The notes beneath the pieces were generated by a model, which was not told where the DNA came from, did no database searches, and worked only from the letters and a program-made list of their open reading frames with translations. Below, in pieces: positions 1 to 64,000 of a stretch of 64,000 bases of DNA (positions are counted from its first letter, which is position 1; each line of letters starts with the position of its first letter). Position numbers and translations under genes: made by a program. The stretch spans positions 2,284,001 to 2,348,000 of the forward strand of contig NC_018016.1 in the NCBI RefSeq assembly GCF_000265465.1, read 5' to 3'. Source of the DNA: Ornithobacterium rhinotracheale DSM 15997. GTDB taxonomy: Bacteria; Bacteroidota; Bacteroidia; Flavobacteriales; Weeksellaceae.

Positions 1-595
1 CCTCTTTAGCGCCTGCTGCCATTACATTCATCATTCTTTCCATTTGTCCTGCCGCAGCAATAGGGTCGTCGAGATTTACTTTGAATTGAAGCATAGAGGT
101 GGTAAGTGCATCTGTAGCACCTTTGGCATCTCCGCCCATGGTTTTAGATAGCGTATTCACATATCTACCCATTTTTTCCATGGCCTCATCGCTTTCTCCA
201 AGTTGTGGACCTAACCTTGAAAGAATGGTTTTAAAGGTCTCCAAATTGTCGGTAGCCTCCGTACCAAATGTTTTAGCCAATTCTCTTGCTTTATCACCCA
301 AGGCATCTAATTTTTCACCAGAAACCCCTGCAATAGCAGAAACATCTAACAATGATGCCTCAAAATCCTCACCCACCTTTGCCGCTTCCGAGATGCGTGA
401 ACCTAAACGATTTACTCCCTCTGTTGCCGCCATCCAATCTATGGCACGGATACGCTTTAGGCAATCTCCAAAACGATTACCCTTTTTTGTCGCCCCATCA
501 AACTTTTTTTTGGTATCATCTATTTGTTTCTGCACCTTTTTAATGGGAGCAGTAATTTTATCTACTAAATTTAATATCCAATTGGTTTGGCTCAT
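1..595 (-). CDS. Phage tail tape measure protein, N-terminal part
   Basis: About 198 N-terminal residues are visible before the gene leaves the window. The protein begins MSQTNWILNLVDKITAPIKK and continues with a predicted helical region ending in a methionine-rich stretch around AGQMERMMNVMAAGAK, as in the TP901/Mu-type tape measure families, which set tail length and are threaded through the tail tube. The start at 593-595 is the first ATG in the frame. It lies downstream of the tail chaperone gene on the same strand, the usual position for a tape measure. A 225-residue open frame on the other strand is antisense to it and is not a gene. Confidence 0.85.
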   Translation of the reverse strand, partial: MSQTNWILNLVDKITAPIKKVQKQIDDTKKKFDGATKKGNRFGDCLKRIRAIDWMAATEGVNRLGSRISEAAKVGEDFEASLLDVSAIAGVSGEKLDALGDKARELAKTFGTEATDNLETFKTILSRLGPQLGESDEAMEKMGRYVNTLSKTMGGDAKGATDALTTSMLQFKVNLDDPIAAAGQMERMMNVMAAGAKE

Positions 596-749
596 TTTTT
601 GTTATCTTTGGGGTGTGGAAACTTTACTTACACTTTTAGGTTATCTCATTAGCTTTGTATGCACAGCAGGAGCTGTTGTTTTTTTATTTTTTGCACTCGT
701 GGTTGTAATATCGTTACTTGTAGCTTTTCCAATGGCTATTATGGAAGAC

Positions 750-988
750 TTACGCACTTTCTTCGGAAGAAAATAACTCGTTTACTACCTCCGTCAATGC
801 TCTGCGAAAACTATTATACATCAATCGGTTTTGAACTTTTAAATGATAGTCTAAGGCTTGAAAATGCTTAATGTATTCATCTTCTTCCAGCGTACTGGGT
901 TCTTTGTGATAATGCCCTAAAATCAAGGCATCCACGGCCTCTTTAAAGTCGCACTCGTCAATATCTAAACAAGCACGCTCTAGACTTT
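750..988 (-). CDS. Tail assembly chaperone, -1 frameshift extension (GT-like)
   Basis: In the -1 frame relative to the chaperone gene, reading is open from the slippery heptamer to TAA at 750-752 and encodes about 78 residues rich in charged helices (contains DALILGHYHKE and ends LFSSEESA). No ATG starts this frame; a GTG at 933-935 is the only ordinary alternative start, and it would drop the open sequence that joins directly to the slip site. Slippage on A AAA AAA would give a fusion of about 192 residues when the ATG at 1327 is used. Known tail chaperone pairs are made in the same way, so I read this as the T part of a G/GT pair rather than a separate gene. Confidence 0.65.
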
Positions 989-1327
989 TTTTAACGCCAC
1001 GCGGGAGCTTTGTACCATTCCTGCCAGTTGCTCCAATAGCCCCGTGTACACGCTGGCATCGTTCTCCATTAGCTCGGTGTCGCCCATTAATACACAGTTT
1101 TTAACAATAGCATCGTTGGCTCTTTCTGGATTATCCTTATAGCCTTTACTTCCCAGCATATCCACTAATGCCTTGTTTGGTTTTTTTACTAAGAAATAGG
1201 CAGGCTCTTGGTCTGCGTTTCCATTTTTATCAAAATTCGTATCTGCTGGATATACTTCAATTTCTCTAATGCAACGCGGATACTTGGCTTTTGCGTCTTG
1301 TATTTGTTGTTCTGTGTATGGTTTCAT
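980..1327 (-). CDS. Tail assembly chaperone, zero-frame product (gpG-like)
   Basis: A 115-residue protein beginning MKPYTEQQIQDAKAKYP, placed between tail tube and tape measure. That is the position of the tail assembly chaperones that load the tape measure in lambda, Mu and relatives. I chose the ATG at 1327, not the one at 1360, because the latter lies inside the upstream tube gene while 1327 follows an A-rich leader. The reading ends at TAG 980-982, three bases after a run of seven A (minus strand), and the -1 frame stays open for another 78 codons (see the extension entry). The family assignment rests on position and the frameshift architecture, not on recognised sequence motifs. Confidence 0.7.
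   Translation of the reverse strand: MKPYTEQQIQDAKAKYPRCIREIEVYPADTNFDKNGNADQEPAYFLVKKPNKALVDMLGSKGYKDNPERANDAIVKNCVLMGDTELMENDASVYTGLLEQLAGMVQSSRVALKKV
986..992 (-). promoter_or_regulatory. Programmed -1 frameshift slippery site A AAA AAA
   Basis: On the minus strand the codons are TTA AAA AAA GTC TAG, which contains the phased heptamer A-AAA-AAA followed by G. Slipping back one base gives AGT CTA GAG and avoids the stop. The phase is exactly that of a canonical -1 site and the downstream frame stays open, which supports a programmed event. Confidence 0.65.
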
Positions 1328-1347
1328 TTGATTTCTTTTTTTTATAG

Positions 1348-1773
1348 TTAAATGTTCCAATCAATGTGGCTTACGATAAGTTCGCATTTTACGGAGATAG
1401 AGCCATCGTTTTGCTTTACTTCTACGGAGTTGCCCGTAAACTCGCAGTAGTTTATGCGGTCTTTTCTAATTTCCCCTTTCTTATCGTACAATACAATAAT
1501 GTCAAAAGGCTCAATGTCTTGTAATCTTTTTCCAGACGGCAGACTTTTGGTGATGGCATCCACTTCTTCTTTGTAAAGTGTGATAGACGCTTTTGCTTCA
1601 TAATTGCCCTCTGTTCTGCCGACAGGCATATTACCTGCTCCATAAGCATTCTCTTTTTTCGTGGTATCGGAGTAGGAAAGCTCTGAAATACCCACTACAT
1701 CACGCCCTAATAGGTTGATGGTAATTTTATTCCAGCCTTGCATTTTTCCGAATGGATTTACTACTGTTGCCAT
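1348..1773 (-). CDS. Phage tail tube protein
   Basis: 141 residues beginning MATVVNPFGKMQGWNKITIN. The beta-rich composition, size and position directly after the sheath gene match the Mu/P2-type contractile tail tube family, which polymerises inside the sheath around the tape measure. Its start is 3 bases from the sheath stop, so the two are probably translated from one mRNA. No catalytic residues are expected. The identification is from length, composition and synteny plus resemblance to Mu-like tube proteins. Confidence 0.75.
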   Translation of the reverse strand: MATVVNPFGKMQGWNKITINLLGRDVVGISELSYSDTTKKENAYGAGNMPVGRTEGNYEAKASITLYKEEVDAITKSLPSGKRLQDIEPFDIIVLYDKKGEIRKDRINYCEFTGNSVEVKQNDGSISVKCELIVSHIDWNI

Positions 1774-1776
1774 AAA

Positions 1777-3003
1777 TTATAGATTTTGAGTTAAACCAAT
1801 TTCGCCCTCAATTTTGTGTAGAATTAGATCTACCACAATGCTTATTTTCACCTTCAATGCTTCTGTTTCCGAAACGATTTGTTTTGGATTAATAAACACA
1901 GAATAGCCACTAATCTCATCTGCAATTTGCATTTGCTCAATGGACTTTTGAGCTAAGTTTTCTAAATATGCTGTTGTGGATGCCTTTAAATATCCTGTCT
2001 GAGGGTCTTTTTTTAATTTGCTTTTAATGCGTGGGGTAAGTACGGCTCTTACCAATCTAGCAGCTTTATTCCAAACTCTATTGTTTTCTATGTATGTAAA
2101 GTCGGATGCAGCACTAACACAAGTGTGTGAATTAGAAAAATAGAAACCTGCAACATCTACATAAGTACTTACAAAAATATAACCTTTATTGTTTAAATCT
2201 TGCTGGCTTTGGGTACTCACTTCACTAATGCTTTCACCTGTACTGAATGCTACTTTTACAAATTTACCTAAGGCTTCATTTGTTAAGGGGTAGGTGTTAT
2301 AAGTACGCACATTTTTTGGTTTTTTCTCAATATCTACAGAGCCTACATTTTCAGCTACACTACGAACGGATAACATACCTAATGCTGCACCTATACATGC
2401 ATGGTACTTATAGTCTGTATCTAAATCTGCAATGGCTTTATCTTGCCCAATGATTACAGATATTTGAGATGCGTTCTTTGTTTTTAAATCTTCTAAATTT
2501 GCAATTTTAAGACTATTCTTGCCTTTGCCCTCAACAAGTACAAAATCTAATAAAATTCCATCTTTTTTAGCTTCTTCTACAATTTTAGTTTGCAAGGCTT
2601 CAACCTCGCCTGCTAGAGTGCTTAAGTCATTTGTAAAGCCAAAAGCAGCAATGCCTTTTACTTTCTTTAATTCTCTTAGCGTGGTTAAAATCTCCGTAGC
2701 TTTATCTTGCAATTTAGCTCCAGTTGGTAGTGGTAAAAAGAAAAGCTCTGTATCTGGCGCCAATCGGAACACCTCCGAAATATGATAATGTGCCAAAACT
2801 TTTTTATTGGCATCAAAACTTTCATTTACTCCTAATTTTTCAACATCTTCTACTTGCAATAGACGGTAGGCTTGCCCATGCTGCATAGTTGTAGTGTCCA
2901 CGGGCATAGCACCAATGAGTAAAAAACTATTATCTGCATTGTTTGACAAACGACCTAAGCTGCCCTCTAATTTCTTTAATTCAAAACCCTGTAAGTGTCC
3001 CAT
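1777..3003 (-). CDS. Phage tail sheath protein (DUF2586-like)
   Basis: 408 residues beginning MGHLQGFELKKLEGSLGRL. The size, the order sheath-tube-chaperone-tape measure and the overall pattern fit the DUF2586 sheath family seen in Mu-like phages of Bacteroidota. The sheath forms the outer contractile cylinder, so this phage has a myovirus tail. It sits 8 bases after the small gene upstream on the same strand. Confidence 0.75.
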   Translation of the reverse strand: MGHLQGFELKKLEGSLGRLSNNADNSFLLIGAMPVDTTTMQHGQAYRLLQVEDVEKLGVNESFDANKKVLAHYHISEVFRLAPDTELFFLPLPTGAKLQDKATEILTTLRELKKVKGIAAFGFTNDLSTLAGEVEALQTKIVEEAKKDGILLDFVLVEGKGKNSLKIANLEDLKTKNASQISVIIGQDKAIADLDTDYKYHACIGAALGMLSVRSVAENVGSVDIEKKPKNVRTYNTYPLTNEALGKFVKVAFSTGESISEVSTQSQQDLNNKGYIFVSTYVDVAGFYFSNSHTCVSAASDFTYIENNRVWNKAARLVRAVLTPRIKSKLKKDPQTGYLKASTTAYLENLAQKSIEQMQIADEISGYSVFINPKQIVSETEALKVKISIVVDLILHKIEGEIGLTQNL

Positions 3004-3011
3004 AGGTTATA

Positions 3012-3395
3012 TTATTTTGTGGTTTTTGATTTTGTTTCAGGAGTAGCTTTTTCTTTGCCTTCTACCTCTTTTGCGGCAGGAGATGGCTCTACAACTTGAT
3101 CAGATTCTTCATCATTGCCACTTTCTTGTGCAGATTCTTTTTCTCCCGTAGTTTCTTCTACCTTTTCTTGTTTGTTGGCAGGCATTGTTTTTTTACCTGT
3201 AACTGCTGATAGAGCAACAGCTCTCAGGATTTTATGTATTTTCATTTTGCTATTTTCAGCATGTAGCAAAGCACGATTTTCATCTTCGAAAAACTGCCCA
3301 TCTTCGGTGGCATAAAGCTTTTCCAAATTTTCATTTTTCTCAAAAAGAGCTTTAGCGAGCCCAATTAGATTAATTAAACTGAGTATTTTTTTCAT
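3012..3395 (-). CDS. Small phage structural-region protein, unknown
   Basis: 127 residues. The first 70 are mixed helical sequence (starts MKKILSLINLIGLAKALFEK); the last 55 are a low-complexity tail of E, K, S, P and T (for example EESDQVVEPSPAAKEVEGK). It lies between major capsid and sheath, where head-completion or decoration proteins often sit, but I recognise no family. The acidic repetitive tail looks disordered. Confidence 0.6.
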   Translation of the reverse strand: MKKILSLINLIGLAKALFEKNENLEKLYATEDGQFFEDENRALLHAENSKMKIHKILRAVALSAVTGKKTMPANKQEKVEETTGEKESAQESGNDEESDQVVEPSPAAKEVEGKEKATPETKSKTTK

Positions 3396-3431
3396 GTTCT
3401 TGTATTTTAAAATGGCTTTAAATAATTTTTA

Positions 3432-3500
3432 AAAGCCCCATTCTTTTTGATAGTTTCCAAAAGGCTTAAGCTATCTGCTAATTATTTCTAATGGGGCTTT
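3432..3500 (-). terminator. Structured terminator or attenuator after the capsid gene
   Basis: The arms AAAGCCCCATT (3432-3442) and AATGGGGCTTT (3490-3500) are perfect 11-bp complements. Between them a second stem GATAG/CTATC (3449-3453 with 3471-3475) can form. On the minus strand this follows the capsid stop by 8 bases and is followed by an A/T-rich stretch. It may stabilise or partly terminate the capsid transcript so that capsid is made in excess over the tail proteins. Confidence 0.55.
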
Positions 3501-3507
3501 ATTTTCT

Positions 3508-4398
3508 TTACGATCCAGATTGGATAACTGCAGTTCCCTCATCCTTAATAGCTACACACACCCAGTGAATTTCAAATCCAATCTCGTGGCGTCTGTATTT
3601 AGGGTTCTGAGTTTTATCAATAGCGTAACGCTCTGCAGTGCCTGGCGCCTTAACTGTGTATTGTTTGTGGAATACAACTGAAACCTCCTTACCCTGCGCT
3701 ACAACATCAAAAGCTTCCTTTTGATTGCTATTAAAGGTTGGGGCATAAGTGCTTTCATACACTTCAAATCCATAGTAGTTACTTGCGATTTTTCCTTCTT
3801 CTGTATTTTGGTAGCGTGTTTTAAAGGTTAAATCCTCAATCAGTAAATCCGTGGCGTGGTCTGAACAAAGCACTAGCACGCGGCCCTTTTTAGGAACTTT
3901 TAATTTGTCCAACTTTTTCTTCAAGTTGATGAGGTCTTTTGCTGTAAGACGCTTTCTTCCGCTACCATCATCTTCTCCTGTGGTAACTATTACAGGGGTT
4001 TTCTCTGTATTTTCTTGTGGACAAATACTATGCAGTGCATGTTCAGCGGTTTTGTCTTCCAAAGTTTCTCTGTGCTGTTGCTGAACATCACTTACTTTCT
4101 CGTAAGGCAAAGCATAAAGCTCATCTGTAGTAACTTCTGTATTTTCAGTCTCATATTTATGAAGTGAAATCACCACTTTTCCATCCTCTCTTTGGCTAGA
4201 ATTAATAGGATAAATTTTATTATCAATTAAAACCTTAGGAGCTGCACCACGCATTGGAATCTTGATAACATCATTACCTACCCATTGTGGTTTTGATTTC
4301 ACAGCTTCCAGCCATGTATGTTCATGGCGAAATTGCTTAATAAGCTCCGTAACGGCGAGCTCATTTTTAAATACTAAACTATCTGATTTCTTTGGCAT
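3508..4398 (-). CDS. Major capsid protein
   Basis: 296 residues beginning MPKKSDSLVFKNELAVTELI, immediately after the protease/scaffold gene (6-base gap) and followed by a strong hairpin. The length and the order protease-scaffold-capsid are those of HK97-fold capsid genes of Mu-like phages. A middle segment with DLINLKKKLDKLKVPKKGR and VLCSDHATDLLIED is typical of Bacteroidota Mu-like capsids in my memory of the family. I cannot verify the HK97 fold by eye. Confidence 0.7.
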   Translation of the reverse strand: MPKKSDSLVFKNELAVTELIKQFRHEHTWLEAVKSKPQWVGNDVIKIPMRGAAPKVLIDNKIYPINSSQREDGKVVISLHKYETENTEVTTDELYALPYEKVSDVQQQHRETLEDKTAEHALHSICPQENTEKTPVIVTTGEDDGSGRKRLTAKDLINLKKKLDKLKVPKKGRVLVLCSDHATDLLIEDLTFKTRYQNTEEGKIASNYYGFEVYESTYAPTFNSNQKEAFDVVAQGKEVSVVFHKQYTVKAPGTAERYAIDKTQNPKYRRHEIGFEIHWVCVAIKDEGTAVIQSGS

Positions 4399-4404
4399 AA
4401 TTCT

Positions 4405-4827
4405 CTATTTTTTTGCTTGATATTGTTGGTTAAGTTGTCTAGCTTTTTCTGGATTGTTTTCCATCAAAGCCTCAAATGCTGCGGGGTCTTTTTCTAAATA
4501 ATCTTCCAAGGTCCAATTGCTTTGGTCTGTTACGGTTTTCCCCGTTTTGTTTACGAAACTAGAACCCGCAACTACTGGAGATAGGCTTTCTAGTGCCTTT
4601 TTAGTTTGTTCAAAGTCAATGGTAGCTAGTTTCACATAAGATTCTTTACTATCCGCCGTAATGCGTTTTTCTTTGATAGCTTTATCCACTAATTGATTAG
4701 CTTGTTCTTGTCTTTGCGCTTCGTTATTCTCTGCTTGAGCTCTAAGTTCCTCGATTTTTTTCTGTATTTGCTCATCGGTGGCATCTGCTGCCATTCCAAG
4801 TGCGGCAATAATTTGTTCTTTATTCAT
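4405..4827 (-). other. Possible nested scaffold gene (internal start)
   Basis: The in-frame ATG at 4825-4827 begins a 140-residue polypeptide that equals the whole scaffold half of the protease-scaffold gene. Nested scaffolds of this kind are known in lambda (C/Nu3) and Mu (I/Z). The upstream sequence is A-rich but has no strong ribosome binding site, so this is an inference from architecture. Confidence 0.4.
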
Positions 4828-5454
4828 AATCGTATCGTTATTTTGATTTTGTATTTTTGGAATATTAGGGCACCCACAGGCTTGCATCATTACAATACTC
4901 TGTGGTGTTATATTCAGATCTTCATCTATAATATCATTGATTAAACCTATTTGTTTAGCCTCCTGCGCATTGAACCAATAATCCTTTTGCCACATTTGGT
5001 CTATTTCCTCTAGGCTTTTATTAAAACGCTTAGCATACACATCTCGGTATTGAATAGTTAAGTTTTCCAACGCTTTTAAATCAGACTTTACTTCATCTTC
5101 ATTTCCTATCACATAAGTTGATGGCTTATGAATCATGAATTGAGAGGTAGCATAGGCCTTTGCAGGAAAATTTGCCATGATATAAGTCCCTGCGCTTGCT
5201 ACCAAAGCACCAGCCATGATTTCTACATGAGGTATTTTCTTTAAAATATTTACAATCTCTGTAGCTTCATATACACTACCGCCTACCGTGTTGAGGTATA
5301 ACTCTACCTTTTCAATATCAGTAGTTGCTTTTAATTCAAGTGCAGCTCTTATTTCACTAGCTGTATAATCATGCTCAATTGTTCCATTAATTTGGATTTG
5401 CAATTGAGACTGACTAATCTTAGCTACTTTTATGTGCGATTTTTCTCGTTTCAT
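4405..5454 (-). CDS. Prohead protease (ClpP-like S14/S49) fused to scaffold
   Basis: 349 residues. Residues 1 to about 180 are a ClpP-like serine protease: LNTVGGSVYEA (oxyanion region, about 55-65), catalytic Ser87 in ASAGT, His109 in FMIHK, and a likely acidic partner near KDYW (158). Residues from about 210 on form a helical, E/K/Q-rich scaffold that ends NQQYQAKK. The protease cuts scaffold and capsid during head maturation. An internal ATG at 4825-4827 (Met210, MNKEQIIAALG) falls exactly at the domain junction and could start a free scaffold protein. The gene is first in the minus-strand late operon, behind the promoter at 5462-5495. Confidence 0.88.
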   Translation of the reverse strand: MKREKSHIKVAKISQSQLQIQINGTIEHDYTASEIRAALELKATTDIEKVELYLNTVGGSVYEATEIVNILKKIPHVEIMAGALVASAGTYIMANFPAKAYATSQFMIHKPSTYVIGNEDEVKSDLKALENLTIQYRDVYAKRFNKSLEEIDQMWQKDYWFNAQEAKQIGLINDIIDEDLNITPQSIVMMQACGCPNIPKIQNQNNDTIMNKEQIIAALGMAADATDEQIQKKIEELRAQAENNEAQRQEQANQLVDKAIKEKRITADSKESYVKLATIDFEQTKKALESLSPVVAGSSFVNKTGKTVTDQSNWTLEDYLEKDPAAFEALMENNPEKARQLNQQYQAKK

Positions 5455-5461
5455 TACAGGG

Positions 5462-5495
5462 CAAAGTTGCAGAACTGCATTTGCCTAGCAAAAAA
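5462..5495 (-). promoter_or_regulatory. Probable promoter of the capsid/tail operon
   Basis: On the minus strand TTTTTTG (5495-5489) and CAACTTTG (5469-5462) are separated by 19 bp, close to the Bacteroidota pattern TTTG-N19-21-TAnnTTTG (the first base of the -7 box is C instead of T). The start point would fall just before the protease ATG at 5454, giving a nearly leaderless message. Confidence 0.5.
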
Positions 5496-5503
5496 GCCAT
5501 TCC

Positions 5504-5531
5504 AAAATAGGCAGTAATTTTTGCCTATTTT
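5504..5531. repeat. 10-bp inverted repeat in the divergent late-promoter region
   Basis: AAAATAGGCA (5504-5513) and TGCCTATTTT (5522-5531) are perfect complements around an 8-base loop. The repeat lies between the divergent protease (-) and small terminase (+) genes, upstream of both, so an operator for a late activator or repressor is more likely than a terminator. Confidence 0.6.
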
Positions 5532-5590
5532 GTGATAAGATTTTTAATAAAAGCCATAGCCTTAGCACCTTTGCCACAAAGAAAAAGACC

Positions 5591-6127
5591 ATGGCAAAGG
5601 ATAAAGAAAAACAAATCGCTTTTCATCTTTTTGTGGATAAGAACCTTACCGCAAAACAAATTGCTGATCATCCACAAGTGCAAGTTAGACACAACACAGT
5701 TTGTAATTGGATTAAAGAGGGAAACTGGAAAAAGATACGAAACGCCCAAATTAGTCAAAGTAGCGAAAGGCTTGAACGCATACAAGCCGTGATTGATGGG
5801 CTATCTAATGAGCGTTTAGCTATTCTAAAAGAAATCAAAGAAACAAAAGAGCTACTGAGAGATGAGTTAGATGCAGATTTAAAAAAAGTAGCAGAGAAAA
5901 GTTTAGCAGATTTAAACAGCAGTGCTGTACGCATAGACAACGGTATTGCCATGTGGAATAAGACTTTGCTTTCTTTTCACAAGGAAAACAGAATAAGCCT
6001 AAGCGTTTATATAGAAATTCAAAATAAAATATTTGAAGCCTTGCGTGCGTATGATGAGGCGATTTACATGAAAACTTTGGACTTTCAACAAGCACACATC
6101 CTTGAAGTGTCTGAACAACTGAATTAA
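5591..6127 (+). CDS. Terminase small subunit-like protein
   Basis: 178 residues beginning MAKDKEKQIAFHLFVDKN. The N-terminus has a helix-turn-helix (TAKQIADHPQVQVRHNTVCNW, about 20-40) and the rest is coiled-coil-like helix (EIKETKELLRDELDAD). It lies directly upstream of the large terminase, where the DNA-recognition subunit is expected. It starts the plus-strand head operon. The start ATG at 5591 is the first in frame that keeps the HTH. Confidence 0.7.
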   Translation: MAKDKEKQIAFHLFVDKNLTAKQIADHPQVQVRHNTVCNWIKEGNWKKIRNAQISQSSERLERIQAVIDGLSNERLAILKEIKETKELLRDELDADLKKVAEKSLADLNSSAVRIDNGIAMWNKTLLSFHKENRISLSVYIEIQNKIFEALRAYDEAIYMKTLDFQQAHILEVSEQLN

Positions 6128-6193
6128 ATAAATCTTTTAAAAGCCTTTTAAAATCAATTTTAAGCCACTTTAAATACACAACAATATCAATCA

Positions 6194-7702
6194 ATGAAAC
6201 GACAGGATAAAATTGCCATAGAGCGTTATTTACAAAAATTAGCCCTCGCAAGAAGTGCGGGAGCACCAAACCCTTATGAAACAGCACAAGAAAAGGCTCA
6301 ACGCTTAGAGCTTTTTAAAAAGAATCCTGCCGATATGGTCGCATACTATTTCCCACATTATGCTACTTGCGATTGCTCTGAATTTCATTTGGAATGGGCA
6401 AATATGGTACTAAAAGACAAAACATTCAAAGGCATTTGTCAGTGGGGGCGTGCTTTGGCAAAATCTGTATGGAATAATGTTTTTATTCCATTTTGGCTTT
6501 GGCTCCGTGGTGAAGACATGTATTTCATTATCATAGGGAATAATAAAAAACGGGCAGAACAACTTTTAGAAGACTTGCGGGCAGAATTTGAAGCCAATCC
6601 GCGAATTATTTCTGATTTTGGAGAGCAAGTGCAACAAGGTACTTGGGAAGATGGTTTTTTCATTACCAAAAGTGGTTTTATTGGCCAGGCTTTAGGTATG
6701 GGACAATCCGTGAGAGGGTTAAGGGTAAAAAACTTACGCCCTACACACATAGTGGCAGATGATATTGAAACTAAGGAATTAGTAAAAAACCCTAAGCGTC
6801 AGCTTGAGATGGTAGAATGGATTTTGCGAGATTTAATACCTACTATGGACGGCACCATTAGGCGATTTGTACAGGCGAATAACCGATTTGCACCAATAAT
6901 GATACAGACAATTTTAGCCGAAAAAAACAAAGACTGGAAAGTTCACGAAGTCAATGCTTACAATCCAGTTAGCTATGCGCCTACATGGCACCAGAAATAC
7001 GAGGCAGATTATTTCAAAGAGCTAGAAGCAGAAATCGGAACTTTGGCTGCCAACGCAGAGTATAATAACAGCCCATATGTCGAGGGGGTTATTTTTAAGG
7101 ATGAGCAATTTCAATGGTGCAAACTGCCGCGCATCGACCACTTCGAGGCAATCATTGCACATTGGGATATTGCTTATGCAGGAACAGCTAATAGCGATTA
7201 TAATGCTGTAGTGATTGCTGGGTTAAAAGATAAAAAGTTTTATGTGATTGATACTTTTTGTCTGCAATCCAAGATGAAGCAAGCCGCAGAATGGATTTGT
7301 GATTATCAAAAGCAATTACCTAGCTCCGCTATTATCCACTGGCAATACGAGGCGCAATTTTGGAACGATGAAGTTTCTCGCATATTAGAGGAAACCCAAA
7401 GCGAGAAAGGTGTACAGCTTAATATCACGAAAAAGCAACTACCAAAGGTGGATAAGCTAAACAGAATCCTCACCCTGCAACCCTATTTCCAAAATGCACG
7501 GATTTATTTCAATGAAAAATTAAAGCCTAACAAGCATTTTCAAGTAGGCTTAGCACAACTCAAAGGAATTGAGCCTGGCTACAAAGTACACGACGACTTT
7601 CCAGACGCATTGGAGGTATGTATCTCCGAACTTGAAAAATTTACCCCTGTTAGAAAAAGTAAATTTCTAATGGGCAAATACAAACGAACAAACGAGTGGT
7701 AA
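6194..7702 (+). CDS. Terminase large subunit (Mu gp28-like)
   Basis: 502 residues. This is the packaging motor: an N-terminal ATPase (region CQWGRALAKSVW, then IVADDIETKELV as the likely Walker B segment) and a C-terminal RNase H-like nuclease with the motif AHWDIAYAGTANSDYNAV at about residue 320 and DDFPDALEVC near the end. It cuts and pumps phage DNA into the prohead through the DUF935 portal encoded downstream. It ends one base before the gp36-like start, so they are on one mRNA. Confidence 0.85.
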   Translation: MKRQDKIAIERYLQKLALARSAGAPNPYETAQEKAQRLELFKKNPADMVAYYFPHYATCDCSEFHLEWANMVLKDKTFKGICQWGRALAKSVWNNVFIPFWLWLRGEDMYFIIIGNNKKRAEQLLEDLRAEFEANPRIISDFGEQVQQGTWEDGFFITKSGFIGQALGMGQSVRGLRVKNLRPTHIVADDIETKELVKNPKRQLEMVEWILRDLIPTMDGTIRRFVQANNRFAPIMIQTILAEKNKDWKVHEVNAYNPVSYAPTWHQKYEADYFKELEAEIGTLAANAEYNNSPYVEGVIFKDEQFQWCKLPRIDHFEAIIAHWDIAYAGTANSDYNAVVIAGLKDKKFYVIDTFCLQSKMKQAAEWICDYQKQLPSSAIIHWQYEAQFWNDEVSRILEETQSEKGVQLNITKKQLPKVDKLNRILTLQPYFQNARIYFNEKLKPNKHFQVGLAQLKGIEPGYKVHDDFPDALEVCISELEKFTPVRKSKFLMGKYKRTNEW

Positions 7703-7703
7703 A

Positions 7704-8120
7704 ATGATATATCTAAATAAAGACAACCTAAAAAGCCATGTTTTTGAGCGCATCATTGACGAAAGCTCCAAAGACTTTGAAAAAGCCCTTGACCAGTGCG
7801 AGGCAGAAAATATAGCCATTATTAAAACCTTACTTGGCAGTTACTATGATGTGGAGGCTATTTTTGACGAAACCAATCCGATTAAAAATGCTTATTTAGA
7901 GCGTATTTTAACCTTTCTTGTGCTTTGGGATATTCAGCATCGCAATGCGTATAGAAAACTTAGCAATGTAAGCAAAGAACAAAAAGAGTGGGCAGACAAA
8001 GAGCTAGACAAATTAGCCTCTGGTAGATTATCTCTAGATAACTTGCCCCCTAAATCTAGCACCACAGATCGTTCAAAAATATTATATGGTAATCTTTCTA
8101 ATCCAGACTTTTATATATGA
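7704..8120 (+). CDS. Head-tail connector-like protein (Mu gp36 / DUF1320-like)
   Basis: 138 residues beginning MIYLNKDNLKSHVFERIID. The pattern of a compact helical domain with AYLERILTFLVLWDIQHR and its place between terminase and portal fit the DUF1320/gp36 family of Mu-like phages, thought to be a head completion or connector protein. Its stop overlaps the portal start by 4 bases (ATGA), indicating coupled translation. Confidence 0.7.
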   Translation: MIYLNKDNLKSHVFERIIDESSKDFEKALDQCEAENIAIIKTLLGSYYDVEAIFDETNPIKNAYLERILTFLVLWDIQHRNAYRKLSNVSKEQKEWADKELDKLASGRLSLDNLPPKSSTTDRSKILYGNLSNPDFYI

Positions 8121-9403
8121 AAAATAAAATACTAAATAGCATTCAAAATTTCTTTTTAAGAAAAGCCAGCTATACCGATTTAAACAAATTCAGAGCATTG
8201 GCCAGCAATCAAAGCAATATCCCCTCTGAAATTATAAAACATCAAGCTAAGCTTTTACGAGTAGAAAATCTACAATCGTGGAAAATGGCGGTAATGCTTG
8301 CTACGGACCCCGAAAATCCAAACAAACAAAATTTACAAGCACTCTATGAAAATATGCTGCAAGATAATCATTTGGCTTCGGTAGTAGAAACTCGTATTGC
8401 TAAAACGCAGCAGATGCCATTTGCATTGTTCAATACCAACAATGAGCGTGTGGACGAGGCTAAAACTCTTTTAGAGAGCGTTTGGTTTCAAGAATTCATC
8501 AAACTTGCCATTATGTCAAAATTTCAAGGAACCACACTCATTGAGTTGTTTGAGCTTGATAACAACGGAGAGCTTAAAGAAATAAACGAAATTCCGCAGG
8601 CAAACTTTAATCCGATGAAAGGCATCATCTTAGCAGAGGCAGGAGATGAAAAAGGCTTAGCTTATCGTGAGGGTAAGCTGGCAAATTACTACATACAAGT
8701 GGGGAAAGATTACAACGATTTAGGCATGTTTGCCCAAACGGCTCCCATCATCATAGCTAAAAAATTAGGCTTAGGCTCGTGGCTTGATTTTATTGATAAA
8801 TACGGCGTGCCGCCTTTATTCATAACCACAGAGCGCGAGGACGACAACCGTATGCTTGAACTTTTTGAAATGGCTACAAATTTTAAAAGAAATGGCTTTA
8901 TGATTGCGCGTGGGGCTGAAAAATTTGACATTCCAAACCTTTCTAATTCAAATAGTGGCGAAACTTTCGATACTTTGATTAAAAGGGCAGATAACGAAAT
9001 TTCTAAACGATTTTTGGACGGTACAGGCTTAACAGATGAAAAAGGTTTTGTCGGTAGTGTAGAGGTGCAATATGAATTGGCTAATGCTCGTTTTGTATCG
9101 GATAGAATTTTAGTTAAAAATGTGATTAACAAACAGCTTATCCCTTTATTAGTTAAACTTTCGCCCGTGTACAAACCTTTAGAAAACTTGTATTTCGATT
9201 GGGACGAGGAGGAAACCCTAACCGCCGATAAAGTCTGCGAAATGGTCGCAAAACTTGGCTATCAATTTGAATTCAACCCAGAACAAATTGAGGAGATAAC
9301 AGGGCTTAAAATTTTAGGCATCAAAAACAATTCTTTTCCAGCCTTTGAGGAGGGAGAGCCTAAAAAAAAAATGACAAAAACGCCCAGTGGCAACTCAAAT
9401 TAA
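8117..9403 (+). CDS. Portal protein (DUF935, Mu gp29-like)
   Basis: 428 residues. The segments LGLGSWLDFIDKYGVPPLF and LDGTGLTDEKGFVGSVEV are characteristic of DUF935, the Mu gp29-type portal family that forms the ring at the head vertex. The C-terminal end is basic (PKKKMTKTPS). Its last 40 bases overlap, in the -1 frame, the open reading of the MuF-like gene, joined by a run of ten A at 9362-9371 (see findings). Confidence 0.85.
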   Translation: MKNKILNSIQNFFLRKASYTDLNKFRALASNQSNIPSEIIKHQAKLLRVENLQSWKMAVMLATDPENPNKQNLQALYENMLQDNHLASVVETRIAKTQQMPFALFNTNNERVDEAKTLLESVWFQEFIKLAIMSKFQGTTLIELFELDNNGELKEINEIPQANFNPMKGIILAEAGDEKGLAYREGKLANYYIQVGKDYNDLGMFAQTAPIIIAKKLGLGSWLDFIDKYGVPPLFITTEREDDNRMLELFEMATNFKRNGFMIARGAEKFDIPNLSNSNSGETFDTLIKRADNEISKRFLDGTGLTDEKGFVGSVEVQYELANARFVSDRILVKNVINKQLIPLLVKLSPVYKPLENLYFDWDEEETLTADKVCEMVAKLGYQFEFNPEQIEEITGLKILGIKNNSFPAFEEGEPKKKMTKTPSGNSN

Positions 9404-9489
9404 CTCACCGAGCTTTAGCCAATCTTTATCACGGAGAGCATTGCGATTGTGATACCTGCCAGAGCGATATTGAACGCTTTAATGCTGCA

Positions 9490-10710
9490 TTGGATTTATC
9501 CGATTGGCTAAAAGTGATGGCTAAAATAGCACAGGACAGGTACGAGGGGAAACTCAAAGCCGGAGAGCTGGACAATGCCTACATTTTAAACACTTACGAA
9601 GAATTGAAAGGCGGTTTTACAGAGGGATTTGACAGCTCTAATTTCAAGGTGCACGGAGCCACCAACGGCATTAGTCCGGAAACGCTGAAAATGCGCCAAA
9701 ATCTGTTTAAGTTTTCCGGTGCGAAAACTTATACCCTACTGGAAGAAATTAACCAAATATTAAACTCCAATAAAGGCGAAACCTTTGACAGTTTTAAAAA
9801 CGAGGTATTGAAACTCAACCCACGATACAACAAAAACTACCTACAGGCAGAGTGGCAAACCGCTAAGCAAGCAGGCTACCATGCGGCCAATTGGGACGAG
9901 TATCAAAATAACAAAGATTTGTATCCAAATTTGAAGTACAAAACGCAAGGTGATAATAGGGTAAGAGAACCGCACCGCTTGTTAAATGGTATTATTGCTC
10001 CTTTGGACAGCGACTTTTGGAAAACACACTATCCGCCTAATGGCTGGCGTTGTCGTTGTTATGTGGTGCAAACCGCCGAAAAGCCTACAGATGAAAAGGA
10101 TATACCTACGCTAAACGAAAAGGAAATGCCCAAAGAATTTAGGGGCAATGTAGGTATAAGTGGCGAAATATTTAAGGAAACCGCCGAAAACAAGGGCAAA
10201 CCGCACCCATATTTTGCACTCTTTAAAAACGCTGGCAGCGAAACCAAAAAAGCCTTTGAATACAGCAAACTTGCAGCTGCCAAAGAATTGGCATACACCG
10301 CCGAAAATGGCGCACAGGTAAAGGTAAGCCCTTTTGCAGACCCTGCCGATTTTGAGGATAATTTTAAAACCGCTTCAATTATTGCAGATAAGTTAGGTGT
10401 TAGCGTTAATATTCGAGCTCATTTGGATTCTAATATTTTAGAAGGACACAAAAACCCTGAACTTGAAATAAAGGGAATGATTGGCGATAGAAAAGCTATT
10501 AAAACTTCTCAAGTTAAAAACCTTAGAAACACTTATCGTTCTGCGAAAGAACAAGGATGCGAGTGCATTGTTTTTGATTTAGATTCGTGTCCTTTGACAA
10601 TCGAAGAAGTACGAAATGAGGCAGTCAAAAAATTTAAAACTTTTCCGATGATAAAAGAAATCTTTATCCATAAAAACGGAGAGGTTATAAATATAAAAAG
10701 CAACCCATAA
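9490..10710 (+). CDS. MuF-like minor head protein with C-terminal toxin-like nuclease domain
   Basis: At least 406 residues. The first 190 or so match the SPP1 gp7/MuF head morphogenesis family: YLQAEWQTAKQAGYHAANW and the hallmark HYPPNGWRCRCYVVQ. From about residue 265 a separate domain follows, containing LEGHKNPELEI, IGDRKAIKTSQVKN and CECIVFDLD, a pattern I associate with CdiA-C-terminal/BECR-type RNases carried on polymorphic toxins and phage MuF proteins. The true start is unclear: the frame is open back to 9364 (with a convincing CDCDTC stretch at about 9442-9459) but has no ATG before 9490, where the TTG is only nominal. A non-ATG start or a -1 slip from the portal gene is possible. 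Confidence 0.82.
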   Translation: MDLSDWLKVMAKIAQDRYEGKLKAGELDNAYILNTYEELKGGFTEGFDSSNFKVHGATNGISPETLKMRQNLFKFSGAKTYTLLEEINQILNSNKGETFDSFKNEVLKLNPRYNKNYLQAEWQTAKQAGYHAANWDEYQNNKDLYPNLKYKTQGDNRVREPHRLLNGIIAPLDSDFWKTHYPPNGWRCRCYVVQTAEKPTDEKDIPTLNEKEMPKEFRGNVGISGEIFKETAENKGKPHPYFALFKNAGSETKKAFEYSKLAAAKELAYTAENGAQVKVSPFADPADFEDNFKTASIIADKLGVSVNIRAHLDSNILEGHKNPELEIKGMIGDRKAIKTSQVKNLRNTYRSAKEQGCECIVFDLDSCPLTIEEVRNEAVKKFKTFPMIKEIFIHKNGEVINIKSNP

Positions 10711-10816
10711 TGAGCTGCTTTTATATACTGACATATTCTTGACTTTTACCTCGCGAACTTTAAGTATACCGCAAATATACAAACAATTTTTAAAATACCA
10801 TTAAAAACTTTTTAAA

Positions 10817-11341
10817 ATGGAAGAAAACCAAGTACCGGATTTTATGAAAATGGCAGAAGAAATGCTGCAAGGTCTGCCCCAAAGGGTAGCAGAAGAAGCA
10901 CGCAATCACTTTATGAAAAGCTTTATCAAGGAGGGGTTTACGGCTAATTCTTTTATCGCTTGGCCTAAGCGAAAAGATACTCTCCCCCATAAAATGCTCT
11001 CGCTGTCCTATACCCTCAAAAATAGCATTAAAATAAGCCGTGCAGATTTTGAGCAGGTTATTATTTCCGCAGGCGAGGGGATTCCCTATGCTGCTATACA
11101 TAACGAGGGTGGTAATATTACCATACCCGTAACCAAAAAAATGCGTAAATACTTCTGGGCAATGTATAAGAAAACTGGAGAAGAAAGATATAAGCGTATG
11201 GCTATCACAAAAAAAGATTTTTTAAGTGTGCATATTCCAAAACGCCAATACATCGGAGAAAGCAAAGTTTTGGATAAAAAAATAAATAATATCATTCTTG
11301 ATGAAATAAAAAAAGCGTACAAAAAATTAAACTTAAAATAA
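10817..11341 (+). CDS. Phage virion morphogenesis protein (Mu gpG-like)
   Basis: 174 residues. Contains YAAIHNEGGNITIPVTKKMR and PKRQYIGESKVL, the pattern of the phage virion morphogenesis / tail completion family (Mu gpG, HK97 gp10-like). It acts at the head-tail joint. The start ATG follows an A-rich leader. A 106-base gap separates it from the MuF-like gene and its stop lies 1 base before the next start. Confidence 0.78.
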   Translation: MEENQVPDFMKMAEEMLQGLPQRVAEEARNHFMKSFIKEGFTANSFIAWPKRKDTLPHKMLSLSYTLKNSIKISRADFEQVIISAGEGIPYAAIHNEGGNITIPVTKKMRKYFWAMYKKTGEERYKRMAITKKDFLSVHIPKRQYIGESKVLDKKINNIILDEIKKAYKKLNLK

Positions 11342-11342
11342 T

Positions 11343-11861
11343 ATGGAAAACTGGCAAGACCTTTACAAAGAATTAGCAGAAAAAATAACCGATAAAATGC
11401 CTCAAATTAGCTGGGTAGACCTCTGGCACAATCAAGTCTCCTTTTTAGCGGATGAGCATCGTTTTAATACTCCCGCTGTATTTATAGGGCTTCGCTCCGC
11501 AAGGATAGAAGATACCGCCGAGCGCGTGCAGCTCGTGCATTTACAGGTGGATTTTTATCTATTTTATGAGACCTATTTAGATACTTTTCAAGGAGCATAT
11601 AACCAAGAGGGAGCTTTGGCATTCACTCAATCTTTGGAGACCTTACACGGCATTTTTCACGCCAGCGAGGGCAACAATTACAGCTCTATGCGCAGGATAG
11701 ATTTTGCGCCAATAGACACAGGCGGAGCGGGAAATTTGTACAAAGTTTCTTTTGAATGTATACTTAATGATTCCAGTGCAGAGAAATATTATGAAGACAC
11801 TCAAATAAAAGCCGATATAGAGAGTGAAGATAGCTATTTTCTAAGTGTTACACCCGATTGA
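11343..11861 (+). CDS. Tail terminator-like phage protein (gp37-like position)
   Basis: 172 residues beginning MENWQDLYKELAEKITDKMP. Its place after gpG and its alpha/beta pattern (VHLQVDFYLFYETYLD, SMRRIDFAPIDTGG) fit the Mu gp37/tail terminator group that caps the tail tube. I do not recognise a specific family motif, so the role is inferred from synteny. It is the last gene of the + head block and its 3' end overlaps the convergent small HTH gene by 14 bases. Confidence 0.6.
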   Translation: MENWQDLYKELAEKITDKMPQISWVDLWHNQVSFLADEHRFNTPAVFIGLRSARIEDTAERVQLVHLQVDFYLFYETYLDTFQGAYNQEGALAFTQSLETLHGIFHASEGNNYSSMRRIDFAPIDTGGAGNLYKVSFECILNDSSAEKYYEDTQIKADIESEDSYFLSVTPD

Positions 11862-12045
11862 AAATAATGTTTTCAATCGTGCGTTCAGATCTGAAAAACT
11901 TCTGAGCAAGCTCACTAATTATATACTCGTGTGTATACTTCTGTTTACCATAAGCGGTTATATTACTCAAACGAGCATATTCCTCACGCACACAGGCGTA
12001 AAGTCTAAGGGTTTGATGGCGCTTGCTGGTTTGTAAAGTAGGCAT
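11848..12045 (-). CDS. Small helix-turn-helix protein, prophage cargo
   Basis: 65 residues beginning MPTLQTSKRHQTLRLYACV. The C-terminal half (YTHEYIISELAQKFFRSER, then TIENIIFN) looks like a helix-turn-helix. The ATG at 12045 is chosen because the -7 box TATTTTTG at 12057-12050 places the start point at or just before it. It is a single-gene unit with its own promoter at the junction of the converging phage operons. A role in regulating the neighbouring cargo gene or the late genes is possible. Confidence 0.65.
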   Translation of the reverse strand: MPTLQTSKRHQTLRLYACVREEYARLSNITAYGKQKYTHEYIISELAQKFFRSERTIENIIFNRV

Positions 12046-12049
12046 AGTA

Positions 12050-12081
12050 CAAAAATAAAACAAAAAAAAACGCCAAGCAAA
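12050..12081 (-). promoter_or_regulatory. Promoter of the small HTH gene, overlapping a terminator
   Basis: On the minus strand TTTG (12081-12078) and TATTTTTG (12057-12050) are 20 bp apart, a full match to the Bacteroidota promoter. The -33 box lies inside the hairpin at 12069-12089, so the terminator of the secreted-protein gene doubles as part of this promoter. The transcript would be nearly leaderless. Confidence 0.65.
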
Positions 12082-12089
12082 TTGGCGTT
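12069..12089. terminator. Rho-independent terminator, bidirectional
   Basis: AACGCCAA (12069-12076) pairs with TTGGCGTT (12082-12089) around a 5-base loop, preceded by a run of A and followed by TTT, so it can work in both directions. It ends the secreted-protein gene (-) and blocks read-through from the + head operon. Confidence 0.75.
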
Positions 12090-12096
12090 TTTAGGT

Positions 12097-12528
12097 TTAA
12101 AACCTTAATATCCAAAGGTCGTACCATTTCCTTATACTATACTTTGTTGTAAATTTCCCTCTTTCTTTTAGAATTTTTTCAGCATCTGCATTTGGGTTAA
12201 AAAATTGCTGTAAAATTGGGAAAACCAATTTAAATTCACCTACCACTTCATTAATTGAATAAACGGGAACACCTGCAACACCCAAATCTTTGTTTTCTCC
12301 CTTATTGTATTTGTAATATTTTATTAAAAATGGATTTTCCTCTCCCTGTTTTCGGAAATAAATATGATCCCCAACAATAGTATCTTGTTTGTAGCCATTA
12401 GCCGAAACACTTGTAATTTCACTTATCGCTTTTTTAAACGATAAACTGTCTAAATCCTTGAATGGTTTCTCTTGAGAGTATGCCATGGCGGAAACTAATC
12501 CAACAAATAATAGTAAACACTTTTTCAT
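12097..12528 (-). CDS. Secreted prophage cargo (moron) protein, unknown
   Basis: 143 residues with a clear signal peptide (MKKCLLLFVGLVSAMAYSQE, cleavage likely after AYS). The mature part is small and mixed alpha/beta, with no motif I recognise; it ends in a W/R-rich tail (KWYDLWILRF). It stands alone between two terminators with its own promoter, the layout of a moron expressed from the lysogen. An exported protein in this position suggests lysogenic conversion of the host surface or envelope, but no function can be named. Confidence 0.75.
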   Translation of the reverse strand: MKKCLLLFVGLVSAMAYSQEKPFKDLDSLSFKKAISEITSVSANGYKQDTIVGDHIYFRKQGEENPFLIKYYKYNKGENKDLGVAGVPVYSINEVVGEFKLVFPILQQFFNPNADAEKILKERGKFTTKYSIRKWYDLWILRF

Positions 12529-12542
12529 AACTTAATTTTCCC

Positions 12543-12573
12543 CAAAAATAAAAAAGCCTCTTGAATTTATCAA
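12543..12573 (-). promoter_or_regulatory. Promoter of the secreted cargo gene
   Basis: On the minus strand TTG (12573-12571) and TATTTTTG (12550-12543) are 20 bp apart, matching the Bacteroidota promoter. The -33 part lies within the terminator hairpin of the early operon (12555-12579). Confidence 0.6.
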
Positions 12574-12579
12574 GCGGCT
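12555..12579 (-). terminator. Terminator of the minus-strand early operon
   Basis: On the minus strand AGCCGCTTGA and TCAAGAGGCT form a 10-position stem with one mismatch around ATAAAT, followed by TTTTTTATTTTT. It lies 13 bases after the last early gene. Confidence 0.7.
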
Positions 12580-12592
12580 ACAAAAATATATT

Positions 12593-12919
12593 TTATAACT
12601 GTTCAGAAATTTGGAAATTAATTTGTAAAATAGCGTTCTTTTCAAAGAAAAAATGCGGAGGCAAAAGCTCGCGCGTGTGCAATAACATTTCAGAGAGCGC
12701 ATAAGCCTCGTGGTGCTTTAATTTTAGCTTAAAGGCTTTGTTTTGTGGCTCATTCCGCTTGTCTATTTGCTTCTTATATAGTTTGGTGAGCACTTCATCA
12801 AAAATACTTTGCACGGCTCTTTGTGCGGGCGTATCGCCGATTGTATGGGGTATTTCGTTTAAACTAGCTAACATAGCATTTAATTGCTCTGGAGTTAGGC
12901 TAATGCTTACTTTCTCCAT
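12593..12919 (-). CDS. Small phage early protein, unknown
   Basis: 108 residues beginning MEKVSISLTPEQLNAMLASL, mostly helical and charged. It is the last gene of the early operon, 5 bases after the GemA-like gene and 13 bases before the terminator. No recognised family. The presence of ISLTPEQLNAML suggests a small helical regulator or binding protein, but this is only an impression. Confidence 0.65.
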   Translation of the reverse strand: MEKVSISLTPEQLNAMLASLNEIPHTIGDTPAQRAVQSIFDEVLTKLYKKQIDKRNEPQNKAFKLKLKHHEAYALSEMLLHTRELLPPHFFFEKNAILQINFQISEQL

Positions 12920-12924
12920 AGTCT

Positions 12925-13389
12925 TTAATTTTCGCTAGGTTTTCCTCCTAATTTTCTAAACCAAGGCTTAGAACCTGCTACTTTGCGATAAGCATCTTCT
13001 TTCCTTTCCATAGATTTAAATTGTTTTACAAGCTCTTTTAATTCTTCTAAATCATAGTCTTTTAAAGGCTTATGCAGAATGCTACTTTTAAGCATAAAGT
13101 TATTAAATGGTGCCCAGCTTTCAGGATTATGCACGCCAATTTTAGTAGCTATTTTAAGCACAATAGAGCGCAGGCGTTTCTTCTCATCTTCAATCTCTAA
13201 ATGTGTTACATAATCATTTAAATTAGCCTTAGGCGCATAGCATTTAAGCAAAAGGGTTAGCTCTTTTTCGTTAAGCTCCTCCAGCAAAGTGGTTCTGCCA
13301 TCGCTCATCGCCGATACATTGAGTGCCAAATCAACCGCCGAAACACCTTTATTGGCTACTATTTGTTGTATTTTTTCTATTGTTTTCAT
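12925..13389 (-). CDS. GemA/Mu gp16-like early regulatory protein (tentative)
   Basis: 154 residues. The C-terminal half, with ESWAPFNNFMLKSSI, then LKDYDLEELKELVKQFKSM, resembles the DUF1018/GemA pattern (short helical domain followed by a leucine-rich repeat of helices) found in the same early position in Mu-like phages, where it modulates host gene expression. Position supports this, but the match is not decisive. Its ATG overlaps the stop of the upstream 52-codon gene as ATGA, showing translational coupling. Confidence 0.5.
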   Translation of the reverse strand: MKTIEKIQQIVANKGVSAVDLALNVSAMSDGRTTLLEELNEKELTLLLKCYAPKANLNDYVTHLEIEDEKKRLRSIVLKIATKIGVHNPESWAPFNNFMLKSSILHKPLKDYDLEELKELVKQFKSMERKEDAYRKVAGSKPWFRKLGGKPSEN

Positions 13390-13544
13390 TCTCTAATTAT
13401 GAATATAGTGTCTATAAATTCGATTTTCTCGGCATTTGGAAAGCGTTTGGCAACCATTTCTAGGCTCTCTGCTGCCACATACTTTTCGTAGATACTTCTG
13501 TCGGCAAAGTCGGGTTCTGAAAGTGTAATTTTATATAGTTTCAT
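13386..13544 (-). CDS. 52-residue phage early protein, unknown
   Basis: A short gene encoding MKLYKITLSEPDFADRSIYE and ending KIEFIDTIFIIRE. Support comes from its clean start after an AT-rich leader, the ATGA overlap of its stop with the next start at 13389, and the tight operon spacing. Alternating hydrophobic strands suggest a small beta-containing fold. Function unknown. Confidence 0.6.
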   Translation of the reverse strand: MKLYKITLSEPDFADRSIYEKYVAAESLEMVAKRFPNAEKIEFIDTIFIIRE

Positions 13545-13554
13545 TTCTTAATAT

Positions 13555-13746
13555 TTATTTTAATTTGTAAGTCTTGCTGTCTATTCTTTTATACTTAAAT
13601 CCAAGTTGAAATTTCTCTTGCTCTAATTCTTTGGCTTTAGCCAAGGCTTTCAAGGCTTTGTCTCGCTCCAGCTTTCTGACAGCTTCTGGTGTAAGCGGAA
13701 CGCCGTCAAATTTTAGCGCTTTTTCTCGTTCTCTTTTGCGTGGCAT
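13555..13746 (-). CDS. 63-residue basic phage early protein, unknown
   Basis: Very basic and helical: MPRKREREKALKFDGVPLTP, then RKLERDKALKALAKAKELEQ. Possibly a nucleic-acid-binding or small helical partner protein. It lies 10 bases upstream of the 52-residue gene and just downstream of the tRNA-arm-like element at 13773-13812. Confidence 0.55.
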   Translation of the reverse strand: MPRKREREKALKFDGVPLTPEAVRKLERDKALKALAKAKELEQEKFQLGFKYKRIDSKTYKLK

Positions 13747-13772
13747 AATAATGTTGTTGTTTTTTAATTTGT

Positions 13773-13812
13773 CCCCGCCGAGGGCTCGAACCTCGGAGCT
13801 TGCCTATCGGGG
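13773..13812. ncRNA. Structured element A (T-arm-like double hairpin)
   Basis: Outer stem CCCCG (13773-13777) with CGGGG (13808-13812); inner stem CCGAGG (13778-13783) with CCTCGG (13791-13796) and a 7-base loop GCTCGAA; an 11-base single-stranded linker on one side only. Copies B (20601-20640) and C (20048-20089) keep the geometry while the stem bases vary, which supports a selected structure. It lies 11 bases after the stop of the 75-residue gene. On the minus strand the loop reads TTCGAGC, like a tRNA T-loop. Confidence 0.6.
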
Positions 13813-13823
13813 TGTTGCACCTA

Positions 13824-14051
13824 TCAGTCGCAAAGAATAAATGAGGAGGGCAAAGCCTTAACATATTTAAGTGAAACTTTCGCATTTTCCCCTCTGTTGT
13901 CTAGCCAACTTTGAAAGGTATTGACGGCATATTTCCCTGCCTCTTTTTCACTAGTTGATAAAACTATCCCTATCGTGTAGTTTGGGTTGTAAACCACACC
14001 CTTAACGGTTGATTTTATGCCCAATTTCACTCTGTAAGCCTTTCTTTTCAT
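13824..14051 (-). CDS. 75-residue phage early protein, unknown
   Basis: Begins MKRKAYRVKLGIKSTVKGVV and is rich in beta-type sequence and aromatic residues (YNPNYTIGIVLS, TFQSWLDNRG). It is encoded in the early operon between the small membrane protein and element A. No family recognised. Confidence 0.55.
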   Translation of the reverse strand: MKRKAYRVKLGIKSTVKGVVYNPNYTIGIVLSTSEKEAGKYAVNTFQSWLDNRGENAKVSLKYVKALPSSFILCD

Positions 14052-14068
14052 TTTTTGTTTTTTTATTT

Positions 14069-14200
14069 TTAATGATTAGTGAAATTTTCCTCGTTATCAT
14101 CTTCTTTTTGATGAATGACAGCTTGCAAAAAGCCTAAAACAAACCCCGCAGTGGTAAAAAAAATAGCCACAACGGTCAATACAAATCCTGTCATAATCAT
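14069..14200 (-). CDS. 43-residue small membrane protein
   Basis: MIMTGFVLTVVAIFFTTAGF continues into a second hydrophobic turn and a short acidic tail (QKEDDNEENFTNH): one transmembrane helix with a cytoplasmic tail. Its start overlaps the stop of the DUF3164 gene as ATGA, so it is translated together with it. Candidates are a holin-like or superinfection-related micro-protein; function cannot be told. Confidence 0.6.
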   Translation of the reverse strand: MIMTGFVLTVVAIFFTTAGFVLGFLQAVIHQKEDDNEENFTNH

Positions 14201-14877
14201 TTCTCGTATTTTTCGTTTACAGGGAACAAGCCGTCAATGTCGGTTCCCTCTGGAAAGTCCACCGCAGATATAGAAAGTGGAATACTTACTTTTTTGCCTT
14301 GTGCGTCAGTACAACTTGCCTCCACAAAAAAGGCAGAACGCTGTGGCTTGTAGGATTGGCGAATGATATTCACGGCGTCTATAAACTCCTCGTTATTGAT
14401 TTCCTCAGCTAATTTAGTGAGCTCAATCACTCGGCTGGCTTTCAGATTGCCTTTGCTATCTTGCTTTAAAAGCCTTTGGATTACTTTCACCAAATTGGCG
14501 GAGTTATCATCTTTGGCCAAGCTCTGCAAAAAATCTCTTACTTTCTCAATACCAGCGGTTACACTGTCGTCCCAGTTGTCTATCACGCGGAACCCGTAAA
14601 TAATGGTATTGCCATTTTCATCGGTAAAGGTGTGGCTTTGCTGGGTGTCCCTCACGCCAAACACTTCGTTTTTAGTTTCCAAGAGAATTTTTAAGCTCTC
14701 AAAGGCAAACAATTTGACTTGGCTAATATTTTGGCTTAAAGTCTTCAATGTTTCCGCTATTCGCGGTACATTGTCGTTTACCAATGCCTTATAGGCTTTT
14801 CTGTCTTCTTCTTGTTGTCTTTTGCGGCGTTTAATTTCAGCCGCTAGTTGTTCATCGGTTAAATTTTCTAAGCTCAT
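14197..14877 (-). CDS. DUF3164 family phage protein
   Basis: 226 residues. The pattern FGVRDTQQSHTFTDENGN, then VIDNWDDSVTAGIEKVRDFL and IIRQSYKPQRSAFFVEAS, is that of DUF3164, a family nearly always found in the early region of Mu-like phages. Its molecular role is unknown. ATGA overlaps join it to the genes on both sides (14874-14877 and 14197-14200). Confidence 0.82.
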   Translation of the reverse strand: MSLENLTDEQLAAEIKRRKRQQEEDRKAYKALVNDNVPRIAETLKTLSQNISQVKLFAFESLKILLETKNEVFGVRDTQQSHTFTDENGNTIIYGFRVIDNWDDSVTAGIEKVRDFLQSLAKDDNSANLVKVIQRLLKQDSKGNLKASRVIELTKLAEEINNEEFIDAVNIIRQSYKPQRSAFFVEASCTDAQGKKVSIPLSISAVDFPEGTDIDGLFPVNEKYEK

Positions 14878-15110
14878 AAATTATATTCTTTTTTAATGTT
14901 AGACACTGTTTTCGCGGCTTTTTCTTTGTCATAGCTGTCATTAAAAACTTCATTCATCATTTCTTCATTTGGCACTTCTATCTTTATTTCAGCAGTTGCC
15001 TCTGATAGGATGAATGTAATTCTAATAAAATACTTCCCGTCTTCTGTTGTTTTAGTTATCAGTATTTGTCCGTGTTCTTCGGTCTCGTGAATAATTGCAA
15101 ATTTTTCCAT
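14874..15110 (-). CDS. 78-residue phage early protein, unknown
   Basis: Begins MEKFAIIHETEEHGQILITK; beta-rich first half (YFIRITFILSEATAEIKIEV) followed by an acidic helical tail. The stop overlaps the DUF3164 start (ATGA). No family recognised. Confidence 0.6.
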   Translation of the reverse strand: MEKFAIIHETEEHGQILITKTTEDGKYFIRITFILSEATAEIKIEVPNEEMMNEVFNDSYDKEKAAKTVSNIKKEYNL

Positions 15111-15115
15111 TGTGT

Positions 15116-15319
15116 TTATTTTTTCAAATTATCTTCTTTTTTTCCATAAATCCCTTTATTTATCCACATTTCAGCAGTTTGCAAATTGGTGATAGCAATT
15201 GCTCTGCATCGTGGTTCTACTTCTTCTGCATTTAAAATGCTTTCTAATTCTTCAATTTTTTCGGCGAATAGTTTTTTCAATTCGCCTTTACTTAATTTTT
15301 TAATTGGGTTTGCGTCCAT
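15116..15319 (-). CDS. Acb2/Tad1-hairpin-like protein, possible cyclic-nucleotide sponge
   Basis: 67 residues, helical hairpin. The second half reads EPRCRAIAITNLQTAEMWIN: an Arg after a loop, then A-I-T-x-L-x-x-A-x-M-W. This is the pattern I know from the Acb2 family of phage proteins, small helical oligomers that bind cyclic oligonucleotides and gcADPR and so block CBASS and Thoeris signalling. Short length, early operon position and many uncharacterised small neighbours fit an anti-defence role. The match is from memory of the motif, so the function is a hypothesis; a plain helical early protein is the alternative. Confidence 0.55.
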   Translation of the reverse strand: MDANPIKKLSKGELKKLFAEKIEELESILNAEEVEPRCRAIAITNLQTAEMWINKGIYGKKEDNLKK

Positions 15320-15324
15320 TGTGT

Positions 15325-15519
15325 TTATTTTTTAATCGTTAATGTTATACCTGTTCCGCTGCGTTTCAAGGTTCCAAACTTGCTGTAGGTGAAGTGAAAT
15401 TCCGCTAAATCTTCCAGTTTCAATTCCTCTGCGTGAATTTTAAAAGTGTCTTTCTCCTCTTTGACTGACGCTTTGAGGAAAAACTCTTGAACCATCTTTT
15501 TTGTTATTGTTTCGTTCAT
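15325..15519 (-). CDS. 64-residue phage early protein, unknown
   Basis: Begins MNETITKKMVQEFFLKASVK; charged, mixed helix and strand, ending in beta-like TGITLTIKK. Five bases separate it from the Acb2-like gene downstream. No family recognised; an anti-defence partner is possible from position only. Confidence 0.55.
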   Translation of the reverse strand: MNETITKKMVQEFFLKASVKEEKDTFKIHAEELKLEDLAEFHFTYSKFGTLKRSGTGITLTIKK

Positions 15520-15534
15520 GATTTTTATTCTTTT

Positions 15535-15957
15535 TTAGATATATATTAAAAATTCTGATAGTGGAGGAGGATAGAGACCCCATTTATCTATTTTCCCTTC
15601 TCCGTCTACTCTCATTATTACATAGTCCCCAAAACCTGTATCTCCTGGACACATTATTTTTGGTACATAGCCACTAATTTTAGTTATTACTTCCTTATTT
15701 TCATCTAAAAGGGTATAAGTTCCGTTATCGCATACTTTGTAATGAATTTTTGCTGTCTTGCCCTTTTCCCAATTGACAATAATTCCTTTGTCTATATCAA
15801 TTAATGGCTTCCAAAAAGCTCCTTCCCTGCATGGAATCAAATCTCCATTAGTGTCTTCAATCCCATCTACAGTGGCATCTTCCCAATATCTCGCGCCACA
15901 TTCAGCTAAGAGATATTTTACATTTACTTTTTTTACTACTTCAAGTATTCTTATCAT
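15535..15957 (-). CDS. Conserved phage early protein, 140 residues, unknown
   Basis: Contains YLLAECGARYWEDATVDGIE, then PCREGAFWKPLIDIDKG and MCPGDTGFGDYVIM. The dense Trp/Tyr/Gly/Cys motifs look like a conserved globular beta-domain, and I have the impression that similar proteins occur in many Bacteroidota prophages and plasmids. Four Cys could bind a metal. Function unknown. Confidence 0.7.
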   Translation of the reverse strand: MIRILEVVKKVNVKYLLAECGARYWEDATVDGIEDTNGDLIPCREGAFWKPLIDIDKGIIVNWEKGKTAKIHYKVCDNGTYTLLDENKEVITKISGYVPKIMCPGDTGFGDYVIMRVDGEGKIDKWGLYPPPLSEFLIYI

Positions 15958-15969
15958 TGTATTTGTGTT

Positions 15970-16128
15970 TTAAAATTGTTTTAAAAAGTTTTTAAATGCT
16001 GTTTTTTCTTCTTCTGTAGCTACATCAAATGGCGTTACCCATTCTCCCTGTTCGTTCTGAATAAATGCTTTGCCATTTACTACATAATACTGGCTATGCA
16101 CACGCTGAATTTTAATTTTATTGCTCAT
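15970..16128 (-). CDS. 52-residue phage early protein, unknown
   Basis: MSNKIKIQRVHSQYYVVNGK followed by QGEWVTPFDVATEEEKTAFK. The ATG at 16128 is preferred to the upstream alternative at 16212 because it overlaps the preceding stop (TGA 16127-16125) as ATGA and has an A/G-rich leader. Small beta/helix protein of unknown role. Confidence 0.6.
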   Translation of the reverse strand: MSNKIKIQRVHSQYYVVNGKAFIQNEQGEWVTPFDVATEEEKTAFKNFLKQF

Positions 16129-16304
16129 CTTATTTCTGTTTGGATTGTGTATTGATATTTGTTTAATAACTCCTGCACTTTTGGCTGGTTGGCATCTTGC
16201 CAAGCCACGCACACAAAGCGTTTTCTTGCTTTCACAACGGCACCATGCTTATGCTTCAATACACAGTGCAGGTAATATCGTCTTGTGTTATCTTTTGAGC
16301 TCAT
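16125..16304 (-). CDS. 59-residue phage early protein, unknown
   Basis: MSSKDNTRRYYLHCVLKHKH, then VVKARKRFVCVAWQDANQPK. Basic, with His/Cys residues. It overlaps the upstream 99-residue gene by 17 bases and the next gene by ATGA, so the frame is under coding constraint in a packed operon. Function unknown. Confidence 0.6.
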   Translation of the reverse strand: MSSKDNTRRYYLHCVLKHKHGAVVKARKRFVCVAWQDANQPKVQELLNKYQYTIQTEIR

Positions 16305-16587
16305 ACAGTAAGTTTAAAAATTCACAATAAAGCCCTTTAAACTCCTTGGCATAGCGCTCCTCACTCTCAAAACCATCATCTGTTTTGCGGGCAAAGAAAT
16401 ATCCATATTCCCCCTCTCTTAGTACAGAAAACTCGGGCACATTCCACCCAAGTTTGCGTAGTGCCTCGAGATGAAATTTGTACTTTTCAATGGTCTGCTC
16501 GTTTTTTTGATGAAGCAAGCATCTGTCTACATGCGGCAAAAATTTATACAAACTATCTAGCCGCAATAAATTGAGAATATCTTTCAT
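16288..16587 (-). CDS. 99-residue phage early protein, unknown
   Basis: Begins MKDILNLLRLDSLYKFLPHV; helical first half, then an aromatic stretch GEYGYFFARKTDDG and a helical C-terminus. Its start overlaps the MuB-like stop by 4 bases (ATGA), so it is probably expressed with the transposition genes. No family recognised. Confidence 0.6.
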   Translation of the reverse strand: MKDILNLLRLDSLYKFLPHVDRCLLHQKNEQTIEKYKFHLEALRKLGWNVPEFSVLREGEYGYFFARKTDDGFESEERYAKEFKGLYCEFLNLLYELKR

Positions 16588-17504
16588 ATATATAAAGTGT
16601 TTAATAGTTCAACATTTACCGCTTGGTTGCTTTTTTCAGCTTCAGCAAAAGCATCTTTGATAATGATTTCTAAATCGCCAAAGTTTTGCACTCTTTTTTT
16701 TAGCCAATTAGCCACTGTTTGGCTAAGCTCCAATGTAGAGCAGATTTTATCTATATCTTCTGTTATATCTGTGATTAAATTTTCTCTTCTACCAAATCGA
16801 CGGGCAGTTTGTCTAAAATTTTGCTTGTTGCGCTCGTAGCCTTTTTTTAAAATTTCATTGATGCCCATTCCCACCAGCAGGAAGCCTACTTTTCCATCTA
16901 AGCCATCGGCCAAAGTCTTTATAATGTTAATGTAACCTGTCTTTTTGCCTATATGCTCGGCCTCATCTATGATTAAAATGGGGTTGTCGCACATCAATAG
17001 TTTTTTGACTACTTTTTTGATGATGGTTCCGGCAGTTCCAAAGGTTTCTACGCCTACCACTTCGCCAATATTCACGGCAAATTCTTTGGCATTTTCCACC
17101 GCCGAACAGGTTACGATAAAGGTGTTGTTGGGGTAGCGCGTAATGTATTGGCGCAGGGCGTGGGTTTTCCCGCTTCCGGTGTCGCCATCAATGGTGGCAC
17201 GCTCTCCGCTCTCGCGCACTTCTTTTATTTTGTTAATGATTTGCTGAAAGTTAGCGGTATCAAAATGCTGCCAATAGCTCACTCGAATATCTAAGCCTAT
17301 CGCTTTGGCAAGGCCTAAATAATACACATCTTTAATGGCTGTTTTGCCTATGTGCGTTTTACGCTGTAATATTTGATTTACATAGGTTAACCCCACACCG
17401 CTAATTTTTGCCACATCAGGCTGTTTGGCGCCGGTGTTTTCCATATAGCGCTCTACGGCTACTGGAATTTGCTCTGTTTTTTGAAAAATGCTTAATTTTG
17501 TCAT
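16584..17504 (-). CDS. Transposition target-choice ATPase, MuB-like (AAA+)
   Basis: 306 residues. An N-terminal helix-turn-helix (about 25-60, with QPDVAKISGVGLTYVNQIL) precedes an AAA+ core: Walker A GDTGSGKT (107-114), Walker B ILIIDEAEH (about 177-184). MuB-type proteins coat target DNA, choose the insertion site and activate the transposase. The gene follows the transposase gene by 24 bases in the same operon, the same A-B order as Mu. Confidence 0.88.
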   Translation of the reverse strand: MTKLSIFQKTEQIPVAVERYMENTGAKQPDVAKISGVGLTYVNQILQRKTHIGKTAIKDVYYLGLAKAIGLDIRVSYWQHFDTANFQQIINKIKEVRESGERATIDGDTGSGKTHALRQYITRYPNNTFIVTCSAVENAKEFAVNIGEVVGVETFGTAGTIIKKVVKKLLMCDNPILIIDEAEHIGKKTGYINIIKTLADGLDGKVGFLLVGMGINEILKKGYERNKQNFRQTARRFGRRENLITDITEDIDKICSTLELSQTVANWLKKRVQNFGDLEIIIKDAFAEAEKSNQAVNVELLNTLYI

Positions 17505-17528
17505 ATGGTTTTATTTTATAGGGCGGGA

Positions 17529-19679
17529 TTACCATTTGAAGTCCCGCTTTATTCTTTCTCTTTTTAGTTTTATCTTTTCTTTTTCGCTTAGGCTTTCACT
17601 TTCCTGCAATACCATTGCGGTGTTATAGCTCTTTTTATTTCCTCCCAGTTTCATTGCGTGGGAGTAAGGTAATTCGCTATAAATAGAGCCTATCTCATCT
17701 CTTAATGCATCTGCCTTTTCCTCGTGGGCAAGTTTTCGCTCATAATGTTTGCTCAGTGCTATATTCGTATCCATATCGGCCTCCGCGTGCGATTGTACGG
17801 CTAATTCGGCAGCAGGACAGCTCATAATGTATACATCGTCTAGCGTGTATAAGTCGGCCATTTCCTCGTCCCATACTATTTTTACATTCACGCGCTTGGC
17901 GTAACCTGTGGCCTTGGCCAAAATTTCCACCCCTGTGTTTACATAGTCTGGAATTTCAAATAAATAGGTTTGGCGGTTGTAGCCTGTTACCTTTTCCACT
18001 TTCACAAAGCCGCGCATATAGCTAATATCTGCCTGCGTATGATTGCCAAATAAGCGGCGCAATATGCGCTTATCCATATACTGGCATTCTATATGTTTTC
18101 TCTCACGAAATATCTTAGCTGGGATTAATTCTTTATTCCCTCGTCTTGGGCTATTATTCCACATTTTTACACACTCTTCAAATTGCAAAATAGCCTCCTC
18201 GTAGGTTGGTAATTCCTCTATTTCTAAATAATCAGGATTAGCCATGCCCTCAATACCTACTTTCCAGCTACTGCTCACCAAGTTTGGCAGTGCTTTGAGT
18301 GATTGTTTCACTAATCTGAAAGACATCTCCGCTGGGTTAGCCTGCGAGTTTCCTTTTTCTATCGTGCGCACCTTATGAAATACGAGGTTAAGGAGCGCCT
18401 TGCTCTCTTGGCTCGTGTAAGCGCCGTGGTTATCGCTCAGGAATTCAAACATCGTAAGCCCCTCGCTGTTTCTTACAGCCATTTTTAGGGCTTTTTCCAG
18501 CATTTCGTAAGTTTCCTCGTGGCCTTTTTTGCTCGCCACCGACCAACCTACTATACACTGGCTTGCCACATCGGTAATCATCATCACATAGAGCTTATAC
18601 ACTCTTTTCCCTACACGGTAAGCAAGTAGTCCAGAACCATCTGCGGTAAACAGCGAGTGGGCGTATTCTAGTTTTTTGGTAGGTACATAGGTTAAAACAT
18701 TCTTTTTATACCAGTCCTTGCCGTGTCTTTCTTTGCCCAAGAATTGATTATCCCAACGCGCTACATATTTATTATAAGTCCTGCGAGAGAGTGGCGCATA
18801 GCCCAGCTCTGTTATCATTGGGATATAGTAGTTATCATACAGCGCTGCCACGGATTGCTTACTCGTACCAAAAGGGTTCATATACGCCCCATACATCACG
18901 GCTTCGTGCGCATCAAAAGGCAAAATTTCGCCTGTGTTTTCATCTACCAGCTCGCATTTACCCACCACGCGGGCGTTATCATTGCCATATTTGGCAGAAA
19001 TCAAGTAATTTCTTTGCTCCGCAAGGCTTAATGGAAACTCGCTTATTTTGTTGCGTAAGCTATGGGCATTGCCTATGCTTAGCCCCTCTAAATTACGAGG
19101 TGCCAAAATCTCAGCACATAACTGCAAAAACTCTTGCTTTTGGCGTATGCCTAAATGCTTAAAATCCCCCAATTCATAATTGAGTTTAATGTAATTTAAC
19201 CAAGCCATTGCCTCTGCCAATTCCATTGCTTTGGTAGCGTTAAAGCCTACCGGCGCATGAAATTGGAAATATCGCATATTTTCCGCCGATATTTGCCCAC
19301 GCACCGCGCGCATAATTTCCTCTTTGGCATACTGCTTTAAATCTCTTTTCTCATCGGCTTGAAACTCCTTTAAAAGCTCTTTTAAAGCCTCCTTGGTGCC
19401 AAATTGCGAACGGTAGTGCTTAGGCACTCTATCCGGCAAAAAGTCGTAATCATAGTAAAACTGATGATTTATTCGAGCCCAGCGCCAAGCCTTTCCTGTT
19501 GCCGGAAAGGTGTCTCGGTTATGGTAACAAGCCGGAACGCTTTTTTTATATTTACTTCTTACAAATTTTAAGTAGTCATTTGACAGAGCACAAGTTTGAA
19601 CAACAAGGCGTTCAGAGACCCACAGCGTGTCGCCCTCTGTATTTTTTCTTATCAATATGTCGCCTTGTTGTAGTTGCAT
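17529..19679 (-). CDS. Transposase, MuA-like (DDE, rve core)
   Basis: 716 residues. N-terminal winged-helix/HTH region binds phage ends; the RNase H-like core carries the likely catalytic triad Asp347 (TADGSG), Asp416 (LSDNHGA) and Glu451 (NSQANPAEMSF), the last two 35 apart. The C-terminal part (LFGNHTQADISYMRG, then the beta-barrel) corresponds to the Mu-type C-terminal domain. It performs insertion and replicative transposition with the MuB-like protein. The start at 19679 faces a + strand promoter, so the two transcription units diverge here. Confidence 0.92.
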   Translation of the reverse strand: MQLQQGDILIRKNTEGDTLWVSERLVVQTCALSNDYLKFVRSKYKKSVPACYHNRDTFPATGKAWRWARINHQFYYDYDFLPDRVPKHYRSQFGTKEALKELLKEFQADEKRDLKQYAKEEIMRAVRGQISAENMRYFQFHAPVGFNATKAMELAEAMAWLNYIKLNYELGDFKHLGIRQKQEFLQLCAEILAPRNLEGLSIGNAHSLRNKISEFPLSLAEQRNYLISAKYGNDNARVVGKCELVDENTGEILPFDAHEAVMYGAYMNPFGTSKQSVAALYDNYYIPMITELGYAPLSRRTYNKYVARWDNQFLGKERHGKDWYKKNVLTYVPTKKLEYAHSLFTADGSGLLAYRVGKRVYKLYVMMITDVASQCIVGWSVASKKGHEETYEMLEKALKMAVRNSEGLTMFEFLSDNHGAYTSQESKALLNLVFHKVRTIEKGNSQANPAEMSFRLVKQSLKALPNLVSSSWKVGIEGMANPDYLEIEELPTYEEAILQFEECVKMWNNSPRRGNKELIPAKIFRERKHIECQYMDKRILRRLFGNHTQADISYMRGFVKVEKVTGYNRQTYLFEIPDYVNTGVEILAKATGYAKRVNVKIVWDEEMADLYTLDDVYIMSCPAAELAVQSHAEADMDTNIALSKHYERKLAHEEKADALRDEIGSIYSELPYSHAMKLGGNKKSYNTAMVLQESESLSEKEKIKLKRERIKRDFKW

Positions 19680-19694
19680 TTTATTATATCTTTG
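19665..19694 (+). promoter_or_regulatory. Promoter of first small cargo gene
   Basis: TTG (19665-19667) and TATCTTTG (19687-19694) are 19 bp apart, a good Bacteroidota promoter. It overlaps the first codons of the divergent transposase gene, so the two directions may interfere. Confidence 0.6.
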
Positions 19695-19707
19695 TAAAAA
19701 AACAATT

Positions 19708-20031
19708 ATGCTCTTATTTAAAATTTCTTATCTGTCGGATAAAAAATCACACACTTTCTCTGATGTAAAAAAGTTTATGACTTTAATGAACACTTTGCAC
19801 GCTGAGCGTTTTTTCGCGGAAGTGTACAAACACTCAAAAGAAGCTGCTCAACACGCTCCTGATTATCATTGCGTTCAATATCTTTGCTGGCATCTTCCTC
19901 CGAAATTTGAACACACTTTTCTGCTAAAATTCCAATGTGCAAATGCAGACGATATGGTCCTATTTTCAAGCTTATACCGGAATTTTTGCTCTTTATCCAG
20001 CTATACTTTTGAGTTGATTTCATTAGATTAA
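19708..20031 (+). CDS. 107-residue prophage cargo protein, unknown
   Basis: MLLFKISYLSDKKSHTFSDV, then MNTLHAERFFAEVYKHSKEA and HCVQYLCWHLPPKFEHTFLL. Cys/His-rich with several aromatic residues and no membrane segment. I take the ATG at 19708 because the promoter ends at 19694; a longer reading would start inside the divergent transposase gene. Unknown family. It sits in the transposase-repressor interval where transposable phages carry variable genes, often for superinfection exclusion or host defence. Confidence 0.6.
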   Translation: MLLFKISYLSDKKSHTFSDVKKFMTLMNTLHAERFFAEVYKHSKEAAQHAPDYHCVQYLCWHLPPKFEHTFLLKFQCANADDMVLFSSLYRNFCSLSSYTFELISLD

Positions 20032-20047
20032 ATATTTTTAAATTTTG

Positions 20048-20089
20048 TTCCCGCCGTGTACCTGCCTCACGGTGTATGCTTTTCGGGAA
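20048..20089. ncRNA. Structured element C (T-arm-like double hairpin)
   Basis: Outer stem TTCCCG (20048-20053) with CGGGAA (20084-20089); inner stem CCGTG (20054-20058) with CACGG (20068-20072), 9-base loop; 11-base linker on the 3' side (20073-20083). Same geometry as elements A and B with different stem bases. It starts 16 bases after the stop of the 107-residue gene. Confidence 0.6.
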
Positions 20090-20090
20090 A

Positions 20091-20115
20091 CCTAACGGAG
20101 TAGTTTTCCGTTAGG
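20091..20115. repeat. 9-bp inverted repeat beside element C
   Basis: CCTAACGGA (20091-20099) pairs with TCCGTTAGG (20107-20115) around 7 bases. A weaker relative, CCTTACG...CGTTAGG, follows element B at about 20658-20682. It may be an operator for the next promoter (20127-20134) or part of a larger folded unit with element C. Confidence 0.55.
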
Positions 20116-20126
20116 TGAAATTTCCA

Positions 20127-20134
20127 TACATTTG
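20127..20134 (+). promoter_or_regulatory. -7 box of the membrane-protein gene
   Basis: TACATTTG matches TAnnTTTG and lies 24 bases before the ATG at 20159. No clear -33 box is visible at 19-21 bp upstream. Confidence 0.45.
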
Positions 20135-20158
20135 TTGTGAACTATAAATTTTAATCGT

Positions 20159-20599
20159 ATGGAAAATAATCAGTTTTATGAAGCTGTAAATCAACTTTTA
20201 AAACTCAAAGAAAAAATACAATCCTTGCGAATAGATTTAGCCAAACACTTCGTCTCCGCCTCATCCGCCTTTCTTGCATTAATTGTCGCATTTGTCCAAG
20301 AAGAAGCTCGTGGTAATCTCTTTTTTGTGGTAGTATTCTCAACGGTATTATTGAGCATCCTTGCCTCGTCAACATTCCTAATAATCGCATTAAAGCAATT
20401 TCGTAGTATGGAGGAAGATTGGCAGGAATATATATCCAAACTCTCTCTCGGGTTAAATCATAATAAAACATTAGTAATCGCTTCAAAGTACGATAACTTG
20501 CTTTCCGTTTGCGAGTGGGTTTACTTATTTTCATTTATATTAAGTGTTTTACTTATTGTAATAGGTTCGTTCATCGGGTGTTTAACTTTTGATGTTTAG
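20159..20599 (+). CDS. Small membrane protein, prophage cargo
   Basis: 146 residues with three hydrophobic segments (about 33-48, 54-78 and 116-143) and a charged cytoplasmic-type loop between the second and third (QFRSMEEDWQEYISKLSLGL). The N-terminal helix is soluble and coiled-coil-like. No family recognised. A small inner-membrane protein with its own promoter, next to the immunity region, is a typical candidate for superinfection exclusion. Confidence 0.65.
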   Translation: MENNQFYEAVNQLLKLKEKIQSLRIDLAKHFVSASSAFLALIVAFVQEEARGNLFFVVVFSTVLLSILASSTFLIIALKQFRSMEEDWQEYISKLSLGLNHNKTLVIASKYDNLLSVCEWVYLFSFILSVLLIVIGSFIGCLTFDV

Positions 20600-20600
20600 T

Positions 20601-20640
20601 TCCCGCTGGGGGCTCGAACCTCAGTGCCTGCCTGTCGGGA
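20601..20640. ncRNA. Structured element B (T-arm-like double hairpin)
   Basis: Outer stem TCCCG (20601-20605) with CGGGA (20636-20640); inner stem CTGGGG (20606-20611) with CCTCAG (20619-20624), including one G-T pair that is a wobble only if the + strand is the RNA; loop GCTCGAA; 11-base linker (20625-20635). It begins one base after the stop of the membrane-protein gene. Confidence 0.6.
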
Positions 20641-20649
20641 GAAAATCAC

Positions 20650-20657
20650 TATATTTG
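20650..20657 (+). promoter_or_regulatory. -7 box of third small cargo gene
   Basis: TATATTTG is an exact TAnnTTTG match. The predicted leader of about 50 bases contains the imperfect repeat CCTTACG...CGTTAGG. Confidence 0.45.
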
Positions 20658-20713
20658 CCTTACGGCGAACCACTTCGTTAGGTTTGTGCTGTCTAATCAA
20701 AAATTATAGTGAT

Positions 20714-20962
20714 ATGAATAAATTTAATTATCATTGTTGCCTTAGATTTGGCTCTATTTCCTATGCTGAAAATGAAATTTGTTTAGAGGCTATTAAAAAT
20801 TTTCTCAAATCATTCCATTGTAATTCTTATGAAATTGAAGACCTCGGCGGCTTTTACGAAATTGAAATTAACTATGAAAATATTCATAAGCAGAAAGTCC
20901 TTAGATTTTCAGAGGCATTAATATATTTTTCGTTATTTCATAGAATTCAAATCATAGAGTAA
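20714..20962 (+). CDS. 82-residue prophage cargo protein, unknown
   Basis: MNKFNYHCCLRFGSISYAEN, then EIEDLGGFYEIEINYENIHK. A small alpha/beta protein with no signal or membrane segment. I take the ATG at 20714, not the in-frame GTG at 20624, which lies inside element B and before the promoter. It converges with the 86-residue gene on the other strand, 5 bases away. Function unknown. Confidence 0.6.
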   Translation: MNKFNYHCCLRFGSISYAENEICLEAIKNFLKSFHCNSYEIEDLGGFYEIEINYENIHKQKVLRFSEALIYFSLFHRIQIIE

Positions 20963-20967
20963 TTATT

Positions 20968-21228
20968 TTACTCCTTTGGAGTTATTGGCACATAAACATA
21001 TCCCTGAGAGATTACCTTAGGTTTTATCGCTGCTTTTGTTATAAATTTTGCTTTCATCGCAAAGGCCTTTTTTTCTCCCTCAGCCAGTGGCTCTTTGTGC
21101 GTGTAGCAGAGAATAGGCTTTAACGCTCCAGTATTCGCATTTTCTATTACCAAATAGAGATTGCAAGCCTCCTTATTATTTAATTCTTTGTGGAGCTTTC
21201 TTAGTAGTTTCTTCGCTTTCTTTGTCAT
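20968..21228 (-). CDS. 86-residue basic phage protein, unknown
   Basis: MTKKAKKLLRKLHKELNNKE, then a beta-rich half with LYLVIENANTGALKPILCYT and GYVYVPITPKE. Very basic N-terminus suggests nucleic-acid contact. It is in the regulatory operon led by the Ner-like gene. No family recognised. Confidence 0.6.
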   Translation of the reverse strand: MTKKAKKLLRKLHKELNNKEACNLYLVIENANTGALKPILCYTHKEPLAEGEKKAFAMKAKFITKAAIKPKVISQGYVYVPITPKE

Positions 21229-21239
21229 AATTAAATTTT

Positions 21240-21413
21240 TTAAATCCCTAAATACCTTTCAATATCACTATAATTAGCCTCTCTATAACGGGAGTAAACC
21301 CCGACACCGAACACACACAGCGTTTCCCTCACCATTGAGAGCCTCACATCATTCCATCTAGCGCATACTTCTACTTTTACGCTAAACACTTTTTTTAATA
21401 ACCACTTTTTCAT
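21240..21413 (-). CDS. 57-residue phage protein, unknown
   Basis: MKKWLLKKVFSVKVEVCARW, then VFGVGVYSRYREANYSDIER. The ATG at 21413 lies 4 bases from the stop of the Ner-like gene and the next gene begins 12 bases beyond its stop, so it fits a continuous operon. Function unknown. Confidence 0.5.
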   Translation of the reverse strand: MKKWLLKKVFSVKVEVCARWNDVRLSMVRETLCVFGVGVYSRYREANYSDIERYLGI

Positions 21414-21416
21414 TTT

Positions 21417-21602
21417 TTATTGATTTATAAGTTTCTCTAATTCCTGTTTTATTTTAAGCCCTTTGCCTCTGATAGGCATTCTTTCGCCTCGTGCAATTTG
21501 TCCAATATATATAGGCGAAGTATTAAAGGCTTCCGCCAGCTTTTGGTAAGGCGTCTGATGTTTTTCTTTGATAGCCTTGGCGAGTGTTTTATTTTTATTC
21601 AT
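21417..21602 (-). CDS. Ner/Cro-like DNA-binding regulator
   Basis: 61 residues with a helix-turn-helix in YQKLAEAFNTSPIYIGQIAR (about 19-38). It is transcribed away from the S24 repressor across a 57-bp region, the same layout as ner and c in Mu. Such proteins shut off the repressor promoter and set the lysis/lysogeny switch and early transcription. The 15-bp repeats in and beside the shared region (21634-21690) are its likely targets or those of the repressor. Confidence 0.72.
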   Translation of the reverse strand: MNKNKTLAKAIKEKHQTPYQKLAEAFNTSPIYIGQIARGERMPIRGKGLKIKQELEKLINQ

Positions 21603-21633
21603 ACCTTTGCTTTAAATTGACAATGCAAATACA

Positions 21634-21690
21634 CAAACTTATTTGAAACACACAAACAAATGAGAGACAAAAAATCAAACTTATTTGAAA
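21634..21690. promoter_or_regulatory. Candidate operators of the lysogeny switch
   Basis: CAAACTTATTTGAAA occurs exactly twice, at 21634-21648 and 21676-21690. The copies start 42 bp apart, four helical turns, so both lie on the same DNA face. Each contains the inverted half-sites CAAA and TTTG. A further ACACAAAC motif is repeated at 21631 and 21650. The first copy lies between the divergent genes; the second covers codons 6-10 of the repressor. Confidence 0.6.
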
Positions 21691-22628
21691 AAATAATACA
21701 AATATCTGAGTACTACGGATATAATTCTATAAACGATTTTTCAATAAACGGCTTAGGTTATACCTCTTCCGAAAAGATTAATAGACTTAAAGACCCAAAT
21801 AAGAAACCATCAATAGACATAATAAATGATATTTCAAATAAGTTTGAAATTAATCTTAATTGGCTTTTAAATGATATAGGAGAAATGGTGATTGGGCAAA
21901 AACCAAATGTGCAAAAAAAGTTATACAATAAAAGTATAACTCAAAGTATAACCAAAAGTGTAACAAACGAAAAATTCAAAAAAGGTTACACTTCGGAAAA
22001 AGAGGAAAAAACCAAAAATGCAGAAAATACTAACAAAAAAAATGTTAGTATAAATGTTAGTGAAAATGTTAGAAAACGAAATGTGCAAAATTTACTAACA
22101 AATGAAGAGGAAAACGAGAATGTTGCTTTTTTCAATGAGGAAGAAAGGGCTTATGCTATCAGTAGCCTGCCCACTAATCGCAAAACACGAGATGCGCTTA
22201 GCCATATACAAGAAGTGCCTCTGTATAATTTTGAGGCCACTATGGGGCTAAAAGAGCTTTTTTCCGGCGGTAAATCTTCCGCCGCAATATTAGACACCAT
22301 TAAGATCCCTAACCTGCCTAAATGCGACGGGGCTATCTTTGTTACAGGAGATAGTATGTATCCGCTGCTTAAAAGCGGCGATATTGTTTTATATAAAGAA
22401 ATGCCCTTAGATTCAATTTTTTACGGAGAAATGTACTTACTATCCTATCGTGTAGATGAGTGGGAAGAATATATTACCGTTAAATATGTTCAAAAATCCG
22501 AGTTAGGGGGAGAGTATTTAAAACTTGTAAGCCAAAACCAGCACCTCCAGCCAAAAGATGTACTGGCAAGGGATATAAGCGCCATCGCCTTAATAAAAGC
22601 CTCAATAAGGATAAATACAATGATGTAA
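21660..22628 (+). CDS. Phage repressor, HTH plus S24/LexA-like C-terminal domain
   Basis: 322 residues. Residues 1-75 form an XRE-like DNA-binding domain (IINDISNKFEINLNWLLND). A low-complexity linker (about 85-165) is rich in N, K, T and V. Residues 205-322 are an S24 peptidase domain: Ser232 in TGDSMYP and Lys275 in YITVKYVQ form the expected catalytic dyad, so induction by RecA-stimulated self-cleavage is likely. It maintains lysogeny. The linker DNA contains a symmetrical set of short repeats (see the repeat entry). Confidence 0.85.
   Translation: MRDKKSNLFEKIIQISEYYGYNSINDFSINGLGYTSSEKINRLKDPNKKPSIDIINDISNKFEINLNWLLNDIGEMVIGQKPNVQKKLYNKSITQSITKSVTNEKFKKGYTSEKEEKTKNAENTNKKNVSINVSENVRKRNVQNLLTNEEENENVAFFNEEERAYAISSLPTNRKTRDALSHIQEVPLYNFEATMGLKELFSGGKSSAAILDTIKIPNLPKCDGAIFVTGDSMYPLLKSGDIVLYKEMPLDSIFYGEMYLLSYRVDEWEEYITVKYVQKSELGGEYLKLVSQNQHLQPKDVLARDISAIALIKASIRINTMM
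21920..22100. repeat. Two symmetrical heptamer/hexamer repeat clusters inside the repressor gene
   Basis: Cluster 1: GTTATAC (21920), then GTATAAC (21934), GTATAAC (21946), GTGTAAC (21958) with 12-bp period, then GTTACAC (21985). Cluster 2: CTAACA (22030), then TGTTAG at 22043, 22055 and 22067 with 12-bp period, then CTAACA (22095). Each cluster is one reversed copy, 7 bases, three forward copies, about 20 bases, one reversed copy. They encode the N/K/S/T/V-rich linker. Confidence 0.7.
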
Positions 22629-22642
22629 TATCGGAATAAGCG

Positions 22643-22741
22643 GCTATTTTAGTACTAAAATAGCGGTTTTAACGGCTGTATCGTTATTTAGTAAGATAAA
22701 AAATATCGTTTCAATAGCGGTAAAATAGCGATAAATAACGG
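22643..22741. repeat. Prophage end region: palindrome and iterated transposase-site-like repeats
   Basis: A perfect 22-bp palindrome (22643-22664, half GCTATTTTAGT) follows the repressor. Then AATATCG, AATAGCG, AATAGCG and AATAACG start at 22702, 22713, 22724 and 22734, spaced 11, 11 and 10 bp, with similar CGTTATTTA motifs around 22681. Clustered repeats at a phage end are expected binding sites for a MuA-like transposase. The actual end dinucleotide was not identified; the stretch from 22629 to the mfd promoter contains no gene. Confidence 0.55.
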
Positions 22742-22886
22742 TAGGGTTTTGCGACCTCCCTTTATTTATCACTATTTCGCACTGCATTTTTTGTATTACC
22801 CCTTATAAAATTTAGGCTAAAAGATTAATCTAATTTATAGAATATCACGACATAATCACTTGTTTTTTTGTAATCTTATGCTCTAT

Positions 22887-22920
22887 TTTGTGGCATTTCA
22901 ATCGTGATGCCGTATCTTTG
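22887..22920 (+). promoter_or_regulatory. Promoter of mfd
   Basis: TTTG (22887-22890) and TATCTTTG (22913-22920) are 22 bp apart, near the Bacteroidota optimum. The start point would be near 22926, which makes a TTG start at 22928 more likely than the upstream GTG/ATG codons. Confidence 0.5.
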
Positions 22921-22927
22921 TCTCGTT

Positions 22928-25900
22928 TTGAAAGAAATTACAATCCAACAGTGGTATAATGAGCATCAATCTAGCGATTTGGTGCATTCGCTCGTGCAAT
23001 TTGTAGAAAAACAAGCACATAGCAATCTGCAAATCAAGGGCTTGGTGGGCTCGTATTTTAGTCTTTTGACGGCGGCGGTTTTTAATCAAACCAAGAAAAA
23101 TATACTTTTAATCTTTAACGATACCGAGGAGGCGGCTTATACACTCAACGAACTTGAAAGCGTGTTTGGGAAAGAAAAAGTGTTATATTTTCCCGCGTCT
23201 CATCGTCGTCCTTACGAGATTGAACAGACCAATAATGCCAATGTGGTGTTGCGTACCGAAGTGCTCAATAAATTAGCCAATTCAACCAAAACACATATTA
23301 TGGTAACCACCGCACAGGCACTGACCGAGAAGGTAGTTACCAAAAAAACACTGAACACTAAAACGCAGAAAATCAAAGTAGGAGAGAAGCTTTCGGTAGA
23401 GTTTTTAAACGAAGTTTTGTTTTCATATGATTTTCATCGCACGGATTTTGTGACTGAGCCTGGCGAATTTTCAGTGCGAGGCGGAATTGTGGATATTTTC
23501 TCATTTTCAGATGACCAGCCGTATAGAATTTCGTTTTTTGGTGATGAGGTAGAAAGCATCAGAAAATTCGATTTAGAGAGTCAGCTTTCGGTGGAGAAAG
23601 TCAATAGTTTTACGGTGATTCCTAACATGGAAAACAAAACCTTGACCGAGAAAAGACAATCTTTTTTAGACTTTTTGCCTAAAAGCACTTTGATATTTGC
23701 CAAAAATCTGATTTTATCGCAAGATCATATTGCCAAAAACTTTGATTTAGCCCAAGAAAATTTTGAAAATTTATCGGGAGAAATCCAGCATTTGTCGCCC
23801 GAAGATTTATTTAACACAGCAGAAGAGATTGAAAATCAGTTAAAAAATAAATTTTTAATTGAATTTTCGCACCAAACTTTATTTACTCCAGTTGATGTTT
23901 TTGAGTTGCACCAATCGCCGCAACCTACCTTTAATAAACAATTTGAATTGTTGATAGAAACCCTTGAGCAACAACATGAGCAGGGCTATAAAAACTATAT
24001 TTTTTGTTCGGGAGAAAAGCAAATTCAGCGTTTTGAGGAAATCTTTTCAGACATGGGCAAGGAAGTGCATTTTACGCCTGTTTTAGGCACTTTGCACGAG
24101 GGCTATATTCATCATGATGCTAAGATTTGTTGCTTTACCGATCACCAAATTTTTGAACGCTATCATCGATTTAATTTAAGAAATAAATTCTCTAAAAGCG
24201 AGAGCATTACGCTCAAAGAGCTTACGGCATTGCAAGTGGGCGATTATGTTACGCATATAGACCACGGCGTGGGGAAATTTGGCGGGCTCAAGCGTATCGA
24301 TGTCAATGGTAAAATGCAGGAAAGCATTAAGCTTATTTATCAAGACAACGATGTGCTGTATGTGAGCATTCACTCGCTGCATAAAATTAGCAAATTCAAC
24401 GGGAAAGACGGCAAAGAGCCAAAAATCAATAAATTAGGTTCGCCCGCATGGCGAAATCTTAAAAATAAAACTAAACGAAAAGTAAAAGAAGTCGCCTTTG
24501 ATTTAATTAAGCTTTACGCCAAACGAAAAATGGAAAAAGGCTTTAGCTTTTCGCCAGATACATATTTGCAAAACGAGCTGGAGGCATCTTTTATGTACGA
24601 AGACACGCCAGATCAGCTCAAAGCCACCGAAGATGTAAAAGCCGATATGGAAAGCAGTCGTTCAATGGACAGGCTCGTGTGTGGTGATGTAGGTTTTGGC
24701 AAAACTGAAGTAGCGGTGCGTGCGGCATTCAAGGCAGCAACCGATGGCAAGCAAGTGGCGATTTTGGTGCCTACGACTATTTTGGCTTTTCAGCATTATA
24801 ACACATTTAAAGAGCGTTTAAAAGACTTTCCCGTGCGTGTGGAGTATCTTAACCGATTTAGAACCACCAAGGAAAAAAACGCAATTTTAAAGGATTTAGA
24901 AGCGGGGAAAATTGATATCATTATCGGGACACATCAATTGGTGAACAATAAAATCAAGTATAAAGATTTAGGTTTGCTAATTATAGACGAGGAACATAAA
25001 TTCGGGGTGTCTGTCAAAGATAAATTAAAGACCCTGCGTGCGCATCTGGATACGCTTACGCTTACGGCAACACCGATTCCGCGTACTTTGCAATTCTCGC
25101 TGATGGCAGCACGAGATTTAAGCGTGATTAAAACGCCACCGCCTAACCGCCAACCTGTGCAAACGCAAATCATAGGGCTAAACGAAGAGGCGATTAGAGA
25201 TGCGGTGTTTTACGAAATTCAGCGAGGCGGACAAGTCTTTGTGATTTACAACCGAATCGCAGGTTTGCAAGAAATGGCGGGCATGCTTCAGCGATTAATC
25301 CCTGAGGCTAAAATCGCCGTGGGACACGGACAAATGGAGGGCAAGAAATTAGAAAAAATCTTGCTCGATTTCATGGATGGTAAATACGATATTCTAGTTT
25401 CTACCACGATTGTGGAAAGTGGTGTAGATGTGCCGAATGCCAATACAATGCTGATTGTAGACGCGCAAAATTATGGTTTGGCAGAATTACACCAAATGCG
25501 CGGACGGGTAGGGCGAAGCAACCGAAAAGCCTTTTGCTACCTAATCACGCCGCCGCTGGTAACGCTTACCAACGAGGCACGAAAAAGATTGCAAGCCATA
25601 GAGCAATTCAGCGATTTGGGCTCAGGATTTAATATAGCGATGAAAGATTTGGAAATTCGTGGTGCAGGGAATTTGCTCGGAGCGGAACAAAGCGGATTTA
25701 TGGCAGAAATGGGATTTGATACTTATCAAAAAATCTTGAACGAAGCCATTGAAGAATTAAAATATTCCGATGATTTCAAAGATTTATTCAATGATGAAAA
25801 TCAAAAACAGCAAGATTTTGTTTCAGATTTTAATTTAGATGCCGACACCGAAATTTTGATTCCGTATGAATATGTGAACAATGTTGAGGAGCGTATGGTG

Positions 25901-26293
25901 CTGTATCAGCGTTTGGCTGAAATAGAAACGCCTGAGCAGCTAAAGGCTTATACCGAGGAACTTATCGACCGATTTGGCGAAATGCCTGCCGAAGTCGAGG
26001 AATTGCTTGAATCGGTAGAGTTGAAATGGGAGGCTAAAAAATTAGGCATTGAAAAAATTGTTTTAAAACAGAATAAAATGCTTTGTTATTTCATTAGCAA
26101 TCCGCAGTCTCCATTCTTTGAAACCGAGAATTTTAGGAAGATTCCTGCCTTTATTGCACAAAATCCAGCTATCTGCAGTTTGCAAGAAAAAAAGCTAAAA
26201 GGCAATGATTTTAATACTTTAATTTTAAAAATTTCGCCTATAAAATCGGTGGGCGAAGCCAAACAATGTTTGGTCAATATTTTAAATCTTTAA
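22928..26293 (+). CDS. mfd: Transcription-repair coupling factor Mfd
   Basis: About 1,121 residues, the usual length. Domains in order: UvrB-like damage-recruiting module, RNA polymerase interaction (CarD-like) domain around LKELTALQVGDYVTHIDHGV, SF2 DNA translocase with Walker A GDVGFGKTE (about residue 590) and DEEH box IIDEEHKFGV, helicase C domain (VSTTIVESGVDVPNAN, QMRGRVGRS), and C-terminal TRCF domain. It removes stalled RNA polymerase and recruits UvrABC. Start uncertain: GTG 22904 or TTG 22928; the promoter favours the latter. It borders the prophage end. Confidence 0.96.
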   Translation: MKEITIQQWYNEHQSSDLVHSLVQFVEKQAHSNLQIKGLVGSYFSLLTAAVFNQTKKNILLIFNDTEEAAYTLNELESVFGKEKVLYFPASHRRPYEIEQTNNANVVLRTEVLNKLANSTKTHIMVTTAQALTEKVVTKKTLNTKTQKIKVGEKLSVEFLNEVLFSYDFHRTDFVTEPGEFSVRGGIVDIFSFSDDQPYRISFFGDEVESIRKFDLESQLSVEKVNSFTVIPNMENKTLTEKRQSFLDFLPKSTLIFAKNLILSQDHIAKNFDLAQENFENLSGEIQHLSPEDLFNTAEEIENQLKNKFLIEFSHQTLFTPVDVFELHQSPQPTFNKQFELLIETLEQQHEQGYKNYIFCSGEKQIQRFEEIFSDMGKEVHFTPVLGTLHEGYIHHDAKICCFTDHQIFERYHRFNLRNKFSKSESITLKELTALQVGDYVTHIDHGVGKFGGLKRIDVNGKMQESIKLIYQDNDVLYVSIHSLHKISKFNGKDGKEPKINKLGSPAWRNLKNKTKRKVKEVAFDLIKLYAKRKMEKGFSFSPDTYLQNELEASFMYEDTPDQLKATEDVKADMESSRSMDRLVCGDVGFGKTEVAVRAAFKAATDGKQVAILVPTTILAFQHYNTFKERLKDFPVRVEYLNRFRTTKEKNAILKDLEAGKIDIIIGTHQLVNNKIKYKDLGLLIIDEEHKFGVSVKDKLKTLRAHLDTLTLTATPIPRTLQFSLMAARDLSVIKTPPPNRQPVQTQIIGLNEEAIRDAVFYEIQRGGQVFVIYNRIAGLQEMAGMLQRLIPEAKIAVGHGQMEGKKLEKILLDFMDGKYDILVSTTIVESGVDVPNANTMLIVDAQNYGLAELHQMRGRVGRSNRKAFCYLITPPLVTLTNEARKRLQAIEQFSDLGSGFNIAMKDLEIRGAGNLLGAEQSGFMAEMGFDTYQKILNEAIEELKYSDDFKDLFNDENQKQQDFVSDFNLDADTEILIPYEYVNNVEERMVLYQRLAEIETPEQLKAYTEELIDRFGEMPAEVEELLESVELKWEAKKLGIEKIVLKQNKMLCYFISNPQSPFFETENFRKIPAFIAQNPAICSLQEKKLKGNDFNTLILKISPIKSVGEAKQCLVNILNL

Positions 26294-26319
26294 TAAAAGC
26301 TAGAAATTGAAATAAAAAA

Positions 26320-26347
26320 AGCCATTCAAAACTTGAATGGCTTTTTT
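26320..26347. terminator. Bidirectional terminator between mfd and ilvE
   Basis: AGCCATTCAA (26320-26329) pairs with TTGAATGGCT (26333-26342), flanked by A-run and T-run, serving both convergent genes. Confidence 0.85.
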
Positions 26348-26370
26348 GTGTAAATAATAAAATTAGAAAA

Positions 26371-27432
26371 TTAATATTTTTTCTCAACGAGAACTCTCCA
26401 CCCAAACGGATCTTCCGCTTTCCCGTATTGAATTTCGTTCATTTGTTTTTTAAGGATTGGTCCCCAAGCATCAATTTCCTCTAATTTAGGCAATTCGAGT
26501 ACTTCTTCTGGGTATCCGATGGCTTCGAAATTGTTGAGTACCACCGCAGTACCACAACCAAATACTTCTTTTAATTCGCCATTCTTGTGTGCTTCGTAAA
26601 CTTCTTTTACAGAAACAGGACGCACTTCTACATTCCAGCCGTTTTCTTTAGCCAGAGTAATTAAACTATCGCGAGTTACTCCGTTCAAGATTCTTTCGCT
26701 CGTAGGTGCCGTAAGCAAAGTATCGCCGATACGCACAAAAATGTTCATTGTTCCAGCTTCTTCAAAATACTGGTGGGTAGCGGCATCTGTCCAGATGATT
26801 TGGTCGAAACCTTCCTCTTTAGCCAAAGTAGTTGGGTAGAAAGAAGCTCCGTAGTTACCAGCTGCTTTTGCAAAACCTACACCGCCATTAGCCGCACGAG
26901 AGTAGTGGTCTGCCACTTTCACGCGCAAAGGTTTGTTGTAGTAGTTTGGTGCAAAAGAACAAATAATGGCAAACATGAATTCCTCTGATCCACGCGCAGA
27001 AATTACATCTTCGGTAGAGAAAAGCACAGGGCGCACATACAATGAAGTTCCGTAAGTTTCTGGAACCCAGTTTCTATCTACATCGATAAGTGCCTTTAAA
27101 CCATCCATAAACACTTCTTCTGGAATAGAAACCATGCCTAGACGCTCAGCCGATTTGTTGATACGCTCAAAGTTCTTATCTGGACGGAATAAGTAAACAT
27201 CTCCGTTTTCACCCTTAAAAGCCTTCATTCCCTCAAAACAAGCTTGCCCGTAGTGGAAAGCGTGTGTGGCAGGAGAAAAGCTTAAATTACCAAATTCGCG
27301 GATTTCTGGCTCGCCCCATTTTCCATCTTTGTATTCGCAGATAAGCATGTGATCTGCAAAGGTTTTACCAAAAACTTTGCTTTCAAAAACAGCAGGTGTT
27401 AAACGAGATTTTTCAACTTTTTGAATTTTCAT
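26371..27432 (-). CDS. ilvE: Branched-chain amino acid aminotransferase
   Basis: 353 residues, class IV PLP fold. Lys in GVGFAKAAGNYG is the likely Schiff-base lysine and EEAGTMNIFV plus FGCGTAVVL are the characteristic substrate and cofactor motifs. It transfers the amino group for leucine, isoleucine and valine in synthesis and degradation, in the cytoplasm. The length and motifs fit the large IlvE type common in Bacteroidota. It converges on mfd. Confidence 0.94.
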   Translation of the reverse strand: MKIQKVEKSRLTPAVFESKVFGKTFADHMLICEYKDGKWGEPEIREFGNLSFSPATHAFHYGQACFEGMKAFKGENGDVYLFRPDKNFERINKSAERLGMVSIPEEVFMDGLKALIDVDRNWVPETYGTSLYVRPVLFSTEDVISARGSEEFMFAIICSFAPNYYNKPLRVKVADHYSRAANGGVGFAKAAGNYGASFYPTTLAKEEGFDQIIWTDAATHQYFEEAGTMNIFVRIGDTLLTAPTSERILNGVTRDSLITLAKENGWNVEVRPVSVKEVYEAHKNGELKEVFGCGTAVVLNNFEAIGYPEEVLELPKLEEIDAWGPILKKQMNEIQYGKAEDPFGWRVLVEKKY

Positions 27433-27541
27433 AATGTATTGATTATATTTTTTATTAATAAATTTTCAATCAAATTTAATCAAAAATATGATATTACTAA
27501 ACATTTAATTTTATAAATTGCATAAAAATTTTGAAAGCCCT

Positions 27542-28219
27542 ATGCTTAAAAGAGAAATCCTAACCACTGCCGATGGCTCTAAAACGCTCTATATTCCCGA
27601 GTGGAACGAACATTATCACTCCAAACATGGAGCCTTACAAGAAGCGCAACATGTGTTTATAGCCAATGGTTTAGCACAATTTTCGGCACAGGATTGTAGC
27701 ATTTTGGAATTTGGTTTTGGAACAGGGCTAAACGCTTTGCTCACACTGCTTTCGCCACATCAAAAGCTGAAATACCACACACTCGAAAAATATCCTATGA
27801 CGCCCGATGAGGTGCAAGCATTGGATTATCCTAAACTTTTTGCCGAATTTTTTAAGCAAGAAGAAAATGCAATTTTGCCTATTTTTGAGAAAATTCACAC
27901 CGTGGAATGGGGCGAATACCAAGAAATCACGTCAGATTTTAGCCTAAAAAAACAACAAGCAGACTTTAAAGAGATGGAGTTACCCGAGGGAATGTATAAT
28001 TTGGTATATTTTGATGCTTTTGGGAAACGAGTACAACCAGAATTATGGCACGAATCGATTTTTGAAAAAATATATAAATCACTTAAAAAGAACGGATTAT
28101 TTACCACCTATGCCTGCAATGGCGATACCAAACGCGCTTTGAAAGCGGTAGGTTTTAGAGTGGAAAAGAAACCTGGACCTCCAGGCAAACGAGAAATGAT
28201 AAACGCATGGAAAGATTAG
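27542..28219 (+). CDS. mnmD: tRNA 5-methylaminomethyl-2-thiouridine methyltransferase (MnmD-like)
   Basis: 225 residues. SAM-binding motif LEFGFGTGLNALL near residue 60 and a late YFDAFGKRVQPELW identify the MnmC(D)/DUF752 family. It would methylate the wobble uridine of some tRNAs. Unlike enterobacterial MnmC there is no FAD domain, which is the stand-alone form. The ATG at 27542 is used since the earlier in-frame TTG has no support. The end overlaps the Nudix gene by 13 bases. Confidence 0.85.
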   Translation: MLKREILTTADGSKTLYIPEWNEHYHSKHGALQEAQHVFIANGLAQFSAQDCSILEFGFGTGLNALLTLLSPHQKLKYHTLEKYPMTPDEVQALDYPKLFAEFFKQEENAILPIFEKIHTVEWGEYQEITSDFSLKKQQADFKEMELPEGMYNLVYFDAFGKRVQPELWHESIFEKIYKSLKKNGLFTTYACNGDTKRALKAVGFRVEKKPGPPGKREMINAWKD

Positions 28220-28635
28220 ACGCATTCACGATTAGAGTTTATGGAATTTTGATTCATAACAATCAATTAATGAGGCTGAAAGAGCCATTTTGGGGAGAGA
28301 TTCTGTATAAAATGCCGGGCGGTGGTTTGGAGTTTGGCGAAGGGACTTTGCAGTGTCTGGCACGCGAATTAAAAGAAGAGCTGAATTTGACGCTCGACCA
28401 AGCTGAACTTTTTTATGTGCAAGAAGATTTCATTCGTTCTAAATTTAAAACCAATGAGCAACTTTTTACTGTGTATTATAAAATTTCTTGCAAAAATATA
28501 AGTGATTTGCAAATTATTGATAAAAATATTGAAGAGGTAAATTGGATAAATTTAGACCAATTATCGCCTGAAGATATGAGTCTTCCTGTGGATAAAATTG
28601 TGGTGGGAAAATTGCTAAGAGAGTTAAAAAATTAA
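28207..28635 (+). CDS. NUDIX hydrolase
   Basis: 142 residues with a full Nudix box GGLEFGEGTLQCLARELKEE (about 37-56), where the REL-KEE segment binds the metal. It hydrolyses a nucleoside diphosphate linked to another group; the substrate cannot be told. It is translated from the same mRNA as the tRNA methyltransferase (13-base overlap). Confidence 0.88.
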   Translation: MERLDAFTIRVYGILIHNNQLMRLKEPFWGEILYKMPGGGLEFGEGTLQCLARELKEELNLTLDQAELFYVQEDFIRSKFKTNEQLFTVYYKISCKNISDLQIIDKNIEEVNWINLDQLSPEDMSLPVDKIVVGKLLRELKN

Positions 28636-28670
28636 GATTTATTACTTATATTCGTAGCAAATTTTAAGCT

Positions 28671-28979
28671 ATGAAGAAAAAGACATTATTTATCATCGGG
28701 GTTATTTGTAGCCTTATCGTAGCATTTTATATTGCTTTATGGATCGGAATTTCTACCCAAGGTGCACATTCTTTTGAAGAATCTGTAAATCTTTTCAATA
28801 GCTATTTTCCCGCAATTATTGACGGGACTTATCTGCTTATTTTACTGAGTTTAACGGCAATTATTTGCTTTTGGCAAACCAAGAAAAAAGATGTTTCTAC
28901 AAATTATAAGCAAATTGGTAATTATTTGATGATTCTAAATTTCATCTTTTCAGTATGGTTGATTTGGACTTTGTTGTAA
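28671..28979 (+). CDS. Small integral membrane protein, unknown
   Basis: 102 residues with three hydrophobic segments: about 5-25 (LFIIGVICSLIVAFYIALWI), 44-66 and 82-101. No recognised family. It lies 35 bases after the Nudix gene and may belong to the same transcript. Confidence 0.7.
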   Translation: MKKKTLFIIGVICSLIVAFYIALWIGISTQGAHSFEESVNLFNSYFPAIIDGTYLLILLSLTAIICFWQTKKKDVSTNYKQIGNYLMILNFIFSVWLIWTLL

Positions 28980-29029
28980 AGGCAGTAAGATAACCCAAAA
29001 TATCATTTTTTTAGCATAATTAAAAAGTG

Positions 29030-29037
29030 TATTTTTG
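29030..29037 (+). promoter_or_regulatory. -7 box upstream of the GNAT-like gene
   Basis: TATTTTTG matches TAnnTTTG and lies 24 bases before the ATG at 29062; no clear -33 box. Confidence 0.4.
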
Positions 29038-29061
29038 TTGTTTAATTAAAGGAAAAACGGA

Positions 29062-30189
29062 ATGGCAATAGAAATAAAAGAAGTAAGCAATACAATTGAT
29101 TTAAAGCAGTTTATACAATTTCCTATGCGAATGTATAAGGAGAATCCCTATTATGTTCCACCTTTGATTAGCGAAGAAATTGCAGCACTGAGCCACGATA
29201 AAAATGAATTGTACCGAGAAGGAAAAGCAAAGTCCAAGTATTTTTTGGCATACAAAAATGGCGAAATCGTGGGGCGTATTGCAGCAATGATTAATTACCA
29301 AGAGGTTAAAGAACAGGGCGTTCCGAGAGCAAGATTCGGTTGGTTTGATTTTATTGACGATAAAGAAGTGAGCCAAAAATTGCTTGAAAAAGCCATAGAA
29401 TTTGGTAGAGCAGAGGGCTTGAAAGAAATCGAAGGTCCCGTAGGGCTTACCAATCTCGATCGTGCAGGATTGCTCACCAAAGGGTTTGACAAAGTGGCGA
29501 CTATGGTGACGCTGTACAATCATCCCTATTACGAGGAGCATTTGCTAGCGCACGGCTTTGAAACAGCCAAAGAATGGGTAGAATACGAGCTCTATATGCC
29601 CGAGACTTTGCCCGAAAAATTGAATAAATTTACGGATTTAATCCAAAAACGATATAAAATCAAGGTTAGAGATTTAAAATCTAAGCAAGATTTATTACAA
29701 ATTGTAGATCCGATGTTTGAGTTGCTTGACAAAACTTACGGGCATCTAAGTAGTTATGTACCAATTACTAAAAAGCAAATTCAGCACTATAAGGATAAAT
29801 ACATCAATTTCGTAATTCCAGATTTTGTAACTGTGATAGAAGACGAAGCAGGACGAATGATTGCTTTTGCAATCACAATGCCTTCGTACTCAAAAGCATT
29901 GCAAAAAGCAAACGGAAAATTGTTCCCATTTGGCTGGTACCATTTCTGGAAAGCCAGCAAGAAAAACGACGCAGCCGCCTTTTATTTAATCGGGATAGAT
30001 CCTGAGTATCAAGGCAAAGGCGTTACAGCGATTATTTTCTCTGAGATGTATAAAACTTTCAAAAAGTATGGAATTTCATATTTAGAAACCAATCCAGAAT
30101 TAGCAGAAAATAAGAGTATACAAACTTTGTGGAAGGATTATGATCCTGTGAACCACAAGCGTCGCAAAAGTTACCGAAAAGATATTTAA
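29062..30189 (+). CDS. GNAT-fold N-acetyltransferase-like protein
   Basis: 375 residues. Two GNAT-like segments are visible: GEIVGRIAAMINYQEV (about 70-90) and the acetyl-CoA motif IDPEYQGKGVTAIIFSEMY (about 311-330). A conserved central EGPVGLTNLDRAGLL is typical of this two-domain family in Bacteroidota. The acceptor is unknown. The stop overlaps the convergent HTH gene by 4 bases. Confidence 0.75.
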   Translation: MAIEIKEVSNTIDLKQFIQFPMRMYKENPYYVPPLISEEIAALSHDKNELYREGKAKSKYFLAYKNGEIVGRIAAMINYQEVKEQGVPRARFGWFDFIDDKEVSQKLLEKAIEFGRAEGLKEIEGPVGLTNLDRAGLLTKGFDKVATMVTLYNHPYYEEHLLAHGFETAKEWVEYELYMPETLPEKLNKFTDLIQKRYKIKVRDLKSKQDLLQIVDPMFELLDKTYGHLSSYVPITKKQIQHYKDKYINFVIPDFVTVIEDEAGRMIAFAITMPSYSKALQKANGKLFPFGWYHFWKASKKNDAAAFYLIGIDPEYQGKGVTAIIFSEMYKTFKKYGISYLETNPELAENKSIQTLWKDYDPVNHKRRKSYRKDI

Positions 30190-30686
30190 AGACTTGGTTC
30201 GAAGCTTTCGAAGCTGCCATCATTGTAAAAGCAAATTACTCGTGTGATTTGCTTTTCTTTTTTGGTAGCTACCACATTTTGCTCTTGAGGTTCTTTTTTC
30301 GGAGAGGGTAGAGCAGGAGTAGCCTTTTTCTCTTCTTGAATTTCTTCATTTTTAACGCTTGTATTTGGCGATATTTCGTCTTCTGGTACACTTCTGTATG
30401 GAATATCGTCAAATAAAGAAGGTAAAATCGGGTTATTTTCCGTTTTTTTACTCATAATTACTTTATTTTCAATTTCATACATCGGTAATTTTTTTAACAT
30501 AAGATATTCCCATCTTAGCTCAGGAAATTTTTCTTTTACTTTTAGTAAAAAATCAAGGCTAGGATTATTTCTTCCCGATAGGATATGCGAGATAGAGGAG
30601 CGTTGTACATCAATTTTTTCAGCAAATTCTGCTGCGTTAAGATTGTAAACTTCTAAAATATTTTCGATAACTTTCTTGTAGTCCAT
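30186..30686 (-). CDS. XRE-family transcriptional regulator
   Basis: 166 residues beginning MDYKKVIENILEVYNLNAAE. Residues 10-65 form a lambda-repressor-like HTH (AEFAEKIDVQRSSISHILSG). The middle is disordered and rich in P, E and K, and the C-terminus ends in a short aromatic strand (RVICFYNDGSFESFEPSL). It may repress its own AT-rich upstream region. Targets unknown. Confidence 0.8.
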   Translation of the reverse strand: MDYKKVIENILEVYNLNAAEFAEKIDVQRSSISHILSGRNNPSLDFLLKVKEKFPELRWEYLMLKKLPMYEIENKVIMSKKTENNPILPSLFDDIPYRSVPEDEISPNTSVKNEEIQEEKKATPALPSPKKEPQEQNVVATKKEKQITRVICFYNDGSFESFEPSL

Positions 30687-30950
30687 ATACAAATATAAAA
30701 AATATTTTACAATATTAAAATATGTTTTCAGCTATTTTCGTTTAAAGTAAATCTAATATTAAACTTTAATTAAATGATGTAAAATGCTCATATTTATATT
30801 TTTAAATATTTAAATTGTATATTTATTAAAAATAATATTTTAAACTGACAAAATAGCATTTCGATATATTTTTTCGTGATGTGAACTTTTTTAATTATTG
30901 TAAAATGTAAACTTTAATTCTAATTAAAATCAAATTAGTATCTTTACTTT
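30687..30950. other. AT-rich intergenic region, no gene
   Basis: Very AT-rich spacer between the divergent XRE regulator and the M14 peptidase. It contains two similar stretches, AAACTTTAATTAAA near 30761 and AAACTTTAATTCTA near 30909, and a TATCTTTA box near 30940 that resembles a -7 element. No RNA gene or open reading frame is convincing. Confidence 0.5.
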
Positions 30951-32075
30951 ATGAATTTAGAAAATATATTCAATCAATATGAGCAATGGAAGGAAAGTGG
31001 CTTAGATCTTCGTTATTTACTGCCTCATATTGTTGAGGATTTGATACAAAGAAATGCGTATCAATCCGAAATCATAGGTCAATCGTTTCAAGATAGACCG
31101 ATTTATAAATTGACATTGGGAACAGGTGAGAATAAAGTGTTGCTATGGAGCCAAATGCATGGTAATGAGAGTAGTGCTACGCGTGCGATGTTTGATATCT
31201 TTAAACTGCTCACAAATCCCAATTTTAAAGAATTTTCAGATGAATTATTGCAGAAAATTCAGATAGAATTTATTCCCCAATTAAATCCTGATGGGGCGTA
31301 TGCCTATACCCGAAGAAATGCAATGGGGATTGATGTAAACAGAGATTTTTTACAATTGGCAAGTCCTGAAATGCAAGCTTTACAAAGACAAGTGAAATCT
31401 AAAGTTTACAAATGTTTATTTAATTTGCACGACCAGCGAACTATATTTAATGTTTACAACACGAAACATTCTGCCACTCTTTCCCTTTTAGCTCCTGTAT
31501 TTGATAATAAAGGGACTATTTCAGAATCTCGTAAACAATCGATTCATTATGTAAGTGAAATTTATAAAAGTTTACAAATGTATCGTCGGAATATTGCTCG
31601 TTTTAGTGATGAGTTTTATCCAAAAGCTACTGGAGACAATTTTCAAAAATGGGGAATTCCAATTATTTTATTTGAGTCGGGACATTTTCCAAATGATTAT
31701 CAACGAAACGAAACAAGAAAAATTACAGCTTTTGGAATTTTGGCAGGATTGTATAATATTGCGTTTAATAATGAAATTTCAGAAGATGCTTTAGAAGTTT
31801 ATCATGCAATTCCGCAAAATGATAACAAAGCCATTGATATTATTTTCCGTTCGGTCGTTTTGACGAATGGCAACACAGAATTTGTAACTGATATAGGTGT
31901 GCAGTATGAAGAAGTGCTTAATCCCGAAAAGCAAATAATTGATTTTGTACCTAAAATATATGAAATCGGAGACTTGTCGGATCGCGTAGCACACGAAACT
32001 AAACTCGCTGAGAATTGCGTATTTCATAAGAATCCTAATCGAGTGCCCAAAATCGGCGAAATAATCGACTTATAG
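30951..32075 (+). CDS. M14-family zinc carboxypeptidase
   Basis: 374 residues. Zinc ligands in SQMHGNESSA (about residue 68) and FNLHDQRTIF; substrate-binding NPDGAYAYTRRNAMGIDVNRD; and a likely catalytic Glu in FESGHFPND (about 240). These are the M14 signature. No signal peptide is visible at the N-terminus, so it is probably cytoplasmic and trims peptides. A terminator follows. Confidence 0.88.
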   Translation: MNLENIFNQYEQWKESGLDLRYLLPHIVEDLIQRNAYQSEIIGQSFQDRPIYKLTLGTGENKVLLWSQMHGNESSATRAMFDIFKLLTNPNFKEFSDELLQKIQIEFIPQLNPDGAYAYTRRNAMGIDVNRDFLQLASPEMQALQRQVKSKVYKCLFNLHDQRTIFNVYNTKHSATLSLLAPVFDNKGTISESRKQSIHYVSEIYKSLQMYRRNIARFSDEFYPKATGDNFQKWGIPIILFESGHFPNDYQRNETRKITAFGILAGLYNIAFNNEISEDALEVYHAIPQNDNKAIDIIFRSVVLTNGNTEFVTDIGVQYEEVLNPEKQIIDFVPKIYEIGDLSDRVAHETKLAENCVFHKNPNRVPKIGEIIDL

Positions 32076-32081
32076 AAAAAC

Positions 32082-32115
32082 AAAAAAAGGAAGTTTGTGC
32101 AAACTTCCTTTTTTA
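32082..32115. terminator. Bidirectional terminator between M14 peptidase and pnp
   Basis: AAGGAAGTTT pairs with AAACTTCCTT around GTGC, flanked by A-run and T-run; serves both convergent genes. Confidence 0.85.
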
Positions 32116-32138
32116 ATTATATAAAAATTCAATTTTTA

Positions 32139-32954
32139 TTAATTTTCTGCTACGAGAGATTTCACTAATTTAATCACATTTGGCATTGCAACATTTGCGG
32201 CATTCAGCACTTCTTCATGAGAAACTGGAATACTGATTTCTGGTCCACCCAAATCGGTGATGACAGAAAGTGCTGCCACACGCATTCCTTGGTGTCTTGC
32301 CACAATCACTTCTGGCACAGTACTCATTCCTACTGCGTCACCGCCCAAGATTCGCACCATTCCGTATTCGGCAGGAGTTTCAAAGGTAGGACCTTGCAAG
32401 CCTACATACACACCTTTTTTAATATCGATATTTTCTCTTTTAGCGATTTCGTCAAATTTGGCAATAAAATCATAATCATAAGCCTTGCTCATTTCTGGGA
32501 AACGAGGACCAAATTCTTCCATGTTTTGTCCTCTCAACGGGTGCTCTGGAAACATGTTGATATGATCTCTAATCACCATAACATCACCTACTTTAAAATC
32601 TGGATTCACTCCGCCAGAAGCATTAGAAACGATTAAGTTCTTGATGCCTAAAAGATGAAAAACTCGGAAAGGAAAAGTTACCTCTTTCATGCTGTAGCCC
32701 TCATAGTAGTGGAATCTACCCGCCATTAGAAGCACTTTTTTGCCCTCAAGCGTACCAAAAATAAGCTCTCCGTTGTGTCCTTTTACCGTAGTTTGCGGAA
32801 AATCAGGAATTTCGGTGTAAGGGATTTTTACGATTGGCTTGATTTCATCTTTCAAAGCCCCAAGACCAGAGCCTAAAACAATCGCAAATTCAGGAATTTC
32901 TCCCCCGATTTTATCTTTAATGTAATTAGTTGCTTCTTGAATTTTTTTGTACAT
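32139..32954 (-). CDS. pnp: Purine nucleoside phosphorylase I
   Basis: 271 residues beginning MYKKIQEATNYIKDKIGGEI. The nucleoside phosphorylase signature shows in VLGSGLGALKDEI, VSNASGGVNPDF and GPTFETPAEYGM, VGMSTVPEV. It cleaves inosine or guanosine with phosphate. I take the ATG at 32954 as the family start; a longer reading would run back into lpxK. It overlaps the lpxK 3' end by 29 bases, so the two are cotranscribed. Confidence 0.93.
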   Translation of the reverse strand: MYKKIQEATNYIKDKIGGEIPEFAIVLGSGLGALKDEIKPIVKIPYTEIPDFPQTTVKGHNGELIFGTLEGKKVLLMAGRFHYYEGYSMKEVTFPFRVFHLLGIKNLIVSNASGGVNPDFKVGDVMVIRDHINMFPEHPLRGQNMEEFGPRFPEMSKAYDYDFIAKFDEIAKRENIDIKKGVYVGLQGPTFETPAEYGMVRILGGDAVGMSTVPEVIVARHQGMRVAALSVITDLGGPEISIPVSHEEVLNAANVAMPNVIKLVKSLVAEN

Positions 32955-33966
32955 AATTGCTAATGATTTCGTTAAACTTATCTGGCTGATCGATGCCAAT
33001 TGAAATCGGAAGATAGTACAATTTTTTGACAATTCCATGCTCTTGGCTCAATCTCATGTAATCTTTTTCGGTTGTTAACATAATTTTAGGCGAAGGCAAG
33101 GATTCATAAGCACCGATAATTTCTTTGATGTCATTAGGTTTAAAGTCGTAATGATCAGGATATTTTAAATGTTTCACCGAAACAAATTTGCTTTTTGCAT
33201 GTTTTACTAAATCATCGCTTTTTGCAATTCCCGTGATAAGTAACGCATGGCAATCTTCTGCTTGGCGAATGTCTGCATTAAACGAAATATTGAATATCGT
33301 ATCACTATAATTTATGTGAGAAAAGAAGACTTCTTGCTCTGGCAATAATTTCAATTCTCGTTTAATTTTTTCTTTTTCTTCTTCGCTTAAATCAGGCGGG
33401 CATTTTGTAACTACAATTACATTAGCACGCTTGGCACCACTGCGTGGCTCGCGCAGGTTTCCCATTGGCAGCACATAATCTCTGCTATACAACTCATTGT
33501 AATCGGTGAGCAAAATATAAAATCCAGCCTTGAGTGCACGATGCTGAAAAGCATCATCTAAAACCACAACATCTAAGGCAAATCGCTGAAATAATTCCTT
33601 AATAGCTTCTACACGATTTTCTCCCACACTCACGACAATTCTATTTTTAAATCGATGAAAAAACATCATAGGTTCATCGCCGATTTGTCGCGCATTGGAA
33701 TCGTAGTTTGCTACCAAAAATCCCGAAGTTCTGCGGCCATAGCCACGGCTGAGTGCGGCTACTCGGTAATTTTTTCTAAGCAAATCTAGTACATACACGG
33801 TATGTGGTGTTTTTCCTGTTCCGCCAGTCGATAAATTACCGATTACAATTACAGGTTTTTTAAAACTTTTTACGGGGAATAGACCGATTTTGTATAATAA
33901 ATTTCTAGTACTCGTTACTCCCCACCACATAGCCGATAGGGGCGCCAATAGTTTTCGCCAATTCAT
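32926..33966 (-). CDS. lpxK: Tetraacyldisaccharide 4'-kinase LpxK
   Basis: 346 residues. The P-loop IGNLSTGGTGKTP (about 43-55) and DDAFQHRAL, plus LMTTEKDYMR-like MLTTEKDYMRLS, define LpxK. It phosphorylates the lipid A precursor at the inner membrane; an N-terminal hydrophobic segment is present. It shows that the host makes lipid A. Confidence 0.95.
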   Translation of the reverse strand: MNWRKLLAPLSAMWWGVTSTRNLLYKIGLFPVKSFKKPVIVIGNLSTGGTGKTPHTVYVLDLLRKNYRVAALSRGYGRRTSGFLVANYDSNARQIGDEPMMFFHRFKNRIVVSVGENRVEAIKELFQRFALDVVVLDDAFQHRALKAGFYILLTDYNELYSRDYVLPMGNLREPRSGAKRANVIVVTKCPPDLSEEEKEKIKRELKLLPEQEVFFSHINYSDTIFNISFNADIRQAEDCHALLITGIAKSDDLVKHAKSKFVSVKHLKYPDHYDFKPNDIKEIIGAYESLPSPKIMLTTEKDYMRLSQEHGIVKKLYYLPISIGIDQPDKFNEIISNYVQKNSRSN

Positions 33967-34019
33967 AGTGCAAATATAATTTCGATAAAGGAATTTTTAA
34001 GAATGATTTTTAAAAGTTT

Positions 34020-34713
34020 TTAGATGAGAAAGGTGTTAAAAATAATACCTACCAAAATCGCAAATAGTATACTGAACAAACTTCCCGTAATCTCGCGTGA
34101 AATTTGGTTTTTGTCACGATGCGAATTGGCAAAAATCACATATAAAAATTTAGCTATAATTAAAAATCCAATCGGTGGAAATTCGTTTAAAAATATAAAG
34201 GTTACAACAAGAAGTCTTTCTAAAACGCCAATGTATTTTCCCCAAGAATTGCTCGGTGAAAAATCGCTTGAATTTAATTTTTTTTGGTCTAAAAAACTCG
34301 AAATCAAAATAGAAGCAGGGCTTGTATTGATTATATAAGCGAGCAGAACAATGGCTACGCGATATATTTGTTCATCGCTTGCACTTCTATAATATAAAGG
34401 AAATAGCAAATAGCCAAAAATGGCAATTTTGGTGATTTGTGAGTATAAAAATCGATAAAAATAGGATTTTTGTTTTAATAAAAATTGAACGACATCGATG
34501 AGTAAAAAAGCACCTATTCCAAAGGGTGGTTGTCCAATATTTCCCGAAATAATAAAAAATCGGCGCACTTAGAGCTAGAACTATACCCAAGTGCAATAAA
34601 AATTTGAGTGTAGAATCAATGCGTTTTAGTGGATTTTTGCTCCAAAAAACGGGCGGAATAAAGAATTCTGTGAAGAAATAAAGTAAAAAAAGTGATAATA
34701 AATATTGGTACAT
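34020..34713 (-). pseudogene. Frameshifted membrane protein (DUF3307-like)
   Basis: Two overlapping frames, 34387-34713 and 34020-34568, join into one polytopic membrane protein. The first frame starts MYQYLLSLFLLYFFTEFFIP and reads LLHLGIVLALSAPIF; beyond a run of six A at 34554-34559 only the other frame continues sensibly (IISGNIGQPPFGIGAFLLID). A single-base change in that run would explain it. The N-terminal pattern resembles DUF3307. The assembly or the gene may be at fault. Confidence 0.65.
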
Positions 34714-34741
34714 AAATCTATGTCAAATGAAAAATTCTATG

Positions 34742-34749
34742 CAAAAGTA
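34742..34749 (-). promoter_or_regulatory. -7 box upstream of the frameshifted membrane-protein gene
   Basis: On the minus strand TACTTTTG matches TAnnTTTG, 28 bases before the ATG at 34713. It directly abuts the ackA terminator. Confidence 0.4.
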
Positions 34750-34781
34750 AGGTGGATTTTTCAGCTAGAAAAATCCACCTT
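34749..34781 (-). terminator. Terminator after ackA
   Basis: AAGGTGGATTTTTC (34749-34762) and GAAAAATCCACCTT (34768-34781) form a perfect 14-bp stem with loop AGCTA, 28 bases beyond the ackA stop. Confidence 0.7.
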
Positions 34782-34808
34782 TAAATAAATTTATAAGAAG
34801 TTGTATAA

Positions 34809-35993
34809 TTATAAATTATACGCCTCTTGTGCCATTTCTAGCTCCTCGTTGGTCGGGATTACAAGCACTTTAATTTTTGAATCCTCTGTATTGATTTCGC
34901 GAGCTTCGCCACTGCGGATTTTGTTTTTCTCAGGATCAATTTTGATGCCTAGATAGTCTAAATCTCTGGTAGATAAATCTCTAAAGAAATCACTATTCTC
35001 ACCAATTCCCGCAGTAAATACAAGTGCATCTACGCCATTTAATGCAGCAATGTAGGCACCGATGTATTTTTTGATTCGGTAGGTGTTCATAGCTAGTGCT
35101 AATTGGCAATCTTTGTTTCCATTTTCTGCCTCAGATTCAATGTCTCGCATATCGCTGTAGCCAGTTAAACCCTTCATTCCGCTTTCTTTAGACAAGAAAT
35201 TAGAAACTTCTTCTGGAGACCAGTTGTTTTGCTGTTGTAAAGTTACCACAACAGAAGAATCGATTGATCCACAACGAGTTCCCATGATAAGTCCATCGTT
35301 TGGTCCATAGCCTAGAGAATGGTCTACCGCTTCACCTTTGTTCACAGCAGTCATAGAGCAGCCGTTTCCGAGGTGGATTGTGATTAATTTTTTAGAATCA
35401 TCTTTTAAGTATTCGTAGGCTTTTCTAGTTACATATTTGTGAGAAATCCCGTGGAATCCGTAAAGTCTAATTCCAGTTTTGTCGGTTTTATCCTTTGGAA
35501 TTGCGTAACGATATACAAATTCTGGCAAAGTTTTGAAGAATGAAGTATCAAATACAGCTACTTGTGTAGCATTGCTGAATAATTTTTCGGCTACTTCAAT
35601 TCCTTTTAAATTGGCAGGATTGTGTAGGGGAGCCAATGGGAAAAGACTTTTGATTTTTTCTTTTACCTCATCTGTGATTTTTACAGTTTCAGTAAACTCT
35701 TGCCCTCCATGCACTACACGGTGAGCTACAAGATCCACATCTTCTACATTGCTGATTACACCGATTTCTTTGTCGAGCAATCTCGCCGTAACTTCTTTCA
35801 GAGCCACTTCGTGGTTTGGAATTTCTAATTCATCAGAAAATTTACCTTTTTCTGTTTTGTAATGAATTGCAGAAACCTCAAGCCCGATACGCTCAACAAG
35901 CCCGTGCGCAAGCACTTTTTCTTGTGGCATTTCAAACAATTGAAATTTAAGCGATGAGCTTCCCGAATTGATTACTAATATTTTTTTATCCAT
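34809..35993 (-). CDS. ackA: Acetate kinase
   Basis: 394 residues, usual length. N-terminal VINSGSSSLKFQLF and the kinase signatures HLGNGCSMTAV and GTRCGSIDSSVV are clear. It converts acetyl phosphate and ADP to acetate and ATP. It lies 22 bases after pta on the same strand, forming the classical Pta-AckA operon for substrate-level ATP production. Confidence 0.97.
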   Translation of the reverse strand: MDKKILVINSGSSSLKFQLFEMPQEKVLAHGLVERIGLEVSAIHYKTEKGKFSDELEIPNHEVALKEVTARLLDKEIGVISNVEDVDLVAHRVVHGGQEFTETVKITDEVKEKIKSLFPLAPLHNPANLKGIEVAEKLFSNATQVAVFDTSFFKTLPEFVYRYAIPKDKTDKTGIRLYGFHGISHKYVTRKAYEYLKDDSKKLITIHLGNGCSMTAVNKGEAVDHSLGYGPNDGLIMGTRCGSIDSSVVVTLQQQNNWSPEEVSNFLSKESGMKGLTGYSDMRDIESEAENGNKDCQLALAMNTYRIKKYIGAYIAALNGVDALVFTAGIGENSDFFRDLSTRDLDYLGIKIDPEKNKIRSGEAREINTEDSKIKVLVIPTNEELEMAQEAYNL

Positions 35994-36015
35994 TATACTA
36001 TTTATTATTTTATGA

Positions 36016-38103
36016 TTAAAAATCTTGTGCCTGAATAGCTGTGATGATTACTGTATTGAAGATATCATCTACGGTACAACCTCTACTTAAATCGTTTACA
36101 GGGCGATTAAGTCCTTGTAACATAGGTCCAATGGCAATAGCTCCAGTTTCTCTTTGCACCGCTTTGTAGGTGTTGTTTCCTGTATTTAAATCTGGGAAGA
36201 TTAAGACAGAAGCTTGTCCAGCAACCTCAGAATCAGGCATTTTTTGACGACCTACATTAGCATCTACAGCCGCATCGTACTGGATAGGACCTTCGATTTT
36301 CAAATCTGGGCGTTTTGCTTTTACCAATTCTGTTGCTTCGCGCACTTTGTCTACATCGGCACCTTTTCCAGAGTTTCCAGATGAGTAAGAGAGCATTGCC
36401 ACTTTTGGTTCAATTCCAAAGGCTGCGGCACTATCTGCAGAAGAAATTGCGATTTCGGCTAATTGCTCAGCAGTTGGGTTTGGATTGATGGCACAATCGC
36501 CGAATACAGAAACTCTATCTTCTAGACACATAAAGAATACAGAGCTCACAATTGAACAGCCTGGCTTGGTCTTAATGAATTGTAGGGCAGGGCGAATGGT
36601 GTGTTGCGTAGTGTGCACAGCTCCAGAAACCATTCCGTCGGCATCGCCTTTGTAAATCATCATAGTACCAAAGTAGGAAACATCTCTCATGGTATCTCTC
36701 GCCATATCCATGTTTACCCCTTTGTGTTTTCTGAGCTCGTAGAATGTGTTTACATAATCCTCGAATTTATCAAAATTCTCAGGGTCTACGATTTCCACAT
36801 TGGCAAAATCCACTTGCAAGTTAAGCTCTTTTAAATGAGCTTTGATTTGCTCTTCGTTTCCGAGAAGTACAATATCTACGATTCCTAATTTTGAAAGTCT
36901 TTCTGTTGCAGTCAAAATTCTTGGATCGCCAGATTCTGGTAAAACGATTTTTTTGCGCGCTTTTTTAGCCGTATCAATCAAGCTGTATTGGAACATCATA
37001 GGAGTCACCACTTTATTTGTATAAGAATTCATAGATTCTATAAAGTTTTCTGGCGAAACGAATTTTCCAAATGTATCTAAAGCAGATTGAATTTTAGTGA
37101 TTTTTTCTTTTGAAACATCAGAGCGAATGGCACCAATTTTTTGTGTAGTTTCAAAAGTTCCAGTTTTTACCGAAACGATAGGCACATTTTGTTGAGTACC
37201 TTCGATTAGTCGCATGATTGTTTCTTCTGGTTTAATTCCGCCTGTCAAAACAATACCTGCCACACTTGGGTATTTAGAAGAGATGTGTGCTTGTAGCGAA
37301 CCTAAAATAATATCGGCACGATCGCCTGGCGTGATTACCAAACTATTTTGATCTATATGGTTTAAGAAATTAGGCAATTGCATAGCACCTACAGCAAATT
37401 TACCTGTGAGATTGCTTAAATTTTCTTTCCCAACTAAAACCTCGGCATCCAATTCTTCTACAATTTCCTTAATGCTTGGATTTTGCAATTCAGAAACAAG
37501 CGGAACAATGATTTTTTCCACATTTTCTGGTAAATATTTATCTAAATGTTGTTTTAAAGCCTCAACATTTTCCTCTTGAATTTTATTAGCTACAATTCCA
37601 ATGACTTGAACATCACGATTTTGGAAAGACTTGTAAGCCATCTCAAGGTTTCTATCAAACTCCTTAAAAGTTTTATCGATTCCAGTACTGATTAAAAGTA
37701 CAGGCAAACCTAAGTTTTTAGCGATATTCACATTCCAGTCAAACTCGAAAACGCTGCTCCCCCCCAAGAAATCAGTACCTTCCACAAGTACAAAATCGTG
37801 AGTGCTTTCTAATTTTTTGTATTTAGAAATGATTTTTTCAAGAGAATCAGCGATTTTACCTGAATTTCTGTTGCGAATCAGCTCATCACGAGTCACCGCA
37901 TAGCTTTCATCATAAGAAGAATTAAGCCCAAAATGACTTAAAATCGTTTCGATATGATTGTCTTTTTCCTCCTCGCTAGCCACCACGGGTTTAAAGTAAG
38001 CTACCTTTGCCATTTTCCCGAGCAAAGATTGCATAAGTCCTAAAATAATCATTGATTTACCACTGTGTGGCTCCAGTGTTGCAATGTATAATCCTTTATT
38101 CAT
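36016..38103 (-). CDS. pta: Phosphate acetyltransferase, long form
   Basis: 695 residues in three parts: N-terminal P-loop-type (BioD-like) domain starting MNKGLYIATLEPHSGKSMII, a DRTGG domain around residues 220-320, and the C-terminal transacetylase (KKIVLPESGDPRILTA, then SGAVHTTQHTIRPALQF). It makes acetyl phosphate from acetyl-CoA. The N-terminal regulatory domains are those of the long Pta form. Confidence 0.96.
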   Translation of the reverse strand: MNKGLYIATLEPHSGKSMIILGLMQSLLGKMAKVAYFKPVVASEEEKDNHIETILSHFGLNSSYDESYAVTRDELIRNRNSGKIADSLEKIISKYKKLESTHDFVLVEGTDFLGGSSVFEFDWNVNIAKNLGLPVLLISTGIDKTFKEFDRNLEMAYKSFQNRDVQVIGIVANKIQEENVEALKQHLDKYLPENVEKIIVPLVSELQNPSIKEIVEELDAEVLVGKENLSNLTGKFAVGAMQLPNFLNHIDQNSLVITPGDRADIILGSLQAHISSKYPSVAGIVLTGGIKPEETIMRLIEGTQQNVPIVSVKTGTFETTQKIGAIRSDVSKEKITKIQSALDTFGKFVSPENFIESMNSYTNKVVTPMMFQYSLIDTAKKARKKIVLPESGDPRILTATERLSKLGIVDIVLLGNEEQIKAHLKELNLQVDFANVEIVDPENFDKFEDYVNTFYELRKHKGVNMDMARDTMRDVSYFGTMMIYKGDADGMVSGAVHTTQHTIRPALQFIKTKPGCSIVSSVFFMCLEDRVSVFGDCAINPNPTAEQLAEIAISSADSAAAFGIEPKVAMLSYSSGNSGKGADVDKVREATELVKAKRPDLKIEGPIQYDAAVDANVGRQKMPDSEVAGQASVLIFPDLNTGNNTYKAVQRETGAIAIGPMLQGLNRPVNDLSRGCTVDDIFNTVIITAIQAQDF

Positions 38104-38129
38104 TTTAAATTGAGTGTAAAATTCACCCC

Positions 38130-38137
38130 AAAGTTAA
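38130..38137 (-). promoter_or_regulatory. -7 box of the pta-ackA operon
   Basis: On the minus strand TAACTTTG fits TAnnTTTG, 26 bases before the pta ATG; no convincing -33 box. Confidence 0.45.
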
Positions 38138-38255
38138 GGATTTTCTTGCGTTTTTACCCTCGATTTTTAGAAAAGATTTTGGAAATTTTTATTGTATGGT
38201 TTAACTAAACGCTCTAAATCTCACCTACATAAGCATTGTCGAGTTTTTGAGGATG

Positions 38256-38927
38256 TTACTTTTTCTTTAAAGCCTCAAAAATTGGGCGTAGATTTTCTTT
38301 TTTACGAGAAGGATTTTTGTCAATTGGTTGATATTTTCCGCTGGCGATGCCTCGTTGCAAGATCACGGCTAAATATAAATCTTCGCGTGTTTTTTCGGGA
38401 TCAAATTCCTTTTTTAAATCAATATTAAAAGCTCCGCCCGCGGTGTTCCATAAAAATGCCGAGAAGCCACCACGCAATTCTTTAATAATGTCATAAGTTG
38501 TTTTGCCTGTTTCTTTATTAATCAGTTTGCACAAAATTTGTCCGCGAGAAGTCGAAAGCTGTTTTAATTTCTCTTCGTATTGGTCTGCCAACTCGTTGTA
38601 GCGTTTTTTGATATAGCGTCTGCGCTCGCGCTTGCTACTGATTTGGTCTGCACTGTCTTTTACCAAATAATATTCCGTAACAGCCTTTTGCAGAAAGGGA
38701 TAAATATCGTCTACACGACGCTCAAGCCAGATGTAGTATTTCTTCTCGATGTCTTTATTAAATTTTAAAGAATACGCGTTCACATCCTGCAAAACAATGG
38801 TGTGCTGGCTCCAATTGGCAGAATCTATTTCGCTATCGCTTACTTCTTTGTCAAAGTCAGGATTCTGTACTTGAGCTAAACTCATTCCCGAAATTAGCAA
38901 AACTCCTAAGGCAAAAATTCTTTTCAT
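38256..38927 (-). CDS. DUF4294 family exported protein
   Basis: 223 residues with a signal peptide (MKRIFALGVLLISGMSLAQV, cleavage near LAQ). The mature part has the DUF4294 pattern: LERRVDDIYPFLQKAV, then TSRGQILCKLINKETGKTTY, then FSAFLWNTAGGAFNIDLK. The family is nearly confined to Bacteroidota; function unknown. A basic C-terminal tail ends EALKKK. Confidence 0.85.
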   Translation of the reverse strand: MKRIFALGVLLISGMSLAQVQNPDFDKEVSDSEIDSANWSQHTIVLQDVNAYSLKFNKDIEKKYYIWLERRVDDIYPFLQKAVTEYYLVKDSADQISSKRERRRYIKKRYNELADQYEEKLKQLSTSRGQILCKLINKETGKTTYDIIKELRGGFSAFLWNTAGGAFNIDLKKEFDPEKTREDLYLAVILQRGIASGKYQPIDKNPSRKKENLRPIFEALKKK

Positions 38928-38993
38928 ATCAGAAGTGTGTTTTCAAAAATTATTCCTAACTTTCGAGTTCAATAATATTTAAATTAAAATTAA

Positions 38994-40082
38994 ATGAAAG
39001 ATACATTTTTTAAGGCTAAAAGTCTTGATTTTTTAGAAAAATATTTAAATGTAGCATCGCCTACGGGCTATGAATCTGCTGGGCAAAAAATCTGGATAGA
39101 TTACATCAAAAATTATGTAGATGAAGTGCGCACCGATGCCTATGGCACGGCTTACGGAATCATTAATCCCGATGCGAAGTTCAAAGTGGTAATAGAAGCG
39201 CATGCCGATGAGATTTCGTGGTTTGTGAATTACATCACCGACGACGGATTGATTTATGTTGTGCGAAATGGTGGCTCTGACCAAGCCATTGCGCCATCCA
39301 AACGCGTAAACATTCACACCGAAAAGGGAATCGTGGAAGGCGTATTCGGCTGGCCCGCTATTCACACACGCCAGCAAGGTAAAGACGAAGCACCAAAAAT
39401 TGAATCAATCTTTATCGATGTTGGCGCCAAAGACAAAAAAGAAGCCGAGAAAATGGGTGTGCATGTGGGCTGTGTGATTACTTATCCCGATGAGTTTAAA
39501 ATCATGAACGATAAATATTTTTGCTGCCGAGCGCTTGACAACAGAATCGGTGGATTTATGATTACCGAAGTGGCGCGTCTGCTCAAAGAAAACAAGAAAA
39601 AATTGGATTTTGGGCTATATATCACCAATTCGGTGCAGGAAGAAGTAGGACTAAATGGAGCCAAAATGATTACCGAAACCATCAAGCCAAATGCAGCCAT
39701 CATCACCGATGTTACGCACGATACCACCACGCCGATGATTGATAAGAAAAAAGAAGGCGAACAAAAATGTGGCGAAGGTCCCGTGATTGCCTATGCGCCA
39801 TCGGTGCACCACACATTGCGCACTATCATTGAAAAGGCCGCCAAAGACAACAAAATTCCGTTTCAGCGTGCGGCGCTTTCTCGCTACACAGGAACCGATA
39901 CCGATGCCTTTGCATACAGCAATGGCGGAGTGCCTTCGGCATTATTGAGCTTGCCACTTCGATACATGCACACCACGGTAGAAATGGTGCACAAAGATGA
40001 TGTGCAAAACTTAATCCGGCTGATGTATGAATCATTGCTAAAAATCGAGAATAATCATAATTTTAGCTATTTTCAGGATTAA
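38994..40082 (+). CDS. M42-family metallopeptidase
   Basis: 362 residues. Metal-site motifs are visible: EAHADEIS, RALDNRIGG, VQEEVGLNG (bridging catalytic Glu) and DVTHDTT, with a late RYMHTTVEMVH. These match the glucosyl-/glutamyl-aminopeptidase (M42) family of dinuclear zinc or cobalt peptidases acting on small peptides in the cytoplasm. Same length as the family. Confidence 0.9.
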   Translation: MKDTFFKAKSLDFLEKYLNVASPTGYESAGQKIWIDYIKNYVDEVRTDAYGTAYGIINPDAKFKVVIEAHADEISWFVNYITDDGLIYVVRNGGSDQAIAPSKRVNIHTEKGIVEGVFGWPAIHTRQQGKDEAPKIESIFIDVGAKDKKEAEKMGVHVGCVITYPDEFKIMNDKYFCCRALDNRIGGFMITEVARLLKENKKKLDFGLYITNSVQEEVGLNGAKMITETIKPNAAIITDVTHDTTTPMIDKKKEGEQKCGEGPVIAYAPSVHHTLRTIIEKAAKDNKIPFQRAALSRYTGTDTDAFAYSNGGVPSALLSLPLRYMHTTVEMVHKDDVQNLIRLMYESLLKIENNHNFSYFQD

Positions 40083-40205
40083 AGATTAGTTTTTCATCCT
40101 AACTACAAGAATGACAAAATATGTTTTTTAAGCATTTTTTGTCATTCTTTTTTATCATTTAATTATTTTGAAATTGTTTCGGAATCTAAAAAAATAGAAT
40201 TTAAT

Positions 40206-41181
40206 ACCCGTAATGCATTATAAAAAAGGTTGCCCATGAGCCTAAAGAAAAGTAAATTGCATTGGTTACCAATCAAATACAATTATGAGCAACCTAGAGG
40301 CAAGTTACAATTTTATTTTGAATAAACTAATAGAAATTTCAGGAACTGAAAATTTTTATTTTAAACCAGTGAAACCAAAATTATCTGATATAGAGCTGAT
40401 AAGCTTAATTATTTTAGCAGAATTTAAATCTATCGATTCTGAGTACCAGCTTTTTAGAGAGATAAAAGGTTGGGCTATTGAATCTAAAATTGAAAGGAGT
40501 GTTTACAACAGAAGAAAACGAAAACTCTTCCCTTTTCTTGAAGAAATTAGGTGTAAAATGGTGAAAAAGTTCAATGATTTTGAAAACTATTTCTTGGTGG
40601 ACAGCATGCCTTTAGAAGTGTGTAAATTATCCCGCTCTTCCAGAAGCAAAATCTGTAAAGAAAATAGCTTTTCAATGCCAAATAAAGGTTTTTGTGCTCC
40701 TCAAAATCTACACTTTTATGGTTACAAGCTACATGCGATCTGTTCTATTGCTGGTGTGTTCCAAAGTTTTGACTTATCTCCCGCCTCCGTTCACGACATT
40801 CATTATTTGAAAGACATAAAACTTCAAATTTCTGATTGCGTGTTACTTGGAGACAGGGGCTATCTTTCTCAAACGGTTCAGCTTGACTTGTTCAATGAGG
40901 TGAAAATCCAGTTAGAAACCCCTAAAAGAAAAAATCAAAAAGATTACAAACCTCAGTTCTATCCATTCAGAAAGTGTAGAAAACGTATAGAAACTTTATT
41001 CTCGCAGTTGTGTGACCAATTTATGATACGGCGTAATTATGCCAAATCTTTTGAAGGATTCAAAACAAGAATATTGGCAAAAATTACCTCCTTGACTACT
41101 ATTCAATATCTCAATAAATTTGTCTTTCATAGTAACATTAACAATTTAAAAATTAACCTCATTCGATAATGCACTACGGGT
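40206..41181. mobile_element. IS982-family insertion sequence with 7-bp target duplication
   Basis: The element is 976 bp. Left end ACCCGTAATGCATTAT and right end (reverse complement) ACCCGTAGTGCATTAT match at 15 of 16 positions. Directly outside, ATTTAAT occurs on both sides (40199-40205 and 41182-41188), the expected target duplication. The intact ends, intact transposase and intact duplication suggest a recent insertion, in the spacer between the M42 peptidase and thiD. Confidence 0.92.
40285..41169 (+). CDS. IS982-family transposase
   Basis: 294 residues with a DDE core: FLVDSMPLEVCK (first Asp), LLGDRGYLSQ (second Asp), and RIETLFSQLCDQFMIRR (Glu). These blocks are the IS982 signature. 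The N-terminal part (about 1-95) has the IS982 helical domain with LSDIELISLIILAEF. The gene fills the element and looks intact. Confidence 0.93.
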   Translation: MSNLEASYNFILNKLIEISGTENFYFKPVKPKLSDIELISLIILAEFKSIDSEYQLFREIKGWAIESKIERSVYNRRKRKLFPFLEEIRCKMVKKFNDFENYFLVDSMPLEVCKLSRSSRSKICKENSFSMPNKGFCAPQNLHFYGYKLHAICSIAGVFQSFDLSPASVHDIHYLKDIKLQISDCVLLGDRGYLSQTVQLDLFNEVKIQLETPKRKNQKDYKPQFYPFRKCRKRIETLFSQLCDQFMIRRNYAKSFEGFKTRILAKITSLTTIQYLNKFVFHSNINNLKINLIR

Positions 41182-41257
41182 ATTTAATATATTTTTTATC
41201 ATTTCAAGTTTGATTTGGAATCTAGTACTTAATTTATTCTGTCTTTGAAAACTTTAT

Positions 41258-41265
41258 TATCTTTG
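41258..41265 (+). promoter_or_regulatory. -7 box upstream of thiD
   Basis: TATCTTTG is an exact TAnnTTTG match, 48 bases before the thiD ATG. It lies right of the IS element, so the insertion has not cut it off from thiD. Confidence 0.45.
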
Positions 41266-41313
41266 TGGGGTAGACTTTACTTTCACAGTTGAAAAATATC
41301 AGTTAAGCCATTT

Positions 41314-42126
41314 ATGAAAAAATCTCAAAATATGTTTTCAGTTTTGTCCATTGCAGGTTTTGATGGGAGTGGAGGGGCTGGTATGCAAGCAGATATCAAA
41401 ACAATTTCTGCACTTGGGGGGTATGCAACTACGGTGCTGACTGCCCTGCCTGTTCAAAATACGATGGGAGTACAATCTATTTTTGAAATTCCGCCAGATG
41501 TCGTGAAACTACAGCTTGAAAGTGTGCTTGAGGATATCCGCCCCGATGCGATAAAAATAGGAATGATTTACAAAACGGAAATTGCACAAATTATAGTCGA
41601 TTTTTTAGCAGAGATACCAGATGTTCCTGTTGTTTTTGACCCCGTGATGGTTTCTTCAAGCGGAAAGAAATTGTTTGAAGAGCAAGCAAACGAATTTTTA
41701 ATTCAAAAGTTTCTTCCTAAAGTTTCTCTTCTCACGCCCAATCTTGATGAAGCTTCTATTTTGGCAAATATGCCGATTAAATCCGTAGAGGATATGGAAC
41801 AGGCAGGAAATATAATTATAAAAATGGGCGTGCAGTCCGTTTTATTAAAAGGAGGGCATTTAGAGGGAGAGCGACTGACTTCGCTTTTTTTTGATACAGA
41901 TAAATCTATTCATCGATTTGAAAGTCAGAAAATTGTTTCTAAAAATACGCACGGAACGGGCTGCACGCTTTCTTCTGCCATTGCGACTTATATTGCCTCT
42001 GGAAAGACATTTTTAGAATCCGTTTCGCTTGCACAAGAGTATGTGTATCAGGCAATTTTACATGCTAAAGATAAGGCTTGGGGAAAGGGCAAGGGTTCTC
42101 TACATCATTTTTATAAACAATTTTAA
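41314..42126 (+). CDS. thiD: Hydroxymethylpyrimidine/phosphomethylpyrimidine kinase ThiD
   Basis: 270 residues. Ribokinase-like signatures: AGFDGSGGAGMQADIK near the start, VVFDPVMVSSSGK, and the anion hole KNTHGTGCTLSSAIATY. It phosphorylates HMP twice to make HMP-PP for thiamine synthesis. It converges with the thi operon: its stop overlaps the last 4 bases of thiF. Confidence 0.95.
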   Translation: MKKSQNMFSVLSIAGFDGSGGAGMQADIKTISALGGYATTVLTALPVQNTMGVQSIFEIPPDVVKLQLESVLEDIRPDAIKIGMIYKTEIAQIIVDFLAEIPDVPVVFDPVMVSSSGKKLFEEQANEFLIQKFLPKVSLLTPNLDEASILANMPIKSVEDMEQAGNIIIKMGVQSVLLKGGHLEGERLTSLFFDTDKSIHRFESQKIVSKNTHGTGCTLSSAIATYIASGKTFLESVSLAQEYVYQAILHAKDKAWGKGKGSLHHFYKQF

Positions 42127-43172
42127 GTGTCAGAGATTCCATTTTCTAAATTTAAAAAAGCCTGATTAGGCATTTTTTGTTCTAAAAACGAAATGGCTCT
42201 AGCACTGCGAACACCGTGAGCACAATATACCACCAAGGGTTTTTGAGTGGGCAATTCCTGCCAGCGATCGGGGAGTTCGTGTAGAGGAATATGCAGACCT
42301 CCTATGTGGGAAATTTCTCGCTCTTCGTAGGTGCGCACATCTAGTAAATAATAGTTTTCCTTATTTTTTTGATAAGTTTCAAAATCTATTTCATGGTTTC
42401 TGTTTGAGCAACTCACAGTTATGGGGGAGATTTCTGTGATTTGAATATCAGGATCTTTTTCAAATTCAAAAATATTAATTTCTAGATTTAATAAATTAAT
42501 TTTAAGTAATTTACCTGCTAATACATCACCGATTTCTGTTAAAATCTTAATCGCCTCATTTGCCATTAAAGTCCCTACGACACCTGGTAAAACACCAATT
42601 ACGCCTACTTCGCTACAAGTTGGCATGTCGGCACTGCTCATAGGTTCTGGAAAAAGACAGCGATAGGTTGCATTGTTCCTGTAATTGTACACCGAGAGCT
42701 GCCCTTCAAATTTAAAAATAGAACCTAAAATAAATGGTTTTTCGGCTAAAACACAAGCATCATTTGTGAGATATTTTGTGCTAAAGCTATCACTTCCTTC
42801 GACGATTAAATCGTATTTTTTGAAAAGAGCTAAAGCATTTTTCTCATCTAGTGCAAAAGGATAACTTTCGATTTGGATAAAGGGATTGAGGCGAGATAAA
42901 TGCTTTTTGGCAACATCTGTTTTAGGTTTCCCAAGGTCGTCGTGAGTAAATAAAACTTGCCGATGGAGATTAGTTTCGCTCACTTTGTCTGGATCTATAA
43001 TTCCGATGTTTCCTACGCCGGCGGCAGCTAGATATTGCAAAATAGGACAGCCCAAGCCACCTGCCCCAATGACTAAAACAGAGGAGTTTTTTAATTTCTC
43101 TTGTTTTTCTATTCCTATTTCGTTGAGTAGGATATGGCGTGCGTATTGTCTTTTTTCTTTTTCGTTCAACAT
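42123..43172 (-). CDS. thiF: ThiF/MoeB-type adenylyltransferase with C-terminal rhodanese domain
   Basis: 349 residues. The E1-like nucleotide motif GAGGLGCPILQYLAAAG (about 38-54) and the zinc/Arg-type features support an E1-like enzyme. From about residue 260 a rhodanese domain with active-site CAHGVRSAR follows. ThiF-type enzymes adenylate the C-terminus of ThiS and the rhodanese supplies sulfur. Being last of the thi operon it most likely acts on ThiS; MoeB-like activity cannot be excluded. Confidence 0.88.
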   Translation of the reverse strand: MLNEKEKRQYARHILLNEIGIEKQEKLKNSSVLVIGAGGLGCPILQYLAAAGVGNIGIIDPDKVSETNLHRQVLFTHDDLGKPKTDVAKKHLSRLNPFIQIESYPFALDEKNALALFKKYDLIVEGSDSFSTKYLTNDACVLAEKPFILGSIFKFEGQLSVYNYRNNATYRCLFPEPMSSADMPTCSEVGVIGVLPGVVGTLMANEAIKILTEIGDVLAGKLLKINLLNLEINIFEFEKDPDIQITEISPITVSCSNRNHEIDFETYQKNKENYYLLDVRTYEEREISHIGGLHIPLHELPDRWQELPTQKPLVVYCAHGVRSARAISFLEQKMPNQAFLNLENGISDT

Positions 43173-43176
43173 TGTT

Positions 43177-44286
43177 TTACCAAGCTTTTTCCCAGTCTTT
43201 CCAAACGGGTTCTAAATTACTTTTTTTCAACATATTATATACCTCATCGGTGGTGCGTTCATCTGAAATTTCAAATTGTTCCAAAGATTGAGGTTCCACA
43301 GCATAGCCTCCTGGATTTGTTTTAGATTCGGCACTCATGGAGGTGATTCCTAAGTGTATAATGTTATCTCGAAATTTAGCATTCTCACGAGTGGAAATTG
43401 AAAGTTCAATATCTTCGTCTAAAAGGCGATAGGCACAAATAAGTTGGACTAAATCCGCATCTGTCATTTCAACTTTAGGCTTGATTCCGCCACTGAATGG
43501 TCTAAGGCGAGGGAAGGAAATTGAATATTTGGTTTTCCAGTAAGTTTTTTGCAGATGTTTTAAATGCAGTGCTGTGAAAAAGCTATCTGCTCGCCAATCC
43601 TCTAAGCCTAGCAAAGCTCCGATTCCGATTTTGTGTAATCCCGCCCGTCCTAATCTATCGGGGGTTTCTAGTCTAAAATCAAAATTTGATTTTTTGCCTT
43701 TTGGATGATGCTGTCGGTAAGTTTCTCTATGATAAGTTTCTTGGTAAACCAATGTGGCGTATAGTCCCGCTTCTTTTAAATAAGCATATTCTTCTTGTTT
43801 TAATGGCTGAACTTCAATTGATATATTGGAAAAATGAGGACGCAACAACCGAATGGCATTGTATAGGTAATCTACCCCCACAGTGCGATTGGCTTCTCCT
43901 GTTACGAGTAGAATATGGTCGTAACCTTTACTTTTTATAAATTCCGCTTCTTGCAAAATTTCAGTATCTGTGAGCGTTCTGCGAGGAATTTTATTAGTAA
44001 AACTAAATCCGCAATAGGTGCAAATATTATGACATTCATTGCTCAGATACATAGGCGAATACATTTGCATAGTATTGCCAAAACGCTTTCTTGTTCGCTC
44101 GTGGCTTTCTTGAGCCATTTGCTCTAAATAGGGCTTTGCAGAAGGGGAGATTAAGGCTTTGAAATCTTCTAAATCTCTTTGTGTATGAGATAGTGCCTTT
44201 AGCACATCTTTTTCTGTTTTTTGGTGAATGCTCTGGAGCGTTTCGTCCCAGCTATAATCAGCTAAGACTTCATTAAAACTTTTCAT
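43177..44286 (-). CDS. thiH: 2-iminoacetate synthase ThiH
   Basis: 369 residues. Radical SAM motif CHNICTYCGFS (cluster Cys, about 88-98) and VTGEANRTVGVDYL. It splits tyrosine to dehydroglycine (2-iminoacetate), the carbon/nitrogen donor for the thiazole. Being anaerobic-type, it replaces the aerobic ThiO. Between thiF and thiG in the operon (4- and 12-base gaps). Confidence 0.94.
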   Translation of the reverse strand: MKSFNEVLADYSWDETLQSIHQKTEKDVLKALSHTQRDLEDFKALISPSAKPYLEQMAQESHERTRKRFGNTMQMYSPMYLSNECHNICTYCGFSFTNKIPRRTLTDTEILQEAEFIKSKGYDHILLVTGEANRTVGVDYLYNAIRLLRPHFSNISIEVQPLKQEEYAYLKEAGLYATLVYQETYHRETYRQHHPKGKKSNFDFRLETPDRLGRAGLHKIGIGALLGLEDWRADSFFTALHLKHLQKTYWKTKYSISFPRLRPFSGGIKPKVEMTDADLVQLICAYRLLDEDIELSISTRENAKFRDNIIHLGITSMSAESKTNPGGYAVEPQSLEQFEISDERTTDEVYNMLKKSNLEPVWKDWEKAW

Positions 44287-44298
44287 TTCATTAAAATT

Positions 44299-45072
44299 TT
44301 AATCATATAAAAATTTAGTAAAAGGGCTACTAGCTTCTGCTTGATGGCTTACTTTGCCCAGCTTTGCCTCGTATGCCATACGCCCAGATTCTACGGCTAA
44401 TTTAAAGGCTTTTGCCATCTGTACAGGTCGCTCAGAAACTGCAATAGCAGTGTTTACAAGCACGGCATCTGCCCCCAGTTCCATGGCATAGGCGGCGTGA
44501 GAAGGGGCTCCTATGCCTGCATCTATAATCACGGGAACATTGCTCTGTTCTATGATGATTTTTAAGAAATCGAGCGTTTTTAAACCTTTATTGGTGCCAA
44601 TTGGTGCCCCTAGAGGCATTACACATTGCGCGCCCACATCTTCTAGTCGTTTGCACAAAACGGGATCGGCATGAATGTAGGGCATCACAACAAAGCCTTT
44701 TTTTACAAGCTCTTCGCAAGCTTTGAGTGTTTCTACTGCATCGGGCAATAAGTATTTAGGATCTGGATGAATTTCTACTTTTATCCAATTGGTTTCTAAT
44801 GCCTCTCTTGCCATTTCGGCTGAAAAAATGGCTTCTCTAGCATCTCTCACGCCCGAAGTGTTTGGCAATAAATGAATGTGCTCAAATTGTAGTCCTTGCA
44901 AAATGGCGTCTTCTTCATTATTGGCGTCTACTCTTTTAAGTGCAACTGTTACAAGCTCGCTCTCGCTTGCTAAAATAGCTTCTTCCATTAATTGTGAAGA
45001 AGAAAATTTTCCCGTTCCTGTAAATAATCTGGAATTAAAAGTACGGTCTGCAATGGTTAATTTATTACTCAT
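44299..45072 (-). CDS. thiG: Thiazole synthase ThiG
   Basis: 257 residues, TIM barrel. Starts [20 protein letters not shown], with TVALKRVD carrying the imine-forming Lys and [20 protein letters not shown] as the phosphate-binding end. It joins DXP, the ThiH product and ThiS thiocarboxylate to make the thiazole phosphate. Confidence 0.96.
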
Positions 45073-45077
45073 GATTT

Positions 45078-45713
45078 TTATTTAAAGTATGATTGAATTT
45101 CACGGACGGTAGCCTTAGGCTCTTTTTCTTGATGTAAAAATCCAGAAAGTGCAATGCCACTTATTCCTATTTTTTGTAGCTCTTCGACATCTTTTAGCTC
45201 AATGCCTCCGATGCTTATAATCGGTAAGTTGATATGGTTTTCTCTCATTTTTTGGATGATTTGTTTGTAACCTTCTAAGCCGAGAATCGGGCTAAGTTTC
45301 TTTTTGGTGGTAGTAAAGCGATAGGGGCCTAGTCCTATGTAGTCTACTTTCATATCAATAAGTTTTTGGCAATCTTCCCATGTGTTGGCGGTGCCGCCTA
45401 CAATCTTATCTTTGCCTAGGAGTTCTCTCGCAATTTCTGGACTTTCGTCTTCTTTGCCAAGATGAACACCATTTGCGTGCGTAAAGTGAGCAATTTCAAT
45501 ATCATCGTTCACGATAAATACAACGCCGTGCTCTTCGCAGTATTTTTGCGCTTTGCTTGCAACCGACAAAATTTCTTTTTTATCGCCTTCTTTGATGCGT
45601 AGCTGCACCCAATCCACGCCAGCATCTACCATTTTTTTGATGTTCTCTAGATGCTCATTAGGCGTGTTTCCTTGACTTATGTAGTAAACTTTAGGCGTTT
45701 TTATGCATTTCAT
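45078..45713 (-). CDS. thiE: Thiamine phosphate synthase ThiE
   Basis: 211 residues. [44 protein letters not shown] and [14 protein letters not shown] are the ThiE signatures. It couples HMP-PP and thiazole phosphate. Full length with all the usual sites, so it is the functional enzyme of the two ThiE-like proteins. Confidence 0.93.
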
Positions 45714-45716
45714 TTT

Positions 45717-46304
45717 TTATTGGAAAATGTTTAAATATTGATAATACAGATTTTTAAATGATTCTAAAGGTTTTGAATTCTGCCAAATGCTCCCCAAAAC
45801 AGCTACACCAGAAAATCCATATTTTTTAGTTTTTTCTAGGTTATTTTGGGTAATTCCTCCCAGTGCAATAATTGGTTTTAAAGGATTTTTTAAATGAAAA
45901 TCTTTCCCTTGATAATTGTTTTTTGAAATGGAATTAAAGACAGGGCTAAGCAAAGCATAGTCAAAAAGATTTTGACTTTCAGCCTCGTTTTGCAAATGAA
46001 ACGAAGCCGAAAGTGTTTTATCTTTTAATCTGTAAAATTCAATTTTTTGATTAATTTTTGTTTCTTTTCTGTGGGTTTCTTTAAAGTGTAAACCTTTTAA
46101 ATCAAAATGTTCAATCAATTCATGATGCTGGTGCAGTATCATTTTTTTGTGCTGGTTTTCTTCAAATTTTTGTAACCATTCCTTTGTTTTTTCTTTGTTA
46201 AAAGTTGGCTTTCGCACATGGAGAGTGATGGGGAATTCAATCATTTCACGAAGTAAATCTATTTCGTTTGGGATTTCATTTTCGGAGGTGATTACAATAA
46301 ACAT
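45717..46304 (-). CDS. ThiE-like / TenI-like paralogue
   Basis: 195 residues, shorter and more divergent than the ThiE next to it. It keeps the barrel pattern (LKGLHFKETHRKE, YALLSPVFNSISKNNYQGKD, IALGGITQNNLEKTK) but has a weak diphosphate-binding site, which fits TenI-type thiazole tautomerases that work with ThiG. Four bases upstream of thiE, so cotranscribed. Confidence 0.7.
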   Translation of the reverse strand: MFIVITSENEIPNEIDLLREMIEFPITLHVRKPTFNKEKTKEWLQKFEENQHKKMILHQHHELIEHFDLKGLHFKETHRKETKINQKIEFYRLKDKTLSASFHLQNEAESQNLFDYALLSPVFNSISKNNYQGKDFHLKNPLKPIIALGGITQNNLEKTKKYGFSGVAVLGSIWQNSKPLESFKNLYYQYLNIFQ

Positions 46305-46320
46305 TTTGATTTCTATTTAG

Positions 46321-48189
<1,869 letters not shown>

Positions 48190-48202
48190 TTAGTTGAATA
48201 TT

Positions 48203-48406
48203 TTACCCTCCTTGAGTAGCCTTGATGATTAAGATAGTATCATTCTCTTGTAGCTGAAACATTTCCCACTTGGAACGACTGATCACTTTTTGATTTACGG
48301 CAATAGCAATACCTCTTGTCGCTATATTTTTTAGAACGACAAGTTTAGAGAGCGTAGTCTCTTTTGGAATTTGTTCAATTTCAGAATTAATTTTTACAGT
48401 AATCAT
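48203..48406 (-). CDS. thiS: Sulfur carrier protein ThiS
   Basis: 67 residues, beta-grasp fold, ending in the required Gly-Gly (IKATQGG). ThiF adenylates this end and sulfur is loaded for ThiG. First gene of the operon, 190 bases after the TPP riboswitch start. Confidence 0.93.
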   Translation of the reverse strand: MITVKINSEIEQIPKETTLSKLVVLKNIATRGIAIAVNQKVISRSKWEMFQLQENDTILIIKATQGG

Positions 48407-48497
48407 TGGCTCATTTTTTTACTGTAAATCTTTGAGGAGAAGCCATTGCTGACTGAGCCATCAAACTATAAAAAATATATTTTCCATAGTTTTTCAA
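48407..48497 (-). promoter_or_regulatory. Expression platform of the thi riboswitch
   Basis: On the minus strand TGGCTCA (48467-48461) can pair with TGAGCCA right before the thiS ATG, which would hide the start region. A second hairpin (AACTAT/ATAGTT) lies nearer the aptamer. No terminator-like T-run follows, so control of translation initiation is more likely than termination. Confidence 0.5.
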
Positions 48498-48575
48498 CTT
48501 TTCCCTATCGCAAGAATTATCTTGTTCAGGTTCAAAGGGTATTTCTCAGCCGATTCACTCAGCACCCCTAAAGTT
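48498..48575 (-). promoter_or_regulatory. TPP riboswitch (THI element)
   Basis: On the minus strand the THI-box blocks appear in order: GGGGTGC, CTGAGAAATACCC, GAACCTGA, GATAAT and TAGGGAA. This is the TPP aptamer consensus. It precedes thiS-thiC-thiE-like-thiE-thiG-thiH-thiF and should shut the operon off at high TPP. Confidence 0.95.
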
Positions 48576-48661
48576 TTACAAGTTTTGTGAGGGCGAATAT
48601 ATTAAAAATAAAATATTTAAACAAAATTATTTTAAATAAAAGGCTAAATCAAAATAATTTA

Positions 48662-48788
48662 TCATTCTGAATTCATTTCAGAATCTCTTTGCGCTAGACC
48701 CTGAAACGAGTTCAGGGTGACAAGCGTGCGAAAAATTGTGCGTGATGTCATTCCGAACTTAATTCGGAATCTAAAAAAAATAGAATTT
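48662..48788. repeat. Composite palindromic repeat, copy 1
   Basis: Three palindromes in order: ATTCTGAA-N5-TTCAGAAT (48664-48684), ACCCTGAA-N5-TTCAGGGT (48698-48718) and TTCCGAA...TTCGGAA (48751-48769), with GTGACA after the second. A second copy with the same order is at 61168-61270, and its CGGAATCT-A-run-TAGAATTT end also occurs at 40180-40203. Resembles MITE- or REP-like repeats. Confidence 0.75.
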
Positions 48789-48859
48789 GGTGTATTTTTA
48801 TCGTTCCAAACTAGATTTTGGATTTCTGTGGATTTTAAAACATACTTAATTATAAAGTC

Positions 48860-48903
48860 AAAATTCCGTGTGGGGTAGCACCTATTACCCCACACGGAAT
48901 TTT
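48860..48903. repeat. Perfect 18-bp inverted repeat downstream of tatC
   Basis: The arms are perfect complements (5' arm ends GTGTGGGGTA, 3' arm begins TACCCCACAC) around an 8-base loop. It lies 36 bases after the tatC stop and can act as a terminator for tatC on the minus strand, where TTTTGACTTTA follows. The arms are longer than ordinary terminators in this window. Confidence 0.75.
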
Positions 48904-48939
48904 GATTCTCATACCGAAAAAAAAGATTTTTAGCCTAAT

Positions 48940-49773
48940 TTAAATGTTTTTTTCAGCCAGAGTTCTTTCTTTATTTTTATATACCCATTTCACGATTAAA
49001 ATGCTCAATTCGTAAAGTAAAAGCAATGGAATAGAGGCGATTACCATACTTAAAATATCGGCTGGAGTAATGATTGCGGCAATGGTGAGCACGACTACAA
49101 AAGCGTGTTTTCGATAGGTTTTCATGAAATTGGGCGTTACCAAATCAATTTTAGCCAAGAAATAGACAAAGATAGGCAATAAAAACACCACGCCCGTAGA
49201 GAGTGTTGTTTGTACAAAAACGGAAATATAGCTTAATAATTTCCAATTATTTTCTACGCCAAACGGCTGAAAAAAGTACATGAAATGCACCGAAAGTGGC
49301 ATAATGAAATAATAACTAAATCCCACACCGAGCAAGAAAAACATAATGGTGAAAAACATTGTGAGATTGCTATATTTTCGTTCCATAGGCGTGAGCCCAG
49401 GTTTAATGAATTGGAAAATTTCGTACACCACATAGGGCAGAGCGATGATAAGCCCCGCGACCAAAATTACTCCAATAATGGCAGTAAACTGTCCGCCAAA
49501 CTCAAGATTGGTGAGTTCGCTTTGAATGTCAAAGGGCTTGGGATATAAATCGCCATAGCCTGTGAAATGTCCAATTTTATTGAATGCTTTGTAGGTTATA
49601 AAATTTGATTTGAGTGGTGCCATGATGAAATCCAAAATCTGTTGCCAGAAAACCGTGGCTAAAATCGCGCCTATAACTACGCCCACAATTGCACGCAGGA
49701 GATGTTTACGGAGTTCGGCGACATGATCCAGAAATGGCATGTCGTTTTTGGGAGTATTATTATTGTACTTCAC
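48940..49773 (-). CDS. tatC: Sec-independent protein translocase TatC
   Basis: 277 residues with six hydrophobic segments. MPFLDHVAELRKHLLRAIVG at the N-terminus, then EIFQFIKPGLTPMERKY, are TatC signatures for recognition of the twin-arginine signal peptide. The membrane core exports folded proteins. The start overlaps the KdsD gene by 14 bases. Confidence 0.94.
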   Translation of the reverse strand: MKYNNNTPKNDMPFLDHVAELRKHLLRAIVGVVIGAILATVFWQQILDFIMAPLKSNFITYKAFNKIGHFTGYGDLYPKPFDIQSELTNLEFGGQFTAIIGVILVAGLIIALPYVVYEIFQFIKPGLTPMERKYSNLTMFFTIMFFLLGVGFSYYFIMPLSVHFMYFFQPFGVENNWKLLSYISVFVQTTLSTGVVFLLPIFVYFLAKIDLVTPNFMKTYRKHAFVVVLTIAAIITPADILSMVIASIPLLLLYELSILIVKWVYKNKERTLAEKNI

Positions 49774-50734
49774 TTAATCCTTCATTTGTTAATACATGGA
49801 AATCGATAATTCCAAAATAATCGTTGTTGTCATCCACTACTATAAGTTGCCCAATTTTGTTTTGATTAATGATTTTAAGCGCATCTACCGCAAGGACATC
49901 CTTATGAATGGTTTTGGGCGCAAAAGTAGCAATATCATTTGCTTTTATCCCATTTAAATCAGAATATTTTTGCAACATTCGGCGTAAATCTCCGTCGGTA
50001 ATCACACCTACGATTTTGCCTTTTTGTTCTACGACAGTGATTCCGAATCGTCCCGAAGTAAGCGACTGAATCACTTCTTTGATATCGGCATCTATGTCCA
50101 CACGCGGTTTTTGGCTAGAGTCTACCATGTCGGCAACTTTCCAAGAAAGTTTTTTGCCCAAGGAACCTCCTGGGTGAAATACTCCAAAATCTTCTTTGGT
50201 AAAGTTTTTTAATTGTTTCAAAATCACGGCGATGATGTCGCAAATCACAAGCTGAACGGTGGTGCTTGTCGTGGGAGCTACATCTAGGTATCCCAGCTCA
50301 CGGGAGACAGTGGTATCAAGCACAATATCGGCATTTTTAGCCAAATAAGAATGCATGTTTCCCGTGATGGCAATCACTTGGTTGCTTAGTTTTTTTATGG
50401 AAGGAAGCGCATTTTTAATTTCGGCGGTATTTCCTGATTTAGAGAGAACTATCGCAATGTCTTCTGGAGCTAAAAGTCCTAAGTCGCCATGCAAGGCTTC
50501 GCCCGCATGTAGGAACTGAGCGCGTGTACCAGTGCTGTTAAGCGTAGCAACCATCTTTTCGGCAATGGGTTTGTTTTTGCCTACGCCCACAAGTACCAGT
50601 TTGCCTTTGCAGTTTTTGCAAGCATTTATGCAATTTACAAAAGATTCGTCAAGGTTTTTGCCTAAACGGAGAACTTCTTGTGCTTGTAGTTGCACGAGCT
50701 CTTGCGCATATTTTAAAATTTCTTCTGATTTCAA
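49760..50734 (-). CDS. kdsD: Arabinose-5-phosphate isomerase (KdsD/KpsF-like)
   Basis: 324 residues: SIS sugar-isomerase domain (LVGVGKNKPIAEKMVATLNS, ALHGDLGLL, LSKSGNTAEI, about 1-180) followed by two CBS domains (GRFGITVVEQKGKIVGVITD and IGQLIVVDDNNDYFGIIDFH). It makes arabinose-5-phosphate for Kdo, so it fits LPS biosynthesis along with lpxK in this region. Confidence 0.92.
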   Translation of the reverse strand: MKSEEILKYAQELVQLQAQEVLRLGKNLDESFVNCINACKNCKGKLVLVGVGKNKPIAEKMVATLNSTGTRAQFLHAGEALHGDLGLLAPEDIAIVLSKSGNTAEIKNALPSIKKLSNQVIAITGNMHSYLAKNADIVLDTTVSRELGYLDVAPTTSTTVQLVICDIIAVILKQLKNFTKEDFGVFHPGGSLGKKLSWKVADMVDSSQKPRVDIDADIKEVIQSLTSGRFGITVVEQKGKIVGVITDGDLRRMLQKYSDLNGIKANDIATFAPKTIHKDVLAVDALKIINQNKIGQLIVVDDNNDYFGIIDFHVLTNEGLSEVQ

Positions 50735-50812
50735 GGTGATAATATTTGTTGTTTTAAAAATTTGTCGTACTTTTATATTTACAAATTTAAAAAGTCTTTT
50801 TGAATTTATATT

Positions 50813-53009
50813 ATGTCATCGAAAAATTACAAACTAAAAGAAGCTCTTAAGAAACATTTTGGCTTTAATTCTTTTAAAGGGCAACAGGAAGAAATCATTA
50901 CCTCTCTGCTTGATGGAAAGGATACCTTTGTGTTGATGCCAACTGGAGGAGGAAAGTCACTTTGCTACCAGCTCCCAGCACTTATGCAGGAGGGAACGGC
51001 AATTGTGATTTCCCCATTGATTGCTTTGATGAAGAACCAAGTAGATGCCATAAGGGGATTGCACGAGGAAGAAGGAATTGCGCATGTGCTGAACTCTTCG
51101 CTCAATCGGGCTCAGGTAGCGCAGGTTTTAGATGATATTGCAAAAGGTGTTACCAAATTGCTGTATGTAGCACCAGAATCTCTGACCAAGGAAGAGTATG
51201 TAAACTTCTTTAAAGATGTTAAAATTTCTTTCTTTGCCATAGACGAGGCACACTGTATTTCGGAATGGGGACACGACTTTAGACCTGAGTATAGAAACAT
51301 AAAATCTATATATTCAAAAGATTGGTGAACAGCCCATTATAGCACTCACAGCTACTGCTACGCCAAAAGTGCAAGAGGATATTCAAAAAACACTGGGCAT
51401 GACTGATGCTTTGGTTTACAAAGCCTCGTTCAATCGTCCGAATTTGTTTTACGAAGTACGCCCAAAGGTAGATATTGATAAACAAATTATTAAATTCATT
51501 AAAACCAGAAAAGGACAATCAGGAATTATCTATTGCCTAAGCCGTAAAAAAGTGGAGGAAATGGCACAAACGCTTGAGCTAAACGGAATTTCTGCTTTGC
51601 CTTATCACGCTGGTTTGGATGCCAAAACACGCGCCGAGCACCAAGATAAATTCTTGATGCAAGATGTAGACATTGTTGTAGCAACTATCGCCTTTGGAAT
51701 GGGGATCGATAAGCCCGATGTGCGTTTTGTGATTCACTATGATTTTCCAAAAAGCTTGGAAGGCTATTATCAAGAAACAGGACGTGCAGGTCGTGATGGT
51801 GGCGAAGGATACTGTTTGGCTTTTTATGATTATAAAGACATTGAAAAACTTGAAAAATTTCTTTCAGGAAAACCCGTTTCTGAGCGTGAGGTAGGACTAC
51901 AATTGCTAAACGAAGTGGTTTCTTATGCAGAAACCTCTATGTCGCGCAGAAAATTCTTATTACACTACTTTGGAGAAGAATTTGATGAAGTGAATGGGGA
52001 AGGAGCGGATATGGATGACAATATGCGTAACCCTAAAAAAATGATTGAAGTTTCTAAGGAGCTCAAAACATTTTTGGAAATCATTGAAAAAACCAATCAA
52101 AAATTGAAATTAAAAGATTTGGTGAAATTGCTCGTGGGCAAAAACACGGTGATTACTAAATCTTATTCATTAGAAACCGAAGACTTCTTTGGGATAGGAA
52201 AAGATTATTCAGAAAGTTTCTGGAGAAGCATTGGTCGCCAGTCGATTGTAAACGATTTTGTGGAAAAAGAAGTAGAATCGTATGGAATTTTAAAATTGAA
52301 TCAAAAGGCTTTTGACTTCATTGCAAAACCTCACAAATTCGAAATTGCAGAAGATCATGACTACGAGGCATTGATGAGCCAGCAAAACGATGAGCCAGTA
52401 GCTAGCGGTGGTGCTTTAGATGAAACTTTGCTTAAATATTTACAAGAACAAAGAAAAAAATCTTCTAAAAAACACGGAATTCCGCCTTTTGCTATTTTCC
52501 AAGATGCAAGTTTAGAAGACATGGCTTCGCAATATCCTACAACCATGGAAGAGCTTACCAACATTTTTGGTGTAGGAGAGGGGAAAGCCAAGAAATTCGG
52601 AAAACCGTTCATCGAACTGATTGAACGCTATGTGGAAGACAATGATATTGAAAAACCAAACGACATTGTCATTAAGCAAATTGCCAATAAGTCTACTAAT
52701 AAGGTGTATATAATACAAAGTACCGATAGAAAAATGAACTTGGAAGACATAGCCAAGGCCAAAGGTATGAGCATGGAGGAACTTCTTTCTGAGATGGAAA
52801 GTATTGTATATCAAGGGACAAAAATCAATATTAATTATTATATTGAGGAAGTGATAGATGAAGATTTGCAGGAGGAAATCATGGATTTCTTGATGGAGGA
52901 TGCCGAAACCGATAGTTTGGCAGAATTGCTTGAGGAGTTTGGCGATGATTTGGATGAGGAAGAATTACGCCTTATGCGCATAAAATTCATTAGCGAAGTA
53001 GCAAACTAA
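50813..53009 (+). pseudogene. recQ: RecQ helicase, interrupted by a frameshift near 51308-51320
   Basis: Two frames, 50813-51328 and 51369-53009, add up to a full RecQ of about 730 residues. The first carries Walker A MPTGGGKSLCY and DEAH box IDEAHCISEWGHDFRPEYRN; the second restarts after IIALTATATPKVQEDI with helicase C (FGMGIDKPDVRFVIHYD, QETGRAGRDG), RQC-like and HRDC parts. Between them the reading shifts by one base at about 51308 (TCTATATATTC), and the first frame ends in TGA 51326-51328. The shift is not at a homopolymer. Either the gene is inactive in this strain or the assembly has an error. Confidence 0.85.
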
Positions 53010-53032
53010 AATTTTATTTAAAAATTAAAAGA

Positions 53033-53401
53033 TTGGATCAAACATTATTACTCCTATTCATAGGATTATTGGCAGGTCTCATCGGCGGACTTGTGGGGAT
53101 AGGTGGTGGATTAATCATCGTGCCGTTTTTAGTTTTTTTAATGGGAATGTCTCAGCACGAAGCGCAAGGAACCAGTTTAGCCACATTGCTATTACCACTC
53201 AGTTTCCTCTCGGTATATAGTTACAACAAAGCGGGTTTCATCAATTGGAAATATGTATTAATTCTCTCCATCACCTTCATGATTGGTAGTTATTTCGGAG
53301 GCGTTTGGGCTTTAAAAATTGATCAAAAAACACTCAAAAAAATATTTGGGTTCATTATGATTCTCGGAGCTGCTAAAATGTTTTGGGATTCATATAAATA
53401 A
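53033..53401 (+). CDS. Half-size TauE/SafE (TSUP) family membrane protein
   Basis: 122 residues with four hydrophobic segments. The N-terminal GLVGGLVGIGGGLIIVPFLV-type repeat is the TSUP family signature. Half-size members form dimers and are thought to export sulfite or organosulfur anions; the substrate here is unknown. The start is a TTG (MDQTLLLLF) 24 bases after recQ. Confidence 0.8.
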   Translation: MDQTLLLLFIGLLAGLIGGLVGIGGGLIIVPFLVFLMGMSQHEAQGTSLATLLLPLSFLSVYSYNKAGFINWKYVLILSITFMIGSYFGGVWALKIDQKTLKKIFGFIMILGAAKMFWDSYK

Positions 53402-53437
53402 AAATTGCAATTACTTTATTAAGTTGATAAAATTAAA

Positions 53438-53445
53438 TAGATTTG
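53438..53445 (+). promoter_or_regulatory. -7 box upstream of the ClC gene
   Basis: TAGATTTG matches TAnnTTTG and lies 40 bases before the ClC ATG. A -33 partner is not obvious. Confidence 0.35.
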
Positions 53446-53484
53446 CATTTCATTTTTTAAATCAAATCTTAAAGCATTTTACCA

Positions 53485-54924
53485 ATGCAAAAAGTAATTA
53501 ATTTTCTTAGATACTATCTACGATTATCGACTGATCGCATCCACAGTCATAAAATTAAAAACAACCTTTTACAAGCCATTCCATTCTGGGTGGGTGCCGT
53601 AATCACGGGATTATTTGCCATTTTCTATGCCAGTTTATTTAGGTATGCAGAAGAAGTCCTAGCTTGGATTTTAGGATGGCATAAGTGGCTAATATTCATT
53701 TTATTGCCTTCGGCTTTTCTGATTTCGTGGTGGCTTGTTGTAAAATTTGCACCTTACGCCAAAGGGAGTGGAATCCCACAAGTGATGGCCGCAGTAGAAC
53801 TTTCTACGCCAAAGAATCATAAGAAAATACCTAAATTGCTTAGTTTAAGGGTTTTATGTGTTAAGATTATTTCTAGTGCCATCATGGTAGTGGGCGGTGG
53901 AGCCATAGGTAGAGAAGGGCCTACAATTCAAATTTCGGGTTCTATTTATAAGAAAATCAATGAATTATTGCCTGCCTCATGGCCAAAAATTTCAAGAAAA
54001 AATATGATCATGACAGGTGCAGCGGCTGGACTTTCTGCAGCGTTCAATACACCACTTGGAGGAATTGTTTTTGCCATAGAGGAACTTACAAGAACTCACC
54101 TAAGTTACTTTAAAACAGCACTTTTTACAGGAGTTATCATTGCAGGCTTCTTAACACAAAGTATCACAGGTCCTTATCTCTATTTAGGATTTCCAAGAAT
54201 TGATGATATTTCCTCTTGGATTATATTTTCGGTGCTATTGGTAGCCGTGATTTCTGGAATTTTAAGTAGTTTGCTTTCGCAAGCAATGCTCAGCGTTTTA
54301 AAATTCAAAAAAACATTAAAAACTCAACGCCAAGAAGTTTATTTTTTATTAGCATCATCACTCATCATAGCAACGCTAGCCTATTTCATTAGCGAGGATA
54401 TTTTAGGTTCTGGAAAAGAATTAATGGAGCGTGTGCTCTTTACCGACGAAAAAACTTTGCCTTGGTATGTGCCTATTTTAAGAATGGTAGGAACAGGACT
54501 TTCGTTTACCTCGGGAGCTGCAGGAGGTATTTTTGCACCAGCTTTGGGTGCGGGTGCCACCGTGGGGTCTGTTGTAGCAGGGTGGTTTGCTTACACTTCA
54601 TCAGAAATCAATTTGTTGATTTTAGTTGGGATGGTTTCGTTTTTGGTAGGTATCACGCGTGCACCCTTTACATCGGCAATTCTTGTAATTGAAATGACCG
54701 ACCGCCACAGCTTGATTTTCTATCTCATGTTTGCAGGTTTAGTTGCTTCGTTTGTAGCATTTAACATCAACAGACACTCGTTCTATGATGTGCTTAAAAT
54801 GGGCTATTTAAAAGATTTAAACGACGAAGATAGAAAAGAAAAAGCTACCGCTTTGGCAACTGAAACAGAAAAATTAAATGTAGCAACAGAAGTGCAAGGC
54901 GATAAAAGCGAAGAATTAAAATAA
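53485..54924 (+). CDS. ClC-type chloride channel/antiporter
   Basis: 479 residues. All three selectivity motifs are present: GSGIPQ (about residue 93), GREGPTIQ (about 146, with the gating Glu) and GGIFAPALG (about 350). About ten hydrophobic segments fit the ClC fold in the inner membrane. The C-terminus is charged and has no CBS pair. It likely moves chloride and perhaps protons. Confidence 0.92.
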   Translation: MQKVINFLRYYLRLSTDRIHSHKIKNNLLQAIPFWVGAVITGLFAIFYASLFRYAEEVLAWILGWHKWLIFILLPSAFLISWWLVVKFAPYAKGSGIPQVMAAVELSTPKNHKKIPKLLSLRVLCVKIISSAIMVVGGGAIGREGPTIQISGSIYKKINELLPASWPKISRKNMIMTGAAAGLSAAFNTPLGGIVFAIEELTRTHLSYFKTALFTGVIIAGFLTQSITGPYLYLGFPRIDDISSWIIFSVLLVAVISGILSSLLSQAMLSVLKFKKTLKTQRQEVYFLLASSLIIATLAYFISEDILGSGKELMERVLFTDEKTLPWYVPILRMVGTGLSFTSGAAGGIFAPALGAGATVGSVVAGWFAYTSSEINLLILVGMVSFLVGITRAPFTSAILVIEMTDRHSLIFYLMFAGLVASFVAFNINRHSFYDVLKMGYLKDLNDEDRKEKATALATETEKLNVATEVQGDKSEELK

Positions 54925-54957
54925 AATTTTTTCATCTTGATTTAAAACATTTTAAAA

Positions 54958-55461
54958 ATGAAAAAAATCGTATTTTTTATATTTTTGAGTGTATTGATTT
55001 TCTCTTGCAAAAACAACGATGATGACAATCATTTTGATGTCGATTTATTAAAGCATAAAACTTGGGTTGCTCAAAAAGAATTGCCCAATAAAGTTTGGAA
55101 CGACACGCTGACTTTTAATGCAAATCATACATCAATCCTAAAAACTAAATTGATTGATGGCTTGTGGAATAATACCGATGTTCAGATTTCTTCTCATTGG
55201 GAATTAAAGGGAAACCAAATTATTTTTTCAGATTTAAAGGTGAATTTAGTTTCATCTAAATCTCCTTGGATTAGAGAAGATATTGAAGACGAAAACGCTG
55301 TGAATGGCGGTATCAAGTATGGAGAAAATGGCAAAAATGATAATTCAGAAAAACCATTTTTCACTAAAAACAAAGAGATTTGGTATATTCAAAAACTGAC
55401 CCAAAATCAATTGGTGGTGCAAGATGATAATCACCAGATCACGACTTATACCGCTCTATAA
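54958..55461 (+). CDS. Lipoprotein of unknown function (lipocalin-like pattern)
   Basis: 167 residues with a lipobox (MKKIVFFIFLSVLIFSCKNN, Cys17). The mature part is beta-rich: HKTWVAQKELPNKVWNDTLT, then LKGNQIIFSDLKVNLV, which looks like a lipocalin-type barrel common in flavobacterial lipoproteins. It is likely attached to the outer membrane. No specific family was recognised. Confidence 0.78.
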   Translation: MKKIVFFIFLSVLIFSCKNNDDDNHFDVDLLKHKTWVAQKELPNKVWNDTLTFNANHTSILKTKLIDGLWNNTDVQISSHWELKGNQIIFSDLKVNLVSSKSPWIREDIEDENAVNGGIKYGENGKNDNSEKPFFTKNKEIWYIQKLTQNQLVVQDDNHQITTYTAL

Positions 55462-55541
55462 AATTATATAGAATTTATGATTTTTAAGGCTTAGGCTTTC
55501 TTTGGTTTTTCTTACTTTTGCTCAAAAGCAAGGGGCAAAAA

Positions 55542-56798
55542 ATGAATTTTGATAGAATTAAAGAAAAACTAGAAATCCTAGCAGATGCTGCTAAATACGA
55601 TGTTTCTTGCTCATCGAGCGGAGGCAATCGTAAAAACAAGGGTGGGCTGGGAAATAGCCACGCATCGGGGATTTGCCACAGCTTTACCGAAGATGGCAGA
55701 TGTATTTCTTTGCTTAAAATTCTATTGACCAATCATTGCATTTACGATTGTGCCTACTGCGTTTCTCGTCGCAGCAACGACATTAAGAGAGCGGCTTTTA
55801 CGGTGGACGAGGTGGTGGATCTCACCATGAATTTTTATCGCCGAAATTATATCGAGGGATTATTTTTAAGTTCAGGAATTTTTAAAAATGGAGATACTAC
55901 CATGGAGCGTTTGGTGCGAATTGCCAAAAAGTTACGCACCGAGCATAAATTCAATGGGTATATTCATCTCAAGTCTATACCAGGAGCGAGCGAGGAGTTG
56001 ATGCGCGAAGCGGGACTTTATGCAGATAGACTTTCGGTGAACTTAGAAATCCCGACCGAACAAGGCTTAAAACTTTTGGCTCCCGAGAAATCGCACAAAG
56101 ATTTGGTGAAACCTATGCGCACGATTAAACAAAATTTAGAAATTTATAAATCGGAGCGAAAAATCATCAAAAGCACGCCTAAATTTGCACCTGCGGGGCA
56201 ATCCACGCAAATGATTGTGGGAGCCACCAACGAAACGGATTTAAAAATAATTCATGTCGCCAATTATTTTTACAAAAAATACGACATGCGTCGCGTATAT
56301 TATTCTGGGTATGTGCCTGTTTTAGAAGATAATAGATTGCCTTCGCTTAATACCCAAGTGCCCGTTCAGCGTGAGCATAGATTGTATCAAGCCGATTGGT
56401 TGATGCGTTTTTATGGATTTGAAGCCAATGAAATTTTGGACAGCGAAGCACCTTTTTTAGATTTAGAAATCGATCCAAAATTGGCATGGGCGATAAGACA
56501 CCGCGCGCTTTTTCCCGTGAATATCAATACAGCTCCGAAGGAACTTTTGCTTAGGATTCCGGGCGTGGGTGTAAAATCGGTTTTGAAGATTTTAAAAGCC
56601 CGAAAATTTCAAAAATTAACCATAGAACATCTCAAAAAAATGGGCGTGGCGACCAATCGAGCCAAATTCTTTATAGAAGGAGCAAGTCCTAATCGTTTTA
56701 ATCAATTTCTTGAAAAACAGAATTTAAGACAATTATTACTTAACGAAACCAAATCTAAATGGTCTAGCCTTTATGGCGAGCAATTGTCTTTGTTTTAA
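55542..56798 (+). CDS. Putative DNA repair radical SAM protein (TIGR03916-type)
   Basis: 418 residues beginning MNFDRIKEKLEILADAAKYD. Radical SAM motif CIYDCAYCVSRRSND (about 67-81), and a C-terminal helix-hairpin-helix (TAPKELLLRIPGVGVKSVLK) that suggests DNA binding. In Bacteroidota this family is always next to a DUF4130 protein, as here (10-base gap). The predicted role is repair or modification of DNA; no activity is established. The ATG at 55542 is used as the conserved N-terminus. Confidence 0.88.
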   Translation: MNFDRIKEKLEILADAAKYDVSCSSSGGNRKNKGGLGNSHASGICHSFTEDGRCISLLKILLTNHCIYDCAYCVSRRSNDIKRAAFTVDEVVDLTMNFYRRNYIEGLFLSSGIFKNGDTTMERLVRIAKKLRTEHKFNGYIHLKSIPGASEELMREAGLYADRLSVNLEIPTEQGLKLLAPEKSHKDLVKPMRTIKQNLEIYKSERKIIKSTPKFAPAGQSTQMIVGATNETDLKIIHVANYFYKKYDMRRVYYSGYVPVLEDNRLPSLNTQVPVQREHRLYQADWLMRFYGFEANEILDSEAPFLDLEIDPKLAWAIRHRALFPVNINTAPKELLLRIPGVGVKSVLKILKARKFQKLTIEHLKKMGVATNRAKFFIEGASPNRFNQFLEKQNLRQLLLNETKSKWSSLYGEQLSLF

Positions 56799-56808
56799 TG
56801 TTTAAATC

Positions 56809-57570
56809 ATGATAAATCTCGTGTACGACGGAAGTTTTGAAGGGCTGATGACGGCAATTTTTGAAGTGTTTGAATATCGCTTTCAATCTGTGTGTATTTT
56901 GCCCGAAAACCGAGCCGCACAGTTGGATTTGTTTGCTGAGCGGCACGATGTCATCACACAAACCGAAAAAGCCGAGCGTGTACTCAAAAAATTGGAAGAA
57001 AATTTAGGCAAAAAAGGAATTTCTCAGCTGATGTATGTGTTTATGTCTGAGCTTGATGAGCGTGAAAATTTAATTTTGCATTTGGTGCAAAAATCGGTAA
57101 AAAATCCTAAAAAATATGTTTTTAATGATTTAGCTGATGATCAAATTTTAGCCATTGCCAAAATTTGCAAATCCGTGGGGCGAGAGGTGCATCGCATGAA
57201 AGCTTTTGTGCGTTTTGAAAAGCTCCAAGACGAAACTTATTTTGCTCGCATTGAGCCTGATTTTGATGTTTTGCCTATGCTTAAAAATCATTTTTATCAT
57301 CGCTACCGAGACCAAAAATGGCTAATTTATGATGCGCGTAGAAATTATGGTTTATTCTATGATTTAGAAACTTGTGAAATGATTTTCCCTACAGGAGATT
57401 TTGCCCAAAATCCTGAAGATTTGTGGCACACAGAGGAGCAAAACTATCAAAAATTGTGGCAACGCTATTTTGTGAAAACGGGTATTGAGGAATGCAAAAA
57501 TACTAAATTGCATTTGCAAAACATGCCCAAACGTTATTGGAAATATTTAACCGAGAAGAAAATATACTGA
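56809..57570 (+). CDS. DUF4130 (TIGR03915-type) DNA metabolism protein
   Basis: 253 residues. Starts MINLVYDGSFEGLMTAIFEV, with CKSVGREVHRMKAFVRFEKL, PDFDVLPMLKNHFYHRYRDQ and NYGLFYDLE, the usual pattern of the partner of the radical SAM repair protein. In other bacteria it is fused to an UDG-like domain; here it is a stand-alone protein. It probably acts with the radical SAM enzyme on damaged or modified DNA. Confidence 0.87.
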   Translation: MINLVYDGSFEGLMTAIFEVFEYRFQSVCILPENRAAQLDLFAERHDVITQTEKAERVLKKLEENLGKKGISQLMYVFMSELDERENLILHLVQKSVKNPKKYVFNDLADDQILAIAKICKSVGREVHRMKAFVRFEKLQDETYFARIEPDFDVLPMLKNHFYHRYRDQKWLIYDARRNYGLFYDLETCEMIFPTGDFAQNPEDLWHTEEQNYQKLWQRYFVKTGIEECKNTKLHLQNMPKRYWKYLTEKKIY

Positions 57571-57602
57571 AAAAGCGTTTTTCTCTTAGAAAAACGCTTT
57601 TT
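57571..57602. terminator. Bidirectional terminator
   Basis: AAAAGCGTTTTTC (57571-57583) and GAAAAACGCTTTT (57589-57601) pair perfectly over 13 bases; serves the radical SAM/DUF4130 pair (+) and the lipoprotein gene (-). Confidence 0.85.
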
Positions 57603-57634
57603 AATAAACATCACAAAAATTAATTATATAAAAA

Positions 57635-58036
57635 TTATTTATTTAATTCTTCTTGCACAGTTTTGTAATATTCTTGTGCTTGGTTGTATTCAGCTTTGTT
57701 TTCTTGTGTTTTCAAAGTTTCAACAAGCGAAGTAATTTCGGCAGTAGCTTGGTTCAATTCGTCTACATTTCCTGCAACCGATGCATTTTTAGCTTTCTCA
57801 GCTGCAGCGTGCAGATCGTTTACCCAATTTTGTAAAGTTTCGTCTTGTAATTGTGGAGCTGCAGGAATAGAAGAATTTTCCAAATCAGAAGTTGCACCTT
57901 CTTCTGGCGCATCTGTGGTAACATCTTCGGTTGCAACATTTTCAGTAGAAACAACTTCCTCTTGTTGAGTTTCTTTTTTACATGAAGTAAGGGCTACAAA
58001 TGATGCAATTCCCGCTAGTAATAATACTTTTTTCAT
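57635..58036 (-). CDS. Small lipoprotein, unknown
   Basis: 133 residues. Lipobox MKKVLLLAGIASFVALTSCK, then a low-complexity region rich in T, E, V and P (residues 20-70) and a helical C-terminus (NDLHAAAEKAKNASVAGNVD). It is probably membrane-anchored with a disordered linker. Similar small helical lipoproteins are common in flavobacteria. Function unknown. Confidence 0.75.
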   Translation of the reverse strand: MKKVLLLAGIASFVALTSCKKETQQEEVVSTENVATEDVTTDAPEEGATSDLENSSIPAAPQLQDETLQNWVNDLHAAAEKAKNASVAGNVDELNQATAEITSLVETLKTQENKAEYNQAQEYYKTVQEELNK

Positions 58037-58095
58037 ATCAAATCGTATTTAAAAAATGTACGGCAAAGGTACAAAAATTTTAATCTCTTAAAAAA

Positions 58096-59853
58096 TTAGG
58101 CTTGCGCATCACGGAATTGAACTTTGTATAAATGTGCATAATAGCCATTTTGGTTCAATAATTCTTGATGTTTACCCATTTCTACAATTTTTCCCTGTTC
58201 CATCACGATGATTTTATCGGCGTTTTGAATCGTAGCCAAACGGTGTGCAATAATGATGGAAGTTCGGTTTTTAGTGATTTTTTCGGTTGCTTCTTGGATT
58301 AAATTTTCCGAAGCGGTATCGATAGATGAAGTAGCTTCGTCCAGAACCAAAATCTCTGGCTTGTGCACATAGGCACGCAAAAATGAAATCAATTGGCGTA
58401 GCCCCACCGAAAGGGTAGAACCACGCTCACAAACTTTATAATGATAGCCACCTGGTAGTGTTTCGATAAATGGGTGAATATCAATTTCTTTGGCAGCTTG
58501 AATGATGTCGTTTTCGCTGATGTTGTTGTCGCCAAGACGGATATTGTTTAAAATCGTATCGTTGAACAAAAATACATCTTGCAACACCACTGCGATATGG
58601 CTACGCAGATTTTGCAAACTATAATCCCTAATGTCCACACCATCAATGCAAATACTACCTGATTTAATGTCATAAAAACGGCTTAAAAGATTGATGATTG
58701 TGGATTTTCCTGCACCTGTTGCCCCCACAATAGCAATGCATTCTCCCGCTTTGGCTTCAAACGAAATACCTTTTAAAATTTCTTCGTCTGGAATGTATTC
58801 AAACACCACATCTTTAAATAAAATATTCCCTTGAATGTTACTTTTTTCAATCATTCCTTTGTTTGGCAGAGTTTCGTTTAAATCCATCATTTTAAACACT
58901 CGCTCGGCACTCACAAGTCCGCGTTGTAGGTTGTTGAAACGCTCTGCCATTTGACGAATTGGACGCACCAACATCGGGATAAACATGATAAAAGCAATGA
59001 CCTCCCCAGGCGAAACATCTTTAAAATAAAAAGCACTCCAGCCCCCTAAAATGATGACCAAACCAAGTGCGACAGATGAGACCAATTCCACCACAGGAAA
59101 GAGCAATGAGAAATAAAAAACAGTGGCTAAGTACGCATCTCTCAACTTTTTATTAATACCTTTAAATTTCTTAAATTCAGCATCTTCTCGATTAAAAAGT
59201 TGAATGATTTTCATCCCCGAAAGGCGTTCTTGTACAAAACTATTGAAAATCGCAGTTTGCGTTCTTTCTTCAGAAAATGTTCGTTTAATTGATTTTTGGA
59301 ATAAACTGGTAACCACTGTCATAAGCGGAAGAATCACAATAACAACCAAGGCTAATTTCCAGTTGGTGTAAAACATTACTGCCATAATGCACACAATGCG
59401 CAAAACATCGCCCAAGACCACCAAAATCCCATCGGTAAAGACTTGCGAAATGGTTTCGATATCAGACACCGAACGAGTAACCAATGTCCCGTTTGGCGTT
59501 TTGTCAAAGAAACTTAATTTGTACTGAATGATTTTGTTAAATAATTGAATTCTAAGTTTTTCAATCACCGTTTGTGCAATAATATTGGACATTAAAATAA
59601 AATAATATTGCAAAGCGATTTCCATGGTGATGATGACACCCAAAATCACACAGATTTTCAATAAATCGGCTACATTTTTATGCAAAATATAGGCGTCGAT
59701 AGCGTCTCCCGCAAGCAACGGGCGTGCAGACGATACCACCGATAAAAGAATGGCAATGATGATAACGGAATAAAATCTTTTTTTGTCTTCTATTCCTAAA
59801 TTAAATAATCGTTTTAGTTCTTTTAAATTAAATCTTTTGGCTCTACTACTCAT
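58096..59853 (-). CDS. ABC transporter, fused permease/ATPase exporter
   Basis: 585 residues. Six-helix transmembrane domain (about 1-310), then an ATPase domain: Walker A VGATGAGKSTI, C-loop LSVGLRQL, Walker B ILVLDEATSSID and the switch His in IIIAHRLATI. The C-loop has Leu where most transporters have Gln (LSGGQ). The half-transporter is probably a homodimeric exporter of lipid or drug type. Four bases overlap with truA upstream. Confidence 0.9.
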   Translation of the reverse strand: MSSRAKRFNLKELKRLFNLGIEDKKRFYSVIIIAILLSVVSSARPLLAGDAIDAYILHKNVADLLKICVILGVIITMEIALQYYFILMSNIIAQTVIEKLRIQLFNKIIQYKLSFFDKTPNGTLVTRSVSDIETISQVFTDGILVVLGDVLRIVCIMAVMFYTNWKLALVVIVILPLMTVVTSLFQKSIKRTFSEERTQTAIFNSFVQERLSGMKIIQLFNREDAEFKKFKGINKKLRDAYLATVFYFSLLFPVVELVSSVALGLVIILGGWSAFYFKDVSPGEVIAFIMFIPMLVRPIRQMAERFNNLQRGLVSAERVFKMMDLNETLPNKGMIEKSNIQGNILFKDVVFEYIPDEEILKGISFEAKAGECIAIVGATGAGKSTIINLLSRFYDIKSGSICIDGVDIRDYSLQNLRSHIAVVLQDVFLFNDTILNNIRLGDNNISENDIIQAAKEIDIHPFIETLPGGYHYKVCERGSTLSVGLRQLISFLRAYVHKPEILVLDEATSSIDTASENLIQEATEKITKNRTSIIIAHRLATIQNADKIIVMEQGKIVEMGKHQELLNQNGYYAHLYKVQFRDAQA

Positions 59854-60593
59854 ACATAAAATAAATCAGACGGGTAGGCAACATGTGTCAAAAACAGACC
59901 TTGTGCCGGTGCCGATGCGGCTGCAAAATTACGCCCTTTTTTTTCAATTATCTGTTTAAATTCTGTGATATTTATCTTTCCTTTTCCCACTTCTACCATA
60001 GTGCCTACAATGGCACGCACCATGTTTCGCAAGAATCTATCGGCACAAATCGTAAATTTCAATTCATCGCCATTTTGTTCCCAAATCGCTGAATAAATTT
60101 TGCAAATATTGGTCTTGGTATCGGCATGCAATCGGGCAAAACTCGTGAAATCTTCGTACAAAAAAAGCTGTTTAGCGGCTTCGTTCATGGCATCGATGTC
60201 TAGCGAATGGTGCATGATCCAAGCGTTTTCGGTCTCAAAAACATTTTTTTTGGTAAAAATATAATATTCATAGGTTCGGGACAGTGCATCAAACCTTGCG
60301 TGGGCATCTTCTTTCACGGGAATAATTTGGTGCACAGCAATGTCGTCGGGCAAAAATCGGTTTAATCTATTTTTTAAAACCTCGGGTTCTTGACAATCCA
60401 AATCGGCGTGAGCAAACATCTGTTTGGCGTGCACTCCCGCATCGGTTCTACCTGCGCCCGTAACCTGGATAGGCGTTTTCAAAAGCGTAGAAAGTCGGTT
60501 TTCGAGCACTTCTTGCACCGTTACTGCATTGGGCTGAATCTGCCAACCGTGATAATTTGTTCCTTTGTATGAAAATTCAATGAAATATCTCAA
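59850..60593 (-). CDS. truA: tRNA pseudouridine(38-40) synthase TruA
   Basis: 247 residues. Catalytic Asp in VTGAGRTDAGVHAKQ (about 44-58), plus FTSFARLHADTKTNICKI and RFLRNMVRAIVGTMVEVGKG. It isomerises uridines 38-40 in the anticodon arm. Usual family length. It is transcribed away from the phosphoesterase gene. Confidence 0.95.
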   Translation of the reverse strand: MRYFIEFSYKGTNYHGWQIQPNAVTVQEVLENRLSTLLKTPIQVTGAGRTDAGVHAKQMFAHADLDCQEPEVLKNRLNRFLPDDIAVHQIIPVKEDAHARFDALSRTYEYYIFTKKNVFETENAWIMHHSLDIDAMNEAAKQLFLYEDFTSFARLHADTKTNICKIYSAIWEQNGDELKFTICADRFLRNMVRAIVGTMVEVGKGKINITEFKQIIEKKGRNFAAASAPAQGLFLTHVAYPSDLFYV

Positions 60594-60634
60594 AACTATT
60601 TTTTAACTTTAGACCACAAAAATACAACAACGAA

Positions 60635-61138
60635 TTGAAAAAAGTTTTATTATTATCGGATACGCATGGTCATATAGACGACAGAATTTTGCACTACGCC
60701 CAAGATGTAGACGAAATTTGGCACGCGGGAGATGTTGGGAATCAGAAAGTTGTAGAGGCTTTGACTAAAGAAAAAACATTTAGAGCCGTGTATGGAAATA
60801 TAGATGATGCCCAAATACGTTCGCAATTTCCTGAAAATCTATTTTTTGAAGTGGAAGGCGTGAAGGTTTTTATGACGCATATCGGGGGCTATCCGCCCAA
60901 ATATAATTCGCGTTCTCTAAAATTAATCAACGAGCATAAGCCTAAAATCTTTATTTCGGGGCATTCTCATATTTTAAAAGTAATGCCTGATAGCAAGCGA
61001 GATTTAATCCACATGAACCCTGGTGCAGCGGGCATTTACGGGTTTCATGAAATTCGCACGATGTTGCGTTTCACGATAGACAATGGCAACATAGGTGGGC
61101 TAGAAGTCATTGAACTCGGAAAACGCGGAAAAATATGA
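60635..61138 (+). CDS. YfcE-like metallophosphoesterase
   Basis: 167 residues. Metal motifs DTHGHID, GDVG, YGNID and FISGHSH mark the calcineurin-like MJ0936/YfcE family, phosphodiesterases with two metals. Physiological substrate unknown. The start is a TTG (60635); no ATG is near. Confidence 0.88.
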   Translation: MKKVLLLSDTHGHIDDRILHYAQDVDEIWHAGDVGNQKVVEALTKEKTFRAVYGNIDDAQIRSQFPENLFFEVEGVKVFMTHIGGYPPKYNSRSLKLINEHKPKIFISGHSHILKVMPDSKRDLIHMNPGAAGIYGFHEIRTMLRFTIDNGNIGGLEVIELGKRGKI

Positions 61139-61167
61139 ATTTGAAGGATTTTCATTCTTAATTTGTC

Positions 61168-61270
61168 ATTCTGAATTTATTTCAGAATCTTTTTGCTTTG
61201 ATAAGACCCTGAATCAAGTTCAGGGTGACAGGACGGTGAAATTATGCGTGGTTTAATTCCGGACTTGATT
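61168..61270. repeat. Composite palindromic repeat, copy 2
   Basis: Same order as copy 1: ATTCTGAA-N5-TTCAGAAT (61168-61188), ACCCTGAA-N5-TTCAGGGT (61206-61226), then a diverged version of the third part (ATTCCGGACTTGATT). It lies in the spacer before mcrB. The rest of the 61139-61338 spacer holds no gene. Confidence 0.75.
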
Positions 61271-61338
61271 TTTTGATTTTTTTGCTATTTTTACACATTG
61301 AGTTAGACAAACAAAACACATTTGAAGTTATAAACTTT

Positions 61339-63085
61339 ATGGAAGAAAAATATCTTAATTTTAAAAGTTTACTTGAATATTTTGTAACACATCTAGAGTA
61401 TTGTCAAAACAATGAAGACAAGAGCACAAGGGGATATCACAAATATTTAAAAGATTGGATTGAAGGAACTGATAAACAATTTAAAAAATCAGGTTGGGGA
61501 TCTGATGGTGATAACATACAAAAGTAAATTGAGCCATGGGAAAAGCATGAAAACAAAAAAATATGCATTACACATAGATTCAAGAGACTATAGATCAAAA
61601 CGATGTCATTTAAAATGTTTTAACACAGCTATAAATATAATAGCCAATTGGGATGTCAATAGAGTAAATAGTTTATCATTATATGCTGAGGAAGATAGAT
61701 TTAATGCTAAATTTAAAATACCAAAAGAAAATGTTTATTCAATTGAGGATTTAGGGCTTTATGATAACGAAGAACCAAATGATACATTGAAGAAATTCTT
61801 TGATGTATACTATGATTTACTACAACAATTTAAATCAATTAATATGACCTATAAATACGTAGAATTGCTAAAAGAGAAAAAAAACTTAATTCTCACAGGT
61901 GCTCCTGGTACAGGAAAAACACATTTAGCTAAAGAGATAGCGAAACAAATAATAGAAGAAAATGGTACAGAAGAACAGATAGGTTTTGTACAATTTCATC
62001 CATCTTATGACTACACCGATTTTGTAGAAGGCTTGAGGCCTACAAAGCCTGATGCTAATGGTACTATTGGTTTTGAATTAAAAGATTGAATTTTCAAAGC
62101 CTTTTGTAATAAAGCGAATAAAAACCTAATTGATAGCAAAAAGAACCCCGAACAAATAAATTCTGACAGACGTTTTGAAGTTGCTTATGAAAGGTATATT
62201 GATCAAATTAGAAATGGAGAAATTCAGGAGTTGCCATTGTACTCTGAAAATTACACAATGTCAATAGTTTCCGTTTCTGATAATGATAATATTCTTCTAA
62301 AAACAAAAAATCCAGATAGCACTCGTGTCTATACAGTTTCTTATAATAGATTAAAAAAACTTTCAGAAGTATATACTTCGATAGAAAAATTGGAGGGGAT
62401 TTCAAATATTTACAATGCGATGACAGAAGTTATTGGAGGTTGTTATTCTTCTGCTTATTGGGCGACGCTGCACTATATTTATTCAAACTATTATAATACG
62501 AATGTTCAACCTTCAGAATCACCTATTCAAGAAAAAAAATATGTTTTCATCATCGATGAAATAAACCGAGGCGAAATTTCAAAAATATTTGGTGAGTTGT
62601 TTTTCTCAATAGATCCTGGCTATAGAGGGAAAAAAGGTGCAGTGAAAACTCAGTATGCGAATATGCATGATGATCCAGACGAAATGTTTTATATTCCTGA
62701 AAATGTTTACATCATCGGAACAATGAACGATATTGATAGAAGTGTTGAGAGTTTTGATTTTGCTATGCGTCGTCGTTTCACTTGGAAAGAAATTACAGCG
62801 CAAGATAGTATGGAAAATATGAAGCTTTCCGAAGAAGATAAAAAAAGATTGACTAATCTTAACAACAAAATATCTGAAATTGATGGACTAAATTCTTCAT
62901 ATCATATTGGAGGAGCTTACTTACTAAATTTTGATGGAGAAGATAAGTATAAAAAAATATGGGAATTAAGAATAGAGCCACTACTTATAGAGTATCTTAG
63001 AGGATTTCCTGAGGCAAATGAAAAATTAAATGATTTAAGAAACAGCTTCCTTCAAGTAAATCAAAATGAAAGTTCAGGACAATAG
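61339..63085 (+). pseudogene. mcrB: McrB (AAA+ GTPase subunit of McrBC), three lesions
   Basis: Starts MEEKYLNFKSLLEYFVTHLE. The first frame ends at TAA 61525-61527, where the same frame continues IEPWEKHENKK and so a CAA-to-TAA change is likely. After a run of A at about 61555 only another frame makes sense (KYALHIDSRDYRSKRCHLKC), a frameshift. That frame then carries Walker A GAPGTGKT and QFHPSYDYTDFVEGLRP, but stops at TGA 62087-62089, with the continuation IFKAFCNK in the same frame. The rest (62090-63085) has VFIIDEINRGEISKIFGELF and GTMNDIDRSVESFDFAMRRR. So at least three disabling changes. It overlaps mcrC by 20 bases. Confidence 0.88.
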
Positions 63086-64000
63086 CTCGAAAATTTTAGA
63101 ATTAAATCAGTTACATTTATCTTTCACGGAAGATATACAAAGATTTGCAAATAAGAGTATAAAAGATCTGTGTGAAGTAAGTAGTGACTTATTGGTTTTT
63201 CCCAATGTTTTAGGGTATCATAAAGATGATATTGGCTCAGCGACAATTTGCTACTATGATTCTATTAATAATACGCTCAAAACTAATAATATCTTAGGCT
63301 TTGTAGGATGTAATGATACTCAATTAAGCATAGTATCAAGATTCGATAATGATGAATTGTCTAAAAACTATTTTATGCATTATATGCTTCAGAGAGTATT
63401 TTCCATAAACTTATTTAATTTTGATACTGATTCCAATAAAGAATCCATATGGGATTTTCTAATTTATCTTTTTCCATATTTTTTAAAAAAAGCATTTTCT
63501 CAAGGAATATACAAGGCATATATTAGAAATGAATATAATAATGCGAATGTAAAGGGAGCAATAAATGTAACACGACATATCCGCCAAAATATTCCATTCC
63601 AAGGCAATGTAGCTTATACAACTCGAGAACATAGTTATGATAATTCTGTAACCCAATTAATTCGTCATACCATTGAGCACATTCGTTCAAAGAAGCTGGG
63701 TAATGGAGTACTTAATTCTGATACAGAAACTAGAGCTTTGGTTCAAAAAATTAATTACATAACACAAAATTCATATAAAAAATCACAACGACGAGCAATC
63801 ATATTAAAAAATATACAACCGATTTCGCATCCATACTTTACGGAATATAAAATTCTTCAAAAACTTTGTTTGAAGATACTCCGTCATGATAAAATAACTT
63901 ATGGCGAGAATAAGGATAAAGTTTATGGATTGTTGTTCGATGGTGCTTGGTTATGGGAAGAATATTTGAATACAATTTTAAAAGATGATTTCATACATCC
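63066..64000 (+). CDS. mcrC: McrC (endonuclease subunit of McrBC), cut by window edge
   Basis: At least 311 residues open to the window end. Starts MKVQDNSSKILELNQLHLSF; then FVGCNDTQLSIVSRFDNDEL, FLIYLFPYFLKKAF and RNEYNNANVKGAINVTRHI, the McrC pattern. The C-terminal nuclease site lies beyond the window. McrC docks on the McrB hexamer and cuts methylated DNA. It reads intact here, although mcrB is broken. Confidence 0.82.
   Translation, partial: MKVQDNSSKILELNQLHLSFTEDIQRFANKSIKDLCEVSSDLLVFPNVLGYHKDDIGSATICYYDSINNTLKTNNILGFVGCNDTQLSIVSRFDNDELSKNYFMHYMLQRVFSINLFNFDTDSNKESIWDFLIYLFPYFLKKAFSQGIYKAYIRNEYNNANVKGAINVTRHIRQNIPFQGNVAYTTREHSYDNSVTQLIRHTIEHIRSKKLGNGVLNSDTETRALVQKINYITQNSYKKSQRRAIILKNIQPISHPYFTEYKILQKLCLKILRHDKITYGENKDKVYGLLFDGAWLWEEYLNTILKDDFIH

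Follow-up and report, generated by a model that had tools for sequence, protein, structure and literature searches.

Does a 67-residue product encoded in a prophage of Ornithobacterium rhinotracheale DSM 15997 belong to the Acb2/Tad1 family of sponge proteins, and if so, which signal could it capture? In the whole stretch of DNA analysed here (64,000 nucleotides, called the window), an earlier note had proposed, from a motif match, an Acb2/Tad1-like hairpin with possible anti-CBASS and anti-Thoeris activity.

The gene and its prophage context

The 67-residue product at 15116-15319 is real and is encoded on the minus strand, which the earlier note had not stated. The open reading frame starts with ATG and stops with TAA; the product is MDANPIKKLSKGELKKLFAEKIEELESILNAEEVEPRCRAIAITNLQTAEMWINKGIYGKKEDNLKK, in which CRAIAITNLQTAEMWIN occupies residues 38-54. 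Above the ATG the frame stays open for 4 codons only, and the stop of the upstream 64-aa gene lies five bases ahead of this ATG, so that there is no hidden longer N-terminus. The plus-strand frame over 15116-15319 is interrupted by stops. A scan for promoters and terminators gave results at about chance level. The features used below are the following:

15116..15319, minus strand: Acb2/Tad1-hairpin gene, 67 aa (P0001); PF24729, phrog_717, AlphaFold2 hairpin
15315..15333, minus strand: 19-bp direct repeat AAAAAATAAACACAATGGA, upstream copy, at the end of the 64-aa gene and the start of the Acb2-like gene
15106..15124, minus strand: 19-bp direct repeat AAAAAATAAACACAATGGA, downstream copy, at the stop of the Acb2-like gene and the start of the 78-aa gene
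15325..15519, minus strand: 64-aa gene, immediate upstream neighbour; has relatives in L130 and L131, where the Acb2-like gene is lacking
14874..15110, minus strand: 78-aa gene, immediate downstream neighbour; has relatives in L130, L131, L132 and L135
14197..14877, minus strand: DUF3164 gene (PF11363, phrog_846), anchor for the slot comparison
15535..15957, minus strand: 140-aa gene, probably accessory; no Pfam match at E<=1, no PHROG match at E<=0.001
16584..17504, minus strand: MuB-like ATPase (AAA_22, 53 bits)
17529..19679, minus strand: transposase-like gene of the same same-strand early block (rve core 31.9 bits, just below the cut-off of 32.6)
8117..9403, plus strand: Mu-type portal gene of the same prophage (Portal_Mu, E 1.8e-53)

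The minus-strand block at 12.6-21.6 kb carries the transposase-like gene, the MuB-like ATPase and DUF3164, and Portal_Mu, Phage_Mu_F and Phage_tail_S are found on the plus strand. We read the element as a Mu-like prophage with the Acb2-like gene in its transposition/early block, on the strand opposite to the head genes. This places an Acb2/Tad1-hairpin protein among the early genes of a Mu-like prophage, in the family of Chryseobacterium. The Mu F-like head protein of this element (9490-10710, plus strand; Phage_Mu_F, E 4.1e-16) has a CdiA_C domain at its C-terminus (PF18451, E 1.3e-16), a fusion that we take to resemble the MuF polymorphic toxins of temperate phages.

The neighbours had been likened to an anti-defence cluster. 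They are indeed real small same-strand ORFs, but the two nearest (64 aa and 78 aa) are small genes conserved across this prophage group, with no recognisable anti-defence function. None of the three neighbours (14874-15110, 15325-15519 and 15535-15957) had a Pfam match over cut-off or an NCBIfam or PADLOC match at E<=1.

To compare the slot, we took 12 regions from the DUF3164 relatives (present in 29 of 146 family genomes), 11 of them with a DUF3164 gene (L133 lacks it), and considered only ORFs on the DUF3164 strand. For the 140-aa gene, no relative is listed in the 11 compared regions. In the second Mu-like prophage of the same genome (L130) and in a prophage of another genome of the genus (L131, in G050), the relatives of the 64-aa and 78-aa genes adjoin with nothing between them. 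In the other prophage type of G050 (L132), an 86-aa gene stands ahead of the 78-aa gene. PADLOC found nothing in two slot proteins of L130, and gave one weak match to a restriction-enzyme model (E 0.0054) for the L132 slot protein. PF24729 genes are located directly behind DUF3164 in G034 (L135) and G076 (L136), that is at 2 of 11 other loci; the other 9 have no PF24729 gene on the DUF3164 strand in the region examined. Two arrangements were seen in passing: in L130 (1694-2377), two relatives of the 64-aa gene flank a 78-aa-like gene, which may reflect a duplication within the operon at the slot, and contig C1 of G050 carries four DUF3164 genes in two equal-score pairs, the pattern expected if it held two copies of each of two Mu-like prophages.

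DNA alignment with the empty sites showed a clean one-gene insertion: the two repeat copies are 209 bp apart in the window, and a single copy is present at the empty sites. We then searched four genomes for the 18-bp core of the repeat with at most 1 mismatch, the reversed control pattern giving 0 matches. In the genome under study the core is confined to the two window copies and the second prophage's empty site. G050 has four occurrences, two of them exact and two differing by one mismatch; the L131 and L132 junctions account for two of the four. G029 has one, with one mismatch. The Acb2-like gene is thus an accessory insertion with a flanking repeat, a clean one-gene swap-in whose site is empty in sister prophages, which is new. 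It was either gained here or lost elsewhere as a unit, and recombination at the duplicated junction is the probable route. That the repeat spans stop and start codons, and recurs identically or with one mismatch in sister prophages, suggests single-gene swapping at shared operon junctions.

Family membership, relatives and predicted fold

PF24729 (Acb2/Tad1 hairpin) matched the 67-aa protein with E 7.6e-9 and 36.1 bits, over the curated cut-off of 27, and was the sole Pfam-A family at E<=1. The match spans residues 20-57 and profile positions 18-56 of 58, and the protein is the only PF24729 match of its genome (G000). For comparison, the same profile gives 71.4 bits for T4 Vs.4, 66.1 for PaP2 Acb2, 37.5 for L017, a canonical phage member identical to a protein of Enterobacter phage EcP1, and 25.5 for L016, from Chryseobacterium sp. 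R2A-55. The best PHROG was phrog_717 (E 3.3e-5), the group of phage T4 Vs.4 homologues (PMC10097602). NCBIfam gave nothing convincing (best E 0.039).

The match was further evaluated against shuffled sequences. A profile of 69 family sequences, including T4 Vs.4 and PaP2 Acb2 and excluding both the window protein and L016, scored the 67-aa protein at 36.3 bits, compared to 12.8 for the best of 20,000 shuffles (19,917 with a reported score). With a profile made from T4 Vs.4 and PaP2 Acb2 alone, the values were 16.8 and 12.8 (20,000 made, 19,877 reported). A search of solved structures with the single sequence returned nothing relevant. When the search used a profile built from A4, an alignment with 50 of the 66 distinct relative proteins, T4 Vs.4 came first (E 3.9e-4), followed by two PaP2 Acb2 sequences (0.11 and 0.12); unrelated chains start at 0.28, and of the three Acb2 matches only that to T4 Vs.4 is significant alone.

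The motif match is therefore well above chance, and the family named from it is borne out by PF24729, by PHROG 717 and by the profile search of solved structures, in which Acb2 proteins took the first three places. The 67-aa protein is a genuine but divergent member of an established sponge family, and it scores as a hairpin protein roughly as well as a canonical phage member does.

Direct search with the 67-aa protein found few relatives. Only weak matches were obtained in 8 phage records (best E 0.03) and 0 in plasmids; in 59 relatives' genomes the protein found only itself, and among viral contigs it matched its own prophage (L001) and L002, then L017. With L017 as query, a relative is encoded by 398 of 404 candidate stretches of viral contigs, and 80 of these were retained. 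L017 also matches 153 phage records; 146 are Flavobacterium phages, 64 of those with F. columnare as host. Among the 40 matches listed, L017 relatives are labelled hypothetical protein, and one has no annotation. Rows were dropped for L002 (27-residue frame with a stop inside the match) and L019 (a likely member with an unclear start), and, as duplicates, for L020 (same contig as L017) and L008 (same protein as L016). PF24729 is present in 3 of 395 genomes of the host order, our own included, and in 6 of 148 genomes of the host family at E<=0.001, 5 of them over cut-off. The canonical form is thus common, and close relatives of the 67-aa protein are nearly absent.

The closest relative found is L016, 44% identical. 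It is arm-less as is the window protein, with 11 residues before the Lys that is constant in the family, but it differs in keeping Ala at the position of Ile53, in scoring below the Pfam cut-off and in lying in a tail module, directly behind a baseplate-hub gene (phrog_4930; L016:4950-6647). Canonical members (L017, EcP1 type) read FGxKAVGLxFNPS ... SVAITEAQTAQMWAVKAITW. They share with the window protein the hairpin core, the NP motif and the R..A.T..QTA.MW..K pattern. In contrast to it they carry an N-terminal arm (median of 29 residues before the constant Lys for the 50 in A4, against 14 here) and an F at position 3, and they differ from it at positions 53, 54, 56, 58 and 59.

The proposed helix-loop-helix is supported by the AlphaFold2 model of the monomer, computed with A4. 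It is all-helical, with helices 11-31 and 36-58, a mean pLDDT of 86.1, 45 of 67 residues at pLDDT >= 90 and poorly defined ends; its N-terminus has just a 4-residue helix (5-8), inside a stretch of mean pLDDT 66. The canonical L017 was modelled at pLDDT 94.4 with a short helix (10-14) and two long helices. This model fits the protomer architecture described for Acb2, one short N-terminal helix and two long antiparallel helices (PMC10419184).

In Foldseek, the 67-aa model gave 0 matches at E<=0.001 in PDB or BFVD; the top BFVD row was an Acb2/Tad1 hairpin protein, yet with E 1.3. L017, a clear PF24729 member run as control, likewise had 0 PDB matches at E<=0.001. VIA-align 2 placed Acb2 and Tad1 chains at Z 4.4-5.7, against 7.1 for the best unrelated row; the Tad1 chains among the 41 compared (Z 4.6-5.7) did no better than unrelated hairpins, and the L017 control was equally weak. 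As a family test the structure search was set aside as uninformative, since the canonical control failed too and the Acb2 rows stood amid unrelated helical hairpins.

Pocket and interface residues

The hairpin of PF24729 is common to the window protein, T4 Acb2/Vs.4 (PDB 7UQ2) and PaP2 Acb2/p26 (PDB 8H2J), which are longer (88 and 93 aa, respectively, against 67 here). T4 Vs.4 binds cGAMP with a Kd of ~30 nM; the ligand stacks on Y8 and F82, the contacts reported are Y8, H11, K23 and R79, and the hexamer residues are L29, A66, A73 and A77 (PMC10097602). In the same report, Y8A cuts cGAMP binding more than 5-fold, and A77I, which introduces a clash, T12I and S74N disrupt CapV inhibition. Y8A does not trigger Panoptes (PMC12657218, PMC12657230), and T68M is said, in a figure legend, to lower the binding affinity of T4 Acb2 (PMC12657230).

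The C-terminal helix aligns with T4 Vs.4 without gaps, so that statements on positions 42-58 do not depend on the N-terminal alignment. A42 corresponds to T4 A66, T44 to T68, A49 to A73, K55 to R79 and Y58 to F82; A66, A73, the Met-Trp pair and a basic residue at R79 are therefore kept. Of the small interface residues A66, A73 and A77, two are retained (A42 and A49) and the third is replaced by Ile53; Glu50 stands at T4 S74. Ala is found at the position of Ile53 in 65 and Ser in 3 of the 68 rows of the shuffle-test alignment, whose rows are more diverse than A4. In A4, whose 50 proteins are mostly close to L017 so that the counts are not independent, 49 have Ala and 1 has Ser where the window protein has Ile53, and 50/50 have Ala where it has Gly56. 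In the same census R37 is kept in 49/50, A42 in 48/50, A49 in 49/50, and T44, M51, W52, K15 and K55 in 50/50; F occurs in 49/50 where the window protein has A3. The near-constant family positions altered in the 67-aa protein are A3, I53, N54, G56 and G59.

The N-terminal part was examined for an aromatic residue in the role of T4 Y8. T4 and PaP2 carry Y8 and Y11 ahead of the first helix; in contrast, residues 1-17 of the window protein hold none, the first aromatic being F18. Pfam matches of T4 and PaP2 start one residue before Y8 and Y11, and that of L017 starts one residue after F19, at profile position 3; from these start points F19 of L017 fits the Y8 column by extrapolation. The shuffle-test alignment disagrees, with Y8 opposite gaps and T4 F33 in the column of the Phe of the relatives' FNPS. 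In it, PaP2 K26 falls opposite the Lys of GEKAVG; helix 1 is paired differently in A4 and in the A4-profile search. Whichever N-terminal alignment is used, no aromatic is supplied at the Y8 equivalent. For the cGAMP contacts K23, R79 and F82, K55 and Y58 align with the latter two, and an equivalence of K15 with K23 is supported by neither the shuffle-test alignment nor the A4-profile search.

A second set of residues may belong to another pocket. R37 aligns with PaP2 R67 and T44 with PaP2 T74, so that both the Arg and the Thr (T4 T68) are conserved here. We take R67 and T74 to line the trinucleotide pocket of PaP2 Acb2, and Cao et al. reportedly described R67 as a trinucleotide-pocket residue (Mol Cell, 2024). 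By ungapped pairing, T4 Vs.4 carries D61, not Arg, at the R67 position. With the stacking aromatic naturally absent and the R67 and T74 equivalents kept, this protein offers a ready-made test of whether the two Acb2 pockets are separable in nature.

A candidate cyclic-trinucleotide sponge and its alternatives

According to a review, Acb2 takes up three molecules of cGAMP in inter-protomer pockets, and its central channel accommodates two trinucleotides at its ends (PMC12043709). We class the 67-aa protein with the PF24729 hairpins, and its mode of action is probably that of an Acb2. We do not class it as a cyclic-dinucleotide Acb2, because the stacking aromatic and one small interface residue are absent. 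An anti-CBASS sponge, as advanced in the earlier note, is plausible, with the Vs.4 features for cGAMP binding and hexamer formation partly missing.

Sponge action is proposed on the basis of family and position, members of known function being proteins that soak up cyclic nucleotides. The gene would be an accessory single-gene counter-defence cassette of the Mu-like prophage early block, presumably expressed early during lytic growth. Its stripped-down hairpin would most likely assemble into an oligomer, which would sequester a cyclic oligonucleotide alarm signal and thus leave the matching effector switched off. The ligand would more likely be a cyclic trinucleotide of the cA3 type than cGAMP, since the protein lacks the N-terminal arm and its aromatic but retains R37 and T44, which align with PaP2 R67 and T74. 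We favour this explanation, an early-expressed sponge biased to cyclic trinucleotides, and give it as a whole an even chance of being right. Ile53 and Glu50 count against it, standing at T4 A77 and S74, where A77I and S74N disrupt Vs.4; so would the lack of an aromatic in residues 1-17, the tail-module position of the closest relative L016, the Foldseek result, and the absence of the searched signalling enzymes from four genomes of the host genus. The Ile53/Gly56 pair may indicate a repacked interface or a different oligomer.

An ordinary broad Acb2, binding cyclic dinucleotides like T4 Vs.4 with a pocket rebuilt from K15, K55 and Y58 and a hexamer repacked around Ile53/Gly56, would account for K55 and Y58 being aligned with the cGAMP contacts R79 and F82. 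Gly56, which replaces an Ala invariant in A4, lies one helical turn from Ile53 and might compensate for it. The effect of Y8A in T4, both on cGAMP binding and on Panoptes, together with the aromatic-free N-terminus, nevertheless makes such a protein unlikely. Hairpins are a generic fold, and the position of L016 right behind a baseplate-hub gene could indicate an oligomerisation or assembly module with no nucleotide binding. Accessory genes dropped into tail modules are common, however, and the window gene is located in the transposition/early block on the strand opposite to the head genes, with its Arg and Thr kept, and we consider an assembly role decidedly unlikely. The altered near-constant positions, the missing arm and the lack of the searched enzymes in host-genus genomes would also be expected of a decaying member that no longer works. 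Yet its frame is intact, with start and stop fitted into a tight operon junction, and L016 is equally short, so that the short form is not a one-off truncation; decay is accordingly judged very unlikely.

The anti-Thoeris activity raised before is not supported. Tad1 is in the same hairpin family, and its chains appeared in the VIA-align 2 comparison, but it has an extra N-terminal beta-sheet and binds gcADPR; the review that describes this assigns gcADPR capture to Tad1 and Tad2, and describes Acb2 with cyclic di- and trinucleotides (PMC12043709). The window protein, at 67 aa, is all helical in the model and its frame is closed 4 codons upstream, leaving no such sheet, and neither ThsB_TIR nor TIR_2 was found in the 4 genus genomes. 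A Tad1 identity was rejected for want of the sheet, and a Tad1-type sponge for gcADPR is hardly credible.

Returning to the trinucleotide-biased sponge, its sharpest form would be a natural arm-less, dinucleotide-blind protein that has discarded the cyclic-dinucleotide pocket, repacked its oligomer (Ile53/Gly56) and kept the trinucleotide pocket, an idea that we regard as improbable. If true, it would defeat cA3 signalling without soaking up the Panoptes-type dinucleotide decoys that detect Acb2. Tuned Acb2 specificity has been proposed as a phage way out of this Panoptes dilemma (PMC12657218). A local Panoptes reason for dinucleotide-blindness is disfavoured here, mCpol being found in 0 of 146 family genomes.

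The possible target was also searched for in the host. SMODS, ThsB_TIR, Cas10 palm and TIR_2 were each found in 0/4 genomes of the host genus; the genome set holds one genome per species, so that strain-level systems could still exist. The absence of these nucleotide-signalling enzymes makes the target a testable question. In the host family, SMODS is present in 23 of 146 genomes. Among the six genomes with a PF24729 match, G034 and G076 are SMODS-positive, too few to claim an association. G076 carries three PF24729 genes, located at separate places (L005, L009 and L010).
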